From Tubulanus polymorphus (lineage: Eukaryota > Nemertea > Palaeonemertea > Tubulaniformes > Tubulanidae): a stretch of DNA of 64,000 nt. Positions 1 through 64,000 of the stretch are shown one piece after another (position 1 is the first letter of the stretch; each line of letters opens with the position of its first letter). The notes under the pieces are model-generated. The model was not told the origin of the DNA and searched no databases. It saw only the letters and a list, made by a program, of their open reading frames with translations. The stretch covers positions 7,295,001-7,359,000 of the forward strand of contig NC_134028.1 in assembly GCF_964204645.1 (NCBI RefSeq), in the 5' to 3' direction. A program made the translations under genes and the position numbers.

Positions 1-3000
1 ACGTTTGCGCTTCGCTATATTAGAAATTGTGTTAGTTGCGGATGTCGTTGTAGAGGCTGCATTGATCGTAGTTGATGACGAGGAAGGTGCCGTATTTGTA
101 GTAGAGGTCGTTATGGATTGCCGAGTCGTTTTAGATGTGCCGTTCGACAGGTCGTCGGAATTAGAGGCGTTAGCGGTATCTGGTGTAACTGTCGATGATG
201 TGGTTGGTTTCTGCGTAGTGGTAACTTCGCGGTTTACTCGTATAACCATCGGAGAGTCGTTCGAATCGTTCGATGGCACCGAAACCACTGTTCCATCTCC
301 TAGTTCAATTCTGTAAGAAACCTGCGAACCAGACGGACATCGTATCGCGAACTTCGTCTCTGAATTAACCATAACTCGAGCTTTATCGGGAATAATGTCC
401 ACGAAAGATATGTTTTGTCCGACCTGAGTGACGATTTCTGTCTCAACCGATGATATGTTATTTGTTACGTTGATCTGTATTTGATAAATGCCGTAAGCCG
501 AGTATGTATGTTCAAATGTTACGACGGGACTTTCTTTTATGTCAAAGTTAATAGCCTTATGGCTACCATCTCCAGGTCTGATATCCAGAGTAACGCGGTC
601 CACCTTCGATGAATCTTGACCGGGGTTGACAATAAGGGTCATAACAACCAGTTGCTCGGGACTTGTCACATTCTCTACCGATAGTTTGACCGACACGATT
701 TTTCTCTCCACCGATATGGAGCCGATCTCCGTCGCATGACTAATCGCATTGCTGATCACCACGGATACCGGGTAGTGGCCTACGTTTTGGTACAAGTGCC
801 TCATTCGGGTCGGTACGTCGCCTGCTGGCTCTCTGTGGTAACCGTAGAAACCACTCCGGTCCATGAAGTCGATTTTTACGAAGGCGTGATCGCCGCTACG
901 GGTCGTCCAATCGATGTTGTAATATTCGGAAGGATTCCCGAAGGTCCGTCGACCAGAAATGACCGAGCAATTAACTTGATTTTGGTTCGTGACCGTCCAC
1001 GCGGTGATCCAGTATCCGTCTTGCGATACAAGGACATCATGGGATTTAGCAGCGACGAACGCGGTTGCAGGTATCGTTATCGCGTCCTGTTTGGCGATCC
1101 TCGATGCGGTTTTGTCTCCCGAGACGAAAACCTCCAAGTCAAACCAACCGCGATCCGCTCCAATCAGCGGAATGGTGAAATCATCGCCGATTCGTTTGTC
1201 AATGTGGTGTGTAACGTTGTCCTGGACGCGTACTTTGATTGTTTCGTTTTTCACGCCGAAATCGTTCGAGCAGTTCAACGAAGTCTCGTAGAAGCCCGGC
1301 CGGTTGAACGTGTGTATCAGATCTTGTTGCAGAACTTGTTCGTTTTCGGCCGCGTTGAGAACCTTCCGTTGACCATCGCCGAAACTGATCTCGCATACCG
1401 CCCGTTTCCTGCTGAACACGTTCACCCGATAATCGATAGTTTTAGTTTTGGCCGCCGATGGCGCTGACGTAACGTGCAGCATTTCAGGCGCAGCGCCTTC
1501 GTCGCGGTTGACCACTTCGATGTTCTTCGAAACGCTTTTACTTACGTTCCAGTACGACCAGTGCGCCTTCACGGTAACCGTAAAGACGCCCGCAGATTTC
1601 CAATCGTAGGATACCCGATTGTCGCTGATAATCTTCTCACCGCCATTGTCACCAAAATCGACGATGAAATAGGCGCCATCTCGCGGGTGTGACGTTACGT
1701 TCAGAACAACTTGCTCATTCGGCCTGATGTAACGCTTCGCTTTCAAGGCGATATCCAATGTGAAATTGACGCTTGTCTCAACATCTTCGACGACGTAATG
1801 CGAGACTACCACGACCATATATGGCCCCGATAATTGCGAACACGAAAGATCTAAATCCTCGGTGTTGATATCGCCGAAACTCTGCTGACAAAAACAGCTG
1901 TCTTGTTTGTAGATGGCAACTTGTTTCCTCAGTTTCAGGCAAATCGTTCGACATCGAAGCTTCGATGCGGACCCGGAAGCGGCGACATCCGCATTACCCG
2001 GGTTTTCGATACATCCTATGCGCAACAAATTGCTCGTATCTGAAAACAAGACCCATACATTTCTATTTCGTTATGGAAACAACTGAAGATTCGAAAATGT
2101 CTTTATCGAATTACACCATGATTAGTTAATGAGTGAAATGGCCGTGGTTATAAGAACATGAATGCTTCGTTATGCGTAATTCATACCTGCATTCCGCATT
2201 TTAGAATATTTCTTTTATTTCTTTATTCATTTATCATTTCAGTTTAATAATAAGTCCGTGGATAGGAATTAAGAAATCACTTGAAGCCTTTAAAATAACT
2301 TAACACTTTTTCAATAAATGCAACGAGAAGAATAGTACTTTATCTAGTTTATAACACACGCGATTTCGCTACTTATACACCTGTAGCGAAAGCTCGTACG
2401 TCTAATGAACTATTCAGTTAATCTATAGAGTACTATTCGACTCAATTCTTGATACTTTTTCGTAATTAAAAAGAAATGAATGTCACACATGACTATTGAG
2501 TGGGTGCTTAACGGCCATATTATTTTCGATTACCTATAAGAGCAGCTACTTGTTCGGCTGTGCGATGGGAATCATTATGTTCTAGATTATACATGGTGAA
2601 GTTCGGCGTTTCGATATGTGGTACATTACTGCTCGGGCGCCCGACTGTTATGGCAGGAAACGGATCGAGTTGTTTTCCTGCCCCGACCTGCGGAAATTCT
2701 CGGCTAGACATCCGAGTTCGATCGACGTGAAATCCATCAATGAATAGCGAAAAAGATTCAGTCGAAATCCAGGTTAGTGTTATTTGCGTCCAACTGCATC
2801 GGTATGAAACGAAAAGAAGTATAAAGTGTTGCATTGATTCGTCATTGATTCAGTGCAGCAATAAATAAGACGTAGACTTCAGAAATCGATAGAAATTGAT
2901 ATGTTTGAGAACTAAATTGGCTCATTATTTAACCCTCAAACACATCGTTAAGTGGCAAGCAGTCATCTCAATGAATTCTAAGTCTGGTTCCATACGAAAG

Positions 3001-4008
3001 CCATCCTTCACTACTCAGATTGCACTATTTGATTGAGTGGGGATCGCGGAGAAATTGGCTCAACTTCCATAGAAGTCGTTAGCCAGTTTCCAAAAATGGT
3101 TTTCTCGCGCGAGAAATCGGAAGCTTGTTTCTGATGCGAGAAATAAAAACACTTTTACAGAAACATTTCTATGGCCTGAATCAGCCACCATACTTGGTAG
3201 CAATCCGTAGTCGAACATGGGAGGATACTTACTTTGTAAAATGAATCATATCCGATATTCATAAAAGTAATTCGTTCGGATCGGTATTTTTGCAAACAAA
3301 AATATAGGAAGGGGAGGGGAGTTCGTATACAGTATCTATATGCTTGGATGGTCACCTTTGGTTTTGCGTTTAATAGTCGAAGTTGACAGGTGATAGATTT
3401 TATGAGCAAAAATAATGTGAAAAAATAATCAACACGAGGATAACAAAAGGGTTTTCTGCCGAACGGACAGAAACCCCTAAATATGAATCATCTACGCGTT
3501 TCCTCTGACTAGAACTTGCCTGTTAACTACTAATCCGAATTTTACGCTGTAAACCTTGTCCGCTACGGCGAATCCGGCTTCGAATTCCCCTCCGATATTC
3601 TTTCTTACGTAGAATCCCTCCGATATATCGCTTTCTCCCCCGGTTGACAGTAAATATACCGGTCGTCCATCGCTAGCAGTTTCCTGCCCTGAAATCTTCA
3701 GCCAAAACGACCACGTAGACCCACTCTGGCACTTGTTGATATTGCCAACGCAAAGATGCGGATAAATCCCTAGAGTTTCGACCGTAATCGGTGTATCTTT
3801 CGACAATTTCCAACTCATACAGGCAACGTCTCCATGAAGAAAAGAGTTGAAACAAAGTTTTAGGGTTCAATTCAATACATAAATGGCCGATTAATCTATA
3901 AGAGGTCCTGAATCTTAGAATGAATCGATAGATATTTCATAATTTTCAATCAAGCTTACCCGAAAACGATCGTATGAAAATAAGGTAGATTAGATATCGT
4001 ATATCCAT
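1..4008 (-). CDS. Secreted/membrane protein: signal peptide, ConA/LamG-like, WSC and PKD repeats (3'-partial)
   Basis: Spliced model on the minus strand with exons 4008-3960, 3829-3520, 2793-2534 and 2039-1. The last exon is open to the window edge (about 680 codons). Exon 1 encodes a start and a hydrophobic signal peptide (MDIRYLIYLIFIRSFS) and ends in GTAAGC at phase 1. Exons 2 and 3 join at phase 2 across a GC-AG intron. Together they give a concanavalin A/LamG-like domain (CVGNINKCQSG, STWSFWLKI, then SWTQITLTW and SLFIDG). Exon 4 joins at phase 1 and opens with a WSC-type cysteine module (IGCIENPG, CRTICLK, CFCQQSFGD). PKD-like repeats follow (IVDFGDNGG, CEISFGDGQ with HTF, DIRPGDGS with FEHTYSAYGIY, IELGDG), then a Ser/Thr-rich stretch near the edge. 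WSC plus PKD is the pairing seen in polycystin-1 relatives, so an adhesion or sensory surface role is inferred. The continuation (REJ, GAIN/GPS, PLAT, channel) cannot be seen. The phase agreement at all three junctions makes the model strong. The acceptor of exon 2 (GAG/AC) is the least certain site. Confidence 0.8.
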
Positions 4009-4779
4009 CGTTGTAGTTGCTACATAACGGCTTAATTTCAAACCTAGACCTGGGTCTATACCTCACTGGACCGAAGAGGCTGATAGCTAAGTGTAAATAA
4101 GATCAGGGGGTTTACAAACGTAATACATATATAATGTTAATGCAATTAAGGGCATGAAAAGATGGCACGCGATCCTTGCTCTCTTAACCGTGCGCACCTG
4201 GGAATACTTTTATTATTAGTACAACCTGTGATTACGGTTAACTAATCAATAATTCAATCCGCTCTTCTTGTTTCGTCTGCGCTCCAGTGAAGCTGATGTC
4301 GTCACACTGGGTTATACTATCAAATTATTCATCGGCCAATCCCCTTAGAAGCTATCGCGTCATTAATTGAATTTTTAACGCTTGGCGTTCGGCGGCGATG
4401 TTGAATTGATGGGCGTTTTTTTTCGCTACGCGGATTCCGTTCGCCGTGTATGAAATCGTCGTCGAAATAAGAGAATCGAGCGTGAATCATTTCGATTTCA
4501 ACAACAACTGCGTAATCCTGCACGACTTAGTGAAACTCAGAACGAAAAATGTAAAAATAATTCCCTAACATGTCTGTTGATAAAAAGCATAATCCATGCA
4601 TACCGTGTTTCGTATTATTTGCAGAGCGTATTTATAAAAAGAATTTCTTCTAGATGAAACCCCATCTTTAGTTCTAGAGACTTCAAGATGTGGATCAGAT
4701 TTCTTGGATACTAATCTCAACGGGCCTCTGCTAGGACAGTGCCACGCAATGATCATATATGATAAGATAATGATAATCA

Positions 4780-5045
4780 CCTTTGCCAATTACTTTTATT
4801 TTTCGATCAATCCAACAACTGAAATCAAATCTGCGATTATTGCCCTTATGCGATTATTGGCCTTTTACTTTTCGACCGTCTTGGATGATCCAAAATGTTT
4901 TTAGCTATATAGATCTTGATTGATTTAAAACAGGGATCATTTGTTAACAAGCAAAGAATTCAATTTAATACGATATATAATATAAGTATAATCATGCAAA
5001 TTACGTTAGAAAACGAATGCGCATGACTTCCGCCTATTGCAAACA
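4780..5045. repeat. Upstream flank of the split tRNA, diverged duplicate of 8510-8843
   Basis: Both tRNA copies are preceded by the same landmarks in the same order: GATGATCCAAA / GAATGATCCAAA, AGCTATATA with GATCTT, then AAGTATAATCATC and CGAATGCGC. This points to an old segmental duplication carrying the tRNA gene. The second copy is longer because a MITE lies in it. Confidence 0.6.
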
Positions 5046-6998
5046 GGTAGCGTGGCCGAGCGGTCTAAGGAAGTAATAAAAGCGATCTCACTACTTAAGA
5101 ATAAAAAGGCATCTGGCATCGACGGGATAACAAATGAATTGCTAAAAGTCAACCGATATCCCTATTTAGTTAATATTTTGCAAAACCTATTCAATCTTGT
5201 TCTAAGGACTGGCCATGTACCGGATACTTGGTCGATTGGGGTGATCAAACCGATCTACAAGAACAAAGGTGATCCCGACGATCCCGATAATTACAGAGGC
5301 ATCACTCTAGTGAGCTGCCTAGGAAAACTGTTTACGAGCATATTGAATCAGAGACTATCTCTATTTTTAGATGCAAACAATATTATAAGTGAAGCCCAGG
5401 GTGGTTTCAGATCTAAATACTCGACAGTTGATCATATCTACACTCTTAAAACCATTGTTGAACTGTACCTTGGCCAGGGGAGAAGACTGTTCTGTGCGTT
5501 CGTAGATTTTAAAAAGGCATTTGATTCAATCTGTAGAGTAACTCTTTGGAAGAAACTTATTAGTAATTGTATTACAGGAAACTTCCTGAACATTATTAAA
5601 AGCATGTACGACTCTGTAAAATCGTGCGTAAAATATAATGGCAATACCTCACAATATTTCACTGCCGGCAGAGGTTTGAGACAGGGCGAAAATCTATCAC
5701 CAATCCTATTTTCACTCTATTTAAATGATATAGAGGCATTTTTCGTGGGTAATGGTAATCCAACTCTCTCATTTATAGAAAAGCTGAATTCGGACTGCGA
5801 TCATGATCTTGACACCCTGTTAAATCTATTTATTATTCTGTATGCAGATGACACAGTTATCTTAGCTGAGGATGAAAATTCACTGCAGTCGCAGCTGGAT
5901 ACTTTGTATGCATATTGTTTAGAAAACGATTTAACGGTTAATATCGATAAAACTAAAGTTTTAATTTTTGCAAGAAGTAAATGTAGGATCAAGATAGATA
6001 CAAAGTTTATGTTTGGCACAGATGAGATTGAGATCGTTGAGGACTATCTATACCTGGGAGTTAAGTTCAATTGGAATGGCAGCTTCGCCAAAGCAAAAAA
6101 ATATCTATATGACAAGGCAATGAGAGCAATGTTCTCGGTAATACAAAAAGGCAGACGCTTGAAGCTCCCGATAGATGTTTTGCTGAAACTATTCGATATG
6201 TGCGTCGCACCCGTTGCGTTATATGGTTGTGAGATATGGGGCTTTGAAAGCCTCGATTTATTAGAGAGTCTGCACTGTACGTTTTGCAAAATTATTATGA
6301 AAGTGTCAAAATATTCGCACAACCTGCAGGTATTAGCTGAACTTGGGCGGTACCCCATGAGTATCGAGGTAAAACGGAGGATGGTAAACTTTTGGCTTAA
6401 AACTGTTACCGGCAAAGATTCAAAACTTAATGCAATCCTGTACCGTATATCCCTCAATCTGTATGTACGCGAAAAACACAAGTCCCCTTGGTTATTGTAT
6501 ATAAAGAAAATATTTGACGACATTGGCTTATCTTACATATGGTTACAGCAATACACGGAAAATTATAAAACGCTCTCCAAGTACGTGAAACAAGTCCTCC
6601 GTGACCAACACGTACAAGAAATGCTTCAAAAAGTGAATGACGATCAGCAGTATGTTAATTTCAAACTATATAAGAACGATGTTAGGCTTGAAAAATATAT
6701 AACTCAACTTGACGGAAGTCTTGTGCATAGCTTATTCGAATTCAGAATTGGTTCCTATTTATTACCGGTAAATAATCGATCGAACGCTCATATAGACCGA
6801 AGTGAAAGACTGTGCCCTGCCTGTAACACCGTAGGAGATGAGCTTCACTTCATTTATGACTGCACTTTGCTAAGTGATCTGCGTGATAATTCCATCCATT
6901 TAAGTATGTCCAGAAACTTGGAAATATTAAGGAATCCTACCCCACAACTAGCTAAATTTATCCGGTTAGGTTTAAGTTTATACAAATCCCTCCAGTGA
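5037..6998 (+). CDS. LINE ORF2 fragment: reverse transcriptase with C-terminal zinc knuckle
   Basis: Open frame of about 640 LINE codons; the first dozen codons read through tRNA sequence and are not a natural start. The reverse transcriptase blocks run in order: KNKKASGIDGI, an IKPIYKNKG and YRGITL region, EAQGGFRSKYST, AFVDFKKAFDS, GLRQGENLSPILF (about residues 213-225) and the catalytic ILYADDTVIL with YADD at 269-272. A thumb region follows (VAPVALYGCEIWGF). Near the C terminus lies a Cx2Cx7Hx4C zinc knuckle (residues 593-609, CPACN...H...C), common in LINE ORF2 proteins. The apurinic-type endonuclease that normally precedes the RT is absent through 5' truncation. The protein would copy LINE RNA by target-primed reverse transcription. 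This copy cannot be autonomous as it stands. Confidence 0.9.
   Translation: MQTGSVAERSKEVIKAISLLKNKKASGIDGITNELLKVNRYPYLVNILQNLFNLVLRTGHVPDTWSIGVIKPIYKNKGDPDDPDNYRGITLVSCLGKLFTSILNQRLSLFLDANNIISEAQGGFRSKYSTVDHIYTLKTIVELYLGQGRRLFCAFVDFKKAFDSICRVTLWKKLISNCITGNFLNIIKSMYDSVKSCVKYNGNTSQYFTAGRGLRQGENLSPILFSLYLNDIEAFFVGNGNPTLSFIEKLNSDCDHDLDTLLNLFIILYADDTVILAEDENSLQSQLDTLYAYCLENDLTVNIDKTKVLIFARSKCRIKIDTKFMFGTDEIEIVEDYLYLGVKFNWNGSFAKAKKYLYDKAMRAMFSVIQKGRRLKLPIDVLLKLFDMCVAPVALYGCEIWGFESLDLLESLHCTFCKIIMKVSKYSHNLQVLAELGRYPMSIEVKRRMVNFWLKTVTGKDSKLNAILYRISLNLYVREKHKSPWLLYIKKIFDDIGLSYIWLQQYTENYKTLSKYVKQVLRDQHVQEMLQKVNDDQQYVNFKLYKNDVRLEKYITQLDGSLVHSLFEFRIGSYLLPVNNRSNAHIDRSERLCPACNTVGDELHFIYDCTLLSDLRDNSIHLSMSRNLEILRNPTPQLAKFIRLGLSLYKSLQ
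5046..5070 (+). pseudogene. tRNA-Leu(AAG), 5' half, interrupted by a LINE
   Basis: These 25 bases are identical to the first 25 bases of the intact tRNA-Leu gene at 8844. They comprise the acceptor 5' strand, the D arm and the A box. The sequence then switches to LINE. The other half lies at 7246-7305. Confidence 0.9.
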
Positions 6999-7245
6999 AT
7001 TGTGTATATACGTGTGATATATCTTGCTGTATATAATTCAATCTCTGTACTTGCTTTGTTTGTAAATAGTTTTATTACTGAAAGTTTGATTTTAAATTTT
7101 GTTAATTCCTATTTTGTTTTGTATATATGTATATAATTCTGTTCATGTTTTGTAAATTTTTATATTCCATATTTTGTATTCAATCTTGCCTCCACGTACC
7201 ATTCTTATGGTTGGAGTGAAATAAATATCTTATCTTATCTTATCT
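5071..7245 (+). mobile_element. 5'-truncated LINE (non-LTR retrotransposon) inserted in a tRNA-Leu gene
   Basis: A 2,175-base insertion whose both junctions can be read against the intact tRNA at 8844. The left junction falls after GGTCTAAGG. The right junction resumes at AGGCGCCGG, so AGG is a 3-bp duplication or microhomology. The 3' tail is a short (TTATC)n run after an AATAAA, not poly(A). The element begins inside the start of the reverse transcriptase domain, so the endonuclease part and any first ORF are missing. The remaining frame has no stops, which suggests a recent insertion. Clade not assigned. Confidence 0.88.
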
Positions 7246-7305
7246 AGGCGCCGGTTTAAGGCACCGGTCCAGCAATGGGCGTGGGTTCGAATCCCACCGC
7301 TGCCA
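7246..7305 (+). pseudogene. tRNA-Leu(AAG), 3' half, downstream of the LINE
   Basis: Sixty bases identical to positions 23-82 of the intact tRNA-Leu gene at 8844: anticodon arm with AAG, variable arm, T arm with the B box GGTTCGAATCC, and acceptor 3' strand ending in discriminator A. A T-run follows at once (ACTTTTG). The gene is broken, but its B box is intact. Confidence 0.9.
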
Positions 7306-8672
7306 GAACTTTTGTCAAAAAACTAGATTTTGTCAAAAAAACTAGACTTATATCAAGAGAATCTTATGCACCTATTTTATTACTTTTACATACATGCTGT
7401 AAAGTATAGGCATGGTAACGACATATCCTATTAACAATACATGTATAACGGATAGTCCTACGTAGCAAGTCGAAAAGCCGTTAGTAGTCGAAAAATCATA
7501 TTTCAGAAATAATTCCCATAGTTTTCAAAGATTCAAGGATTTCGATTATTCGTTCCTACTAAAACTGATTAATTTGCAAGAGTTTGTTAAAATACACCGA
7601 GTTTCAAATAACTATTAGAGTCGCATTCTAATGAATTACAATCTGGGCTGATTAGTTTTGTTTTTAAATTACAGAAATAGCTCAAAACGCTTGTTTCGGG
7701 CCGCGTCTACTGTCTAATTAAAATCGCTTCAAATTCTAAATACTGACAATATCTGAATTTTTGAATCTCAATCGGCGTAAAGTTTTCGTATTACGAAGTC
7801 TAGTTTTTCTAGTTTCACTGTTGGAAAAAGCATCAAATCAAATTCTCTTCTTTGATAACGAAACGCTTTGATGACGCGCAAAATTAATGTTCAGAAGATT
7901 CCAACGCAAAATAAAATCAATGAAATTGGATGGCGAATAGTGCGGAAGCGACGCGCGCTTGAACTAGATTTCAGTCACCGAAAAAAACTTTAAATTCAAG
8001 GATCGTGATAATGTAGGTAATTTTGTATGCGACGTAGATTTCAAAAGACTTTAAAAAAGAACTCGCAACGTCGAAGCAACACATACCATGTACCGGGGGC
8101 TAAGTATTCAATCAATTAAGTGCATTGCCTTCAACGCGCGTCTAGTCTTGCGGTTAATTCCAGTACTGCTACGCCGTGATGGCGACGAATCGTTTCGAAC
8201 GACAATCGTTACCACTAGAAGCTCGCGCAAAAACGATTAAAGCGATTTATGGCTATAATTAAGTTGTATCTTTAAACGAAGATTTATTCAGCAGTCTCTC
8301 ATGCCGGGTAATGTTAGCGGTAATGTTTGCTTTGCGACAGGTCGCGCGGTGCGGCCCAATTGTTATTTTCACGATTTTACGCCCAAAACAAATACATTAA
8401 CTTTTAATAAGCTTGCAATTTATTCCGCAATGATTTTTTTTTAAACTTGGAAGGAAATCAAGTAGAATTTCTGACTGCGAGCCAAGATCAAGAAAGTGCG
8501 AGCTATTGATAGACCTGATCGACTTGAATGATCCAAATGTTATGAAGCTATATACATATTTCGATCTTACTTAGGGATTCTCCCTCTTACTATGAACAAA
8601 TAAATTGAATAGGATACTATAGTAACAAATGATACAAGTATAATCATCGAAATTATATAGACAACAAATATT

Positions 8673-8836
8673 CAGGGCCAAATTCGGTTTTCGTATCTAG
8701 TCGACCAGTGGTCGGAACTAATAACCGAATGCGCCTGATTTTCGAACTATTTCCGGAATATAGTTCCGACTATCGGACGTTCGGTTTCGTTTAGTTCGAC
8801 TATAGTCGACTAATGAGATAACCGAAGGTGGCCCTG
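8673..8836. mobile_element. MITE, CAGGGC family, copy A
   Basis: Terminal inverted repeats begin CAGGGCCAAATTCGG and end in the reverse complement of CAGGGCCACCTTCGG. Internal AGTCGAC-type palindromes are shared with the copies at 19450, 26895 and 51954. It ends 7 bp before the intact tRNA-Leu gene. CAGGG ends recall hAT elements, but no 8-bp target duplication is visible. Confidence 0.75.
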
Positions 8837-8843
8837 GCAGTCA

Positions 8844-8925
8844 GGTAGCGTGGCCGAGCGGTCTAAGGCGCCGGTTTAAGGCACCGGTCCAGCAATGGGC
8901 GTGGGTTCGAATCCCACCGCTGCCA
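8844..8925 (+). tRNA. tRNA-Leu (anticodon AAG)
   Basis: An 82-base cloverleaf. The acceptor pairs GGTAGCG with CGCTGCC, with discriminator A. The D arm carries the A box TGGCCGAGCGG. The anticodon stem CCGGT/ACCGG closes the loop TTAAGGC, giving anticodon AAG. There is a long class II variable arm, as expected for leucine, and a T arm with GGTTCGAATCC. No intron and no encoded CCA. It closely resembles the conserved animal tRNA-Leu-AAG. A second copy 3.8 kb upstream is split by a LINE. Confidence 0.95.
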
Positions 8926-8929
8926 GAAC

Positions 8930-8933
8930 TTTT
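8930..8933 (+). terminator. RNA polymerase III terminator of tRNA-Leu
   Basis: A TTTT run four bases after the mature 3' end. It is the usual pol III stop signal and is conserved after the split copy at 7305. Confidence 0.75.
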
Positions 8934-8989
8934 GTCAACGTTGCCGTGCTTCATGTGCATTGTACCTTCTTAATTTGACTTACTTTTTT

Positions 8990-9352
8990 CCAATTGAACG
9001 TATATGGATGTATACAAAGGAGTATTGAAAATATAATCATTACGGAACGGCAGTCCATTGATATCTGTTTTTGGGACAGCTCCGTTACAAGTTTGTATAC
9101 AATGATAACTATACTATGCTTTATTTTTGGGGTACTGTCTGAGTCGATGAGCACAACGTACGTCATCTATTTTGGCATTTCAAAAGAACCATTACAGTTG
9201 TGACTTTTGGCGTCCTTTTTTATCAAACATATACCATGACTCTTTTTTTCTATCTAATTAATGTAAATGTCTTTTTAGTAATGAATTTGGGCTGGTGTGC
9301 CTTTCGTCATCAATATCGGGGTTAGACCAGTTGCCGGTCAATTCAATTCAAT
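8990..9352. repeat. Dispersed repeat Q, copy 1 (left part)
   Basis: Shares an ordered set of blocks with 12735-13085, 15750-16100 and 26025-26425: ACGTCATCAATATTGG-like, TTTTGGCGT, and GGTCAATTCAATTCAAT followed by TCGATAT. This copy is split by the foldback element and resumes at 11111. Confidence 0.7.
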
Positions 9353-11110
9353 AAACCATTTTACAGTTGCTAGCCGCCATTTTGTTAGGGTACTTTTGTC
9401 CCGTATTGTTGGGTCATTTTTTTCGTTTTTTTAAAAACTATCCGTGATGTGTATTGTATCATATTTCATCTGCCCATGGATGGATTTTGACAACTTCAGC
9501 AACATTCAAACCGCATAAATCTCTAGTTTTCAGTTATGTAAAAATCATTTCTCAAATTTACAACAATGCGACATGAGAGCGATATAAAAATCGGTGGTCA
9601 GTTTTTGCCGTGCGCATAGAAATCCAGGGTACTGAAATTTGAAGTTCGTTATTTTCAGAAATAATTTTCTAAAAAATCCAAACATTTCAAGCACTGTGCG
9701 CATAAACGTCCCCTTTCAGGTGAACTTTGAAATTTTAAGATATCTTGCCTAGTTTTTTTCGTATGACACTTTAACTGCAGCGCGTGTATTGTCATTCCGA
9801 GATTCGGCGCTGTTTTCTTTGCGTGTATTTCAGTATATGGGTGTTATTTCTTCATTTTCACTACACTTGTCTCTACGGAAAATGGTTTTAATTGTTGGTA
9901 CGAGTATCAGGTTTAAATATTACGGCATTAATACTGTATTCCGTTCTCCGGCGCTAGTTCGTAATGGCTGTAATGGTAGCCGCTTTTACGGCAGGCAGAG
10001 GCTTACGTACATGCACCCAAGAAAACCCAAAATATCACTCTTTTGTTGTAAATGCAATCCACACACTTCTTGCGTTTTTGTGATGGTAGATGTCACTTTT
10101 TACTTTTTATCACGTGCGTCTGACATTCGAACTTGATACTTGATATTTCACCACCAAAACAAGAAAGTTTTCCTATATTTTCTTCCCAATCTAATCAATC
10201 TTGTGTGTACTTAATACAAAGTATTCATAGAAAGTAGCTGAATATTTGCCCCACCCCATTTGTCCAGCTTTTTGACCACTTCTCCATCCATCTAATTTCA
10301 GTAGATTTTTATGTAAATTTATTGATAGACTACTGATTTAAATGGTCATCATACTCGATTTTGAGTGATATATTTCTTTTCTTCTTCCATCTCAATATAG
10401 GCCCATATATTCTCTTCCCGCGCGCAACTTCGAATGCGTGATCAAAATGCCGCTCAGTCTCGCTGCTAAAACTGGTCAGAAAAATCCCTTAAACCCCAAC
10501 ATCTCTAATGTCTTCGACCTATTATATTGCATAAACGACGTGATATTTAAACCTGATACTCGTACCAACAATTAAAACCATTTTCCGTAGAGACAAGTGT
10601 AGTGAAAATGAAGAAATAACACCCATATACTGAAATACACGCAAAGAAAACAGCGCCGAATCTCGGAATGACAATACACGCGCTGCAGTTAAAGTGTCAT
10701 ACGAAAAAAACTAGGCAAGATATCTTAAAATTTCAAAGTTCACCTGAAAGGGGGCGTTTATGCGCACAGTGCTTGAAATGTTTGGATTTTTTAGAAAATT
10801 ATTTCTGAAAATAACGAACTTCAAATTTCAGTACCCTGGATTTCTATGCGCACGGCAAAAACTGACCACCGATTTTTATATCGCTCTCATGTCGCATTGT
10901 TGTAAATTTGAGAAATGATTTTTACATAACTGAAAACTAGAGATTTATGCGGTTTGAATGTTGCTGAAACTGTCAAAATCCATCCATGGGCAGATGAAAT
11001 ATGATACAATACACATCACGGAGGGTTTTTAAAAAAGAGAAAAAAATGACCCAACAATACGGGGCAAAAGTACCCTAACAAAATGGCGGCTAGCAACTGT
11101 AAAATGGTTT
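9353..11110. mobile_element. Foldback element with ~570-bp terminal inverted repeats
   Basis: The left arm (9353-9922) and right arm (10541-11110) are near-perfect reverse complements. Both outer ends read AAACCATTTTACAGTTGCTAG. The arms differ at only scattered bases (for example TTTTGTCCCG against TTTTGCCCCG), so they are young or kept alike by gene conversion. The single-copy loop is about 620 bp with no recognisable coding sequence. The flanks suggest an AT duplication (9351-9352, 11111-11112), because uninterrupted copies of the host repeat read TTCAATTGTCGATAT. No transposase was found, so it is probably non-autonomous. Confidence 0.85.
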
Positions 11111-11255
11111 ATTGTCGATATGTTCTAATTCAAAATGAATTCATTGTTCCTTGATATCATATCATATTATGCATTGTCGATAATATGAAGCAATATCTAT
11201 GTGTTATTTTTCTTCAAGGTGTCAATAAACCAATAAGTTAGTTTTCCTGGTCAAC
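11111..11255. repeat. Dispersed repeat Q, copy 1 (right part)
   Basis: Continues the repeat interrupted by the foldback element: ATTGTCGATATG, then TATCATATTAT, TTGTCGATAATAT, TGTTATTTTTCTTCAAGG and AATAAACCAATAAG-like blocks, also present at 26330-26425 and 16010-16100. Confidence 0.7.
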
Positions 11256-12734
11256 CTAAGCTCGTACATGCCCTTAGAAGGCCTAGACACGTCCGAATAA
11301 AACGTGGTTAACGCAAACTGATGAATAATCATATCTCGACGATACTATATGCGCAGAGTTTTAGACATTAAGTGCTGTTCGTCGTACCAGGTCGGGATAC
11401 CCGTTATATTACGAGTCGATTTCTTATATCCTGACTTTTGACAGGCGGTAACAAAGATAAATAGTCGCTAGGAGTTTCAGTCACGGTTCCGCAATTATGA
11501 TCGTTCAATTTTCGGAGTGAGCCAAAGCAAAATTGATTCTCGCGGGATTTCGCAGTTATCGACGTTTATTTCGCGCGCTTTGATTTTTGTGTATCTGTAG
11601 CGAATGAATTATGTATTGACTAGGAATCTCTCGGCGGAGGCGCGCTCGCGAACGGGGAACGCGATATAGACGTTGACTCGTTAACGACGTGAATATAAAT
11701 CGACTTGTCTGGATTGAACGCGATTTGAAACAAACGTTGATGAAAATTCGATCGAGGAGGACTAAGCAGTTGTGCGTGTTTGCTCTGACCCTTGACTCAA
11801 AACTAATACTAATGATAATTATGATAATAATAGTAACAATAATAATAATAATAGATGTACTTGATTGTCGAAGAATTTTTTTTTTCATTTATGATAAAGG
11901 TGATAATTCATAAGCATTTGAATATTAGAAATAATAAACAATATTCACAAGAGGGAAATTGAAACTATAAATTGACTGAGACTCACGCTATTTCTACCTT
12001 CAGAAGAAACAAGTGGCGATCATTCAAATTGCCAGGATTTTTTCGGAAAACGAACAGTTTTATGAATATTTGGGTTTGTTTTCAAAACATTTTGTGGGTT
12101 GCCGTTGCGTCTCGTTCGTTCGTCTCTATTTCGCTAGAACCAACAATCTAACCAACAATTCAAAGTTGGAACCAGCCCTTGGAATTTTTTAACTTTTCAA
12201 ATCAGTCTAATTAGTCATAAGGAATTTGCTTATGAAAAGACGAACGGATGAAATATTTCAAAAACTCGCTCGTTTTTACATTTTTGCCATTCGTTAAGTT
12301 CGGTCGCTTAAAAGTGTATCAACGAATGTCGCGATGTTAGAATACCTATCCCTTCAATCTGTGTAATTTTCATGATCGTTGTGAAATAAAAGTAGGCCAG
12401 CATGAAATGTAATTGAGAAGGTGCGACTGCCTCCAGGCAGGATTCAACATGTACTACTCGGATATACAAATCAAACTGTCACATAAACTGCTTTGATGGC
12501 ACACGTAATTGAACCGCTCTAATTTCAACGGATACAGCTGATAACCAAGAGGCAACTCTCCAAATAGGAAAATTTCCAGCGCGTACATATTGTAGCCCTT
12601 CTTGGGGTTAAATGAATTGTGTAATAATGGGATTGTGGACGAACTTGACTACTTTTCCACTGTATTCATATTTATATGATAGAAGGGAATCATATCTGGA
12701 CAGGAGATTTTATACGAAACCCAACTAAATACGA
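11256..12734. other. Intergenic, nothing recognised
   Basis: Contains a short ATA-rich microsatellite near 11812-11850 and a GC-richer patch around 11630-11670. No exon, RNA gene or repeat end could be supported. Confidence 0.4.
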
Positions 12735-13085
12735 ATTTTCAATGCAACTTTTGACGCCGTAGAAACCGTCGTAATAATGTTTGTATACATTGATACCTAG
12801 CATGCGTTATTCGAGTTCTGAGTGAGTCAGTGCGGACTACGTCATCAATACTGGTGTTTCAAAATAACATCTAAAGATGTGGTGAATTTCATTTTTGATA
12901 GATTGTAATATCTATTTTTGAGAGGATGTGCACTACCATATCAATATATCGCGGCTAGACCGGTTGCCGGTCAATTCAATTCAATTATCGATATACTCAA
13001 ACTGCATCGATTCTTAGTATTATACAATTCATGTTATACGATTTATTGTCGACAATATTAAAAAATTAGAGTTTTCTTGTTATGT
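12735..13085. repeat. Dispersed repeat Q, copy 2
   Basis: Carries TTTTGACGCCGTAGAAACCG, ACTACGTCATCAATACTGG, GGTTGCCGGTCAATTCAATT and ATCGATATACTC in the same order as the other copies. The uninterrupted CAATTCAATTATCGATAT shows the pre-insertion state of the foldback site. Confidence 0.7.
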
Positions 13086-13926
13086 AATGTAGCACTTGAA
13101 TTGTCGTTTAAAGTATATTCGCTTACTGTAGCAGGTGCGTCCTTGCAGTTGAAGGTTGAATCACTCACTGACAGCTCTTCTGACTCTATGCGCAGTTTGA
13201 TTGACATTTCTCGAGAATCAGGCTAATTAGATTCTTAACATTCTCCCATCGTCGCGGCAAAGTCATCGGCTGTTCATCATTCTCTTATCTGTCTTCTCGC
13301 AAAACAACCACAAAGCAATAAATTCCAACTCGATCAAATCTGATTTTGAAATCATTCATTGAAAACAAACTTCCCCTTATCTATTGATGACTATGAGGTA
13401 AGAATCGTCAATTATTGCTTAGCAATCTTGACACTCCTAATTGATCGATCTTTTTTAAACGACGAAACTATAGATGAAATCACGAAGCACAAAATCTTTG
13501 ATTAATAACTTTTATTATTCATCTAAATTCAATGTTCTTATTGAAAAAAAATAATATCGATTGGTGAGTTCAACCGGCTTCCGCCCGGACTTAAACCTAT
13601 AACCACGCTCAAATATCTGTATTTGCATTTATCCCGAATGTATTCGCACGTAATTCGAGTTGGATTGCTTAATGTTCCGTACAGATCGATCTCGTACGTA
13701 ATCGCTTGTGAAAAGATTAAAGGATCAGCGTTGATCCTAATTTATTGCCACAACTTAATCCAGTCGCGGCAACTTCTACATTTCAGTGTTTATCCTGTAG
13801 ATACGTGTTTTTTTGTTCCGATTTACCTCGAGAATCAGAGACATCGAACTCACAATTGTGTGGTATACCTTGTATTTCCACACGTTGTCCTTTTTCTCTG
13901 AAATAACTCTAAAGTATAATCATCAG

Positions 13927-14018
13927 GATCCAGTTCCACAGTTGTGAGTTTTAGTTAACTCTGAGTTCAACGAGTTAACTCAGAGTCAAATCTTAACTCA
14001 GAACTCTGGAACTGGGTC
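13927..14018. repeat. Short hairpin MITE H (CCAGTTCCACAG), copy 1
   Basis: The ends are GGATCCAGTTCCACAG and CTCTGGAACTGGGTC. The middle is a palindrome of GAGTTAACTC motifs. Related copies at 49130, 53379 and 57588, with a fragment at 36205. Confidence 0.7.
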
Positions 14019-14156
14019 AAGATGATTTTTCATTTAGGAACAATATTTTTAGAATTTTAAAGCTCGGTTTGATCATATCTATCGGATACACGATCATTTT
14101 CAGCTAAGATTTTTAATGTTTTCTTTGTCATTTCAGTTCTTATATAACCATCCGTA

Positions 14157-14362
14157 AAACACTATATCCGTGTTTTGTGACGATAATGTAAAGAGAATCC
14201 CACGATAATGACGAAAAAAATTAAGTCCGGAAATGTTTCCTTGAGCTGGTAGTTTATTCGACGTTTCGGATATAGACTAATAGTCATCTTCAGTCGAAAC
14301 AAGCTCATGAAGGAAACATTATCGGACTTAATTTTTTCGTTATTATTGTGGGATTCGCTTTA
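14157..14362. repeat. Hairpin repeat P (GAAACGTCGAATAAAC motif), copy 1
   Basis: A near-palindrome. AAGTCCGGAAATGTTTCC and its inverted partner flank an asymmetric centre that reads, on the minus strand, CTGAAGATGACTATTAG and CCGAAACGTCGAATAAAC. Related copies at 29958-30157 and 43531-43640. Similar GAAACGTCG motifs occur in Penelope-like element termini of other animals; I recall this but cannot check it. Confidence 0.65.
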
Positions 14363-14739
14363 CATTTAGATTCTCTTTATATTTTTCGATGTTGTAAGCG
14401 CGGATCATTATAATAGCAAAAGATTTAATCGCTTCAACTAATTTGTTTCAAGCGCCCGTAAATATCACCAGGAAACTGTGCCGCACCACGATGTCGGCTG
14501 TTAATGTTTTACGGCGCACATTGATTATGTTTCGGAGAGTGTCAATCGCTTTAGCTTTGATTATTCGCACGCATCAGCTCACATCGTCTTGTGACTCGCT
14601 GCGAAAGCGAGTAATTCCGACGACAACTGCGAGCTGCCGAGAGAAGAAAGCGAAACGTTCGCGAAAAACTAGCAGGCATCCTCGACTCCGCCTGCCGCTC
14701 GCTCGCTCCTTACTCTCGCTAGCTGAGATCTCGTTCTGT

Positions 14740-15101
14740 CGCTAACGATATATACATATATATCTAACGCGCGAACGTTGACACGGAATAGCTATAAAGA
14801 AAAACAGGGTTTTTATATTTTTGACGAGCGCTTTATTGCCGTTACCGGTGTATAATGGGCTAAGGGGTCTCTTTTTGCGAAGAAGCGCGACATCATTTCA
14901 TAAACGGCGGCATACGCGCACGTACATTTGTTCAGAGAGGCTGTGATTATCATGCACGTGGATGGCTTACAAACAGATTTAGCTGAGATTTGATGTGTAG
15001 AGTTTTCGTCCGTTTACTGCTTGATGATCGGCGTCTACAGTTGAAAGTTTTATATCGAACACCGCGCGCAATTAACTCCAAAACGAACTCGTAATATTAC
15101 A
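14740..15101 (+). promoter_or_regulatory. Presumed promoter/5' UTR of the Ly6 gene
   Basis: AT-rich boxes (CGATATATACATATATATC near 14748 and GCTATAAAGAAA near 14790) lie 300-350 bp before the start codon, downstream of a GC-richer patch (14580-14740). No transcription start can be placed from sequence alone. Confidence 0.3.
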
Positions 15102-18100
15102 ATGTGGCTGACGTTGGCGATCTTTTTTGCGGGTGAGTTTTTGCTGTTTTATCAATATTGATTATTCGAAATGTTTAATATCTATTCATCCATTTTATCT
15201 AACTATCATGAATACGCATAATGAACTAACAAATTAGATTTTAACTACCGGGGTACATGTTTGTGGTTGTAATCAATATATATATATATATATATAGACT
15301 TCGCTCAAGTCAGATGTCTTGGGACCGTAAATATATGTCGACTTGACCGATATCCTCTGAGTTCGATGTTAAGTTTTTCTAAAATAGTGTCATAAGAATG
15401 TTTCCACAAAAATCCGAGTTGATCAAATCCGACTCGGGCGGAGTCCACTGTACATCGTTTTTCAGAAAGCAGTTACGAAATAACGAATCGTAGTTAAAAA
15501 TACATATCAATAAGATTCATTAATGACTATCTATATTTCATTCGAATTTCCGGGGCTTCGTCGAATACGATTTATTATCGAATTAGCGGATTTAATGGGC
15601 AGACTGTTCATGATCAACGCACGATGATTCCTGGATAAAACGTTGTATCTATTTCAATTCAACCGTATTATGAAGAAAAATAAGATTTGTCAATTCAATA
15701 TCGAATCCCTGAGCGTTGCTTACAGCTGGTAAGATTTTTTTATGCCGTAAATCCATTGAAATAATGAACCAATTGTGTACTTCGTCATCAATATTGGCAT
15801 TCTGAAAATAACAATTCCCATCAGTAAATTTCGGCGTTCATTTTGTAATGAAGTATATTTCATGACTATTATTTTCTATTTAATGAATTTTCGTGCCTTT
15901 TTGATGGCGCTTTTTAAATTTTTAGTGGATGTGCCTACGTCATCAATATTGGGGTAGCCTGGTTAGACTGGTTGCTGGTCAATTCAATTCAATTGTCGAT
16001 ATATTCACATTCAAAATGATTGTATTCTGATCCTTAACAATATATCATATTATCCATGGTCGATGATAATAGGCAATATATTTCAACTGAAATAATCAAA
16101 ATAAATCGCCGTGTAACTGGATCTTAGTATCAAAAACTTATTCTCTATAAACACAATACTAATAGGGACCTTCATTTCCGTAGCTAGAAATCCAAAGAGG
16201 AGAACATGAAATTTGATTATGTCTAGAACTGAACCCTTCGGTCGTTATATCTGCATCTAGATGTGCATGTATGTATCTACCGCTGAGATCCTGGCGAGAG
16301 AACTTTGTCGGTTATTAGGTAGAAAAAAAATCGCAATAGCCCATGGCTGGCGTGTGCTGGCATGTATTTCACCCACCCGATAATACTCGGCTTATGGAAG
16401 ACACTACAATTCACTTAACGAGAACGCGCCGAGAGGGGGGACGAGGGAGAAGAGCTTCTTTCAAGGTGTGACACCCGTTGTTTTGATAAAAATGACATGG
16501 CGCGTGGTTATGACAGGCATTAGACACTAAGCCGCGTGTGCGTGGTTCCTGTGTATGAGTTTTCGTTTAGATCGGCGGAAATAATCGCCTCGTTCGATAT
16601 ATAGATATAGCGATTACAAGAAATTTGCTGTGTGACTGGACGCGACTCGAATTAAGTAAAACTAACACTTTTCAACACCGCACGTATTCGCGTAGTCTTA
16701 GAGACAGAAAGAGAGAAAATTGAAACTCGTCATATTTTAGTCGATGACTTAAATTTCTTTCAGACTATTCTAATGCATTTTTCAAATAAATTAATCATAT
16801 GTTCTGATCAACGAAGAGCTTACTGCGGGTGTTTTATTGCCTTGATTATATAATAATATTCTGCTAAAGATACGATTACGCAACATTCTGAATACTAAAC
16901 TGTTTAAAGCCGCTTAGTTTTTGTTTGTCTCAAATTTCACATACGTGACAATTTTACGAATAAACGTGCGCAAACAATATTATCCGATTTGCAGTTCGAT
17001 ATTTCCACTCCCTCTAGTCAGTAGATATTCATCTCAAAGCAATATCTAAATTATACGGAAAACTTTGCCAAAATTTCAAGAAGTTTCAATTGAAAAAAAA
17101 TTTGTAAATTTGACCGATCATCCGACTATATCTGTAATTCGATTTTCGATTTCAAAATCGAACCCCCTGTTTCGCAACCAGCAGGTGTGGAGGGTGTGTC
17201 TGTAAGTGACACCAAATCAAATCAAATTGAATCAAACGAATCGGATAAATTCCGTATTATTATTCATCCTTCCAAATTCTTATATTCTTCGTGAGTTACG
17301 TGAACTCGGATTTCAAGATAAAGCATTCGGGACACTGCTATCCCAACACGTACGTAAGATCGTCAGAAAATGGTGACAGACGTTCACCGACGAGGCAGAG
17401 GCTTCCCGCAGGAAATTGGACAGACGTCCTTGTCAGTCGATACCCCGCTCAGATTTTACATCGGCCTTTTGACACGACTAATGGCGAATTAGCCGTTTTT
17501 CTGATACACTCCCTTCTGTGATCATTTATTATAGAACAGCTTGTTCCGCGAGCTTCTCTGACCGTCGCAATGGAAAGCAAGTCCCTTTGATCATTATACA
17601 CAGTTCCACTCTTGTACTGTTCAGTTCTCTTCAACGAATCATTATAAAATCCATTGCTGTTGGTAGTAAGTTTCTACTACAAAAATGAGGACTTTAAGAC
17701 TGATATGAATCTCAGTACTCTTTAAAGTTAACAAATGAAAACCCCACTGTTGATATCAAAGCGTTTATTGTCTGGCAGTTTCGAAGTTAACCGTAATGCA
17801 TTACTATATCATTTTTGGTTTCTCTGACGATGAAGTTTAGATAGACTCCAAAACTGTCGGACTATAGACGCTTTAATATAAACTGTGGGTTTTAACTTGT
17901 TAACGAGAATGCATCCTCGCTTATCAGGGTTTGATTGCCGCCCGCCGAAGCTCACGCAAACATAAACCCCGGCAAGCGAGGATGACGACAGCAATTACTA
18001 TGCTCTTCTACGAATAACGGCGCAATACGACTGTTGAAATTCGTCTCGTCTGCAAAAATTCACCATATTCGGTAATTGTAGAAGATGTTTTGCGCGAACT

Positions 18101-21100
18101 GAAGTGACCCCGTAATACCGTACCGGTAATAGCCAATGGTAATATTTTCACGTCGCCACGTCTGATTTAATCACGGTTAACGTGACGTATCTTCCGTTAA
18201 TGCACTAACAAGCTGCCGTAAAATAACACCGTCGCTTCTTAACTAGAGCCGTTCGTCTTGAAAATGTCAACACCGGTCTAACGACGGTGATAGCGGCTTC
18301 TTGTACGCATCATATGCCAAAAAACATTACGTACGCAGCAATAGCGGACGCGTGGAATCCCGTATATACAGCGGATATAGTTTTTTTTCGGAGTGGCCCT
18401 TAATGATAACGCAGCCGCAATCTGCCAAACACGCGAGTCTGGGGGTCCTCCCAAAGAATATTTTGAGAAATCGAATGCATCTAGGTGAATTCTGAGCATT
18501 TTCCTGGAATAAAATATGCTCACCATTTCCCTATTTCCTACAAAAAAAAATCTTGGGGAGAAAATTTCCTGAACCGGCAAAGTAGTTATCGATATTCATG
18601 TATTTCTTTTAGGTTTATATGGATGGTACGATTACATTGAATCATTTTTATATGATTATGGCATTAACATAATAGCACGATTTCCCTCCAGTTTGCCTTT
18701 CGAAACGATTCACAAATCTTGATTAAGAAATATGAACAACGCAAATTTTGAAACTACATGTCTCATTTTTTCCACTGTGTTCACAGAAATAAGAAAAAAT
18801 GTCTTCTTCGAAAAAGATCAAGTTAGCTATCAAATTGAATATCAAAACACTCAGCCAGAAAGGCTTGTACCAATTATCATTCATACTTGTAAGCTGAATT
18901 AGATTATGACCTTTTCTTCGTTCCCTCGTTATGCGCCGTCGTCGCCTGATCCAAAAACAAACTACGTGCGTATATCCGATAATTTTCAATCCCCCATAGC
19001 GTGTAACCATCATTGTATCGACAGGTTTTTTTTTCTATCGGGGGGTTTCGTCTTCGTTGCGCTTGTCGTGACGCGAAACAATGTCAATATTGCCCATAAA
19101 TAAATAATACACTTCTATCGTGATGGACGAGGAGCTACACGGAATATTTCGGCACTTACTGAGAGTCGAGATATTAGTTGTCATCTCTCGGTTTTTTTCC
19201 ACTCGGCGTGCCATCTCACCCGTAGGGATTCTACCCGATGTATCTTGGTAATTGTATCGGTATGCATGGAATATCTATCTTGCTTAGTTTACTTGCCTCT
19301 CTCCGGTAACTGAACTCGGTCAATATATGTTACCAATTCTATCTGCCTTCATAAGCGCGCAAGATTCGTCAAAGCCACTAGATGCGAGAGCTCCGACCGT
19401 CAAGGTTCCAACCTTCCTCCCCCAAAAGGGATTCGAAGCTGATAGCATCCAGGGCGAACTTCGATTATCAATGTTAGTCGAACTAAACGAAACCGAATGT
19501 CAGTTAGTCGGAACTATGATCCGGAAATGGTCGACCACGCGATTGAGCACGGTCACTGTAGTTCGGGGGCCCAGTTCCAAGATGGCCGACACTGTGGAAT
19601 ACGTGACCGAACTAACTAGTCGACTAACTGCGAAAACCGAAGTCCGCCCTGATTACGAAACCCTGCCACACTAGACCGAGCGCAGTTTAGACGATGTAAC
19701 TACTAGCCAATAAGATATCCCATTTTATTTTAGCCCGGGTTTTCCCATTTATAGTACGTTCGTGAAATTTGCCTCAGCAATTATACGACGAACAATCTGA
19801 TTGGAGCCGCAAGTTTTCGCGCGGTGAACCTGCGCATGTACCTGCGCACCGGGTCTAGTGTGGCAGGGTTTCGTGCAGCCAATGTGGCAGGGTTTCTTAC
19901 TGTGCCTGAGTGGTAGCGATGCTATCAGGTCCGAATCCCTGCCGAGAGAGGTTAGTTTCAACGGATATTTGCGTCAACAAAATCGAAACTCCAAAGTCCT
20001 TACCCAAAGAATTGACACAGTAGTTATACGATATCTCTTTAAAAAGTTACCAAAGTTTGCAATTATGACGCGCGAAGATTATGACGCTCGAAGATTCCCA
20101 AGAGTATTTGGCCGGGAAGTCATTTAGGAAATAAGCCCTGAAATCCTGCTGGTTGGCCGTTCTTAAAGCAAATAGAATACGATACTGTGGCTTTTAAACG
20201 AGACGGCAGTGTAAACATTTTAGTCAATGTCGCCTCCCTGTAACGTTTAATGATAATAAATTACTGTTTTCCTGGTCGGTTTCTACCAATCTGAGGTTTT
20301 GTACGACCTGCAGCCATTACGGCGTGTCCGGATACAAAATTGGAAACGGGAATGAATGCGCCGACATCACGTGATTAACCGCCACAACTCTGCAGGCACC
20401 ATGCAGGGACTGGTTTTACAGTTTTGTATTTACCTAAAATCAGCGTTTACCTCAATTGAAAACGAATTAAGTCGACCCTTTATAAGATAATACCAGTCTA
20501 CCCGCCGATAAAACAACTATATCTGTACTTCGATTTCCGATTTCAAAATCAAATCCCCTGTTTCGCTCGCGGCAGGCGTGGTGGGTTTGTAAGGGACACC
20601 AAATCATTAAAGTCAAACGAAATTTACCAATCAAGATAACGGGGTCAATCCCTATTTTAAGAAAAAAATATGACATAATACCACCAGTCGATACATCTGG
20701 GCCCAGGAGAATAGCTTAACTGTTCGCAGGTCCTTCCTCTTTCGAACTACTTGCTATTCGTAGAGTGGTGTATTCGAACGTTTATATAAAAATTTAGAAG
20801 AAATTCGTTCTCATTCAGAGTCCTGGTAAAAAAAAATCGTTCACAGTTTGATTTATTTCAAGACCAGATTTAGCGATGTGGTCGTGTCTGAAAGTAGTCT
20901 ATGAATAAAAGCCATGAGGTGATGAGTTTCGTTTGACTATCGCTCCGGTGCGATCTACAACAAAGGGGAGATTTCACAAAAATGACATCTTCTGTTGGGG
21001 AAAAAGTACAAACTAGATTTTCTAACCGCGGTCTTGACTCCGAAGCTGCGAGTTCACTTCAGTTATCATTAGGCTCAAGAACTTTTACTCGGTATATCTC

Positions 21101-24100
21101 CTCGGGCGGGCACAGGAAAACCCTGTTAGCCTAGCCGTACGAAACTGTGGTTAATGTGCTGGTTAGTCTAACAACAGTTAGCACTACCAGAGTTTTCCTG
21201 CGCACACCCCTGGTGCTTTAATGGTTAATCACTACGAACGGTCTTGTTAGGATCGCCTGTGTTCTAAACTCGATTCTTATTCATACCTTTATCCAAAATA
21301 AGCTATTTGTTGTATTTCTGGTGCGGACAAATTGGTTTGTTTCAAGGACGAGACCTATACTCCTGGCTACGCCTTTAGAAAAAAATACTAAGAATTATTC
21401 TCAATCGGTATAGTAATGTCATGAACATATCTGACCACCAATTTGGTTTAAACAGGACCACTTTACCGAGCTCTTCACCGAAGTATTAGATACAACATGT
21501 TGGAAGGTAGTGTACGGCCTCAGTTCGCTTCTCTGATGCAACAAAAGCATTTGATCAAGTTAATCATACCACCCTATTTTCTAAAATGATCCGTAAAGAT
21601 TAATATCCTCTTTGCATTGTACAACTTTTGACTTTTGGTACAATACTCATGATCTTAGGATAGAGTGGAACACATACTTACCGTCGATTTCTTTTAATAC
21701 AAGCAATGGAGTTCGGCAGGGTGGCTGTGGTAGTTTCTGTCTTATTCATTCAATGTCTATTTAATGACTTATTTTGAACGAACGAACGAACGAACCATCC
21801 ATAATGTAGTTCACTTAAGTTCGCAAAAGTAGCATCGCTGAATAGATCCCCAGGCGTCATTTGGAGAGTTCATGCACTTCAAGACGCGAGTAAAAAGGTG
21901 TTTCTTAGAAGCTGAAATATTCTAAATTATCTCGAGGAAAAAAGAAAGCTAGCAATAAACCGACAAATGAACTTCGACGTATTATCAGAGTAACCAATGG
22001 CAACATTGGGATCTTGTGATTATCAACATCTCGCAGGAGATGCACCTGCAATTAGCATCTTAAATAAGTTGTAATTGGCGAAGAGTCAAATACAAAAGAA
22101 AGCTATTCTGGAGAGACCTTTTGGGACGTTGATCTTAGTAGAATTAAATACACAGCACTCACAGATGAGAGCCTTCACTGAGTCGTAGACAATTACATTC
22201 TTTCCTTGATGACAGATCTCATAAGAAATTGTGAAACCTTAGTGCAGCATTATGGAAAACAGCCATGCTGTTCATTGAAATGGAGGTCATCTGACTTGAC
22301 AGTCTTTACGAGTTCAATTGCTCTGGAGATTTACTCACTCGACTGTAAAACCCCTACTAAGTGTCTTTTAATGCCAACGATATGAATTTTCATGGTACTT
22401 TGCTGTCAACTTGCATGTACGTACGTCTGAATCAACAAATTGATGATAATATACCAGTGCAAAGCAAATACAGCAAGCAAAGCGTTGTAATTTTCTAACC
22501 GTATTAGTAACAGCCCGAAGATATTTCATCAGCACAATGAAGTCATAGAAGCGTTGTGTGTTTACCCGCAGAACGTTGTTCGAATTATTCACACAGCCAC
22601 CTTCCAGCCAACCTCCGTAGTCGATTCTATACGTATTCACTCACGGAGATAGCTTTCAAGTGCCGGCTGAAAAACCTGACAAAATTCTCAATTCAGTTTC
22701 ACCACGCATCGGAATGGTTGATTCCGAGATAACAATTACTTGGTAGGTTTGTTGTTCGGAAATTTCAAAGATTCTCAATGGACACATTGCCAAAATCTGG
22801 TTCAAAACTGTCTGTGGACCAGGTTAACAGCTGTGCGTTATTTTTTACACGCATCTTTGTCAGTTTGATATATGAGAGGTTTATGTGCTTGCGGACCCAA
22901 TGTCCTATATTTCTGCTGTGGGTAAAAAGGACGGCAGTAAACATATGCAACTGGATGCTTATCGGTCGACTGCTTGGTCACCGACTTCAAAATCAGATAA
23001 ACCGTTACTCGGCCGCGACCGACATGTTGAAAAATCATTCAGGGTAATTGTGGATATCTGATAAACTACAAATCGGATTAACGTAGCCTTTGATCAGCAG
23101 CTGGTGGTCCCGCGCGGGCTGTTTCACCTCACCCGACGTCAAACTCACAACCATAATGATTATTTTCAACAGCGAGGGATTAATGTTACATCGAGATGAA
23201 TCGAGGATTCACTGCAACTCCGGCGGAAATCCCCGCTGCTGCTTAATCCGGTTGTCAGTGGGCTAATCTACCCGCAAGTGACCGAAATGATTCACCATTA
23301 ATCACACTAATCTCCCTCATTACGCAAATTGATCTTCGAATATCCAGATTTTCAAATATCCAGAAATTCAGTTTCACGACCCTGGAGTGATTAGAAATTA
23401 ACTGCTGGTTAAAGGGTGAGGACGTTTTTGTAATTCTGGGTTTTTCAACAGATGTTGTTAGGGGTGGAACTATGGCCTGATTCTGGGAGGTGTTTGCACC
23501 CCAAAATAGGGCATATCATATAATCAAAAGGTCATCCTGAAAGAAAGCTCATTAACTCATTTTTGCAAATACGGAGAACAAGCTTATGAATTTTGAATCT
23601 TAGTTATCACTTGGATATTTTTGATTTTCCTCTAAAATGCCAGGGCAAATTGACATTTTAGGAGGGGGTGTGCACCCTCTACGCCGTACCCTTGGATCCA
23701 CCCCTGGTTGTCTGGTACATTGAAACGACGCCGTCTTAACTCTGGTGATCATCTTTAATTGTACCCCGTTTTACACGAAATGCCGAAAATGAAGTTTATA
23801 CTCCTTTTCGTCAAATTAAACTTCGAAAGTCGCCATAGATATTGACGTTACGCTGCACGGGTGATGGCGATGATGTTCTTTCGCTTGTAATGTCGTCGAG
23901 TGTATGGAGCAGTTCTATTATCTACTGATCTCGGAGTCGAAGCTAATTACAGAACATCAGTGACCAAGACTACCAGCTTCTTCTTCATGTACAGTCAATA
24001 TAAGACTGAATCAGAGGCTGTTGACCAATTCACATCGACTACATTGACACTAAATTGGCACCGGTACATTACATTCTATTCATTTGTCTTTCGATCGAGA

Positions 24101-27100
24101 ATTTTCTTTTCACGATGCAGTTTTACAGAAAAAAATGACCTCTCATCCTACGACATCCGCCAAATTGCCTTAGTTGGATCTTTTTCCAGCCATGGGTTCT
24201 GGACGAGTCAATAGATCTACTAACTATTAGGCAATTCTAATGATGCCGTAGAGGATTAAGGAGGCGGCTATTCGTGAGTTACAAAACTGAATCGTCATAT
24301 CTTTCTAGTTAGTATCCAAAACGTCGGAGTAAGATATACTCCAAGCTAGACTGTGAGAAAGGGCTTGCAGGTTTTGCAGCCATGTGCTTTTTCGGCATGA
24401 CCAGGTCATATTGGTTGGCAAACGTAATAAGTGATTTAAACATGACAGACCCTCAAAGTTCGTGAATCCCTGATTATTTTTACTAGTTATGTATGGCAGG
24501 TCTCCAGCACTGGTTGACAAGCAAACTACGACCTCTACATAAACACCTCGGCATAAAACTGCCTCAATCGGCAAACAGTCTTTGCCCTAAATTCGGACCA
24601 AAATGTCAAATTCAGATCAAAGCCTCGGCGACGAATACGATGGTAGGCCTATAATTGAATCAAGCCTCACATCGCAAATCTTCACAGCTTCAAGATGTTT
24701 AATTCAGAAATCTTCCTTCAGATGACAAAAAAGCAGCATGGATATTAAGGGTCACTATAGTATTCAGGGTATATACGTATGGAAGATACAAAGCGACTAG
24801 ACGTGATGTAGATTAAATTGCCATTCGCTTTTATTGGTGTATTATCTTCCTGTTCTCTAGAGGGCTGATAACGACGTGCTCATACGAATACGAAATCAGC
24901 TTTGAAAAATTCGTCCTCTCGCACCCACAGGAGACCTGCCACGTATGATTTCATCTTTAAGCCGACAAATGAGAGTCGACATCTAATCCCATCTAATACC
25001 GCAGCCCGGTCGAGCGACGACCGCGATTTAGATCTAAGACCTCTCCGAATTGCTAGTCAGACAAAGATATCTTGTCACTTTAATCAGTTCAAACCAATTT
25101 TTGAATTAGGACCAACATTGCCGACGAAGAAAACATTGACAGCTTTAAATGCCTCCAGGGAGGAGTAGACTGCGTCCTACCTCCTTCCAACAAGCTATTG
25201 AGTTGCCCACGTTGAAATCTTGTTGACTACATTCAAAACCATTTCTACTAATCGTGAATTTTTTTCCCGTGTCAAAGACAAGGTTAAAGAAACTAATATA
25301 TTATCTGAGATTCTTACTGTAACTGGATATATTTAGCATATCAATCGAGTCCAAAGCTTATTCATTGACTTTGATGTGCTGTGCTTTATGTTGGGTGCCG
25401 ATTTTAGTTACTTTTTAACTTTTGACATGATTTGCTGATCCGCCTGCAGACGATAGTTTCACAGTCGATTAATTTCAATGCCATGTTTCGCAGGCAATCA
25501 AGACGTTTAACGGTAATTTCCTCGAGTTATCCCTTACATTATCCGTTTGTTGGGGGCTAATCCTGTAAAATATCTCCTTTTAATGGTATTTTCCAATAGC
25601 ATATATTTTCATCGGTATAAAAATCTCGCATATGCTTTTGCAGTTCACTATCTTATGAAATTTCCATAGCTGTCAGGATTGGGATGATTCATCGGCCGAG
25701 TTAATGTGACTAAATTTACATATTACCGCACAGTCCATTAATCATATACAATTCGATCCCACGATCGAAACAAAAACTAAATCGTCCACTTATTTAAATG
25801 TCATTTAAAACGGCTCGGCAAAATTACCTATTTAATGAAGACGCAGCTGTAGTGAGCGAAAAGTCTCAAGTTGTCGCGAGTTGCTCATGAATTTTCATTT
25901 CTTAATCTTTGCAGAATTGCAACAGAAGCGAAATGAATCTTCTCTAGGTCAGAACTAGAAATTGTTATAAACTGTAACTTTTTGATACATCACTACATGA
26001 ACCGCACTAATCCTTTTTCATATACATTTTTGACGCCGTAAAAACCGTTACAATGATGTTTATATTTACCGCGTTATTTAAGGAGTTCTGCGTCAGTCGA
26101 TGTGCACTACGTCATCAATATTGGCGTTTTAAAATGATGTTACAATTGTGAATTTTGGCGTTCATTTTGAAATCAAATATATTTTATAACTCTCATTTCA
26201 TTTTTGATCAATTTTAATAATCATTTTGAGAGGATGTGCACTACGTCATCAATATATCGGAGCCGGTCAATTCAATTGAATTATCGATATTCAAATCAAA
26301 AATAACTTTATTGATCCTTGATGTTATATAATTTATATCATATCTTTTATTGTCGACAATATTAAGCGATCTCGATATATGTGTTATTTTTTCAAGGCAT
26401 CAATAGTCTTTTAAGTTAAAGTTTTCTTGTTTGATATATACATATACTTTATCCTTCACGTCTCCTTCTCGCCGTATAGAGACGGGCTATAATTCTAGCC
26501 CTGGGGGTCCGGTTTCATGAAGCTAATCAGCATTAATTTCAACCGTTGAATGAGCAGGTTGTTATTAGCAACTAACCATAATATTGTTTTGCGCGGCCCC
26601 CGGTCCCTGAAGCAACATTATAAATTTGATAATTATTTTCAAGGTTTATATCGCAAAGTTCGCTACTCGATAATGGCTCGGCTTATTTTATATTAGGGAA
26701 TTTATTCATTTATAATCGACGGATTATTTTTCTATTTGATTTGATTTTCGTGTCCCATATAGAACCCACCACACCTGCCGGGATCGAAAAAGTAGGTTTG
26801 ATTTTAAATTCCAAGTACAGGTAGCTGCGTGATCGGCGTGGAAATTTCGATTCCGGTTCGTTTGAACCAAACTTCCAACCATTCGTATAGCTAGTCGTAA
26901 CTAATAACCGTACGCACTATAGTTCGGTCTTAAAGCATTTCGCAATGTCGGCCATCTTGACACAGGTACGAACTACAGTGACCGCGCTCAATCCCGTGGT
27001 CGACCATTTCCAGACTATCTCTGACTAAATGAATTTGGGTTCACAAATAGTCGACTTACTCCGATATCGAAGTTTAGACCGGCTGAACCAGCATTACTGG

Positions 27101-28935
27101 TTGGGGTTGATTTTGTCGGCTACCTATATCACTTTATTCTATCTTTCACTATAATATCATTCCAAGTTTCATTAATCACGTCGCTGCTTTTTCTTGCCAG
27201 CTATATTGGGAACTAGTATAGCACTGCAGTGTCATACGTGTGGTCCGCCGACAGTATCAGTAAAACAGTGCCAATATGATTTCAAATCATACCAACCTCA
27301 AAACTGTACCAACGATCAACCTTATTGCATGGTAAGTGCCCCAAGAGTGAAACATAATAAAAAAACTGAATTTGGAACTAAAAATGCGGAACTTGGATTT
27401 AAAACTTTTCTACTTTTGGGATGAAAATTACGAAAAAATGGCGCGACTTTTTCACGATACTAGCACGCACCTATGGGAATTTACCGTCTGAATTCGCACT
27501 TTTCGGCAACTTTTCACGAAATTCATCCATCGTGTTAAAAAAGTACCGCATTAAATGCACCATTACCTACGCTATGATTTACAGGTTGAACGCTGGAACA
27601 TAAACGGGAAAGTTCAGAAATTCATCCGACGCTGTGAGAAAATGTGCAAACCAATGAGAAAAGGTGGAGAAGGTGAGTACGGCGAACCAATTTATATCAA
27701 TTTATGAAGACCACTGCGTTCCGTAATGGAACTCCGAGTGAGAGGAAATTTCATCATTTCGCCATAAAAAATATGACGAAATACTATTGGTTTCAGCTTC
27801 GATACAATTGCAGCTACCGCTGACCATAATAAGCGCAGCCACGTAGAGCGGCGACGATCAAAAGAACTGTAGATTGGCTTGGCGTATAGCCGAAGTCGGG
27901 TCGGCGATCGGCAGTTTTTAGACGATCCATATAGCCAGATAGCCCGTTTTGCCTTAGTGCTACCATAGAACCGCGATCACGCGGAGTCGATGTGGCCCGG
28001 TCCTAATTGTCATGGATCAGGCCCTAGTCAAATTTGGCCCGTACCTAATTAGAGAGCGCGTTCACACTTCAACCACTCACTCGATACTAAACAATGCTCA
28101 AACAAAGTGAAGAAGTGAAGTGAGTCACTTCAGAACCAGTTGCAATTCACACGCAATAATTTGACCCGTACCGAAATTTGGCTCGGGCCTGGTTCAACGT
28201 TTTTGGTCAAGCTAAATCGGCACGGGCCCATTTAGCATCCGTGTGAACAGTGTTGTTCCGGGCCAAAAATGCTCGTGCGATTGCGGCTACGGACTTGGTT
28301 TTGAGTTTCTCGATCTCTGAAATATCATATCAACTTTAGAAAAGTTTTCAAGAAATCATTTGGAAAATTCTAAAATGCAGATCGTTTATTCCCGTCGATT
28401 AAGCGTGCAAAAATTTCGAAGTATTCATGGAAGCGCATCTCTGAATGAATTTCTAAATTTGGCTGGTGTGAAAAGAGCATGATTGGTTTCGAGAGGCGTT
28501 TTAGTTTAATATACAAAAAGCCCAGCTGGCGAGTTCCCATATAGATATCCCTGAATAAATAGACAAAACTATAATCTGTGTTTTATATCTTCCGGAGATA
28601 AACCTTCATGACATAAAACATAATGACATCAGAATTAATTTCTGCTTTTTTTTCTCTGGGAACTGATATAATGGTGTGCATTATTCCTTTTGGCACAAGC
28701 GCTGTAGCTTTTGGGGAATGGTCACTAGTGCGCTAGCATCTCCCTCCCTGGAACTATTAAAATTCCTATTTTTTGTCCATTTTCAGAGAGATTCGGAGAA
28801 CACCGTAGCTGCTGCCAAACGGATTTATGCAACACGGACAATTCAGCTCCTAAAGTAGTGACAATTCCGTCGGAAATGATATCACTTCTGAGCATTTGCG
28901 CCATTCCAGCGTTTTTAGCCAAACTCTGGTATTAA
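15102..28935 (+). CDS. Ly6/uPAR three-finger protein, GPI-anchored
   Basis: Four coding exons: 15102-15132, 27201-27331, 27585-27672 and 28787-28935. Phases are 1, 0 and 1, and they agree at every junction. All donors are strong (GTGAGT, GTAAGT, GTGAGT) and the acceptors are TTGCCAG, TTTACAG and TTTTCAG. The product is about 132 residues. It has a hydrophobic signal peptide (MWLTLAIFFAAILG), then LQCHTCGPP, which is the typical first Ly6 cysteines. Mid-domain cysteines follow in exons 2 and 3. Exon 4 holds the diagnostic CCQTDLCN closing motif, then Asn-Ser and a C-terminal hydrophobic tail (LLSICAIPAFLAKLWY), as expected for GPI attachment. A surface-displayed ligand or modulator is inferred; many invertebrate Ly6 proteins have no known role. 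Intron 1 is 12.07 kb and holds several MITEs and a dead LINE fragment. It is convergent with the PAN-like gene. Confidence 0.85.
15276..15297. repeat. (TA)n microsatellite
   Basis: About 22 bases of alternating AT directly before a TIR element, in Ly6 intron 1. TA runs are common targets of mariner/pogo-type transposons. Confidence 0.8.
15298..15456. repeat. Pogo/mariner-like MITE, copy in Ly6 intron 1
   Basis: The left end AGACTTCGCTCAAGTCAGAT and the right end ATCCGACTCGGGCGGAGTCCACTGTA are inverted versions of each other. ACAGTGGACTCCGCCCGA is close to ACAGTAGACTCCGCCCAAAT at 47736, and to the ACAGTGGAACCTCG ends at 36868, 39147, 39354 and 45530. Confidence 0.6.
15750..16100. repeat. Dispersed repeat Q, copy 3
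   Basis: Contains GTACTTCGTCATCAATATTGG, AAATTTCGGCGTTCATTTTG, TGCCTACGTCATCAATATTGG, GGTTGCTGGTCAATTCAATT and TTGTCGATATATTC, in the family order. Lies in Ly6 intron 1. Confidence 0.7.
17128..17250. repeat. Dispersed repeat W, copy 1
   Basis: CGATTTTCGATTTCAAAATC, CCCCTGTTTCGC, GCAGGTGTGG and GACACCAAATCA recur at 20515-20640, and in inverted form near 26735-26830. Confidence 0.6.
19426..19943. mobile_element. Element with tRNA-like heads at both ends, copy 1 (split by a MITE)
   Basis: The right head (19886-19943) reads outward. It has a GGCAGGG...CCCTGCC seven-pair end stem, an A-box-like TGCCTGAGTGG and a B-box-like GGTCCGAATCC. The left head reads the other way and is cut in two by a CAGGGC MITE (19450-19651). 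It starts AAGGGATTCGAAGCTGATAGCATC and resumes ATTACGAAACCCTGCC. The core between the heads matches the core of 61696-62020 in inverted orientation (AAATTTGCCTC, CAATCTG, CGCAAGTTTT, GCATGTACCTG, GGTCTAGTG). The gross form is a SINE-like unit with pol III-type heads facing apart. Confidence 0.6.
19450..19651. mobile_element. MITE, CAGGGC family, copy B
   Basis: Ends CAGGGCGAACTTCGATTAT and ACCGAAGTCCGCCCTG. It contains the shared block CCGGAAATGGTCGACCA and GATGGCCGACACTGTGGAATA. It sits inside the left tRNA-like head of the 19.4-19.9 kb element, so it is younger than that element. Confidence 0.8.
20515..20640. repeat. Dispersed repeat W, copy 2
   Basis: CGATTTCCGATTTCAAAATC, CCCCTGTTTCGC, GCAGGCGTGG and GACACCAAATCA match the copy at 17128. 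Ly6 intron 1. Confidence 0.6.
21105..21215. repeat. Small inverted-repeat element
   Basis: GGGCACAGGAAAACCCTGTTAG and its rough reverse complement CTACCAGAGTTTTCCTGCGCAC flank a core with GTTAATGTGC...GTTAGTC. Only one copy is seen here. Confidence 0.4.
21470..21765 (+). pseudogene. Decayed LINE reverse transcriptase fragment
   Basis: In broken frames the plus strand reads DATKAFDQVNHTTLFSKMI, then a region like VQLLTFWYNTHDLRIEWN, then SNGVRQGGCGSF. This is the RT order of FxDxxKAFD, a linker, and GVRQGG. Frameshifts and stops occur between the blocks, and the YADD box was not found. It belongs to a different LINE lineage from the 5.0-kb copy (GVRQGG rather than GLRQGE). Ly6 intron 1. Confidence 0.65.
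21776..21796. repeat. (GAAC)n microsatellite
   Basis: Five tandem GAAC units directly after the dead LINE fragment. It might be its 3' tail. Confidence 0.75.
23405..23708. repeat. Repeat X (GGGGTGGATCC-type ends)
   Basis: Carries AGGGGTGGAACTATGG on one side and TACCCTTGGATCCACCCCTGG on the other. It resembles the element at 35148-35406 (AGGGGCGGATCTAGG ... AACCCGCCCCT). Ly6 intron 1. Confidence 0.45.
24341..24520. repeat. Dispersed repeat U, copy 1
   Basis: GGTTTTGCAGCCATGTGCTTTTT, CATGACC, GTTGGCAAAC and CTCAAAGTTC...AATCCCT run parallel to GGTTTTGGAGCTATGTGCTTTTT and later blocks at 45166-45290. Origin unknown. Confidence 0.5.
26025..26425. repeat. Dispersed repeat Q, copy 4
   Basis: TTTTGACGCCGTAAAAACCG, GTGCACTACGTCATCAATATT, ATTTTGGCGTTCATTTTG, GCCGGTCAATTCAATTGAAT and ATTGTCGACAATATTAAG. 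It is the best preserved copy in the window. Ly6 intron 1. Confidence 0.75.
26895..27083. mobile_element. MITE, CAGGGC family, copy C (ends eroded)
   Basis: On the opposite strand it matches the interior of copy B: GTCGGCCATCTTG, CGAACTACAGTGACCG, GCTCAAT and GTGGTCGACCATTTCC. Its CAGGGC ends are not recognisable. Lies 120 bp before Ly6 exon 2. Confidence 0.65.
27964..28290. mobile_element. MITE K (CGATCACACGGAG ends), copy 1
   Basis: Ends AACCGCGATCACGCGGAG and its inverse, GCTCGTGCGATTGCGGCT. Interior GTCAAATTTGGCCCGT, ACTCGATACTAAACAATGCT and CCGTGTGAAC. Two other copies at 48196-48474 and 58036-58255. Ly6 intron 3. Confidence 0.7.
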
Positions 28936-29158
28936 AAACAAGATAATTTGTATACGTTTATACATCGCCAGATCCAGACTGGAAATGCTCGATATTCTGA
29001 CGTAATGCGAAGCCAGCCATCGGTGAAAATTTCATTTAGTTCATCAACTCTTTTTATGTCGTAATTGAATACCTATTAAATGGAGACTATCGATCTGCCA
29101 ACCGATTCTATCGTTTGCTATGCCTGTTGTAATTACCGCTTGTATGAATGATTTCTAA

Positions 29159-29164
29159 AATAAA
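29159..29164 (+). promoter_or_regulatory. Polyadenylation signal of the Ly6 gene
   Basis: The first AATAAA found after the Ly6 stop codon, 224 bp downstream. It is a plausible 3' end signal but not proven. Confidence 0.5.
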
Positions 29165-29642
29165 TGGATTTTTTATTTGACGCATTTATCGCACAACTGT
29201 GCGCACAACTGTAAAAAAGGTGTGACCTGAGGCCTTATATTGCATATTTCTTCATAATCACGCGGTGGGGAGTTAGAAATTTTGATGAGTTCTTACCGAT
29301 GAAAAGTATATTTACGATGATGATTGTGTAGGACATAATGCCTGATTGAAATTAAATTAATAATCAGATAATAAACTAAATTTTCTCTACAAATACTCAA
29401 GGCCGTACAAAGCGGTGGCAGGGGAAAATTCAAATGCTAGGTGCAGGCCTGATATGCCCAGTGTTTTACTATGTACGGTAGGCTAAATCGGACAAAATTC
29501 GTTGGTTGCCGAAAGGGAGCAAAGTATTTCTTCGACCAGATATAGAAGTTCTACGGTTACTGGCTTAAAAAACTAGCTTGTAATCAGAAACCGGCACTTT
29601 TCACTTAGCGTCCTTGTATTCGTTTTTGGGTTATCTATTTCA

Positions 29643-29862
29643 TCACCATATACTTCCGGTAATGAAAGACGAATCGACATCGGTCACGTTATGAGAAAAG
29701 TTGTCCCCGGTACACTGGATGATGAATAATTGAATGCCGAACGCGTAGGAAATTTGCACATTTCTGCAATCAGTTGGCGATCTCATTACCTGCTGGGTGA
29801 TGTCGAAAGAGATAAATCCAACACAACGCAAATTGCTGAAATACAGATACATATTATCTCCA
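29643..29862 (-). CDS. Orphan WSC-like exon candidate
   Basis: A good acceptor on the minus strand (TCTGTATTTCAG) opens a frame of about 70 codons ending in TGA. It reads LRCVGFISFDITQQVM, SPTDCRNVQ, YAFGIQ, CTGDNFSHNVTD. The spacing recalls a WSC module, but two of the expected cysteines are absent (Q and S stand near those sites). The acceptor phase does not match the nearest upstream exons of the PAN-like gene. It may be a terminal exon of that gene, an exon of something unseen, or a decaying exon. Low confidence. Confidence 0.3.
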
Positions 29863-29957
29863 TCCGTAAACGAACCATCGTTTTTTTCAGGTCTCACGAT
29901 AGTGAAGATGACAAAACATTTTACCTTCATGTCAGCAACAAACAATAAAAGACCGTT

Positions 29958-30157
29958 CACCATTGACACTATATCCGTGTTTTGTGACAATAATATAACG
30001 ATAATCCCTCAATAAAGACGAACAAATAAAGTCCGAAATGTTTCTTTGAGCTAGTAGTTTTAGTCGAAACGTCGAATAAACTACCGGCTCAAGGAAATAT
30101 TTTCGGACGTCTTTACTTTTTCGTCTTTATTGTGGATTCTCGATATAGTAATAGACC
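29958..30157. repeat. Hairpin repeat P, copy 2
   Basis: CACTATATCCGTGTTTTGTGAC, AAGTCCGAAATGTTTC and TCGAAACGTCGAATAAACTACC, then the inverted arm ending GTCTTTATTGTGGATTCTCG. Same family as 14157. Confidence 0.65.
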
Positions 30158-33100
30158 GTTATAATGACACTGTTAGGACCAACGAATTTGGTGTTATAAA
30201 GAATGGTTTTTTCATTGAATTTGAGTTGGATCGGGCAAATTTGTTCACTGAAAAAATTAAGCCGCTAATTAGAGAGCAATGGCATAGACCCTTTCGCTGG
30301 GGACTACTTTTATTGACAATGAATTCTCCATGGGCAGTAAATCTTTGTTTATATTGACTTAAATTTCAATGTCAATTTATATGCATTTCGAATGAACAAA
30401 GACCCATGAAACTAATATCTGTTATGAAGCTAGTAGTAAGAGCTACAGGAGGATGGCGTTATAACCGACTTTGACTGTATCTAAAAATACGTATGTGTGG
30501 GATTGGGCAGAAAAGCTAAAGAGGTTGGGGCGAGGAAGGTAGGCCTATGCGGTCAGAGACGATTCATTTATCGTGCGAATCTTCGGCGAAGAATTATACC
30601 CGGTAGTCACACCACACACGGTGAATTATATCCTGTTGTCACGAATCGAACATTTCGTCGAGCCATTTGCCGGCGGCGAAATCACGCCGAGGTCTGCCTA
30701 TTTACTTAACAAAAATCGGCAAGCCAGAAAATGTCCGCATAATTGGATTAGTAAAAAGGAGAAAAAAGACTTTGGAGTGCGTACATGAAATCCTCATATA
30801 TATTTGGCATATCAAATACACATACCGAATATATGTAAGTCACTGCCAGTTGTCGGTATGAAACATTCTTTTTATATATTTTCTCCGGGAGGACTCACAA
30901 AGCAACCATATCTTTGAGGGATTACATATTCAAATGTGGAAAATCTCCCTTGGAATAGAGTGAACTGGGCCCGCTCCAGATAGTGCGGAGAGTCGTTTTA
31001 GAGTCCATGCCTCGAGGAAGAGGCGCGAGAGCACTAGTCACGCTCTGACGTGTTGAACACGATGATAAGTTCAAACCCATGAAATACATAATCTAAAATA
31101 TCAAAAACGAATTCTATCTATCAAGAATTAGAATCAAAATACACGTTCTTTTAAATTCTGTATCAGTGGGATTTGAATTCTGTATATAGTGGATTCTGTA
31201 TACATAAATAGTTGGTTTCTTTTGCCGGTATGATTGCATCCTCTTCTGCTCGCAGACGGAGGGCGAGCACGTGAGATCGCCAATTGCTGAGGTGGCTCGC
31301 GAAGCGTATGAATTTTTCTCGGGGGAATTCTAATTTCATAATAAATTTGCTGTGCGCTTGGTTCGAGAACGGACGCGAGGTAAACGGCGAAACAGGAAGA
31401 AAACTGAAAATTACGAATCATCGGATGTGAATAATTTTGGAATGGGAGGAAAGACAAAGGGGTTCGATGAGCAATTATGTATTTACCTCGATGTGATGAC
31501 TTATGGTAGCAACTGGTCAGAATGGCATAGCAAAGTTCGCAAGACATATACTTATTGTTGACGTTCTCTCTTTTTAAGCCTTTTTAGTTACTTGGAGTAG
31601 GAATTTTTTCAAGAAAGGGAAGGTGAAGAGAAAAATTAAAATCTAAATAGGCGTTTCAAAATGGTAAGGTCAGGGAAAAATCAAGATATTTCGTTTATTA
31701 TTTGCGTACTTTCCACGTAAGACCTCGGAAGGACTGCAGGAAAAAATAAAAAACGGTGTGAAAATTGTGATGAATTTGATAAAAAGTGATGGGAGAAATG
31801 AAAAAGAAATCTAACCCTTTCGAAAAAAAATCCTTTTACAAGTTACTAGATTGAAAATCAAGACGGACATAACAAAAAAATAACAATCTTTCTCAAATGA
31901 AAAATTCTGCTGAGAACACGAAGGACTATAAAAAGATTGATGATTTTTGTGAAAACATTCATTTCATAGACTGTGGATAGTGATGTTCATTTTCTGTTTG
32001 TTCATCCTATTCTCTGGTATGATTTAACTTACCTTTTCACGTTATCAGTAGCGCTACCACGATCTTTTTGTGACAGACACACTCAGTTCTTGTGAATTAT
32101 GTATGAGAATCCGAACACCATCGCGAAATATAAATGCAGAATTATGACAACCGGAGGCCATAGCGGCAAATTTTCTCGAAATAATCTTGCGAACCTAGAT
32201 AAACTCGTCTCAAGAAAGATATTCTGGGAAAATTAAATTTTACATTTTAAAGGGTTAAAATCAACATCTATATTAAGATTGTCATATTTAAAACCAGATT
32301 GAGATTATGATTATTTGTTAAAGTGCGTGTAATAAAATTTCTATTGAATATCGTCATGAAACGTGTTGTATCGTGTTTCATCATATTCCAGAGTTTCGGG
32401 TCGTGCAAAAATGAGTTGTTGCGCGAAATTGCCAAGAGTTAGAAACCACGTTATAAAACAGTTCTATTGAGATATAGATAATAAGCTGATTCGTGCAAGT
32501 TTTAACGTACTTTTTAAAACGACGTTCGCTCCGATTATGTTCGGAAACGTCGAAAGATGAAAACAGCTTCAGGCATCGTGTGGGACATGAATATAAAAAC
32601 AGCACGACCTCAAGACTCAACACACGATTCACGACAAATCCGTCGCATTGTAATTATTCCAAAAATTCAATATGAAATTAAACGGTAAAATGAAGAATAA
32701 TCCGATCTGTAAAGAGCGGCTTAAAAAACAGGATGAACACAGTAATAATCTGTACCCATTGGGCTATAACCCCCCCCCCCCCTCTCTCCATCCCGCCTCG
32801 TCGTTTTGTGATGTGTGACAAAATTATGTCCTAGGGACGGATCTAGGGAGTGAGAGGGAGCGGGTCGACCCTATCCCACTAGAAGTGACTCTTTTTTATC
32901 AAGACAATGATCCAAAAAAAAGCTTTGAAAGCTTTGAAAATAAAACAAATTCGACGCTCATCGTCATGGATACTGCACCTTTTCAGATTCATTTCTAATA
33001 ATGCCCGGTTGATGGATGGGCGGGAATTCGGATATAGCCTTCAGCGTGATTACTTGCTCCAATGAAAGCCAAGCCCTTCACGTGTACCTCCACTCTGCAC

Positions 33101-33469
33101 CATGTTCCTGTGTATCCAGTTCTGTCACCCAATTCCCTTCTTCGATACTTTATCAAGTTCTGTATACGGATACTAGTTCAACATAAGCTCGGACAAAGGC
33201 AACAATAACAAAAATCCTTAAGTGATAAGTATTCTATCAACTGTTATTTATTTCCTGTCTTAGAAAATCGGATGCGGATTTTCATTAACTCATTATCGGT
33301 AAAACTTTGGTAAAGTCTCCCGGGCCCTAGAAAACGTATTGACAAATAGGTCTGGTTTTAAGTTACCGGTATCATATTGGTTGTAGAACCAAAATGCGCT
33401 TAGACTGGTCTTAAGCTTACTTTTGCTACTGGACCAAGAGTGTTTTTATCTATGGGATCTTACTCATTC
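30158..33469. other. Intergenic or intronic, mostly unassigned
   Basis: No supported exon. It holds a 13-base C run (32770-32782), a GGACGGATCTAGGG block near 32832 related to repeat X, and an unexplained open minus-strand stretch near 33005-33170 (see findings). It may be an intron of the PAN-like gene. Confidence 0.4.
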
Positions 33470-33474
33470 CTAGT

Positions 33475-36118
33475 TACAATTGCTCTGAATAGATCTACAA
33501 TTGCGGTCAGAAACGCATCTAGCAGCGCACTCTAGCGTCCGTCTTCTGTCACTAATCGCTGTTGATAAGGCAAACCAGGAACCTTTAACCGAACCTGAAA
33601 ATATCATCACAATTATCATAACGGCTGCCGACTCGTTAACCAATCAACTAGGCCACAGTGCGTGACATCACATCAAATTCTTCAATAAATGCTCGGCTCG
33701 CAAAAGTCGAATATCCAGGGCCCAGTGGTACAGTCGTGACTGGTCTCAAGGGGTCGCTTCCATAGTCGATACTTAAGTCCAAAACTCGTCTTAAATCTTA
33801 AGAATGGTTTTAAGTTGTTAGCTTGGCTATAGAAGTAATTTGGTCTCAGACTGGTCTTGAATATAAGCCGTGACTATAATGCAACTGGCCCCATCAGATC
33901 CACGGTAAGATGCATTGCAGTGCTGAGTAATAAGCGCAATGTCGGTGTGACCCACCTGTTTTTGAGCAGACCTGATGCGAATATCTGGATGGAGCTATTT
34001 TCCACTCCCAACTCGAACGGCTACACCCAATACAAAATTCGAGTTTCTTCACGTAGTATATCGATTGGCATGTCTTATCTTCGGAACAGAGTTTCGCGCA
34101 AGCGCTCATTGTCGCGTTTCGCTCGAAGATTCGTACACATTCTCTAAATTGGCGGCGAAGCATACATGCGAAATCAATCAGCTGCGGGGTCAGTTGAGCT
34201 AGATCAAATCCAAATGGAATAGAATATACTTTGTTTCAGCGGTATAATAATTTCTTTTTCATAAATCGAAATTGAAATTTATTCACACTCATCGCCTCAA
34301 CGAGAGGTATACAGAGGGACATCAAGAAGTATTTACAATTTGTAAAACAAATCACGGTTAAACACACTCAGTGCCACCTGTCGGATTCTTCTTGTCGTAA
34401 AAAAAAACAAAAAGCTCGAAGAAACATTGGCCAAGTAACAGTCGAATTCAACCCTCGTTGAACATCAGCATATACCTCCTCTTGGCGCATATCAGACACC
34501 GATCCAGGACTAGAATGTTGGGATAGTTGGTAGAGGATAAGGAAATACAAAAAATATTTCCACTTGGAAAAATGCTGTTTAAGAATACACACACCCTCAC
34601 TCAACCGTGAAGTAGTGTTTACCGCACCTCTAAAAATCATTTTCGATGATATAGATACGTTTAAATGTTTCACGAGACCTTCAAAAGTATAAGGCCTTGG
34701 ACGTGAACCCGTTCAGCAACTTACTTCTATAATTATCCGATAATCCATACATACACATTGCTCCATCGATTATTAAGTTTTTATCTGTTTTCTTACAATA
34801 TTCACTCACTCTTGCAGGCTGCGTTGATTTTTTAGAAGTCTTGCATCGATAGCTTTCATCGTCTTGTTTAACCACGCTTATGGATACACATTCCCATGGT
34901 TCATTCGAACAATAATTCTCACAAACATTGAGCGCGTCATCAATGTCGTGTACACCGTCCAGTGCGTACTTCATCGAATGGAGAGCATTTCGTTCACAGA
35001 ATATCGGTACGCACAACCGTATTCTTATTTCATCTGTGTTTAAATATCAAAATCATTGATTGATCGGTCATTTGATTTATTCTCATACGATTTATTCTAC
35101 AAAATATCACGATGAGCTTTAAGGACTCGTCCTGAGACTGAAGGCTGCAGGGGCGGATCTAGGAAATTTGGAAGGCTAAGGTCCAGAAGAAACGGAAAAG
35201 ATAATTTTCAGATAGAGCAGCCATGTCACAGGCTACAAGCGGAGTTCCACCCTCGGTGTTAGATATTTTCTAAGAGATTTTCCTCGGAAAAATATGCAAT
35301 GGATGAGTGACAACTCTACGGGTTTCAACCATCTTTATCTTGACTCGTCAAGGGAAACGTAGTGGGAAGGCAAGGGTCCACGCGCGCTGGCCCTAAACCC
35401 GCCCCTCACTCAATCCGCCCTATGATAACTATTATTACACAAGCATGGTAGAATCATAGGAATATTGAAGGAGGAAAAGGGATAGTTATTTATAGCATCT
35501 ATTGATGAGCTGGTGTTTATAGAAATTCAATCCATGAAGCGAAAGTTCACTCGCAAATAGTTTTAAAACGCTTTAAAATATACAACTGTGAGAACGAAAA
35601 GGTAATGATTATACCTCTGATAAGAGCGACAATAATGGCGGCATGACGCAGGACGACCGTCTGGGATTTCTATTTCTAGGATACTGTAAAAACTGGACCT
35701 AAATATTTACGAATGTCAATCAAATTATGTAAAGTGTGATACGATCAAGTGAAATAGCTTCCTGATTATAGTGAGTTTTCTTGTCAAGATTTGAAAATCA
35801 TTGAAGAATATTTCATAGCATCATTGAGAACATCATGGATACTGTCCAATGAAACCGTTATTTTAGTCAAAATGTAGAACTAATCATTGTGGCAGGGATT
35901 TCAAATCCTGAATTTCGACTAAAATTTCGGTGGAATGAATATGAATTTCTCATTTTTACAATTAAAACGATTGATTCTACAAATCATTAAGATGAGATAT
36001 CAGCTTACTAACCTGGCCAAGTGGAATTGAGCTTTTTCAGCCAAGATACATTTTCATCACCGCCGATCGTTATCGAAACAATAAACAGTTCAAACAATCC
36101 AAACACGAGTCCAAACAT
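33475..36118 (-). CDS. Secreted cysteine-rich protein with PAN/apple-like modules (3' end not found)
   Basis: Exons on the minus strand are 36118-36013, 35033-34725, 34198-33956 and 33594-33475. Exon 1 gives a signal peptide (MFGLVFGLFELFIVSITIGG) and the donor GTTAGTAAG. Every intron is phase 1 and the three internal exons have lengths divisible by three, the hallmark of shuffled extracellular modules. Exon 2 has cysteine spacing of the type CENYCSNEPWECVSI plus CKTSKKS. Exon 3 gives CVRIFERNAT, CAKLCSEDKTCQSIYY and FCIGCS. Exon 4 gives SWFALSTAISD and CAARCVSDRNCRSI. The recurrent CxxxCxxDxxCxSI core resembles PAN/apple domains, which bind protein or carbohydrate. The acceptor of exon 3 (GATCTAG/CT) was chosen by phase. 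The exon 4 donor (GTAACT) is weak, and reading on meets a stop at 33472. The remaining exons are unknown. Confidence 0.6.
33717..33892. mobile_element. MITE V (GGGCCAGTTGCACAG ends), copy 1
   Basis: Ends AGGGCCCAGTGGTACAGTCGTGAC and GTGACTATAATGCAACTGGCCCC. Interior TTAAGTCCAAAACTCGTCTTAAAT and TCAGACTGGTCTTGAA. Second copy at 59488; a fragment of the same interior (CTTAGACTGGTCTTAAG) near 33400. It sits between exons of the PAN-like gene. Confidence 0.7.
35148..35406. repeat. Repeat X, copy 2
   Basis: Ends AGGGGCGGATCTAGGAAATT and CCTAAACCCGCCCCTC are inverted. Lies in intron 1 of the PAN-like gene. Confidence 0.6.
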
Positions 36119-36867
36119 AATTGTCGTTTATCTCGCGAATTACTTGATCAAACAGTGAATGAACTAAGTAATAACTAGTTAATGCAGGTTCACGTTCACG
36201 TTCAGTACCCAGTTCCACAGTTCAGTGCCCGGTTCCACACTCCTCAAGTTTGAATCTAGAGTTATAATTAGTTCATATTCCAATCCTTTGATCCTAAATT
36301 CAAATTCTGAGTAAGCAATAGCTACTGGATCCAGAGTTTCTGGAATGTGTTCCCTGATGAACGTCTTATCGCACGGCAGAGGGAGGATCCTGTGCCCGGC
36401 CAGGTCGCTAGACACGGAGGATTATCTGTTAATTGAAGCTCAGACGCATTTAATCTCCTGAGATTTGGGTAATAAAGTCTCGGGGCCACACACATTTCAT
36501 CGAAGAAAAAAAAACATCGGTTTAATCGCACACGTCGACTCCGCTAGGCGGAAAAGTGATTATTTGGTCTACGGCTTGGGAAGAGGCTGGTGATGCGCAA
36601 TACTGCGAATGCAGGGATGACAAAATATTAAAAAAAAACCACCGCGCACACAATCCCGTTCTCAGTACGCCTGATGATTGTCTTTAGACGAAACTTTGCG
36701 CAAATATATATACTATTCTATTCAAGAATTCTCTTTTTGACTCAATTATTGTGGGATTGCAAAATCAGAAAAAAAGGAATTTTTATGATTAGAATCAAAA
36801 TTCTATTCATATATTGGTACAAGACTATCTTCAAGTGTCAAATAAATCAATTCTGTAATTTCAATTA

Positions 36868-37043
36868 CAGCGGAACCTCGTTACAAAGATGGGAACCGGA
36901 GAATAGAAAATGTAATTTCGTTATAACCGGTAGTTTGTTATCCATGTGAAGTATGAAATTATTGAAATTGTTCTATGGGACGTATTTGTAGGATTGTAAT
37001 ATCAGAAAAAACATTATGAGGTCGTTAAAATGAGGTTCCAGTA
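36868..37043. mobile_element. Pogo/mariner-like MITE (CAGTGGAACCTCGTTA ends)
   Basis: Left end ACAGCGGAACCTCGTTACAA; right end AAAATGAGGTTCCAGTATA. Middle GTAATTTCGTTATAACCGG. Similar copies at 39147, 39354 and 45530. Confidence 0.7.
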
Positions 37044-37299
37044 TACAGAAAATGCTTGCATTTGTGATTTGATCTTCCTTTTCTTATCTTATGGTGTATT
37101 AAATTCAGTATAGCTACATGTACACACAACCGAACTAACGAATCAAAATTTCTAATATTGTTACTTTTCCGTAATCTACACATTGTCTGGCCTATTTCCT
37201 TCAAACCTATTTTTCTTTGACCGGAGTACAGGTGTCTTTCCAGGACGAGAATTTACCATTTTCAATTCCACGACCACTATTGGATAACCTTACGCAGGG

Positions 37300-37447
37300 C
37301 TGCCAACCTCAGAAAAGTGCCATCAGTATCAAATTGAATTTTTTTTCAGTGACATTTCATTGAAATATGGAAGAAAATGTTTAATTAATCAAGACCTCAG
37401 TAACATCTCAGGAAGAACTGAAAATCAGGAACAGTTGGCAGCTATGC
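37300..37447. repeat. Repeat S, copy 1
   Basis: GCAGGGCTGCCAACCTCAG and AACAGTTGGCAGCTATGC are inverted ends around GAAGAAAATGTT and CCTCAGTAACATCT. A second copy lies at 49775-49965 in a TEX2 intron. Confidence 0.55.
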
Positions 37448-38039
37448 TTATGTAGGTAGATAATTCACGTGGATGAATCCTGACAGTATAGAAATATTTG
37501 AAATTAACACAAACGTAAAATCAATCGAACATTTATTGATCATTCTAGATTAGTACAACTAGAAAACAATGGACGGATATATTTACTGCAACGAAGTTAA
37601 CATACATGTATAGCAGAAGACAGACCTCGCTTAATATACTAATTAATACAGAAGACCTCGCTTAATTCGGAGATTATTTCGGACTAATGAAATTAAGAGA
37701 AATCCGTATTAAACATCGTACATGTATATTATACACCTTCATTTAATGTACTGCAGGATGAAGTGAAACCAAATTAAGGTTATCAGTCCCAATAGAGAGG
37801 GGTTTTTGGAGAATTCATTCATCGGTAATGATGACGCACTCCTGTGCAGTGTCATGAAAAAATTTCACAAAAATCTTATACAGCGCAAGTCCTAAAATAA
37901 CTAATAGAGCGAATGAAAATAAATTGTTTTTCATCAAAAACCTTGAAATTGAACCTAGAGGGGTAGATCCGGGTTGGTACCTGCATAAAACAACTTAGAA
38001 CAGTGGAACTGGGTCGTTTACATATGACCCGATTTCGAG

Positions 38040-38045
38040 TTTATT
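38040..38045 (-). promoter_or_regulatory. Possible CLUAP1 polyadenylation signal
   Basis: Minus-strand AATAAA only 8 bases after the CLUAP1 stop codon. The match is exact, but the position would give a very short 3' UTR, so another signal may be used. Confidence 0.3.
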
Positions 38046-38053
38046 CTCCGTAT

Positions 38054-41000
38054 TTAGAAATCGTTATCGCTATCGTCGGCTGGCTGGTTTTTCGGTCGTC
38101 CACTGGCGGCGCCCCCTATCTCCAGTTCGCTGTCGCCATCATCGTCGTCATCAATTTCGATGTCCGAATCGCCGCTTAGGTCATCCTCGTCTTCCTCTTC
38201 GGATTCATCGTCGTCGTCGTCGGACAGGTCGGCTCCCATCGAGCCGAACTGTCGCTGCCCGGGCGGACCTGCCGACGTCGGTTTCACTGCTAAAAAATAT
38301 TTCCATTTTTTCCGATATTAGGAATTCTAAATTGATATTAACTATTATCAAAAACAATGGGGTGGATACAAAACCAGTTACTTATCCCACCAGATGGCAT
38401 CACTAATAGTAGGTTAAGTAGAATCGACAGATTATGTCCTACCAGCAACGTTTTAGGTGTTGAACTACATGACTGTTAATTACTAAATTCAATTCTGTGA
38501 AATCTTCTTAAATGTAAGTTAAATGCCTTAGGAACTTTGATGCGTTAAAAAATCCAACTTAAGAAATGGCTTGATTTACTTAAATAGGTCATAATGTATA
38601 TACAGGGAGGCTACTTTATGCCCATTTACAAATCCCCTGAGTTTTCCTTGATTTTTCCATGTGATTACACAAAATTGAGTGAATCAGAGAAATTTCTAAG
38701 TTTAAAATGTTATTTATTCATTTCTCATTGAATCATGTATCGATAAAGCAATACATGGTCAATAGCATTATCCGAATTCCCTGATTTTTCCACATTTCTG
38801 GTAAAATTTGTCATCAAATTCCCACAGATTTCCCTGATTTTCAAAAACGTGCTGACCGAGAGCAGAGAGGTGCTCCAGATCCAAGGAAGACAGTCAAATA
38901 AGACTATTGATTTACGCATGAGAAATGTTGGCTTGATTTACCTTCGACGCGTTGTCTTTGTCTGTTATGAACCGGTCGATCTTTGGACGTTCCGAATTCT
39001 TCATCGGATTCACTTTCTCCCTCATCATCATCAACGAGTCCTGAACGCAATAAATCGGTGAAATTATTGAATTACTCGCGATGAAATCGGTCGTTATCGC
39101 AATGGAAAATTTTTATACAAATTTCACATTTAACAAGTTCTAAATTAAGTGGAACCTTGTTATAACAACCTTCGATATAACGATTTATCGGTGATTACAA
39201 ACTTCGAATTTCATCCGAAATAGGAAAATTTTAACGATTTCATACGGGATATAAGAACAAACTATCGGTTATGATGAACAGATTTTCTCAAGTTCGTTGT
39301 GGCGAGGTTACACTGTGATAAAATTCACCTGTACGACAGCATTTCATACAATGGAACCTCATTAAAATGACCACAATAACGATTATCAGTTCTAACAAAC
39401 CAAGATTTTCTTTTCAAATACGAAAATATCAATAATTTCTATTGGATCTGAAAAACTATCGGATATAAGGAACAGAAATTTATTTTCTGTGCGCTGTAAT
39501 GACTAGGTTCCACTGTATACGTAGCCAAATATCTGTGATGAAATAAGACAGCGACATTTTACCTTTAAAATCATCCTCCTCCTCGTCACGTGCTGCCACC
39601 TGTATGTGATTATCTTCACTCTTCAGTTTGTCGGCCATACGACGCAACGACATCTCCGTTTCCTAGGCGACAGAATCAAAACGATTCATATTAGTTAAAT
39701 AGTTACACCGGCAGCGATATGGTCGAGGATTTTACTGAGTCACTTAAAAAATGCGTGACAATTGTCCTCCAGACAACTGCTTCAGCCATTTTTCAATGCC
39801 TTGTCAAGATTGTAGTTAATTTGCCAAATTTGCCGAGGAAACTTAAGAATTTCTTAACTTTAGAAAAACTATTAGTTGTCCGGGGGCAGTATTGTCTGGA
39901 TACCATATACTTCTTACCTCGAATCGATCTTGTTCGGTTTTCGTGTAATCCTCGTAGAGCTGTTCGAGATACGCTAAGTTCCTGAATCGTATGAGATATT
40001 GATCGTACAGTTTCGTGAGGTCCTCCTCGAATTTCTCGTACTCGTCCATGTACGCCGGACGCACACTCTGCAATGTCTGCAGTCGTTTTTGATTTCGATC
40101 CAATTCCAGGCGACGCTTCTCGATTTTCGCCTCGAGGTTCGCCTCGTCCGACGCGACGTTGTTGATCATGTCGTTCGTTTTAGCCATCTCCGTCTGAAAA
40201 ATCGAAAAAAAATCATTCTTACTCAACTTTTCAATTATTGGTAAAATGCATGTTGAAACAAGCCACAGGCGACAACGGTTCTCGGGCTCATGCCTGAATC
40301 TTGGACTCCAAAATTACCATGCGTTATTCCCCATTGCGTTTCGGATATATTGTATCTAGGGCCAAAAGCTTGTCAAAATAACTTTTTGAATTTCGACCCC
40401 ATTCCTCAGTCATGAGGTCACTTTAAGGTCATGTTGCTGAAAAACAAGAGTTTTTAGTGACTGGGCACTGGGGCCATTCTTTGCACCTGTACAACTAGAC
40501 CCCCATACCAACATTGTACCCAAGTCTCATCAAGATCGACCCACTATTAACAAAGCGCAGACATACAGACCAGACATACAAACTGACTGACAGTCTCGTA
40601 ACGGAAGCCTGCGAACCAATAAGAAGATAAGAATGCTGTTGATCTGGAGTTATGATTTTCTTTACTTTCTCACCTCTCAATTCAATAACCAGTCTCAATT
40701 CAAACATATTCACTGACCCTCTTCATTTTTTCAAATTTCTCCGACCCACCTCAATTCAAATATTTCATTTCTAACTCAGACACCAGGTCTAGAAAGTTCA
40801 CCAAATGGGAAATTATGATTCGATAACTTACCTCAACAGCTTTTATAGAATCGGTCAAACTTCTTTCGACTTCGTTGATTTCTAACGGACGAGCGATCAC
40901 GGCCGATCGGACCGCTCTCAAATCAACCTCTTTGCCGAGTAAATCGTACAGCGACGCCCCCTTACTGGTAATCTGAGAAGCTAACAGTCGGGCCTGTTTC

Positions 41001-42659
41001 AAGTCGTTCAACTGAAAAGTATACATCCATAACGTAAAACTACCGGTAGAATAATGTTGTTAAACTATAAAAACTTCTATGGACAAGAAAATCAGTTGGT
41101 TAGGCTGCAGTCACCTCAAATAGGAACCTATCTAAACACATTCTAAATTTAATTCAAATATTACTCAATTCGATGGGGTACTGGCAATGCTACTGTGATA
41201 ATTATCAAGGATTCAACGAGTAATTACTTGATCTTCCATGCATAAATTTCTTCTCTAGTTCAATTAAAATCAAACTTGAGAACAATTTTGAGCTTCGACC
41301 CAAGAAATTCTTTTTACCCGCGATGAAATATCGAACGATAACTGACTCATATCGTCGTCATCGTCGTTCGTCTGTTCGTTAGGATTCAATTTCGTTTTCA
41401 TAGCGTTATACAGAATCGACGTCACTTTCAGCATCTCTTTCACCGCGTAGCCGTCCGCCTGGTATAACTTCTTCGTGTTCAACTTGATGTGCGCCTTAGT
41501 CGCCTAGAAAGTGGAGCAGAGATAAATCGCATTGGATTCGAAAATAAGATTTTCCAGCATTTAGTTTCTGTAGAAATTCTGGTTGAGTCGAGGTGCTCCC
41601 GAAACTCTTCATTCTGCGGTCGTAATGTACGTACCATGAATTGAGCGACGGATTTGATGAAAATCACTCTGTCCTGTTCGGTGTCTACGTCGGAGGGTAA
41701 ATCTTCATTTGGATCATATCTAAGAGAAAGTGACAGAAAAAAATTCTAAGTTTGTAACATCATTTAGTTCCTGATTGGCTGGCAATGTAAACAAGCTCTG
41801 CTTTATTCTAACGGTCAATTTGGAACGATGGTAGCTGGGGCGGCGTTGGAGTTAACTTAATGTATCGTGCAATAGCATTGCTAGCTACAAACAAGTCGAC
41901 TGTCTTCGACGGACGAGTGCTTAATCTTGATTGTTCCAATTGATCCATCAAAGTGATGGAAATAGTAATAACTGAATACGTACATGTATAATGTATTGTA
42001 ATATTGTAGGCCTAATAGTAATATTGAAGTTCTGCCAATATTCTGTAATACTTATAAGCGAACAACCTGTACTGCTGTTCATGCTTGATTGCTCTATTTA
42101 TTTTTTAACCACATAGAGGGCAAATAAAGTCTAAACTATGTCAGTTCACTAGGAGAAATAAGCCTTCTTGTTAGCGCTGTCTGAGCTGCCGTCTCCATAA
42201 GTTTTGATCAAACCTGGTATATCCGAAACAAGGTTTGCACAAAAAAGAATGAACGTAACACCCAAACTACCAAGCCACATAGACAGGACACTGTCTGTCT
42301 TCTATTTCGCTTACGTTGACTAAACGATTTTTTTTGGGGCGTTAGCTTACTTACCGTTTCACCAGCCATTTTAATACTTCGGCAACTAAACCGAAGTTTG
42401 GTGTGCGGAAATTTTCCATGGAGATCAACCGGGGATAACCAAGAGCCCGCATCATTTCAGTGAAATCTGAAAAAGAAGGTGGAAATCTTGGAAGTCAGTG
42501 CATGTAGTTGACAGGTTGTGTAAAAAAGCAAGGGGTTTTTGCTCTTTTTTCATGTTTTTCCCTTTTTTTGACTTGTTTTTTTTTCAGCTTTATGCCTGTC
42601 TTGTCAAAATTAACCATCAAATAAATGGAGTTCTTACTTCTTAAATCACGAAACGACAT
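38054..42659 (-). CDS. CLUAP1: Clusterin-associated protein 1 / IFT38 (intraflagellar transport B)
   Basis: Nine coding exons on the minus strand: 42659-42638, 42466-42355, 41719-41635, 41503-41318, 41011-40832, 40193-39918, 39662-39563, 39040-38942 and 38286-38054. All have GT-AG borders and matching phases, giving about 430 residues (human about 413). It starts [20 protein letters not shown] and continues [20 protein letters not shown], the N-terminal calponin-homology-like fold of IFT-B proteins. Next come [22 protein letters not shown] and TSILYNAM. A coiled coil follows ([41 protein letters not shown]). The tail is acidic and disordered ([14 protein letters not shown]). CLUAP1 is a peripheral IFT-B subunit required to build cilia. 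The gene is divergent from ATP5PD. Introns hold two pogo-like MITEs and a CCCTGATTTT repeat. Confidence 0.96.
38600..38870. repeat. Repeat R (TTCCCTGATTTTTCC blocks), copy 1
   Basis: Multiple CCCTGATTTTTCC / CCCTGAGTTTTCC blocks in CLUAP1 intron 8, shared with 59065-59330. It looks like a degenerate dispersed element rich in short direct repeats. Confidence 0.55.
39147..39317. mobile_element. Pogo/mariner-like MITE in a CLUAP1 intron
   Basis: AAGTGGAACCTTGTTATAACAACC at one end; GTTGTGGCGAGGTTACACTGTG at the other. The middle has CGATTTATCGGTGATTAC. Confidence 0.7.
39354..39518. mobile_element. Pogo/mariner-like MITE, adjacent copy
   Basis: AATGGAACCTCATTAAAATGACC to GTAATGACTAGGTTCCACTGTA. 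Follows the previous copy after only 36 bp, in the same CLUAP1 intron. Confidence 0.7.
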
Positions 42660-43040
42660 TTTTGCAGGCGGCAGCTCTGAAGACGAAGATGAAATTCAGA
42701 TGATTCTTATTTTGAGCTGTCGAATATCCTCCAATCTGAAAAATGCGGAAGTAAACAATCTCTAAGGAGAACGGGTGGCTCCGAGAATATCAGAATCAAA
42801 GGATTTGAATCAGTTTTCGTTATCCAACAGGCTATTTTTAGAAGAGATTGAGTAGTTCTTGTCCAAACAAATACTTATTTCCTTTCATTCTAATATATGA
42901 GTATATGATATTTCAAGTTTCTAAAATTTTCGGAGTCGTTTGCTGGCGATAAATAGTTGTACCGTGAGTCCTTGACCTTCTGACCCTTCCTGAACATTTC
43001 GAGAAATTATCTTCGAGTTTTACTCATTTTCACGAACACG
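42660..43040. promoter_or_regulatory. Shared divergent promoter region CLUAP1 / ATP5PD
   Basis: The start codons of CLUAP1 (minus) and ATP5PD (plus) are 381 bp apart. No TATA box or clear X-box (RFX site) is visible. A bidirectional promoter is inferred from spacing only. Confidence 0.5.
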
Positions 43041-44716
43041 ATGGCTTCTAAGAGGATCGCTAAGTCTGCAGTGGACTGGGTGAAGTTCGCCGAGAAGGTC
43101 CCCAAGAGTCAGACCGATTATTTCCGCGCTTTCAAAGCGAAATCCGACCATTTCGTCATGAAGTAAGTCACAAATCAATCTAATTCAATTATTTTATTGG
43201 TGGTTAATCGGTCGTGTGTGACCTCAGTAAGTAACTTGATCGTTAGTAGCTTTTTTAATCATCTGGGTTAGTGGTTTGTGAACATATGAATAGAATATGC
43301 TTGCGATCATTTACTATTCTTAGACTTATTCCGACCAGCATTTTATGAAACTGTCATTATTGTTTTCTAAATTCTATAATTAAAGGGTACATGCTCATCC
43401 CGAAAGTATTCAAGCGATTGACTTCAGTTTCTACAAGAATAAAATCCACGCCGCAGGACTGGTCGCAGAGTTTGAAAAAGCTGTAAGTGTCGTACTAAAG
43501 TACTCAAGTATTTCATTTCATAATATTACGAGAATCCCATAATAAGACGAAAAAACCGAAAATGTTTTTCTTGAGCTAGTGTAGTTTATACTATATACTA
43601 ATCGTCATCTTCAGGAATACTGTGAGATACTACAGAAATTGTGAAATATATACAAATCCAGAACAAAGACGATTGATACAAACTAAGAAATGATAACTTA
43701 TTTCATATTCTAAAAATGTTGAATGTCAATCATAGAAAATTTTGTTTTGAATTCAGTATTGATTATTTGATGACATCAATTTTGTTTCGAGTTCATGAGT
43801 ATTTATGATTTTTGATGACCTGTATTTCAGTTCGCTGGTTTGAAGGTTCCGTATCCAGCCGATAAGAATAACATGATGGCCGAAATCGACAAGCAGGAGA
43901 AAGAAGCGGTAAGTTTAACCCTTTCAGTGCGTCTACATCGCACAGCGGTGTATTGATGTAATTAGTTTTTATCTCTATTGAAAAATGGCGGCACCTGTCA
44001 AACATAGTGAAATACTAGTAACTAACGATACACCGCGCCGCGGTGTAGACGCACTATAGTGGTATTCCCGTAATTCAACACACTAGGGTGGAATTTTTCA
44101 AAATTTTCAAATTATCTCCAGCACTATAGCATATTGGTTAGTCAGCGTTAATCTAATATACGTCGATGGAGCGCGCCTGCGTCAAATTGAACAATTGAAA
44201 ATGTAAATTTTTCGGTACCTTGTTTCAGGAAGTACGAACGCAAGAATTCACGAAAATGTTGCGCGAAAAGATCGGCGAGGCTAAAACTCACGTAAGTTTC
44301 TTCTGATCACGGATTCGTCTCAATTTTGATATGATACATTCAATTACCGGTAAGATGTAGCGTTTGTGACTCAAAATTTAGAATAAGTCGAGCTGAATGG
44401 TGATAAGAAGTAAGGTCCGAAACCAAGGTCTTTATCTCAGAATTTTAAATTTCATTACGATTAGAAAACCTCATTATCTGAGCCCAGCTTGTCATACGCA
44501 AATTTTAACATTTTTTTTTCTCGAAAACTCATTAATATTTTCGGATTGAATTTTCAGTTGGCCGAATACGACCTAATTCCACCGGTGAACGAATTGACGA
44601 TGGAACACATCGTGGAATACTTCCCGCACGCCGTTCCGCAACCGGAGACCAACCCGACCTTGTGGCCGCATAATCCGAAATCGCAACCAGCCACAAACCC
44701 TAATCTAATCCTATAG
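43041..44716 (+). CDS. ATP5PD: ATP synthase peripheral stalk subunit d, mitochondrial
   Basis: Five coding exons: 43041-43162, 43386-43482, 43831-43908, 44229-44291 and 44558-44716. Phases are consistent, donors are all GTAAGT or close, and the product is about 172 residues (human 161). It starts MASKRIAKSAVDWVKFAEKV and goes on YFRAFKAKSDHF, HPESIQAIDFSFYK, AAGLVAEFEKAFAGLKVPYP, then a charged helix (KMLREKIGEAKTH). The C terminus has LTMEHIVEYFPHAVP followed by TLWPHNPKSQ, matching the conserved WPH tail motif of subunit d. It helps form the stator (b, d, F6, OSCP) of F1Fo ATP synthase in the inner membrane. The last dozen residues (PATNPNLIL) extend past the vertebrate end. Confidence 0.96.
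43531..43640. repeat. Hairpin repeat P, copy 3 (partial)
   Basis: AGAATCCCATAATAAGACG, CCGAAAATGTTTTTCTTGAGCTAG and ACTAATCGTCATCTTCAG: half of the hairpin, in ATP5PD intron 2. Confidence 0.6.
43915..44110. repeat. Repeat T (CAGTGCGTCTACACCG), copy 1
   Basis: CCCTTTCAGTGCGTCTACATCG, ATGGCGGCACCTGTCAAACATAG and ACACCGCGCCGCGGTGTAGACGCAC, in ATP5PD intron 3. The inverted copy is at 50285-50555 in a TEX2 intron. Confidence 0.65.
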
Positions 44717-44931
44717 ATAACCTATATAGATAAAAAAATTTTTAGAAGTTATTCGTAATTTAGGAAGGAACGTTCAGATAAATTAATCAATATTTGTACA
44801 CTATCAGTTATGCCAACGACCAATATCTAGTAGTGTAATACGCTTCAATATTTTCTGTGTGAATTGATTAACAACTTAGTTTGGGAAATGAATAACGGTT
44901 TGTTGTAGATATACAAAATATAAAAACATAA

Positions 44932-44937
44932 ATAAAA
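44932..44937 (+). promoter_or_regulatory. Polyadenylation signal of ATP5PD
   Basis: AATAAA about 215 bases after the stop codon, followed by A-rich then GT-containing sequence (GTTGTTTG). A fitting 3' end signal. Confidence 0.6.
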
Positions 44938-45165
44938 AAGTTGTTTGAATTATGTGCCGCTTTTCTAGCCAATTGTTATTTTTTGGTTCCAAGGGAAGTG
45001 GAGTCATGGCTAGAGACAATACAATGGAAACTTGTTCATGTTAGGATGATTCCTGATCTGGCAATATCATTTATGGCTGCTGTTGATTTATGTGGTGAAG
45101 GATATGGGTAATGAACCACAGGAAGTTATTGAATGTCATTGGAGGAAATGTATGTATGTCCATGG

Positions 45166-45290
45166 TTCATGGTTTTGGAGCTATGTGCTTTTTCCATGTG
45201 ACCTTACTATGTATGAGTTGGCGAACAAGACACCTGACGGACTCTCAAAGTTTCTAAATCCCTCCACTAAATTGGTTGGCAAATTATGAC
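45166..45290. repeat. Dispersed repeat U, copy 2
   Basis: GGTTTTGGAGCTATGTGCTTTTTCC, TGTGACC, AGTTGGCGAAC and CTCAAAGTTTCTAAATCCCT parallel the copy at 24341. Confidence 0.5.
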
Positions 45291-45529
45291 ATCACATCTA
45301 AGACCTCTACCTATTTGAAATTCAAAATGGCAGAGTGCAGCAAATGGGCTTGGATTTCTGCTGCCTGGACCCACCTATCTAGATATTCAATACATTATCG
45401 ATATTCTTCCAGTTTTCGATTGTCTGGGTGTTCAGGATAGACCTTGCCTTGAACGAAGTTTGGCTGCCTACAAGTGATTGAATTCATAGGATAGGATTAT
45501 GCATTTGTGTAGCACCTTATAAATAGTAG

Positions 45530-45692
45530 TTCAGTTGAACCTCATTAATAGGAATCTGTTAAAGACAAAACCAGTTTATTACGATGATTTCCATCATGTC
45601 CTAGCTAAGATATTCATATTTTTTCTAGACTTGGATAATACAAAACCCATTTAATAGACAATTTCACTTGTATTAACGAGGTTCCACTGTAC
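45530..45692. mobile_element. Pogo/mariner-like MITE
   Basis: CAGTTGAACCTCATTAATAGG to TTAACGAGGTTCCACTGTACT; inverted ends of the 36868/39147/39354 family. Confidence 0.7.
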
Positions 45693-47551
45693 TATTATTG
45701 AAGGCACTCTCCAAAATCAGGCCTTTGAATGCTGGGAGAGAGTCAATATCATGAAGGGGATCGGACAGGGCATTCCACTCATTCATAGGTTTGAATTTTG
45801 GGATGTGCTCAGCAAGCACAACAGGCTTTCTGGAATAGTCAAAAAAGATACCGCAAACGCAATGCTGCAAAAATATACAAAATTCTTTATCGTATCCATA
45901 ACGGTAACAGTTATGATAAAATATCTTTATTTTCCATATACGCGTTCAATTATTCATTGATGTATATTAATGATAATATATATTCATAGACTCTGCCCAC
46001 ACACTTAAATATTTCAAAGCCAACAACAATAATTACTGATTCTATAACACGGCATTACGCAGCAAACGCACATGGAATGGTTTAAAATTTAAACTAAAAA
46101 AAGAGAAGAAAAGAAAACGACTGCCTAATCCACAATATAGCTCACTAGCTTAAAACAAAAAGTACCGAGGATGGAAAAAATGTTACGTATCTCCGTGAAG
46201 CCATCAACGAAATATCGTCTCTAATCGCTGTTCGATCTTAAAAGGTCAAATTTATCCAACAACCGTAATTGTCGGTAATTTCCGGAATCCAAATGCCACG
46301 CTTGCAGGAAAACTGCTAACATGCACCAAATTCCCCGACAGGGTGATGGGACATCTATCTACTATTCTATCTTATAAAACATTACTTCTACTCAAATAAT
46401 GAGTAACATTTATATGAATTAAATAGTAAAACCCCGCTTAATCCGGATCAGCTTACTCCGGATTTTGGTCTAACCCGGAAAATATTGTATTCGTTCACTT
46501 ATATACCGGTACACGAAAATAACTTTTAATCTGGATTTCCCGTTAACCGGATACATTTTTTTGGTCCCAAATGATCCAAATTAAGCGGAAGGAATGTTTC
46601 ATAAGATAAATGGTCTTTCATATGCCCCAATCGGCATGGATATGGCGAACCCTTTCGAAATCCCACTGGAAAATGAAGAAGCCTTAGCTCCTACAAATGT
46701 AGTATGCATTTCTAGGGGGTGAAAATATAACAACCCTCCGAATACGCAAATTTCATGGATGGCCACTTACTTTAATAAACCACATATCACCTAAAAATTA
46801 CGTAAGATAAAGCATGGACTCTAAAACGAATTTCGTTATAGTTTTAAGAGTACCACACAAAGTGAAATGAAATAAAAGACGAGAAAATATAAATGAAGAA
46901 TAACGACACTCAAATTACGATGAAATAAAGAAGAGTAGAGCCGATTGATTGTCAGCAGTTGCTGAATGGATCCATTTGACCCGGCACAATATTCACAATT
47001 CCAACACGCACCATACGTAGAAATGTTTTTGAGTCAAATGAAAGATAAATCACTAACGATTTGTCGTTGGACCTCCACATAGTTTGAAGTTTTAGACGTA
47101 ACCTGAAAACAGTCAGTTGGTCAGCTTTCAGAAACGTGGATCTGAAACCAGCCGCTGGTTCAAGCTTTAAGACGTGGATCCAAAGACAGGTTTAAGACCT
47201 CCGCCCGAAACCAGTCGCATAGACAAGGTTCCTTCACACACTGGCCTTTTGAAAATAAATTACACTGAATTGTCAAACTTTCAATCGAGGAAGACCTTCA
47301 TTCTATTCGTCAAAGACACTGATAAATCTAACTCAGGGTCGAGGAGATGGTTGTAGCAAAAATAATAATTCATATGTCTGCAAAAATACATTTGTCACAT
47401 CATCTGTTTCTAAAATATGTGTTTAGTCAACGCCCGTACTCTAGGAAAAGATTAACTGTACCTATTTAGAGTGGGTCCAATTTTTTGGCTGACTATCCAC
47501 TAATACATACTGGTACCTACATGAGACATTCACTTGTTATATCAATTACTT

Positions 47552-47596
<45 letters not shown>
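47552..47596. repeat. (AATC)n microsatellite
   Basis: Eleven tandem AATC units without interruption. Confidence 0.95.
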
Positions 47597-48195
47597 CAAT
47601 ACAGTGTACTTCACCATACTCTCGGTGCTTGTCAACTTATGAAAAATCTGGGAAAGTTGAAGAATTCTAAGATCTAGAATTTTCAAGAGTTCTAAAAAAT
47701 ATCCAGGCCGAAATATTCACGGTCTTCATTATACAGTAGACTCCGCCCAAATCGGATCCAATCAACTCAGATGTTTGTTTAAATATTTTTCGTAACATTC
47801 TTAACATCCAATTCAGATATTACTCAAGTTGGACACATTTTTACGGTTCCGTATATGAACTTGATTGACTTGAAAGACTTTCAATTGTAGTTTCATTTAC
47901 ATCGATAATCTATCCACAAAATAAATAAACAACTACTATATTCAAATATGATAGAAAAATAGTGAAACTTCATATATCGCATATTTACCATCAGTCATGT
48001 GAAAGCTACCCATAAAATAGTCATAGTAGTAGTAATATACATTTCTTTACAGTAAAAAAAAACACAATGTCAGGGAATAGCGTAGCATTTGTGGGGGACC
48101 TACACATCATAATCATTGAAGATGTCTCAAGGGCCAGGTATCCATTTGAAATTGATGTTGAATTCTGAAACGATAGCCTAGGGCCAATTTTATAA

Positions 48196-48474
48196 GCCGC
48201 GATCACACGAGCATTTTTGGCCTGTGCAACGCAAAATTATTCCCAGAATAACTGTTAACATGGGTGCCCAATGGGCCTGTGTCGGTTTTTAGCACAGGTC
48301 AAAATATTGCATGTGAATCGAAACTGGTTCCTGAAGTGACTCACGCCGCTTTGTTAAAGCATTGTATTCAGTGTTATACGTATGAATTAATTAGGCACTG
48401 GCCAAAATTTTACTCGGGCCTGATCCGTGCCAATTTGGCCCCGGCCAAATCATCTCCGTGTGATCGTGGCTCTA
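48196..48474. mobile_element. MITE K (CGATCACACG ends), copy 2
   Basis: AGCCGCGATCACACGAGCATTTTTGGCC and its inverse, CCGGCCAAATCATCTCCGTGTGATCGTGGCT, enclose a core with ATGTGAATCG and TGGTTCCTGAAGTGACTCACG. The terminal match is the clearest of the three copies. Confidence 0.8.
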
Positions 48475-48981
48475 GACTAAACCGGAGGACTTACTGAATT
48501 GAAACTGATAAAGAGTTAACCTCTGTCGAAGACACGTAGTATCAGTCTAACTAGCCCCTGGTACATCATATTTCGAAAAAGATACTCCCTTCAACCGCTG
48601 CGATGTACTAAGCAAATCTAAAAATAAACTTACTACCTCGCACTAACTAAAATGCCCCGGCACAACGGTATGTTATTACTTATAAACATAGGTGGATGTT
48701 GAAGCGCACAACATGAAAAGTTCTCTTTCCAAACTGTTCGCAAGTGATTGTATTACGTGTATCACGAATAGCTTCGCTTTTTCTAATTTGCCCGGTAAGT
48801 GATGCGTTTTTAGATTATTATCGCCATACTGCCTCGGTAAAACAAATCTATACATTGACTAGTTAACGTTCACGTCTTTTTATAAAGTTCACTCTCAGCG
48901 AGATACGAATAAAGCGACCACAATTTAGGTTATATATTCAGCAGGCTTTCAACATTTCCCTAGTAAGGCGGCGGTTCGTTC

Positions 48982-51900
48982 TCAAGACGGGTTATCCACG
49001 TGACCTTCGTTCATTATCGGAAGTACCAGATCGTCCATATTCGGCAAGACAAACACTTTCTGCAAATATTCATAAAAAGACAAAAATGTTTAATCGAATC
49101 ACAATCAAACACAGTTGGCGCCCTGGACCCAGTTCTACAGTTATGAGTTAAGAGTTAACTGTGGAACCGGGTCCAGAGAACAATGTCCTAAGGCGATAAA
49201 TCTAAACGAAGGATATTGCGATGAAAGTGATTTGAATGAATGTATCAGGGGAAAGTTTTATAGACTGGCACTACCTCTAAACCAGGGTGAACTCTTAATT
49301 CAATTTCAATTGATTTAGCTACTGGGTTAAAGTTAATACCAGTCCGTAAAACTGGCCGCCGATTGATGGCATAAACAGAATTGCTTCATCCCCAGGGAAG
49401 TGTTTTGCGCATATCTGAGCTCCTTAGGAGTAATTCTAAAATACAGTTTCCATCTGACTATTAGTGTGTCATAAATGGTGAGTAGAGAGTACAACGCGGA
49501 AATTGCTATTTCATATTTCGCGAATTCTCACCTGAAATTCCAGTGCTAATTTCTTTTCGATCCATTCGGTGATATGAGTAACAGTCACGGCTCTTTCCCC
49601 GACCTTCGGTTTCGCCGATATCCACAATCGCGGATTAGTTCGAAATCCATACCTGTCGACATAGTACGTAAATCATAATCGATGGCCTACACGGTTAAAA
49701 CTAGTCTCTGCTGGTCTTAGTTTCAGAAGGATTTTCCTATGTAGTCATTACACACGCAATCAAGTAACAAGTTTAACTTTTTTCCTTCAACATTTCATCG
49801 AGAATATGTAAGAAAATGTTCAAATTATCAGTCATCAAAATTATGACCCTCAGTTACATCTTTCATGCTGTACGCATCAAACAAATCAAGTCAGTATTTT
49901 TCGGGACAAAATAGCAACAAAATACTGAAAATCAAGAACGGTTTGTAGCTCTGAGCAACTACCATATACGATGACTAAGTCAAAACTTAGTTCGCGAAAA
50001 CTGGAATTTTTTTTGTAATTCATACTTACCACAGTCTATCGGTAGGTGGTGGAGGTATGTTGACGGTTAGTACCCCGACCAAACTATGAACCTCGACGCT
50101 CAGTATTATAGGCGTGTTCGAAACTTCCTCCATCGCTTTTTTGATGTATTTGATCTCCGTCGCTTGTTGGAAGTATTTCGACTGCGTTATCTTGTCGACG
50201 ATGCGCAGAAGTTTTTTCTGCGTACTGTTCGCCGGCTGAGCATTCGCCGCTTGCCTGAAAGAGTTGAAACGCCTTAAAACCCTTTCGGTGCTGACTAATA
50301 AATACCAGAAAGTGCTTGAGATTAATTTGAAAATTTTCAAAAATTCCACCCCAGTGCGTTGAATAACGGGCATACCACCTAGTGCGTCTACACCGTGGTG
50401 CAGTGTATTGTTATTCATTTATATTTCACTATGTTTGACAGGTGCTGCCGTCTTTCAATAGAGATAAATCTAACTACTAATAACACTAATAACAAAGTCT
50501 ATCACTGATTTATACACCACAGTGCGGTGTATTCGCACTGAAAGGATTAAATATTTCAGTTATGTTATACGTACTCGTCGGCTGCAGTTGGTATCGTGTT
50601 TTCCTCCGTATCACTGTCCGAAGATGACTCAACGCTGTCTTCCTCGTCTGAATGCGTGATCGCCGACCTGTAGATTGGAAAAATAGCATTCACATCTAGA
50701 CGGTATTTTCACGTGCTAAGAAAGTGAGGTATTTTCAGAGGGCCCAGTTTCACAAAAGGATTAACTCTTAAAATCAATTTATCATCTTCATTACTTCAGT
50801 TAACGTTAGGTATATCATTTTTCATAAAATTGGCCCAGGCCATCGGGAAGGATTTGACAGATCTGCATATTACGACGAATGAACTATATTCATATTTAGA
50901 CCACTAACGAAAACAGCTGAGAACTCATTTCCTACTTTTAGCTGAATATTCAGACCCGAACTTAGGGGCCCAGGGACACAATGCCCACTTGGGAAGTGGT
51001 TTCAAATGCTCGACAATCTAACAATTTCAATATTCAACGCGTCTTCATAATTTCCCTCAAAAAGTTCAAAAACGTGTAAAAAGTGCTGATTTTGGCGAAC
51101 AACAATGGCTGCCAGTCTGCCATCTTGATTCTGACAGGGCCAGTTTTTGGGCTGAAGATGTGTCTAGGGTAGATACATGTAACCAAATATCAAGACATTA
51201 CCTTTGAAGTGTCCTCAAAACTTCCCAAAATAACTGGATTCCGTCTACGGACAAACGATGAACGAAAAGTGAACGCAATAGCCCGCTGGGACTAAAGCCC
51301 CAAGTGGCCTTAAAAACCACGAAAGGCTTCCAATACCTGTTGGTCTGTCGAACGTTTTTTTCACGATGTTGTTGGCTCTTCTTGAATTTCATCAGGTTCA
51401 CCTTCGTTTCCAAGGTCATGCGGAATCCGCCGTTGTATGCGATGTCGGCGTCGAACCACATGCCCCTCTCATCCAGATACGGTTTACTGGCGCGACGCAC
51501 AACCGGCATCTCCGTTCCTAATTCGATTTCCGTAATCGTCAACTCGTCGATAAAATATGGCACCTGAAATGAATAGCGTAGACACGTGAACCGGAACCAA
51601 ACTATAACAGACTACTCCCTATTCTCGACTGTTCAAGCCAGTAAACTGCTCGCCTGCACCAGCAAGACTCTAGGACAATTGGTCCCTGGACAACTGCAAG
51701 ACAAATGCCAGTTGCTCAAAAGTTGGGTAAAGATAACCGGCAGATACCATAGTAACAATGAACTTTAAATTAACAATATGTCTACTATCCACTGGTTAAA
51801 TCTAACTGACTTTTGAGCAACTGGACCCACCAGCAGATGGCTGGGAGGTCATCAAAATTGAGTAGATTAGATCAGTATCCCTGTATTCTTAAGTATTTTC

Positions 51901-54900
51901 CCTTTCCCCATTATTACACAAGCCACTAAATGTCAAATCAGATTTTTCTACCTAGGCCAACTTCGGTTATCAGAGTTAGTCGACTATAGTCGAACTTAAC
52001 GAAACCAAATGTCAATTAGTCCGAACTAGGCCTATGGCCCGCAAATGGTTGCTGTAGTTGTGACATCCTTCCAAGATGGCCAACACCGTGAAATACGTTA
52101 CGACTGAACTATAGTACGTTGGGTTATTAGTTCTGACCACTAGTCGACTAGCTGTGAAAAACGAAGTTCGCCCTGGCTTGTGGTAAATTTCTAATTGAAT
52201 CATGAAGCTTCTCCAGCAACTTACCCGAATTTTGCTGAGTTTCTTCTGAATTTTCTCCGACACCTTGTCGGCGTAGTATTTGTCGCGTATGAAATCGTAG
52301 AACGTTCGCGTCAACAGCGCGTTGAACCAGAACATCTGCGGATCACAAGTGATCTGCCCGACGATCGATGCCGAGCCGCCGCCGCGCTGCATGTCCTTGA
52401 TCATCAACGAATACGACCGCGACCTCGACGTCGTTGACGCGTCCGCGGGAATAACCTTCGCCATCGATCGCGCGTATTCCTGCTGCAATACGGTCTGCTC
52501 GTCTTGCGTCGTCGTCGTTGCTGTCGTCGCGTCTTTCGCGCCCGGATCCGAGCACATCGACGAGATCGAATCGGTCGAGTTTTGTCGACAGCGTTTGAAA
52601 TCGGCCGAAACGCTGCGCGTGAGAATATCGGCGAGACGCGTGTTCAGGTGAACGCCCGCGGCCGCTGCCGAGAAGCGACGATACCACTCCTCCTTCTCGC
52701 GGTTCGTACGCGCGAATAAATACAACAGCACTTCGTCGCACGCTTCTTTGGAAACGAACTCGAAACCTTTCTCGAAATCGGCGTCGTCCAGTGAGCTATG
52801 CGTCGACAGCGGCGGTGATTTCGTCATCGTCGCCCCCGCGTTTACGGCGTTTACACCCGATTGCGTTTGTTTGTTGATTATCAAGCAGATCGGATATTTC
52901 TTGCTCCACAGACGCTTTTTGACGAGGTCGCCGGGCACGAGGCGCACCGTGCAACCTTTCAGGTCGTAGTAACGCTGGTGGATGAATTTCGGGCTGTGTG
53001 TCGTCTCGTCCCACATGGCGCGTTTCGGCACGTTGTGTCGCGGCCGTTGGAGGCGCAACGTCGCGTTCTCCAATGTCAGAAATACCGAGTTCGTCTGATT
53101 GATGTGGTAATCGTCCGGGTCGTAGTGAGGCAATTCGTTCATCCAACCCTACAACGAAATTACATCCGTTATATCTTGGTGAGCAGATTACATTTTGCAA
53201 AACACAAGTTCATGCCAGGGATCCAACAAATTTCATTCTTGGAAATTGCTCTTCAGGCCTATTATAATTGATCAATTGATTATACTGTAGTTCATAGTGC
53301 AGATTTTGTCACATAGCTTCTAAATGAATGACCCTAACCATAATAACCCGTTATTGGGCAATGAACAAAATACTTGGTCCAGTTCCACAGTTGTGAGATA
53401 GAGTTGAAATTATTTCATTTTCGATGAGTTAACTCCGAGTCAGATTTTAACTCGCAACTGAGTAACTTGATCCTGAGTGATTTTGTCATCTAGAGAGCCT
53501 TGAAGTGACATGAAAAGTTTGCAGAAATTGAATTGTCAGTGAAGGACAAGTGGCCTACGTAGGCCCTTTTCAGGAATAACATAGGCCAACTCCCAAATGA
53601 TTATGTCCGAGACGACAAAGAAGTAGTCGTGTTGCCAATATTTCCATCTTTTTTAGGTTTTATTTATCTACGTACATCTACTTTATAAATGATGAAGTTG
53701 GCCAATAAACTACATATGTATTATCAGAGATTGTAATCCGAGCTCTAGGGAAATTTTCAAATCTATTCTAGCTGCTTGCCATGTGGGTAGTGCTATGTGG
53801 GTGTTGTCTGTCCATTAACAACAGGGGGAAGTAATGAAAAATTTTTGTGGCATAAATACTATTTGTCATACTTGCTAATGCATTATTATTCACAGCCCGC
53901 ATGCTTTTCTATTATTTTGTTGCATCAAATGAACTATTTCATGTACGGTCCTAAATTCTTAACTCTATACAGGGATTGGAGAAGTACATCTTGTCACGTT
54001 ACTTTGGGGCCCTCTTCACTAAAGCCGAGATTTGAAAGGTTTTGCCACCTCCTGAAACGTTGCGTCTCATTTCAGTTTTCTACATGTAGTTCTGTCCAAG
54101 TGGTCATACACATGTCATGTAACAAGTGTTAATCAGGTTTCTGTATTACAAAACAACAGAATTGCATTAGGCCTATAAGCGGGTATGATACAGGTATTGC
54201 TTGTTATAGAGCAAATGTTTTGAAATTTTTTGAAGGATATTAAATAAACTGACATATTTCCTTGTATTCACACCTTTGATTTCGTTATCTAGACGGTTTT
54301 GTAGAGAGATATTGTACATTCGTTCAATCTCACTGTCGTCGATTAACAACATTGTCTAGTTTCCATGGTGACAATGTAAATAATTTGCCAGACTATTCAT
54401 TTGGATCCCAACTTTGCAAGGGAATGAACTTTTCTATGAGGTACATGATAAGTCAGGAAAAGGTTAATTGCTATTAATTTTTTTAGTGCAAGTTACCGTT
54501 TTCAATTAACAACAACGTCTAGTTTCCACGGTGATTATGTAAATAAATTTTTCGGATTCGATTCAGTCGGGTCCTAACTTCATCATTTGCAAGGGCTTGA
54601 GGTAAACCAAGGGTTCTCTGAGGTATATCACATGTCAGGAATGGAAGGGTTGATTGCTTTTAATTTCTTTAACAACATCAGGGGCCAGTTGCTCAAAAGT
54701 TGGTTAAATATAACCGGTCGTTAAATACCATAGTAACAATGAAATTTCAATTGTCACTACGTCAACTATCCACTGGTTAACTCTAACCGACTTTTGAGCA
54801 ATCGGCCCCAGCACGATAACATACACACAACAACGAATGCGGCCCCTTGAAATTCAAGCATACGGAGGACACTGGAATGGGTTAAATCGAAAATTCGAAT

Positions 54901-56560
54901 ATTCGGTTATACGTACCCTGAAATTAGCGTCGGAATTGCGATTCTCCTTTATTTCCGGCACGACCAGCGCCGGCAGCTCGTTCAGCGGCGGTACGAACTT
55001 TTCGAACGGCTCCTTCGGCGTCGGCTCTTTCATTAGCCACAGGTAGAACGCGATTGAGGTTGCCGCGACGACCGCGCCGACGATCATGCCGGCGACGTAC
55101 GGCGGCCATGGCACGATCAAATACAAAAACAACAACGCCGAACTGACGACGACGCGACTCAACGGGAAACGCGGCAAATCGGTTACGAACTTCTGTTTCA
55201 ACGTCGCGAACGCGAATTGATCGCTTTGATCAGTAGTAGATGTAGTAATCACAGACGGCTCAATTTTACGGTCATTTTCACTCGAAATTTTATTCTTATC
55301 GTCTTCCTTTCTAACGTAAATATCAGACCGCGATGATTTCTGCCCGGGCAGCAACGGCGGCGGCCGAACGGGCGATATTTTTCTTTCTTCGGCAGATTTT
55401 CGATAACTAGTTGTCGTATCATTATCTCTAGTTGCAGTGGTAGCTTCGCATGATTGATCGCGCGAATCGCTTGATTGATCTGATCGGTCCGGCGCGTCGA
55501 TAGCCGGAGCGTCGTCTTCCTCCGGCGTAGCGCAAGACAACAGACTAGACATTGTCATGGCAACCGTCGTCGGTCGGCCGGCGTCTTGAATCGCGCCGGA
55601 ATCGGCTCGATCCGGTGGTCGAACGGCCGATTGAGACGACGAATCTCGTTCGGTATTATTCGATAACGTCATATTTCCCGCGTCGTCGTTTTCCAGCGTG
55701 TGTGAATCGCGCCACAACTCCGCGTTGCTACCGGTCGAGTTTCCAAGAAAGTCCTCCAACGGCTCCGAACTGAAAATATCGTCGAAACTTTTATCGTGAT
55801 CGGAATCGGATTTCGTTTTCGTCTTCGGCGACGGTTGATGAGGTCGCGGCGGAGGCGGTTTTTTCTTCGGTTTTTCAGCAGCCGTCGCGCCGCTACTTTC
55901 GAACGAAAGCAAATTCTCGATTTCGGTTTTCAAATCGAGCAGCGGTTTTTCGACCGTCGTTGTCGCCGCCGCGGTCGCCACAACTCGAGGCTTCGACTCC
56001 ACCTCATCGGCCGCGACCGCGTCCTTAACTCGCGACGGCGATTCGTTCGAATCGGTAGCATCGGCCGCGATTCGAGACGCTGAACCCACGTTCAAACCGC
56101 TGTCGCTTAATTTGCGCGGTCGAAAATTCTGAACGACTTTGCTGTTGACCTCGCTTTGTCGACGCGGTGACGTCGGCTGAGAATTCGGCGACTGAAGCGG
56201 CGAGAGGCTGTTGATCTTCTCCGAAATCACGTTCAACGGATCGGCGATTTTTTCCTTGATCTCGTCGAGTAAGTTGCTGAATTTTCCCGAATTTTGTTCG
56301 CCGTTGTTCTTCTCGCCGCCGGCGACCGGAATCGAGCTCGGGCGTTTCTGCGATTCAGCGGCGGCCTTTACAGACGACGTGGTCACCGGGGCTGGAATCG
56401 TCGCCGCGCGTTTGCGCTCGAATTTCAACGAATCAGAAATCGAAAACAGATCCTCGTCTTCGCCGTCGGAATCGTGCAAACTCGGGTTGAAACGAATCGA
56501 GAAATTCGGCACGTCCTTCGTCGATCGACTCGGTAAGAATTTGTCCTTTCGCGAAGCCAT
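48982..56560 (-). CDS. TEX2: Testis-expressed protein 2-like SMP/PH lipid-transfer protein
   Basis: Seven coding exons on the minus strand: 56560-54917, 53148-52225, 51563-51202, 50667-50575, 50254-50030, 49652-49532 and 49059-48982. Phases agree throughout; about 1,148 residues (human about 1,130). Exon 1 (548 codons) is a Ser/Glu-rich disordered N terminus ending in two close hydrophobic segments (SRVVVSSALLFLYLIVPWP, VAGMIVGAVVAATSIAFYLW), the ER membrane hairpin. Exon 2 starts GWMNELPHYDPDDYH and holds a PH-like domain (YDLKGCTVRLVPGDL, LWSKKYPICLIIN, EEWYRRF). It then begins the SMP domain (FWFNALLTRTFYDF). SMP continues with VPYFIDELTITEIELGTEMP, ADIAYNGGFRMTLETKVNL, LLRIVDKITQSKYF, VNIPPPPTDRLWYGF and EWIEKKLALEFQKVFVLPNM. 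The family (yeast Nvj2) moves lipids at ER contact sites. Exon 3 has two phase-equal donors (see findings). Introns carry MITEs G, H and CAGGGC. Confidence 0.95.
49130..49184. repeat. Short hairpin MITE H, copy 2
   Basis: GGACCCAGTTCTACAGTTATG and AACTGTGGAACCGGGTCC are direct inverses. A minimal copy 70 bp upstream of the last TEX2 exon. Confidence 0.7.
49775..49965. repeat. Repeat S, copy 2
   Basis: AACATTTCATCGAGAATATG, AAGAAAATGTTCAAATTA, CCTCAGTTACATCTT and GAAAATCAAGAACGGTTTGTAGCTC match 37300-37447. TEX2 intron 5. Confidence 0.55.
50285..50555. repeat. Repeat T, copy 2 (inverted)
   Basis: TAGTGCGTCTACACCGTGGTG, TATTTCACTATGTTTGACAGG and GTGCGGTGTATTCGCACTGAAAGG. Reverse complement of 43915-44110 plus extra flank. 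TEX2 intron 4. Confidence 0.65.
50740..50832. repeat. Small inverted-repeat element
   Basis: GGGCCCAGTTTCACAAAAGGATTAAC and TATCATTTTTCATAAAATTGGCCC form inverted ends of a 90-bp unit in TEX2 intron 3. Confidence 0.5.
51707..51827. mobile_element. MITE G (CAGTTGCTCAAAAGTTGG ends), copy 1
   Basis: GCCAGTTGCTCAAAAGTTGGG to ACTTTTGAGCAACTGGAC, with GATACCATAGTAACAATGAA inside. Second copy at 54681. TEX2 intron 2. Confidence 0.85.
51954..52175. mobile_element. MITE, CAGGGC family, copy D
   Basis: AGGCCAACTTCGGTTATCAG to AAACGAAGTTCGCCCTG. It contains AGTCGACTATAGTCGAACTTA and CCAAGATGGCCAACACCGTG. TEX2 intron 2, in the same orientation as copy B. Confidence 0.75.
53379..53473. repeat. Short hairpin MITE H, copy 3
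   Basis: GTCCAGTTCCACAGTTGTGAG, TTTCGATGAGTTAACTCCGAG and AACTCGCAACTGAGTAACTTG. TEX2 intron 1. Confidence 0.65.
54681..54809. mobile_element. MITE G, copy 2
   Basis: GGGGCCAGTTGCTCAAAAGTTGG to CCGACTTTTGAGCAATCGGCCCC. Interior AAATACCATAGTAACAATGAA. TEX2 intron 1. Confidence 0.85.
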
Positions 56561-57587
56561 TTTCTCTTCGGCGCGCGTCGTTAGAAGTCCGATCGGCGAG
56601 TATTTTGTGACGAACGTTGAGAATTCATTTCACGCGATAGAAAAACCTGTAAAACAAAAAAAAACGGAGCTTAATTGAGATGACTCTTAATTTCAAAAAT
56701 AGCATTTCTGCTTTAAAGCCGGACTCGGGTCGCACTAAAATCCGATCATCTGAGTCTTAAGAACACTCATGTCACATCGAGAGGTCTAGTCACTGATTCG
56801 TTCATCGGGTCTTATGTACACTCAGGTTACCTGAGATCCACGATCATTGTGAACAGAACGCTTAAGGGTCAAATGCCCTCTAATTCCTACTTTTTGAAAT
56901 TTACCTTCAAAATGATACTTTAGTACATAGATGATGACCTGGGATCAGCCTTATAGAAAAAAATCACTTATTTGTGATATGTTTGTAAATTCGCTATCGC
57001 TACGACCTTACACTTTACTACATTTCGTTTTGACCATAGGGTGACCACAAATCCTTAAAACTTTCGAATTCCCCCCCCCCCAATAAAAACAGAACTTTCC
57101 CTGTGTTCTGATGAATGGCAGTATTAATACAGACCAGAGAGTTCCTATCTTGACAGACTCAAGTAGTAAACTAGCCCAGTAAACATTCCGCTAATACATT
57201 ATATGAGAATTTTAAAATATACCATACCGGTCTGAATGAACTTTGTTAATTGGTAAAGTTTTGATCACAGGCATGATAACCATCAAAAACACAATTCATG
57301 GGGGAAATGTATATAGCCAAAATAAACTGTTTGATATTTTTGCAAAAAGTAAACACTTGCTAAATTTTTCGAAAGTAATCTTAAGCACGGAGACTCGCTA
57401 TGAACCCTGACATAGTATATGTACGCATTGACTATCATCTTCAACAATGACCCCTGTAGACAAATAACAACGAGAACAAGATTTCAACAGTGATCACCAC
57501 CAAAAACCTTCCTCAATCCGCAATCATCTAAGGCTTTATAGCCAGACCCGATCATAGGCCCGTAATCATAACATACTGGAACTGAAC

Positions 57588-57695
57588 CCAGTTCCACAGT
57601 TGTGAGTTACAGTTAACTCCGAGTTAAAGTTAGTTCATTTTCGATGAGTTAACTCGAAGTTAAATCTTAACTCGGAATTGTGGAACTGGACTCCA
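57588..57695. repeat. Short hairpin MITE H, copy 4
   Basis: ACCCAGTTCCACAGTTGTGAG to GGAATTGTGGAACTGGACTCC around TTTCGATGAGTTAACTCGAAG. It is the fullest copy; the ends pair perfectly over about 14 bp. Confidence 0.8.
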
Positions 57696-58035
57696 GAATT
57701 TCTACTACAAAAAAAAATATCACCGATTCAACGCAGCCTGCTGAAAATATTCTATGAGAGATTATTCGTTCGCCTAATGAATATTTGGTTTCCGAATCTC
57801 AATTGAACAAAAACAAGGCAAATTTATGATATTTGAAATGAAATTATTCCAATCTGCTGCAATAATTTGACTGTACACACAGTTATTGAGTAGACACGCG
57901 GGATTTCAATACACACCGCATCTGAAATTGGAATGTGACAGTGAAATACGTAATCTAAATTTCAACAGTCACGATTAGATTTGCCAATTATGCATTCTAT
58001 TCCACTCCGACATGATCAAGTCAGTGAAGTAGGAA

Positions 58036-58255
58036 ATTCGATCACACAGAGATGATTTGGCCCGGGCACGATCAGGCAAGAGTCAAATTTGGCCCGTGCT
58101 CATTAAGAGAGCGCATTCACACGGTAAACTACTCACTCGATACTGAACAATGCTTAAACAAAGCGAAGCATGTACCACGACTTCTGAAACATGATGCAAA
58201 ATATAAAATTCCCACTTTCCATGAATTTCCAAAACCTGTATAAGGACCCGGTTCA
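58036..58255. mobile_element. MITE K, copy 3 (right end lost)
   Basis: CGATCACACAGAGATGATTTGGCCCGGG, GTCAAATTTGGCCCGTGC and ACTCGATACTGAACAATGCTTAAACAAAG match 27964-28130. Confidence 0.65.
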
Positions 58256-58529
58256 AAACGCCTCACATATTTACCTGCGATATACCTATCCATCATATGA
58301 AACCTCCATCCAGTAGAAATTACTACCACTGTAATCATTAGTTACGTAATCTGCAGGATGGTAATGTTTTATTAATGTCTCATATGATTATCATAGGTTT
58401 TCCAAATATCAGTCAGCTGTTGTCATCAGCGCAACCAGCACTATAGCCGGCTTAGCTTTATGCCACTAGACTGTCAGCTGACGAGCCCTATATGTGGAAC
58501 GTGGTCAAATATCGGTTGATGGATTGGTG

Positions 58530-58689
<160 letters not shown>

Positions 58690-59064
58690 GAGAAACAGGG
58701 TATTATTTTATTCATCAACCTAAGGCATAGGCCTATAGGGCCTACGTCTTGACAAAGGTTCCATTTTTTTTCATACTCGTCTGATGCACGTAAGAACCGA
58801 ATTGCCATTTCACGAGGTTTCTATTTCAGTGACTCACTGATAAACAGAATATTTATGAATCTAAATTTAAAATCGTACGATATTCTTATTTGCAGATAGA
58901 ACGGTGACCTCAAACTTTCTGAATACGTCAGTTCGCTGATCTGCACATACACACAGTGACATGACGCAGATTGATAATCTGTGACGAAAACAAAGATACA
59001 AATTGAAATCTCTTAGACCATATATAGATTCGAGTGTTACGCATGAACAGCATGGCTACTTTTA

Positions 59065-59330
59065 TTTGACTTGCTTTCCCCTGATTTTCACCGACTTTTC
59101 CTTAACATGCACATTGTTTTCCCTGACTCCATGATCTGTTCAATTAACAGGGTCTACAGTGACTGTTTGATGATTCTACGCGCGATCATAGCATCTCAAT
59201 CAAACTGCCCCGACTATTCCCTGAAGCTTTTTTTACAAAATTCCCTGACACTAGTTCCCGGATTTTTTTAGAGAAAAGCAAATTCCCCTGACTTTTCCCT
59301 GATTTCCAGGTAAGTGCAACCTGATAAAGG
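59065..59330. repeat. Repeat R, copy 2
   Basis: CCCCTGATTTTCACCGACTTTTCC, TTTCCCTGACTCC, TTCCCTGACACTAG and TGACTTTTCCCTGATTTCCAGG; same blocks as 38600-38870. Confidence 0.55.
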
Positions 59331-59387
59331 ACAATCTGTAAAAGCGATGGCAAATTTGTAGACAAGCTCTATCGATCTATGGTCTAG

Positions 59388-59446
59388 CATGCTTGCTACG
59401 TACGGGACCCGGGTTTGAAACGCGGTGAGTGCCTCCTAATCGTTAC
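59388..59446 (+). repeat. tRNA-like (SINE-type) sequence
   Basis: ATGGTCTAGCATGCTTGCTACG resembles an A box region. GGGACCCGGGTTTGAAACGCGG resembles a T arm with a B box (GGTTTGAAACG). It does not fold as a full tRNA; probably a tRNA-derived SINE remnant. Confidence 0.35.
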
Positions 59447-59487
59447 ACGACAAACTTCGATCAAGCTCGACTATGGAACCAGCCCCA

Positions 59488-59608
59488 GGGGCCAGTTGCA
59501 CAGTCCTGACTTAAGTCCAAAAGTGGTCTTAAATTGTTAGATTGGCTATAGAACAAAGTTGGTCTTAGACTGGTCTTAAGTCTAAGCCATAACTATGCAA
59601 CCGGCCCC
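59488..59608. mobile_element. MITE V, copy 2
   Basis: GGGGCCAGTTGCACAGTCCTG to CATAACTATGCAACCGGCCCCC. Interior TTAAGTCCAAAAGTGGTCTTAAA and TTAGACTGGTCTTAAGTC, forming internal palindromes. Confidence 0.8.
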
Positions 59609-61041
59609 CGGAGTTTACTAGACAACATTTCGTTCAATAATGAGGGCGATAGATAAATTGCACTATTCTAAACAAGGCGTGTACCCGGGTATTCAAATAT
59701 TGCACGAAGACCACTACAAAACATGAAGTCAACGTCGTTAGAAGTTATAACCAAGCTGAGAAACGGAAGGGTACTAACACAATTCGTTTTCAGCTTATCT
59801 GCGAATACGCTTAGAACAATGACCACTCGCCTTTAATTTTTAATTCGACTTTAATTCGACTAATATTCAGCTCAAACAAAATCATATTTGAATTTACTTT
59901 TCTCCCTTTTTTACCATGGCTGTGCGTTTCCGAATTACCAACTAAAAATCAGCACTAAAACCTGGCGTATGTCCAAAATTTATTCCAGTCCTTTCATCAT
60001 TATTCATGAATAATTACATTGTACTATAGGCCTACTGCGCAGGTATTTATCACTCAAAGGGGTACTTGACACAATTGAAAAATTTAGATCTTTTTAATAT
60101 TGAATTCAATAGCACATGCACGGTACTCTGTAAATAGGACACTCATTGTGTAATATATATGTTGTATCTTCACTGCATAGAATTGCAAAATACCAAAAAT
60201 GGTACCAAATTCAATGTATAGTTTTATGTATTTTAGATGATTGGACCATAAAAAACCATAAAAATTTCAGGAGGGTAAAGTAGCCAATAAATGCATTAAC
60301 TGGGAAGGCAAGATTATTAGCAAATCATGGTCTCTAAAGACTGTTTAACCTTCTCAGTGTGTTTTCACCGCAGTATTTTATTGCAGTTTACGCAATGATT
60401 AGGAGAAACAATGTATCATTTTTTCAAGCCTCAAAATAAATCACTTTCGCTTTCAAATTTTGTGAATTCCTCTTGGATCCTTGGGTGAACATTGTCGAGG
60501 ATATGCTGCGACAGCTGCGGCTAAGAGGTGAAAATCTGACCGATTTTATCTTAGTGCAAGAAAGAGAAGTGCCATACAGTCAAACACTCCTCTCCCTCAT
60601 CGACATAAGATTAAGGAGGATTAAAATATTGTACCAGTAGCTGATGGAAATTACATTCTTAATCTTTGCCTGAAAGGATTTTTTTCAACGATCTGCAATT
60701 TGTTCGTAGAAAGTCAACAAAAATGAGAAACTGCTGGATGGAGACTTCGTGATTCAGTGACGACGACGAGACAAACTGTGCATGATTGATCTAATCATTC
60801 ACAAATCGAAGGCAAGCTGATTTCTTCTTCTTCCGTATAGCCTACTGCATCAATTCACTTACTTGTACGCGCATCCCGTCCAGAAAAATCAGGCTCGAAT
60901 TTCGGTCACGACTACCGGGATAGATTTCGACCAGAAGAACCAATCTTTCTGCTTTCGTTATAAAATCCGCACGATAATAGGTTCCAAAAACATGATAAAT
61001 CATAAAATCACCACTTCCGGGTTGGGCTATGATGATGTAGG

Positions 61042-61108
61042 CTTAGGTGAATGGGAAATAACCTAGACCTTTTAAAGGCGTTTAGGTTCGAATCCCATGC
61101 ATCGGACT
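61042..61108 (+). repeat. tRNA-like (SINE-type) sequence
   Basis: GTAGGCTTAGGTGAATGGG (A-box-like) and GTTTAGGTTCGAATCCCATGC (B box GGTTCGAATCC), 67 bp in all. No complete cloverleaf seen. tRNA pseudogene or SINE head. Confidence 0.4.
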
Positions 61109-61695
61109 TATTTAATGCCCATTTATTACTGGTCCAAACTAAAATAAATGTATCAGTCCTCGTTGAACGAATAAAAAACGATTGTTACTTTAGATATAAT
61201 TTATAACTTTATTTCATTATGCCCCTCAACTGATACATCAAAATTTTTCATTTACTTCAAGATTAACTCTTTCTTAAGCTTTCACCCGTTAGTTTTTCTC
61301 TCAACGATACACACATACATACATAGTATAACCAAATTGTGAAATTGTTAATTTATCAAGAACAGATATAAATATCAGGTAATAGAGTTCTGCCCCTCTA
61401 GAATTCCATTTTAGAAGTTGGTAGTTCATAAGTCTTCACTTTTTCCGGAAACCACAATATCCCCCATGTACATGTACTTAAAAGAGGTCTGATATAGATT
61501 TCTTTTTTCTGTTTGTTTGTTGCTGTTGTTGCAACGACCATAAATAAATAAGATATACAACTTAATATTTACACATCAACTTAAGAGAATAAAATATATA
61601 TTTGCTTTTCATAAATAACTAAATAGGCCTATCGGTGTGTTTTACAGCAATCGAGACAACAGAATATGTATATATGGGTCACCACATCCTCCCTC

Positions 61696-62020
61696 GGCAG
61701 GGATTCGAATCCGATGGCATCGCTAGACTTGGCGGCCACGGCACGAAAACCCTGCCGCACTAGACCGGGTCTCAGGTACATGCACAGGTTTGCCACACAA
61801 AAACTTGCGGTACAAACCAGATTGCCCGTTGTATGATCGCCGAGGCAAATTTTACGGAAAAACTTTAAACGGAAAAACCTGCGCTAAAATAAAACAGGAT
61901 TTCTGATTGGTTTATAATGACATGATCAAAGCTGCGCATATAGCTGTGCACTCGGGTTAGTGCGGCAGGGTTTCGTACCATGGCGGGTCTCAATGCCATC
62001 AGGTTCGAATCTCCGGAGGA
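61696..62020. mobile_element. Element with tRNA-like heads at both ends, copy 2
   Basis: The left head (61696-61756, read on the minus strand) has a GGCAGGG/CCCTGCC seven-pair end stem and a B-box-like GATTCGAATCC. The right head (61964-62020, plus strand) starts GGCAGGGTTTCGTACC and has AGGTTCGAATC, with an eroded 3' stem. The 200-bp core is shared, in inverted orientation, with 19668-19885. The heads face outwards. Confidence 0.65.
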
Positions 62021-62921
62021 TGAGGTCAGCAGGGAGGAGAAATGATAAACGAGTTTGTGTGCTTTGAACATTGCGTAACAGAACAAATAGATCAGGCGCG
62101 TTTTTGTTTAGAAAATGATTATAATACACGCGACAAAATAATAAACTAAACATTTCATAATATAAACAGAAATATAAAACGAAAATATGTCTGAAAAAGA
62201 ATAGAATTACGAACACATTTGATAATAATCGTAAATAAATAATCCAGTGATAAATATCTAGGACCTGTTCCAGTGTATTTGTATTCTTTAAAGTACTAGG
62301 TGAAACTGCTGAAAACTTTGAGCGAACACAACACATATCTGAAACTCTTAATTCAAACACTAATCTTTTAATTACTGACATGAGTACTTAATCAGAATTT
62401 GTTTTGAAGTGAGAAAAAATAAATGTGCATTACAGTATCTTAAATTCATTACCGGTATATCATTAAGAATGCATTGAAAAATGGAAACATGGTTTCATTT
62501 CTTATTAACAGTTGTGTCCAACCCAGTCAACAAAACAGAATTTTGTTCATAGCTATCATAAACACAAAACCAACTGATCACTGGTAAAAGTGAGACGGTT
62601 TGAAATGAATATGACCTTATAATGATTACAAAATAAGATTCATTTTTGAATTTTTGCGCTAAAAAAATCACATCACAGCATACAGTCACAAGTAGCGGGT
62701 TTAGGAAAAGTTCGTTGGAATCCAGTAAGAAAGAAAATACTAAGACTCGGTAACACTGACATTCAAAATGCGGAATTAATCTGTTTCCATCCCACAAACC
62801 GATGAGCCCCACCCAGGCTATTATTCGCAGGATTGAGAAGTTTCTTTTCAAAAAGTTTTTAAGAAGATTAAGGGGGTCGAGTCTAAAAGGCAGTATTCTT
62901 CAACCAAGAAACTTTGTCATT

Positions 62922-63005
62922 ACCGAGATTCGAACCCATGAACAACAAATTTACAGGATACGTACGTACGTGAACACCTGACGAATTAAGCCACTACGGC
63001 TCTCA
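62922..63005 (-). repeat. tRNA-like (SINE-type) sequence
   Basis: On the minus strand, GAGCCGTAGTGGCTTAATTCG (A-box-like) is followed about 55 bp later by CATGGGTTCGAATCTCGG (B box). A weak tRNA resemblance; likely a tRNA-derived repeat. Confidence 0.4.
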
Positions 63006-63598
63006 AATTAAATCAGTATTACTCACGATCTAAATGGTAACCTTTACAAATATCAGGATTTTCCGCTAGTTGGCAGCTCAGAGCTTGTTCATGGTAAATA
63101 AAATAAAGTTAGCCGAGGCTTATTCGAAAGAAAAAGGGGTAACTTTTAGCACATAACCTAGAAATGAAACCGTCTGGTTTTCAAAGTGAAAAATTGCATA
63201 GAAATAAATAAATAAATGGATGCGGGTACATAAATAAATAGAATCTAACGAATAAATATCACGCTTGGATTGACAAATGTAATAATGATGATATCATGAA
63301 TGATTTAATAACGAGAACCAAGAATCAAACCCCCCAAAAAAAGGCAGCCACTTAACACGGAACGACATTAATTGACATAAGTGAAAGCATAAAACATAGC
63401 GATAATTCGTGATAGCATGATACAGGGAGCTGCTTATTATATTTAGGCGATATTTTGATCAAATATTTTGCACATTCAACGCAGCGTTTGTAAGACCTAT
63501 ACATGTATACAGACTGTTCACCACCAAATTCTCATATAGTTTCAGTATATATACAGAATCACAGAAATTCTAGCGTGAAGTTTTTCGGGGGAGAGATC

Positions 63599-64000
63599 TC
63601 ACTTCTGTTCACCGCCAGTCTCCGCGGCGACGTCCGTTCCGACCTCAACGGCGACCTTGTCCGTCGGCGATTTGTTATTTTCGATCGACGCCACGGAATC
63701 GGTCGTTTCGGAATGTGCCACGTCGCCGTTCAACTGCGGCGCCGTCTTGTCGCCGTCCTCGTACAGCTTTCGTTTCGGCTTCAATTTGGCCTTCGCAATT
63801 TTATCAGCAGTTGATTTCGTATCGGATAATATTTGCATATGATGTTTGTAAATTTCTTCGGTACTTTCAATTTTACCTAAAAGCATACACATTTCCGATT
63901 GAGGTAAGTCGCCGCGCTTTGCAGATCAATGGAAATTGTAGAATATATAAGCTACTACAGACTTACCTGATTGTAAATTGAAGGTTCTTCCTTTCGATGT
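63599..64000 (-). CDS. C-terminal exons of an unidentified protein (5'-partial)
   Basis: Two exons on the minus strand: 64000-63967 (running off the right edge) and 63876-63599. They are joined at phase 1 by a GTAAGT donor and a TGCTTTTAG acceptor. The visible C terminus has about 103 residues. It reads SKGRTFNLQSG, then IESTEEIYKHHMQILSDTK, a lysine-rich stretch (AKAKLKPKRKL), and a polar, acidic and probably disordered tail (SPTDKVAVEVGTDVAAETGG). The last exon is GC-richer than its surroundings and has coding-like third positions. I do not recognise the family. The basic patch might be a nuclear signal, but that is only a guess. Confidence 0.65.

Follow-up and report, generated by a model that had tools for sequence, protein, structure and literature searches.

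How a LINE comes to lie within a tRNA gene may be explained by a preference for such genes, by accident, or by attraction to some other feature of the neighbourhood. We consider this question for a tRNA-Leu(AAG) gene of the nemertean Tubulanus polymorphus, found split in two within a stretch of 64,000 nucleotides of contig NC_134028.1 (hereafter the window, in whose coordinates positions are given).

The interrupted gene and its LINE

The split gene (5046-7305) holds a LINE insert of 2175 bp following tRNA base 25 (Table 1). When its flanks are rejoined, counting the repeated AGG once, they contain the intact tRNA-Leu(aag) at 8844-8925 letter for letter, and ARAGORN identifies both the rejoined gene and the intact copy as tRNA-Leu(aag). 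The original prediction of a LINE entering the gene after base 25, with exact junctions, an AGG repeat and a (TTATC)n end, is thereby borne out, the tail comprising three TTATC units followed by a T. Its claims of an unbroken reverse transcriptase frame and a recent insertion stand as well: the frame is open, and since copies elsewhere in the genome are 99-100% identical to the window element, the insertion looks recent. The AGG repeat may be a target duplication or partly microhomology, the latter being considered because the base preceding the same element position in another copy (L002) is also G.

Table 1. Features of the split tRNA-Leu locus and its intact neighbour.
Position	Strand	Feature	Basis
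5040..5053	+	CTCF-like site CAAACAGGTAGCGT: six bases upstream of the gene plus tRNA bases 1-8	10.86 bits
5046..5070	+	5' part of split tRNA-Leu(AAG), bases 1-25	Joined flanks contain intact copy
5068..5070	+	AGG, left copy of 3-bp target repeat	Direct reading
5071..7245	+	5'-truncated LINE (family 1), near-identical to several other copies	
5073..6998	+	Open frame of 641 codons encoding the reverse transcriptase and a C-terminal region	RVT_1, 5.5e-31 (Pfam)
7230..7244	+	(TTATC)3 tail	Direct reading; like tails in other copies
7246..7248	+	AGG, right copy of 3-bp target repeat	Direct reading
7246..7305	+	3' part of split tRNA-Leu(AAG), including the repeated AGG	
8844..8925	+	Intact tRNA-Leu(AAG), 82 bases	ARAGORN

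The window copy, the sole family-1 LINE noticed in the window, is 5'-truncated such that its endonuclease part is absent. Two other copies, L002 and L003, match one another for at least 1500 bases further upstream, and a third, L005, extends 25 bases further. In L002 a single frame carries both an APE-type endonuclease (Exo_endo_phos, 1.2e-8) and a reverse transcriptase (RVT_1, 2.5e-30) by Pfam, as is characteristic of APE-type LINEs. Family-1 copies are variably truncated, with many different 5' ends, and bear (TTATC)n tails; short target repeats are represented by the AGG of the window copy and, in other copies, by repeats read by eye only. A sister family (family 2) is approximately 70% identical, with a protein 72% identical over 641 residues and a (CGTAAT)n tail; the best PDB match of its protein was 8c8j, R2 and LINE-1 chains. 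At two different places (L014, L015) a family-2 tail directly abuts the 3' part of a family-1 element, which could reflect template jumping or a compound insertion that has moved. Elsewhere (G000 C10:1700002-1700461), four family-2 3' ends lie in tandem, 146 bp apart.

Flank samples

The flanks analysed below were subject to several exclusions. L093 (a duplicate of L092), L096, L097 and L109 (junction outside the piece), and L112 and L083 (no alignment) were dropped. No flank was taken from L002 or L003, from L009, L010 or L013 (the same interrupted copy as L012, or a duplicate of it), or from repeat fetches, among L042-L069, of copies already sampled. The compound loci L014 and L015 were excluded as family-1 flanks, and eight family-2 loci (L014, L022, L023, L026, L029, L030, L032 and L033) gave no flank as the 5' end lay outside the locus. 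L061 and L062, which share a flank region with L060, entered the consensus count of 53 flanks and were left out from the de novo search onwards. Four doubtful loci whose flank is element or simple repeat (L090, L110, L118 and L119) were retained as misses. Family 2 was sampled from 53 places with pattern A without pattern B, 35 of which were fetched, the rest being among the long matches or clustered. Since some targets are dispersed repeats which themselves carry a site, flanks in repeated targets were also collapsed, reducing 81 flanks to 68 contexts; L016, L018, L021 and L104, for instance, became a single context. Analysis of junction columns used 65 5' flanks following further drops.

A CTCF-like motif in the 5' flanks

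On reading the 5' flanks, certain words were seen to recur (CCACCAGATGGCG, CCGCTAGGTGGCGC, CACCAGGGGGCG), and the motif they form is, we presume, the core recognised by CTCF. CTCF is an animal protein which anchors chromosome loops. Three tests were applied. Firstly, the consensus CTCF core CCASYAGRKGGCRS, allowing at most two mismatches, was sought in 60-bp 5' flanks. It occurred in 18 of 53, as against two of 47 3' flanks, four of 53 distal 5' flanks and a mean of 0.25 (maximum 2) over 100 shuffles; at up to three mismatches 20 5' flanks matched, all on the + strand. Secondly, a de novo motif search, blind to CTCF and covering both strands of 51 5' flanks, returned CCACCAGGTGGCGC / CCACcAGgTGGCGc, which agrees with the consensus core across 14 bases. 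The log-likelihood ratio of this motif was 161.0, compared with 59.1 for 45 3' flanks, 58.3 for 51 distal flanks and 49.1-58.1 for five shuffles given fewer starts; with equal starts, the values were 161.5 and, in ten shuffles, 50.1-62.0.

Thirdly, a matrix was trained on 39 family-1 flanks, leaving out the tRNA copy, and applied at a threshold of 8 bits; its seed was the 51-flank motif, which itself included 11 of the 41 family-2 flanks. In family 2, 18 of 41 5' flanks reached the threshold, relative to none of 41 on the opposite strand, one of 38 3' flanks and a mean of 0.83 (maximum 5) in 500 shuffles, and among newly fetched family-2 flanks the proportion was 13 of 30. The in-sample figures for family 1 were 24 of 40, versus one of 40 on the opposite strand, one of 37 3' flanks and one of 40 distal flanks. 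Across both families, a co-oriented upstream site was thus present in 42 of 81 flanks. After collapsing, 34 of 68 contexts had a site, the opposite strand giving one of 68 and the 3' flanks two of 62 (Fisher p 4.8e-10); the site lay at a gap of 4-22 bp in 30 of the 68, and 31 of 63 unshared flanks also carried one.

The family-1 reference element has no CTCF-like site of its own at 8 bits. Six insertions (L053, L074, L086, L094, L106 and L115) lie in what is apparently one dispersed repeat with a CTCF-like core (CCACCAGATGGCGTGA and variants). Within the window, CTCF-like sites of 18-19 bits occur at 1673 (-), 34371 (-) and 38387 (+).

Spacing, orientation and junction sequence

At a threshold of 6 bits there were 48 hits, 43 of which ended 4-22 bp before the 5' junction, with a mode at 16-17 bp (14 of 48), and the motif had one orientation only, reading toward the element. 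No fixed sequence was found at the cut site: within 12 bases of 65 5' and 59 3' junctions, no column exceeded 0.06 bits. On this basis we rejected target choice of the kind known for Tx1 and R1 elements, which relies on a fixed sequence at the cut. The loose distance, the one-sidedness and the lack of a cut-site sequence together suggest that tethering to a bound protein is a better fit than recognition by the endonuclease.

A 27-base 3' flank (GGACATTAG...) was considered as a second fixed target and rejected, being part of a repeated sequence. Seven loci carry it (L006, L014, L015, L016, L020, L021 and L104), and L018 has a variant. That this target was hit many times although its CTCF-like stretch is weak (L021, 8.2 bits; L104, 3.2 bits) counts against a preference for CTCF-type sites. 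The 27 bases (GGACATTAGAAACTTTCTACCTTTTGC, with small changes) follow the tails of at least three LINE families. In L006 they are followed by their own inverted copy, for which reason they may represent a DNA transposon terminus subject to repeated insertion.

CTCF and a proposed mechanism

Both the sites and the protein appear to be present in the host. Exact core sites number 1240 in the genome, compared with 16 for the reversed pattern, and those with at most one mismatch 11,127, compared with 899. On contig 3, two neighbouring exons of a CTCF homologue are 68% and 59% identical to human finger sequences, the highest identities among the matches listed, at E-value ranks first and fifth. The two zinc-finger frames of this homologue (L121) contain 11 C2H2-like words, and it has YDF, presumably the cohesin-binding motif of vertebrate CTCF, before its fingers. 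The protein is reported from most bilaterians examined, and as not found in Cnidaria, Porifera or Placozoa (PMC7021899).

We consider it quite probable, from the sequence patterns above, that the APE-type family 1 and its sister family insert preferentially just 3' of CTCF-type sites through tethering to CTCF, which the lack of a junction consensus makes the best explanation. The 3' side of the core is the side of the CTCF N-terminus, where cohesin is stopped. In the proposed course of events, CTCF on the DNA, or a partner that it retains (cohesin, for example), would serve as a tether for the element ribonucleoprotein, whose endonuclease would nick the bottom strand where distance rather than local sequence dictates. 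Target-primed reverse transcription (TPRT) would begin at the 3' tail and proceed toward CTCF, until the 5' end, often truncated, joined the DNA some 4-22 bp past the core, which would stay beside the insertion. The tRNA-Leu gene would have been hit because its first bases, with those just upstream, resemble a CTCF site, placed at the distance these elements favour. With rather less assurance, we lean towards the fuller reading: an animal LINE lineage for which CTCF (or cohesin held there) is a landing beacon, with entry 3' of the core, the site being left in place and the tRNA genes that are hit being mimics of CTCF sites.

The motif might instead be read by the protein of the element itself, CTCF being uninvolved, and sequence-specific LINE lineages do exist (PMC4640811). 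We regard this as improbable. The motif matches the consensus CTCF core over 14 bases in a genome with an excess of such cores, and the loose spacing and absence of a consensus at the cut are not as would be expected of such a reader. In the frames scanned, all outside ORF1, Pfam yields endonuclease and reverse transcriptase domains, and nothing known to bind DNA passes its cut-off.

The tRNA gene as target or mimic

A second alternative is that the insertion machinery recognises tRNA genes or the factors bound there, as would a LINE directed to tRNA genes or to Pol III. The window copy lies inside such a gene, and the original prediction raised the prospect of a tRNA-targeting family. A census of 3' junctions does not uphold it. 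Among 31 distinct 3' flanks from 70 loci, judged by eye, the window copy alone has a tRNA gene, the other 30 not being recognisable as such. A further 15 loci gave 14 alignments; in a single case, L080, the element is followed by sequence resembling the 3' half of a tRNA, which ARAGORN calls tRNA-Leu(aag) at one of 88 tested joins. The same program detected no intact tRNA gene across loci L001-L121, and of 19 tRNA-Leu-like places genome-wide, that of the window is the only one split. Most copies are thus neither in tRNA genes nor at a set distance from them. The suggestion that the element is possibly site-specific survives in part: a CTCF-like motif, which the tRNA gene helps to form, recurs on the 5' side, and it is as a shared target that the tRNA gene fails.

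B-box-like words keep a minor link to Pol III in view. They occur in four of 39 family-1 3' flanks (L001, L008, L037 and L080, the window copy included), exceeding the mean of 0.57 and the maximum of 3 in 300 shuffle trials. This excess is soft, given that the window copy was picked for its tRNA and that L008 and L037 share a similar repeat. It nonetheless makes recognition of tRNA genes or Pol III somewhat likelier, and tethering to CTCF slightly less so, than they would otherwise be. Three of the four cases (L001, L008 and L080) have a 5' CTCF-like site of at least 6 bits as well, and taken together we judge tRNA or Pol III targeting to be very unlikely. In L008 and L037 the B-box-like words lie downstream of the LINE tail within the similar repeat (..TTACTGA.ACTGATTCA..), which may be tRNA-derived.

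Rather, to judge from the following, the tRNA gene seems to imitate a CTCF site by accident. The site CAAACAGGTAGCGT ends 17 bp before the insertion, at the modal gap. It is a variant of moderate score, one of 12 sites of at least 10 bits in the window; such a score has a frequency of 9.4e-5 per base over 149,690 positions, so that over the 19 positions of gap 4-22 approximately 0.002 sites as good would be expected on the + strand. Its GGTAGCG variant also occurs in L111 (gap 17) and L070 (gap 14), and L080 has CCAGTAGGTGTCGT at gap 16. The 5' end of the intact tRNA gene makes a weaker site, CAGTCAGGTAGCGT, of 8.7 bits.

Access, survival and chance

CTCF sites are flanked by accessible DNA, and any LINE might enter the open chromatin of CTCF-bound regions passively. 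Insertions would then be expected on both sides, yet at 8 bits 42 of 81 flanks have a co-oriented upstream site and one of 81 has it on the opposite strand; being one-sided, the motif is better accounted for by tethering than by open chromatin. A control LINE, family 4 (34% identical over 283 residues), had no site of at least 8 bits in the last 90 bp of its flanks, a small sample of six only, with five copies at most 86% identical to the query (Fisher p 0.027 versus 42 of 81). That the preference is confined to families 1 and 2 is weakly indicated by this comparison, and passive access seems to us highly improbable.

Natural copies have passed selection, and part of the pattern could therefore reflect survival. 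The fixed side and distance oppose survival as its cause. Under the tethering model, the predicted sites would be occupied by CTCF, and contact with that protein, rather than survival after insertion, would give rise to the pattern.

LINEs without strict target choice are common and half of the contexts (34 of 68) lack a recognisable site at 8 bits, but that this LINE has no preference and landed in a tRNA gene by chance, the fallback of the original prediction, is scarcely credible given the excess, single orientation and spacing of the motif in two families, and a site at the tRNA copy expected some 0.002 times.

Significance and relation to known systems

Should tethering to CTCF be confirmed, the germ-line positions of CTCF in an invertebrate could be read from these insertions, and LINEs would be seen to be placed systematically at the sites of a loop-anchoring protein. 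A TPRT machine whose cut is guided by a protein and loose in sequence would, in addition, offer a useful model of LINE site choice. In the open-licence literature, a scope excluding bioRxiv, we found no LINE that uses CTCF for insertion. Several known systems are nevertheless related.

Retroelements have been linked to CTCF sites in mammals, where B2 and other retrotransposons spread them (PMC3368268). Those elements carry the site internally, whereas family 1, lacking one of its own at 8 bits, lands beside sites that already exist. Target choice by LINEs is likewise established: target-specific APE-type LINEs have been assigned to the Tx1 and R1 clades, and the tRNA-specific NeSL-1_TV and LIN15_SM are tied to groups with a restriction-like endonuclease (PMC4640811). 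Elements of the Tx1 and R1 kind are described as entering a single sequence within a multicopy gene or repeat, unlike the families described here, in which the cut has no consensus and it is a neighbouring motif that recurs. TRE5-A of Dictyostelium is also a non-LTR element, and is proposed to locate a host complex and integrate at a set distance, approximately 47 bp upstream of tRNA genes (PMC5391098); the complexes it is thought to find are those of Pol III, in contrast to the CTCF-type motif found here.

A parallel in logic is Tf1 of fission yeast, the insertions of which cluster at positions -9 and +19 relative to the Sap1 motif (PMC5741268). As in that system, the LINEs described here favour a particular spacing and flank relative to a host protein's DNA motif, and a candidate tether, the CTCF homologue, is present in the host. 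Tf1 is, however, an LTR element with an integrase, it resides in a yeast, and its partner is Sap1 rather than CTCF; furthermore, the role of Sap1 is founded on experiments and that of CTCF, here, on sequence. Tethering to a host protein with sequence specificity is known already from Tf1 and Sap1.
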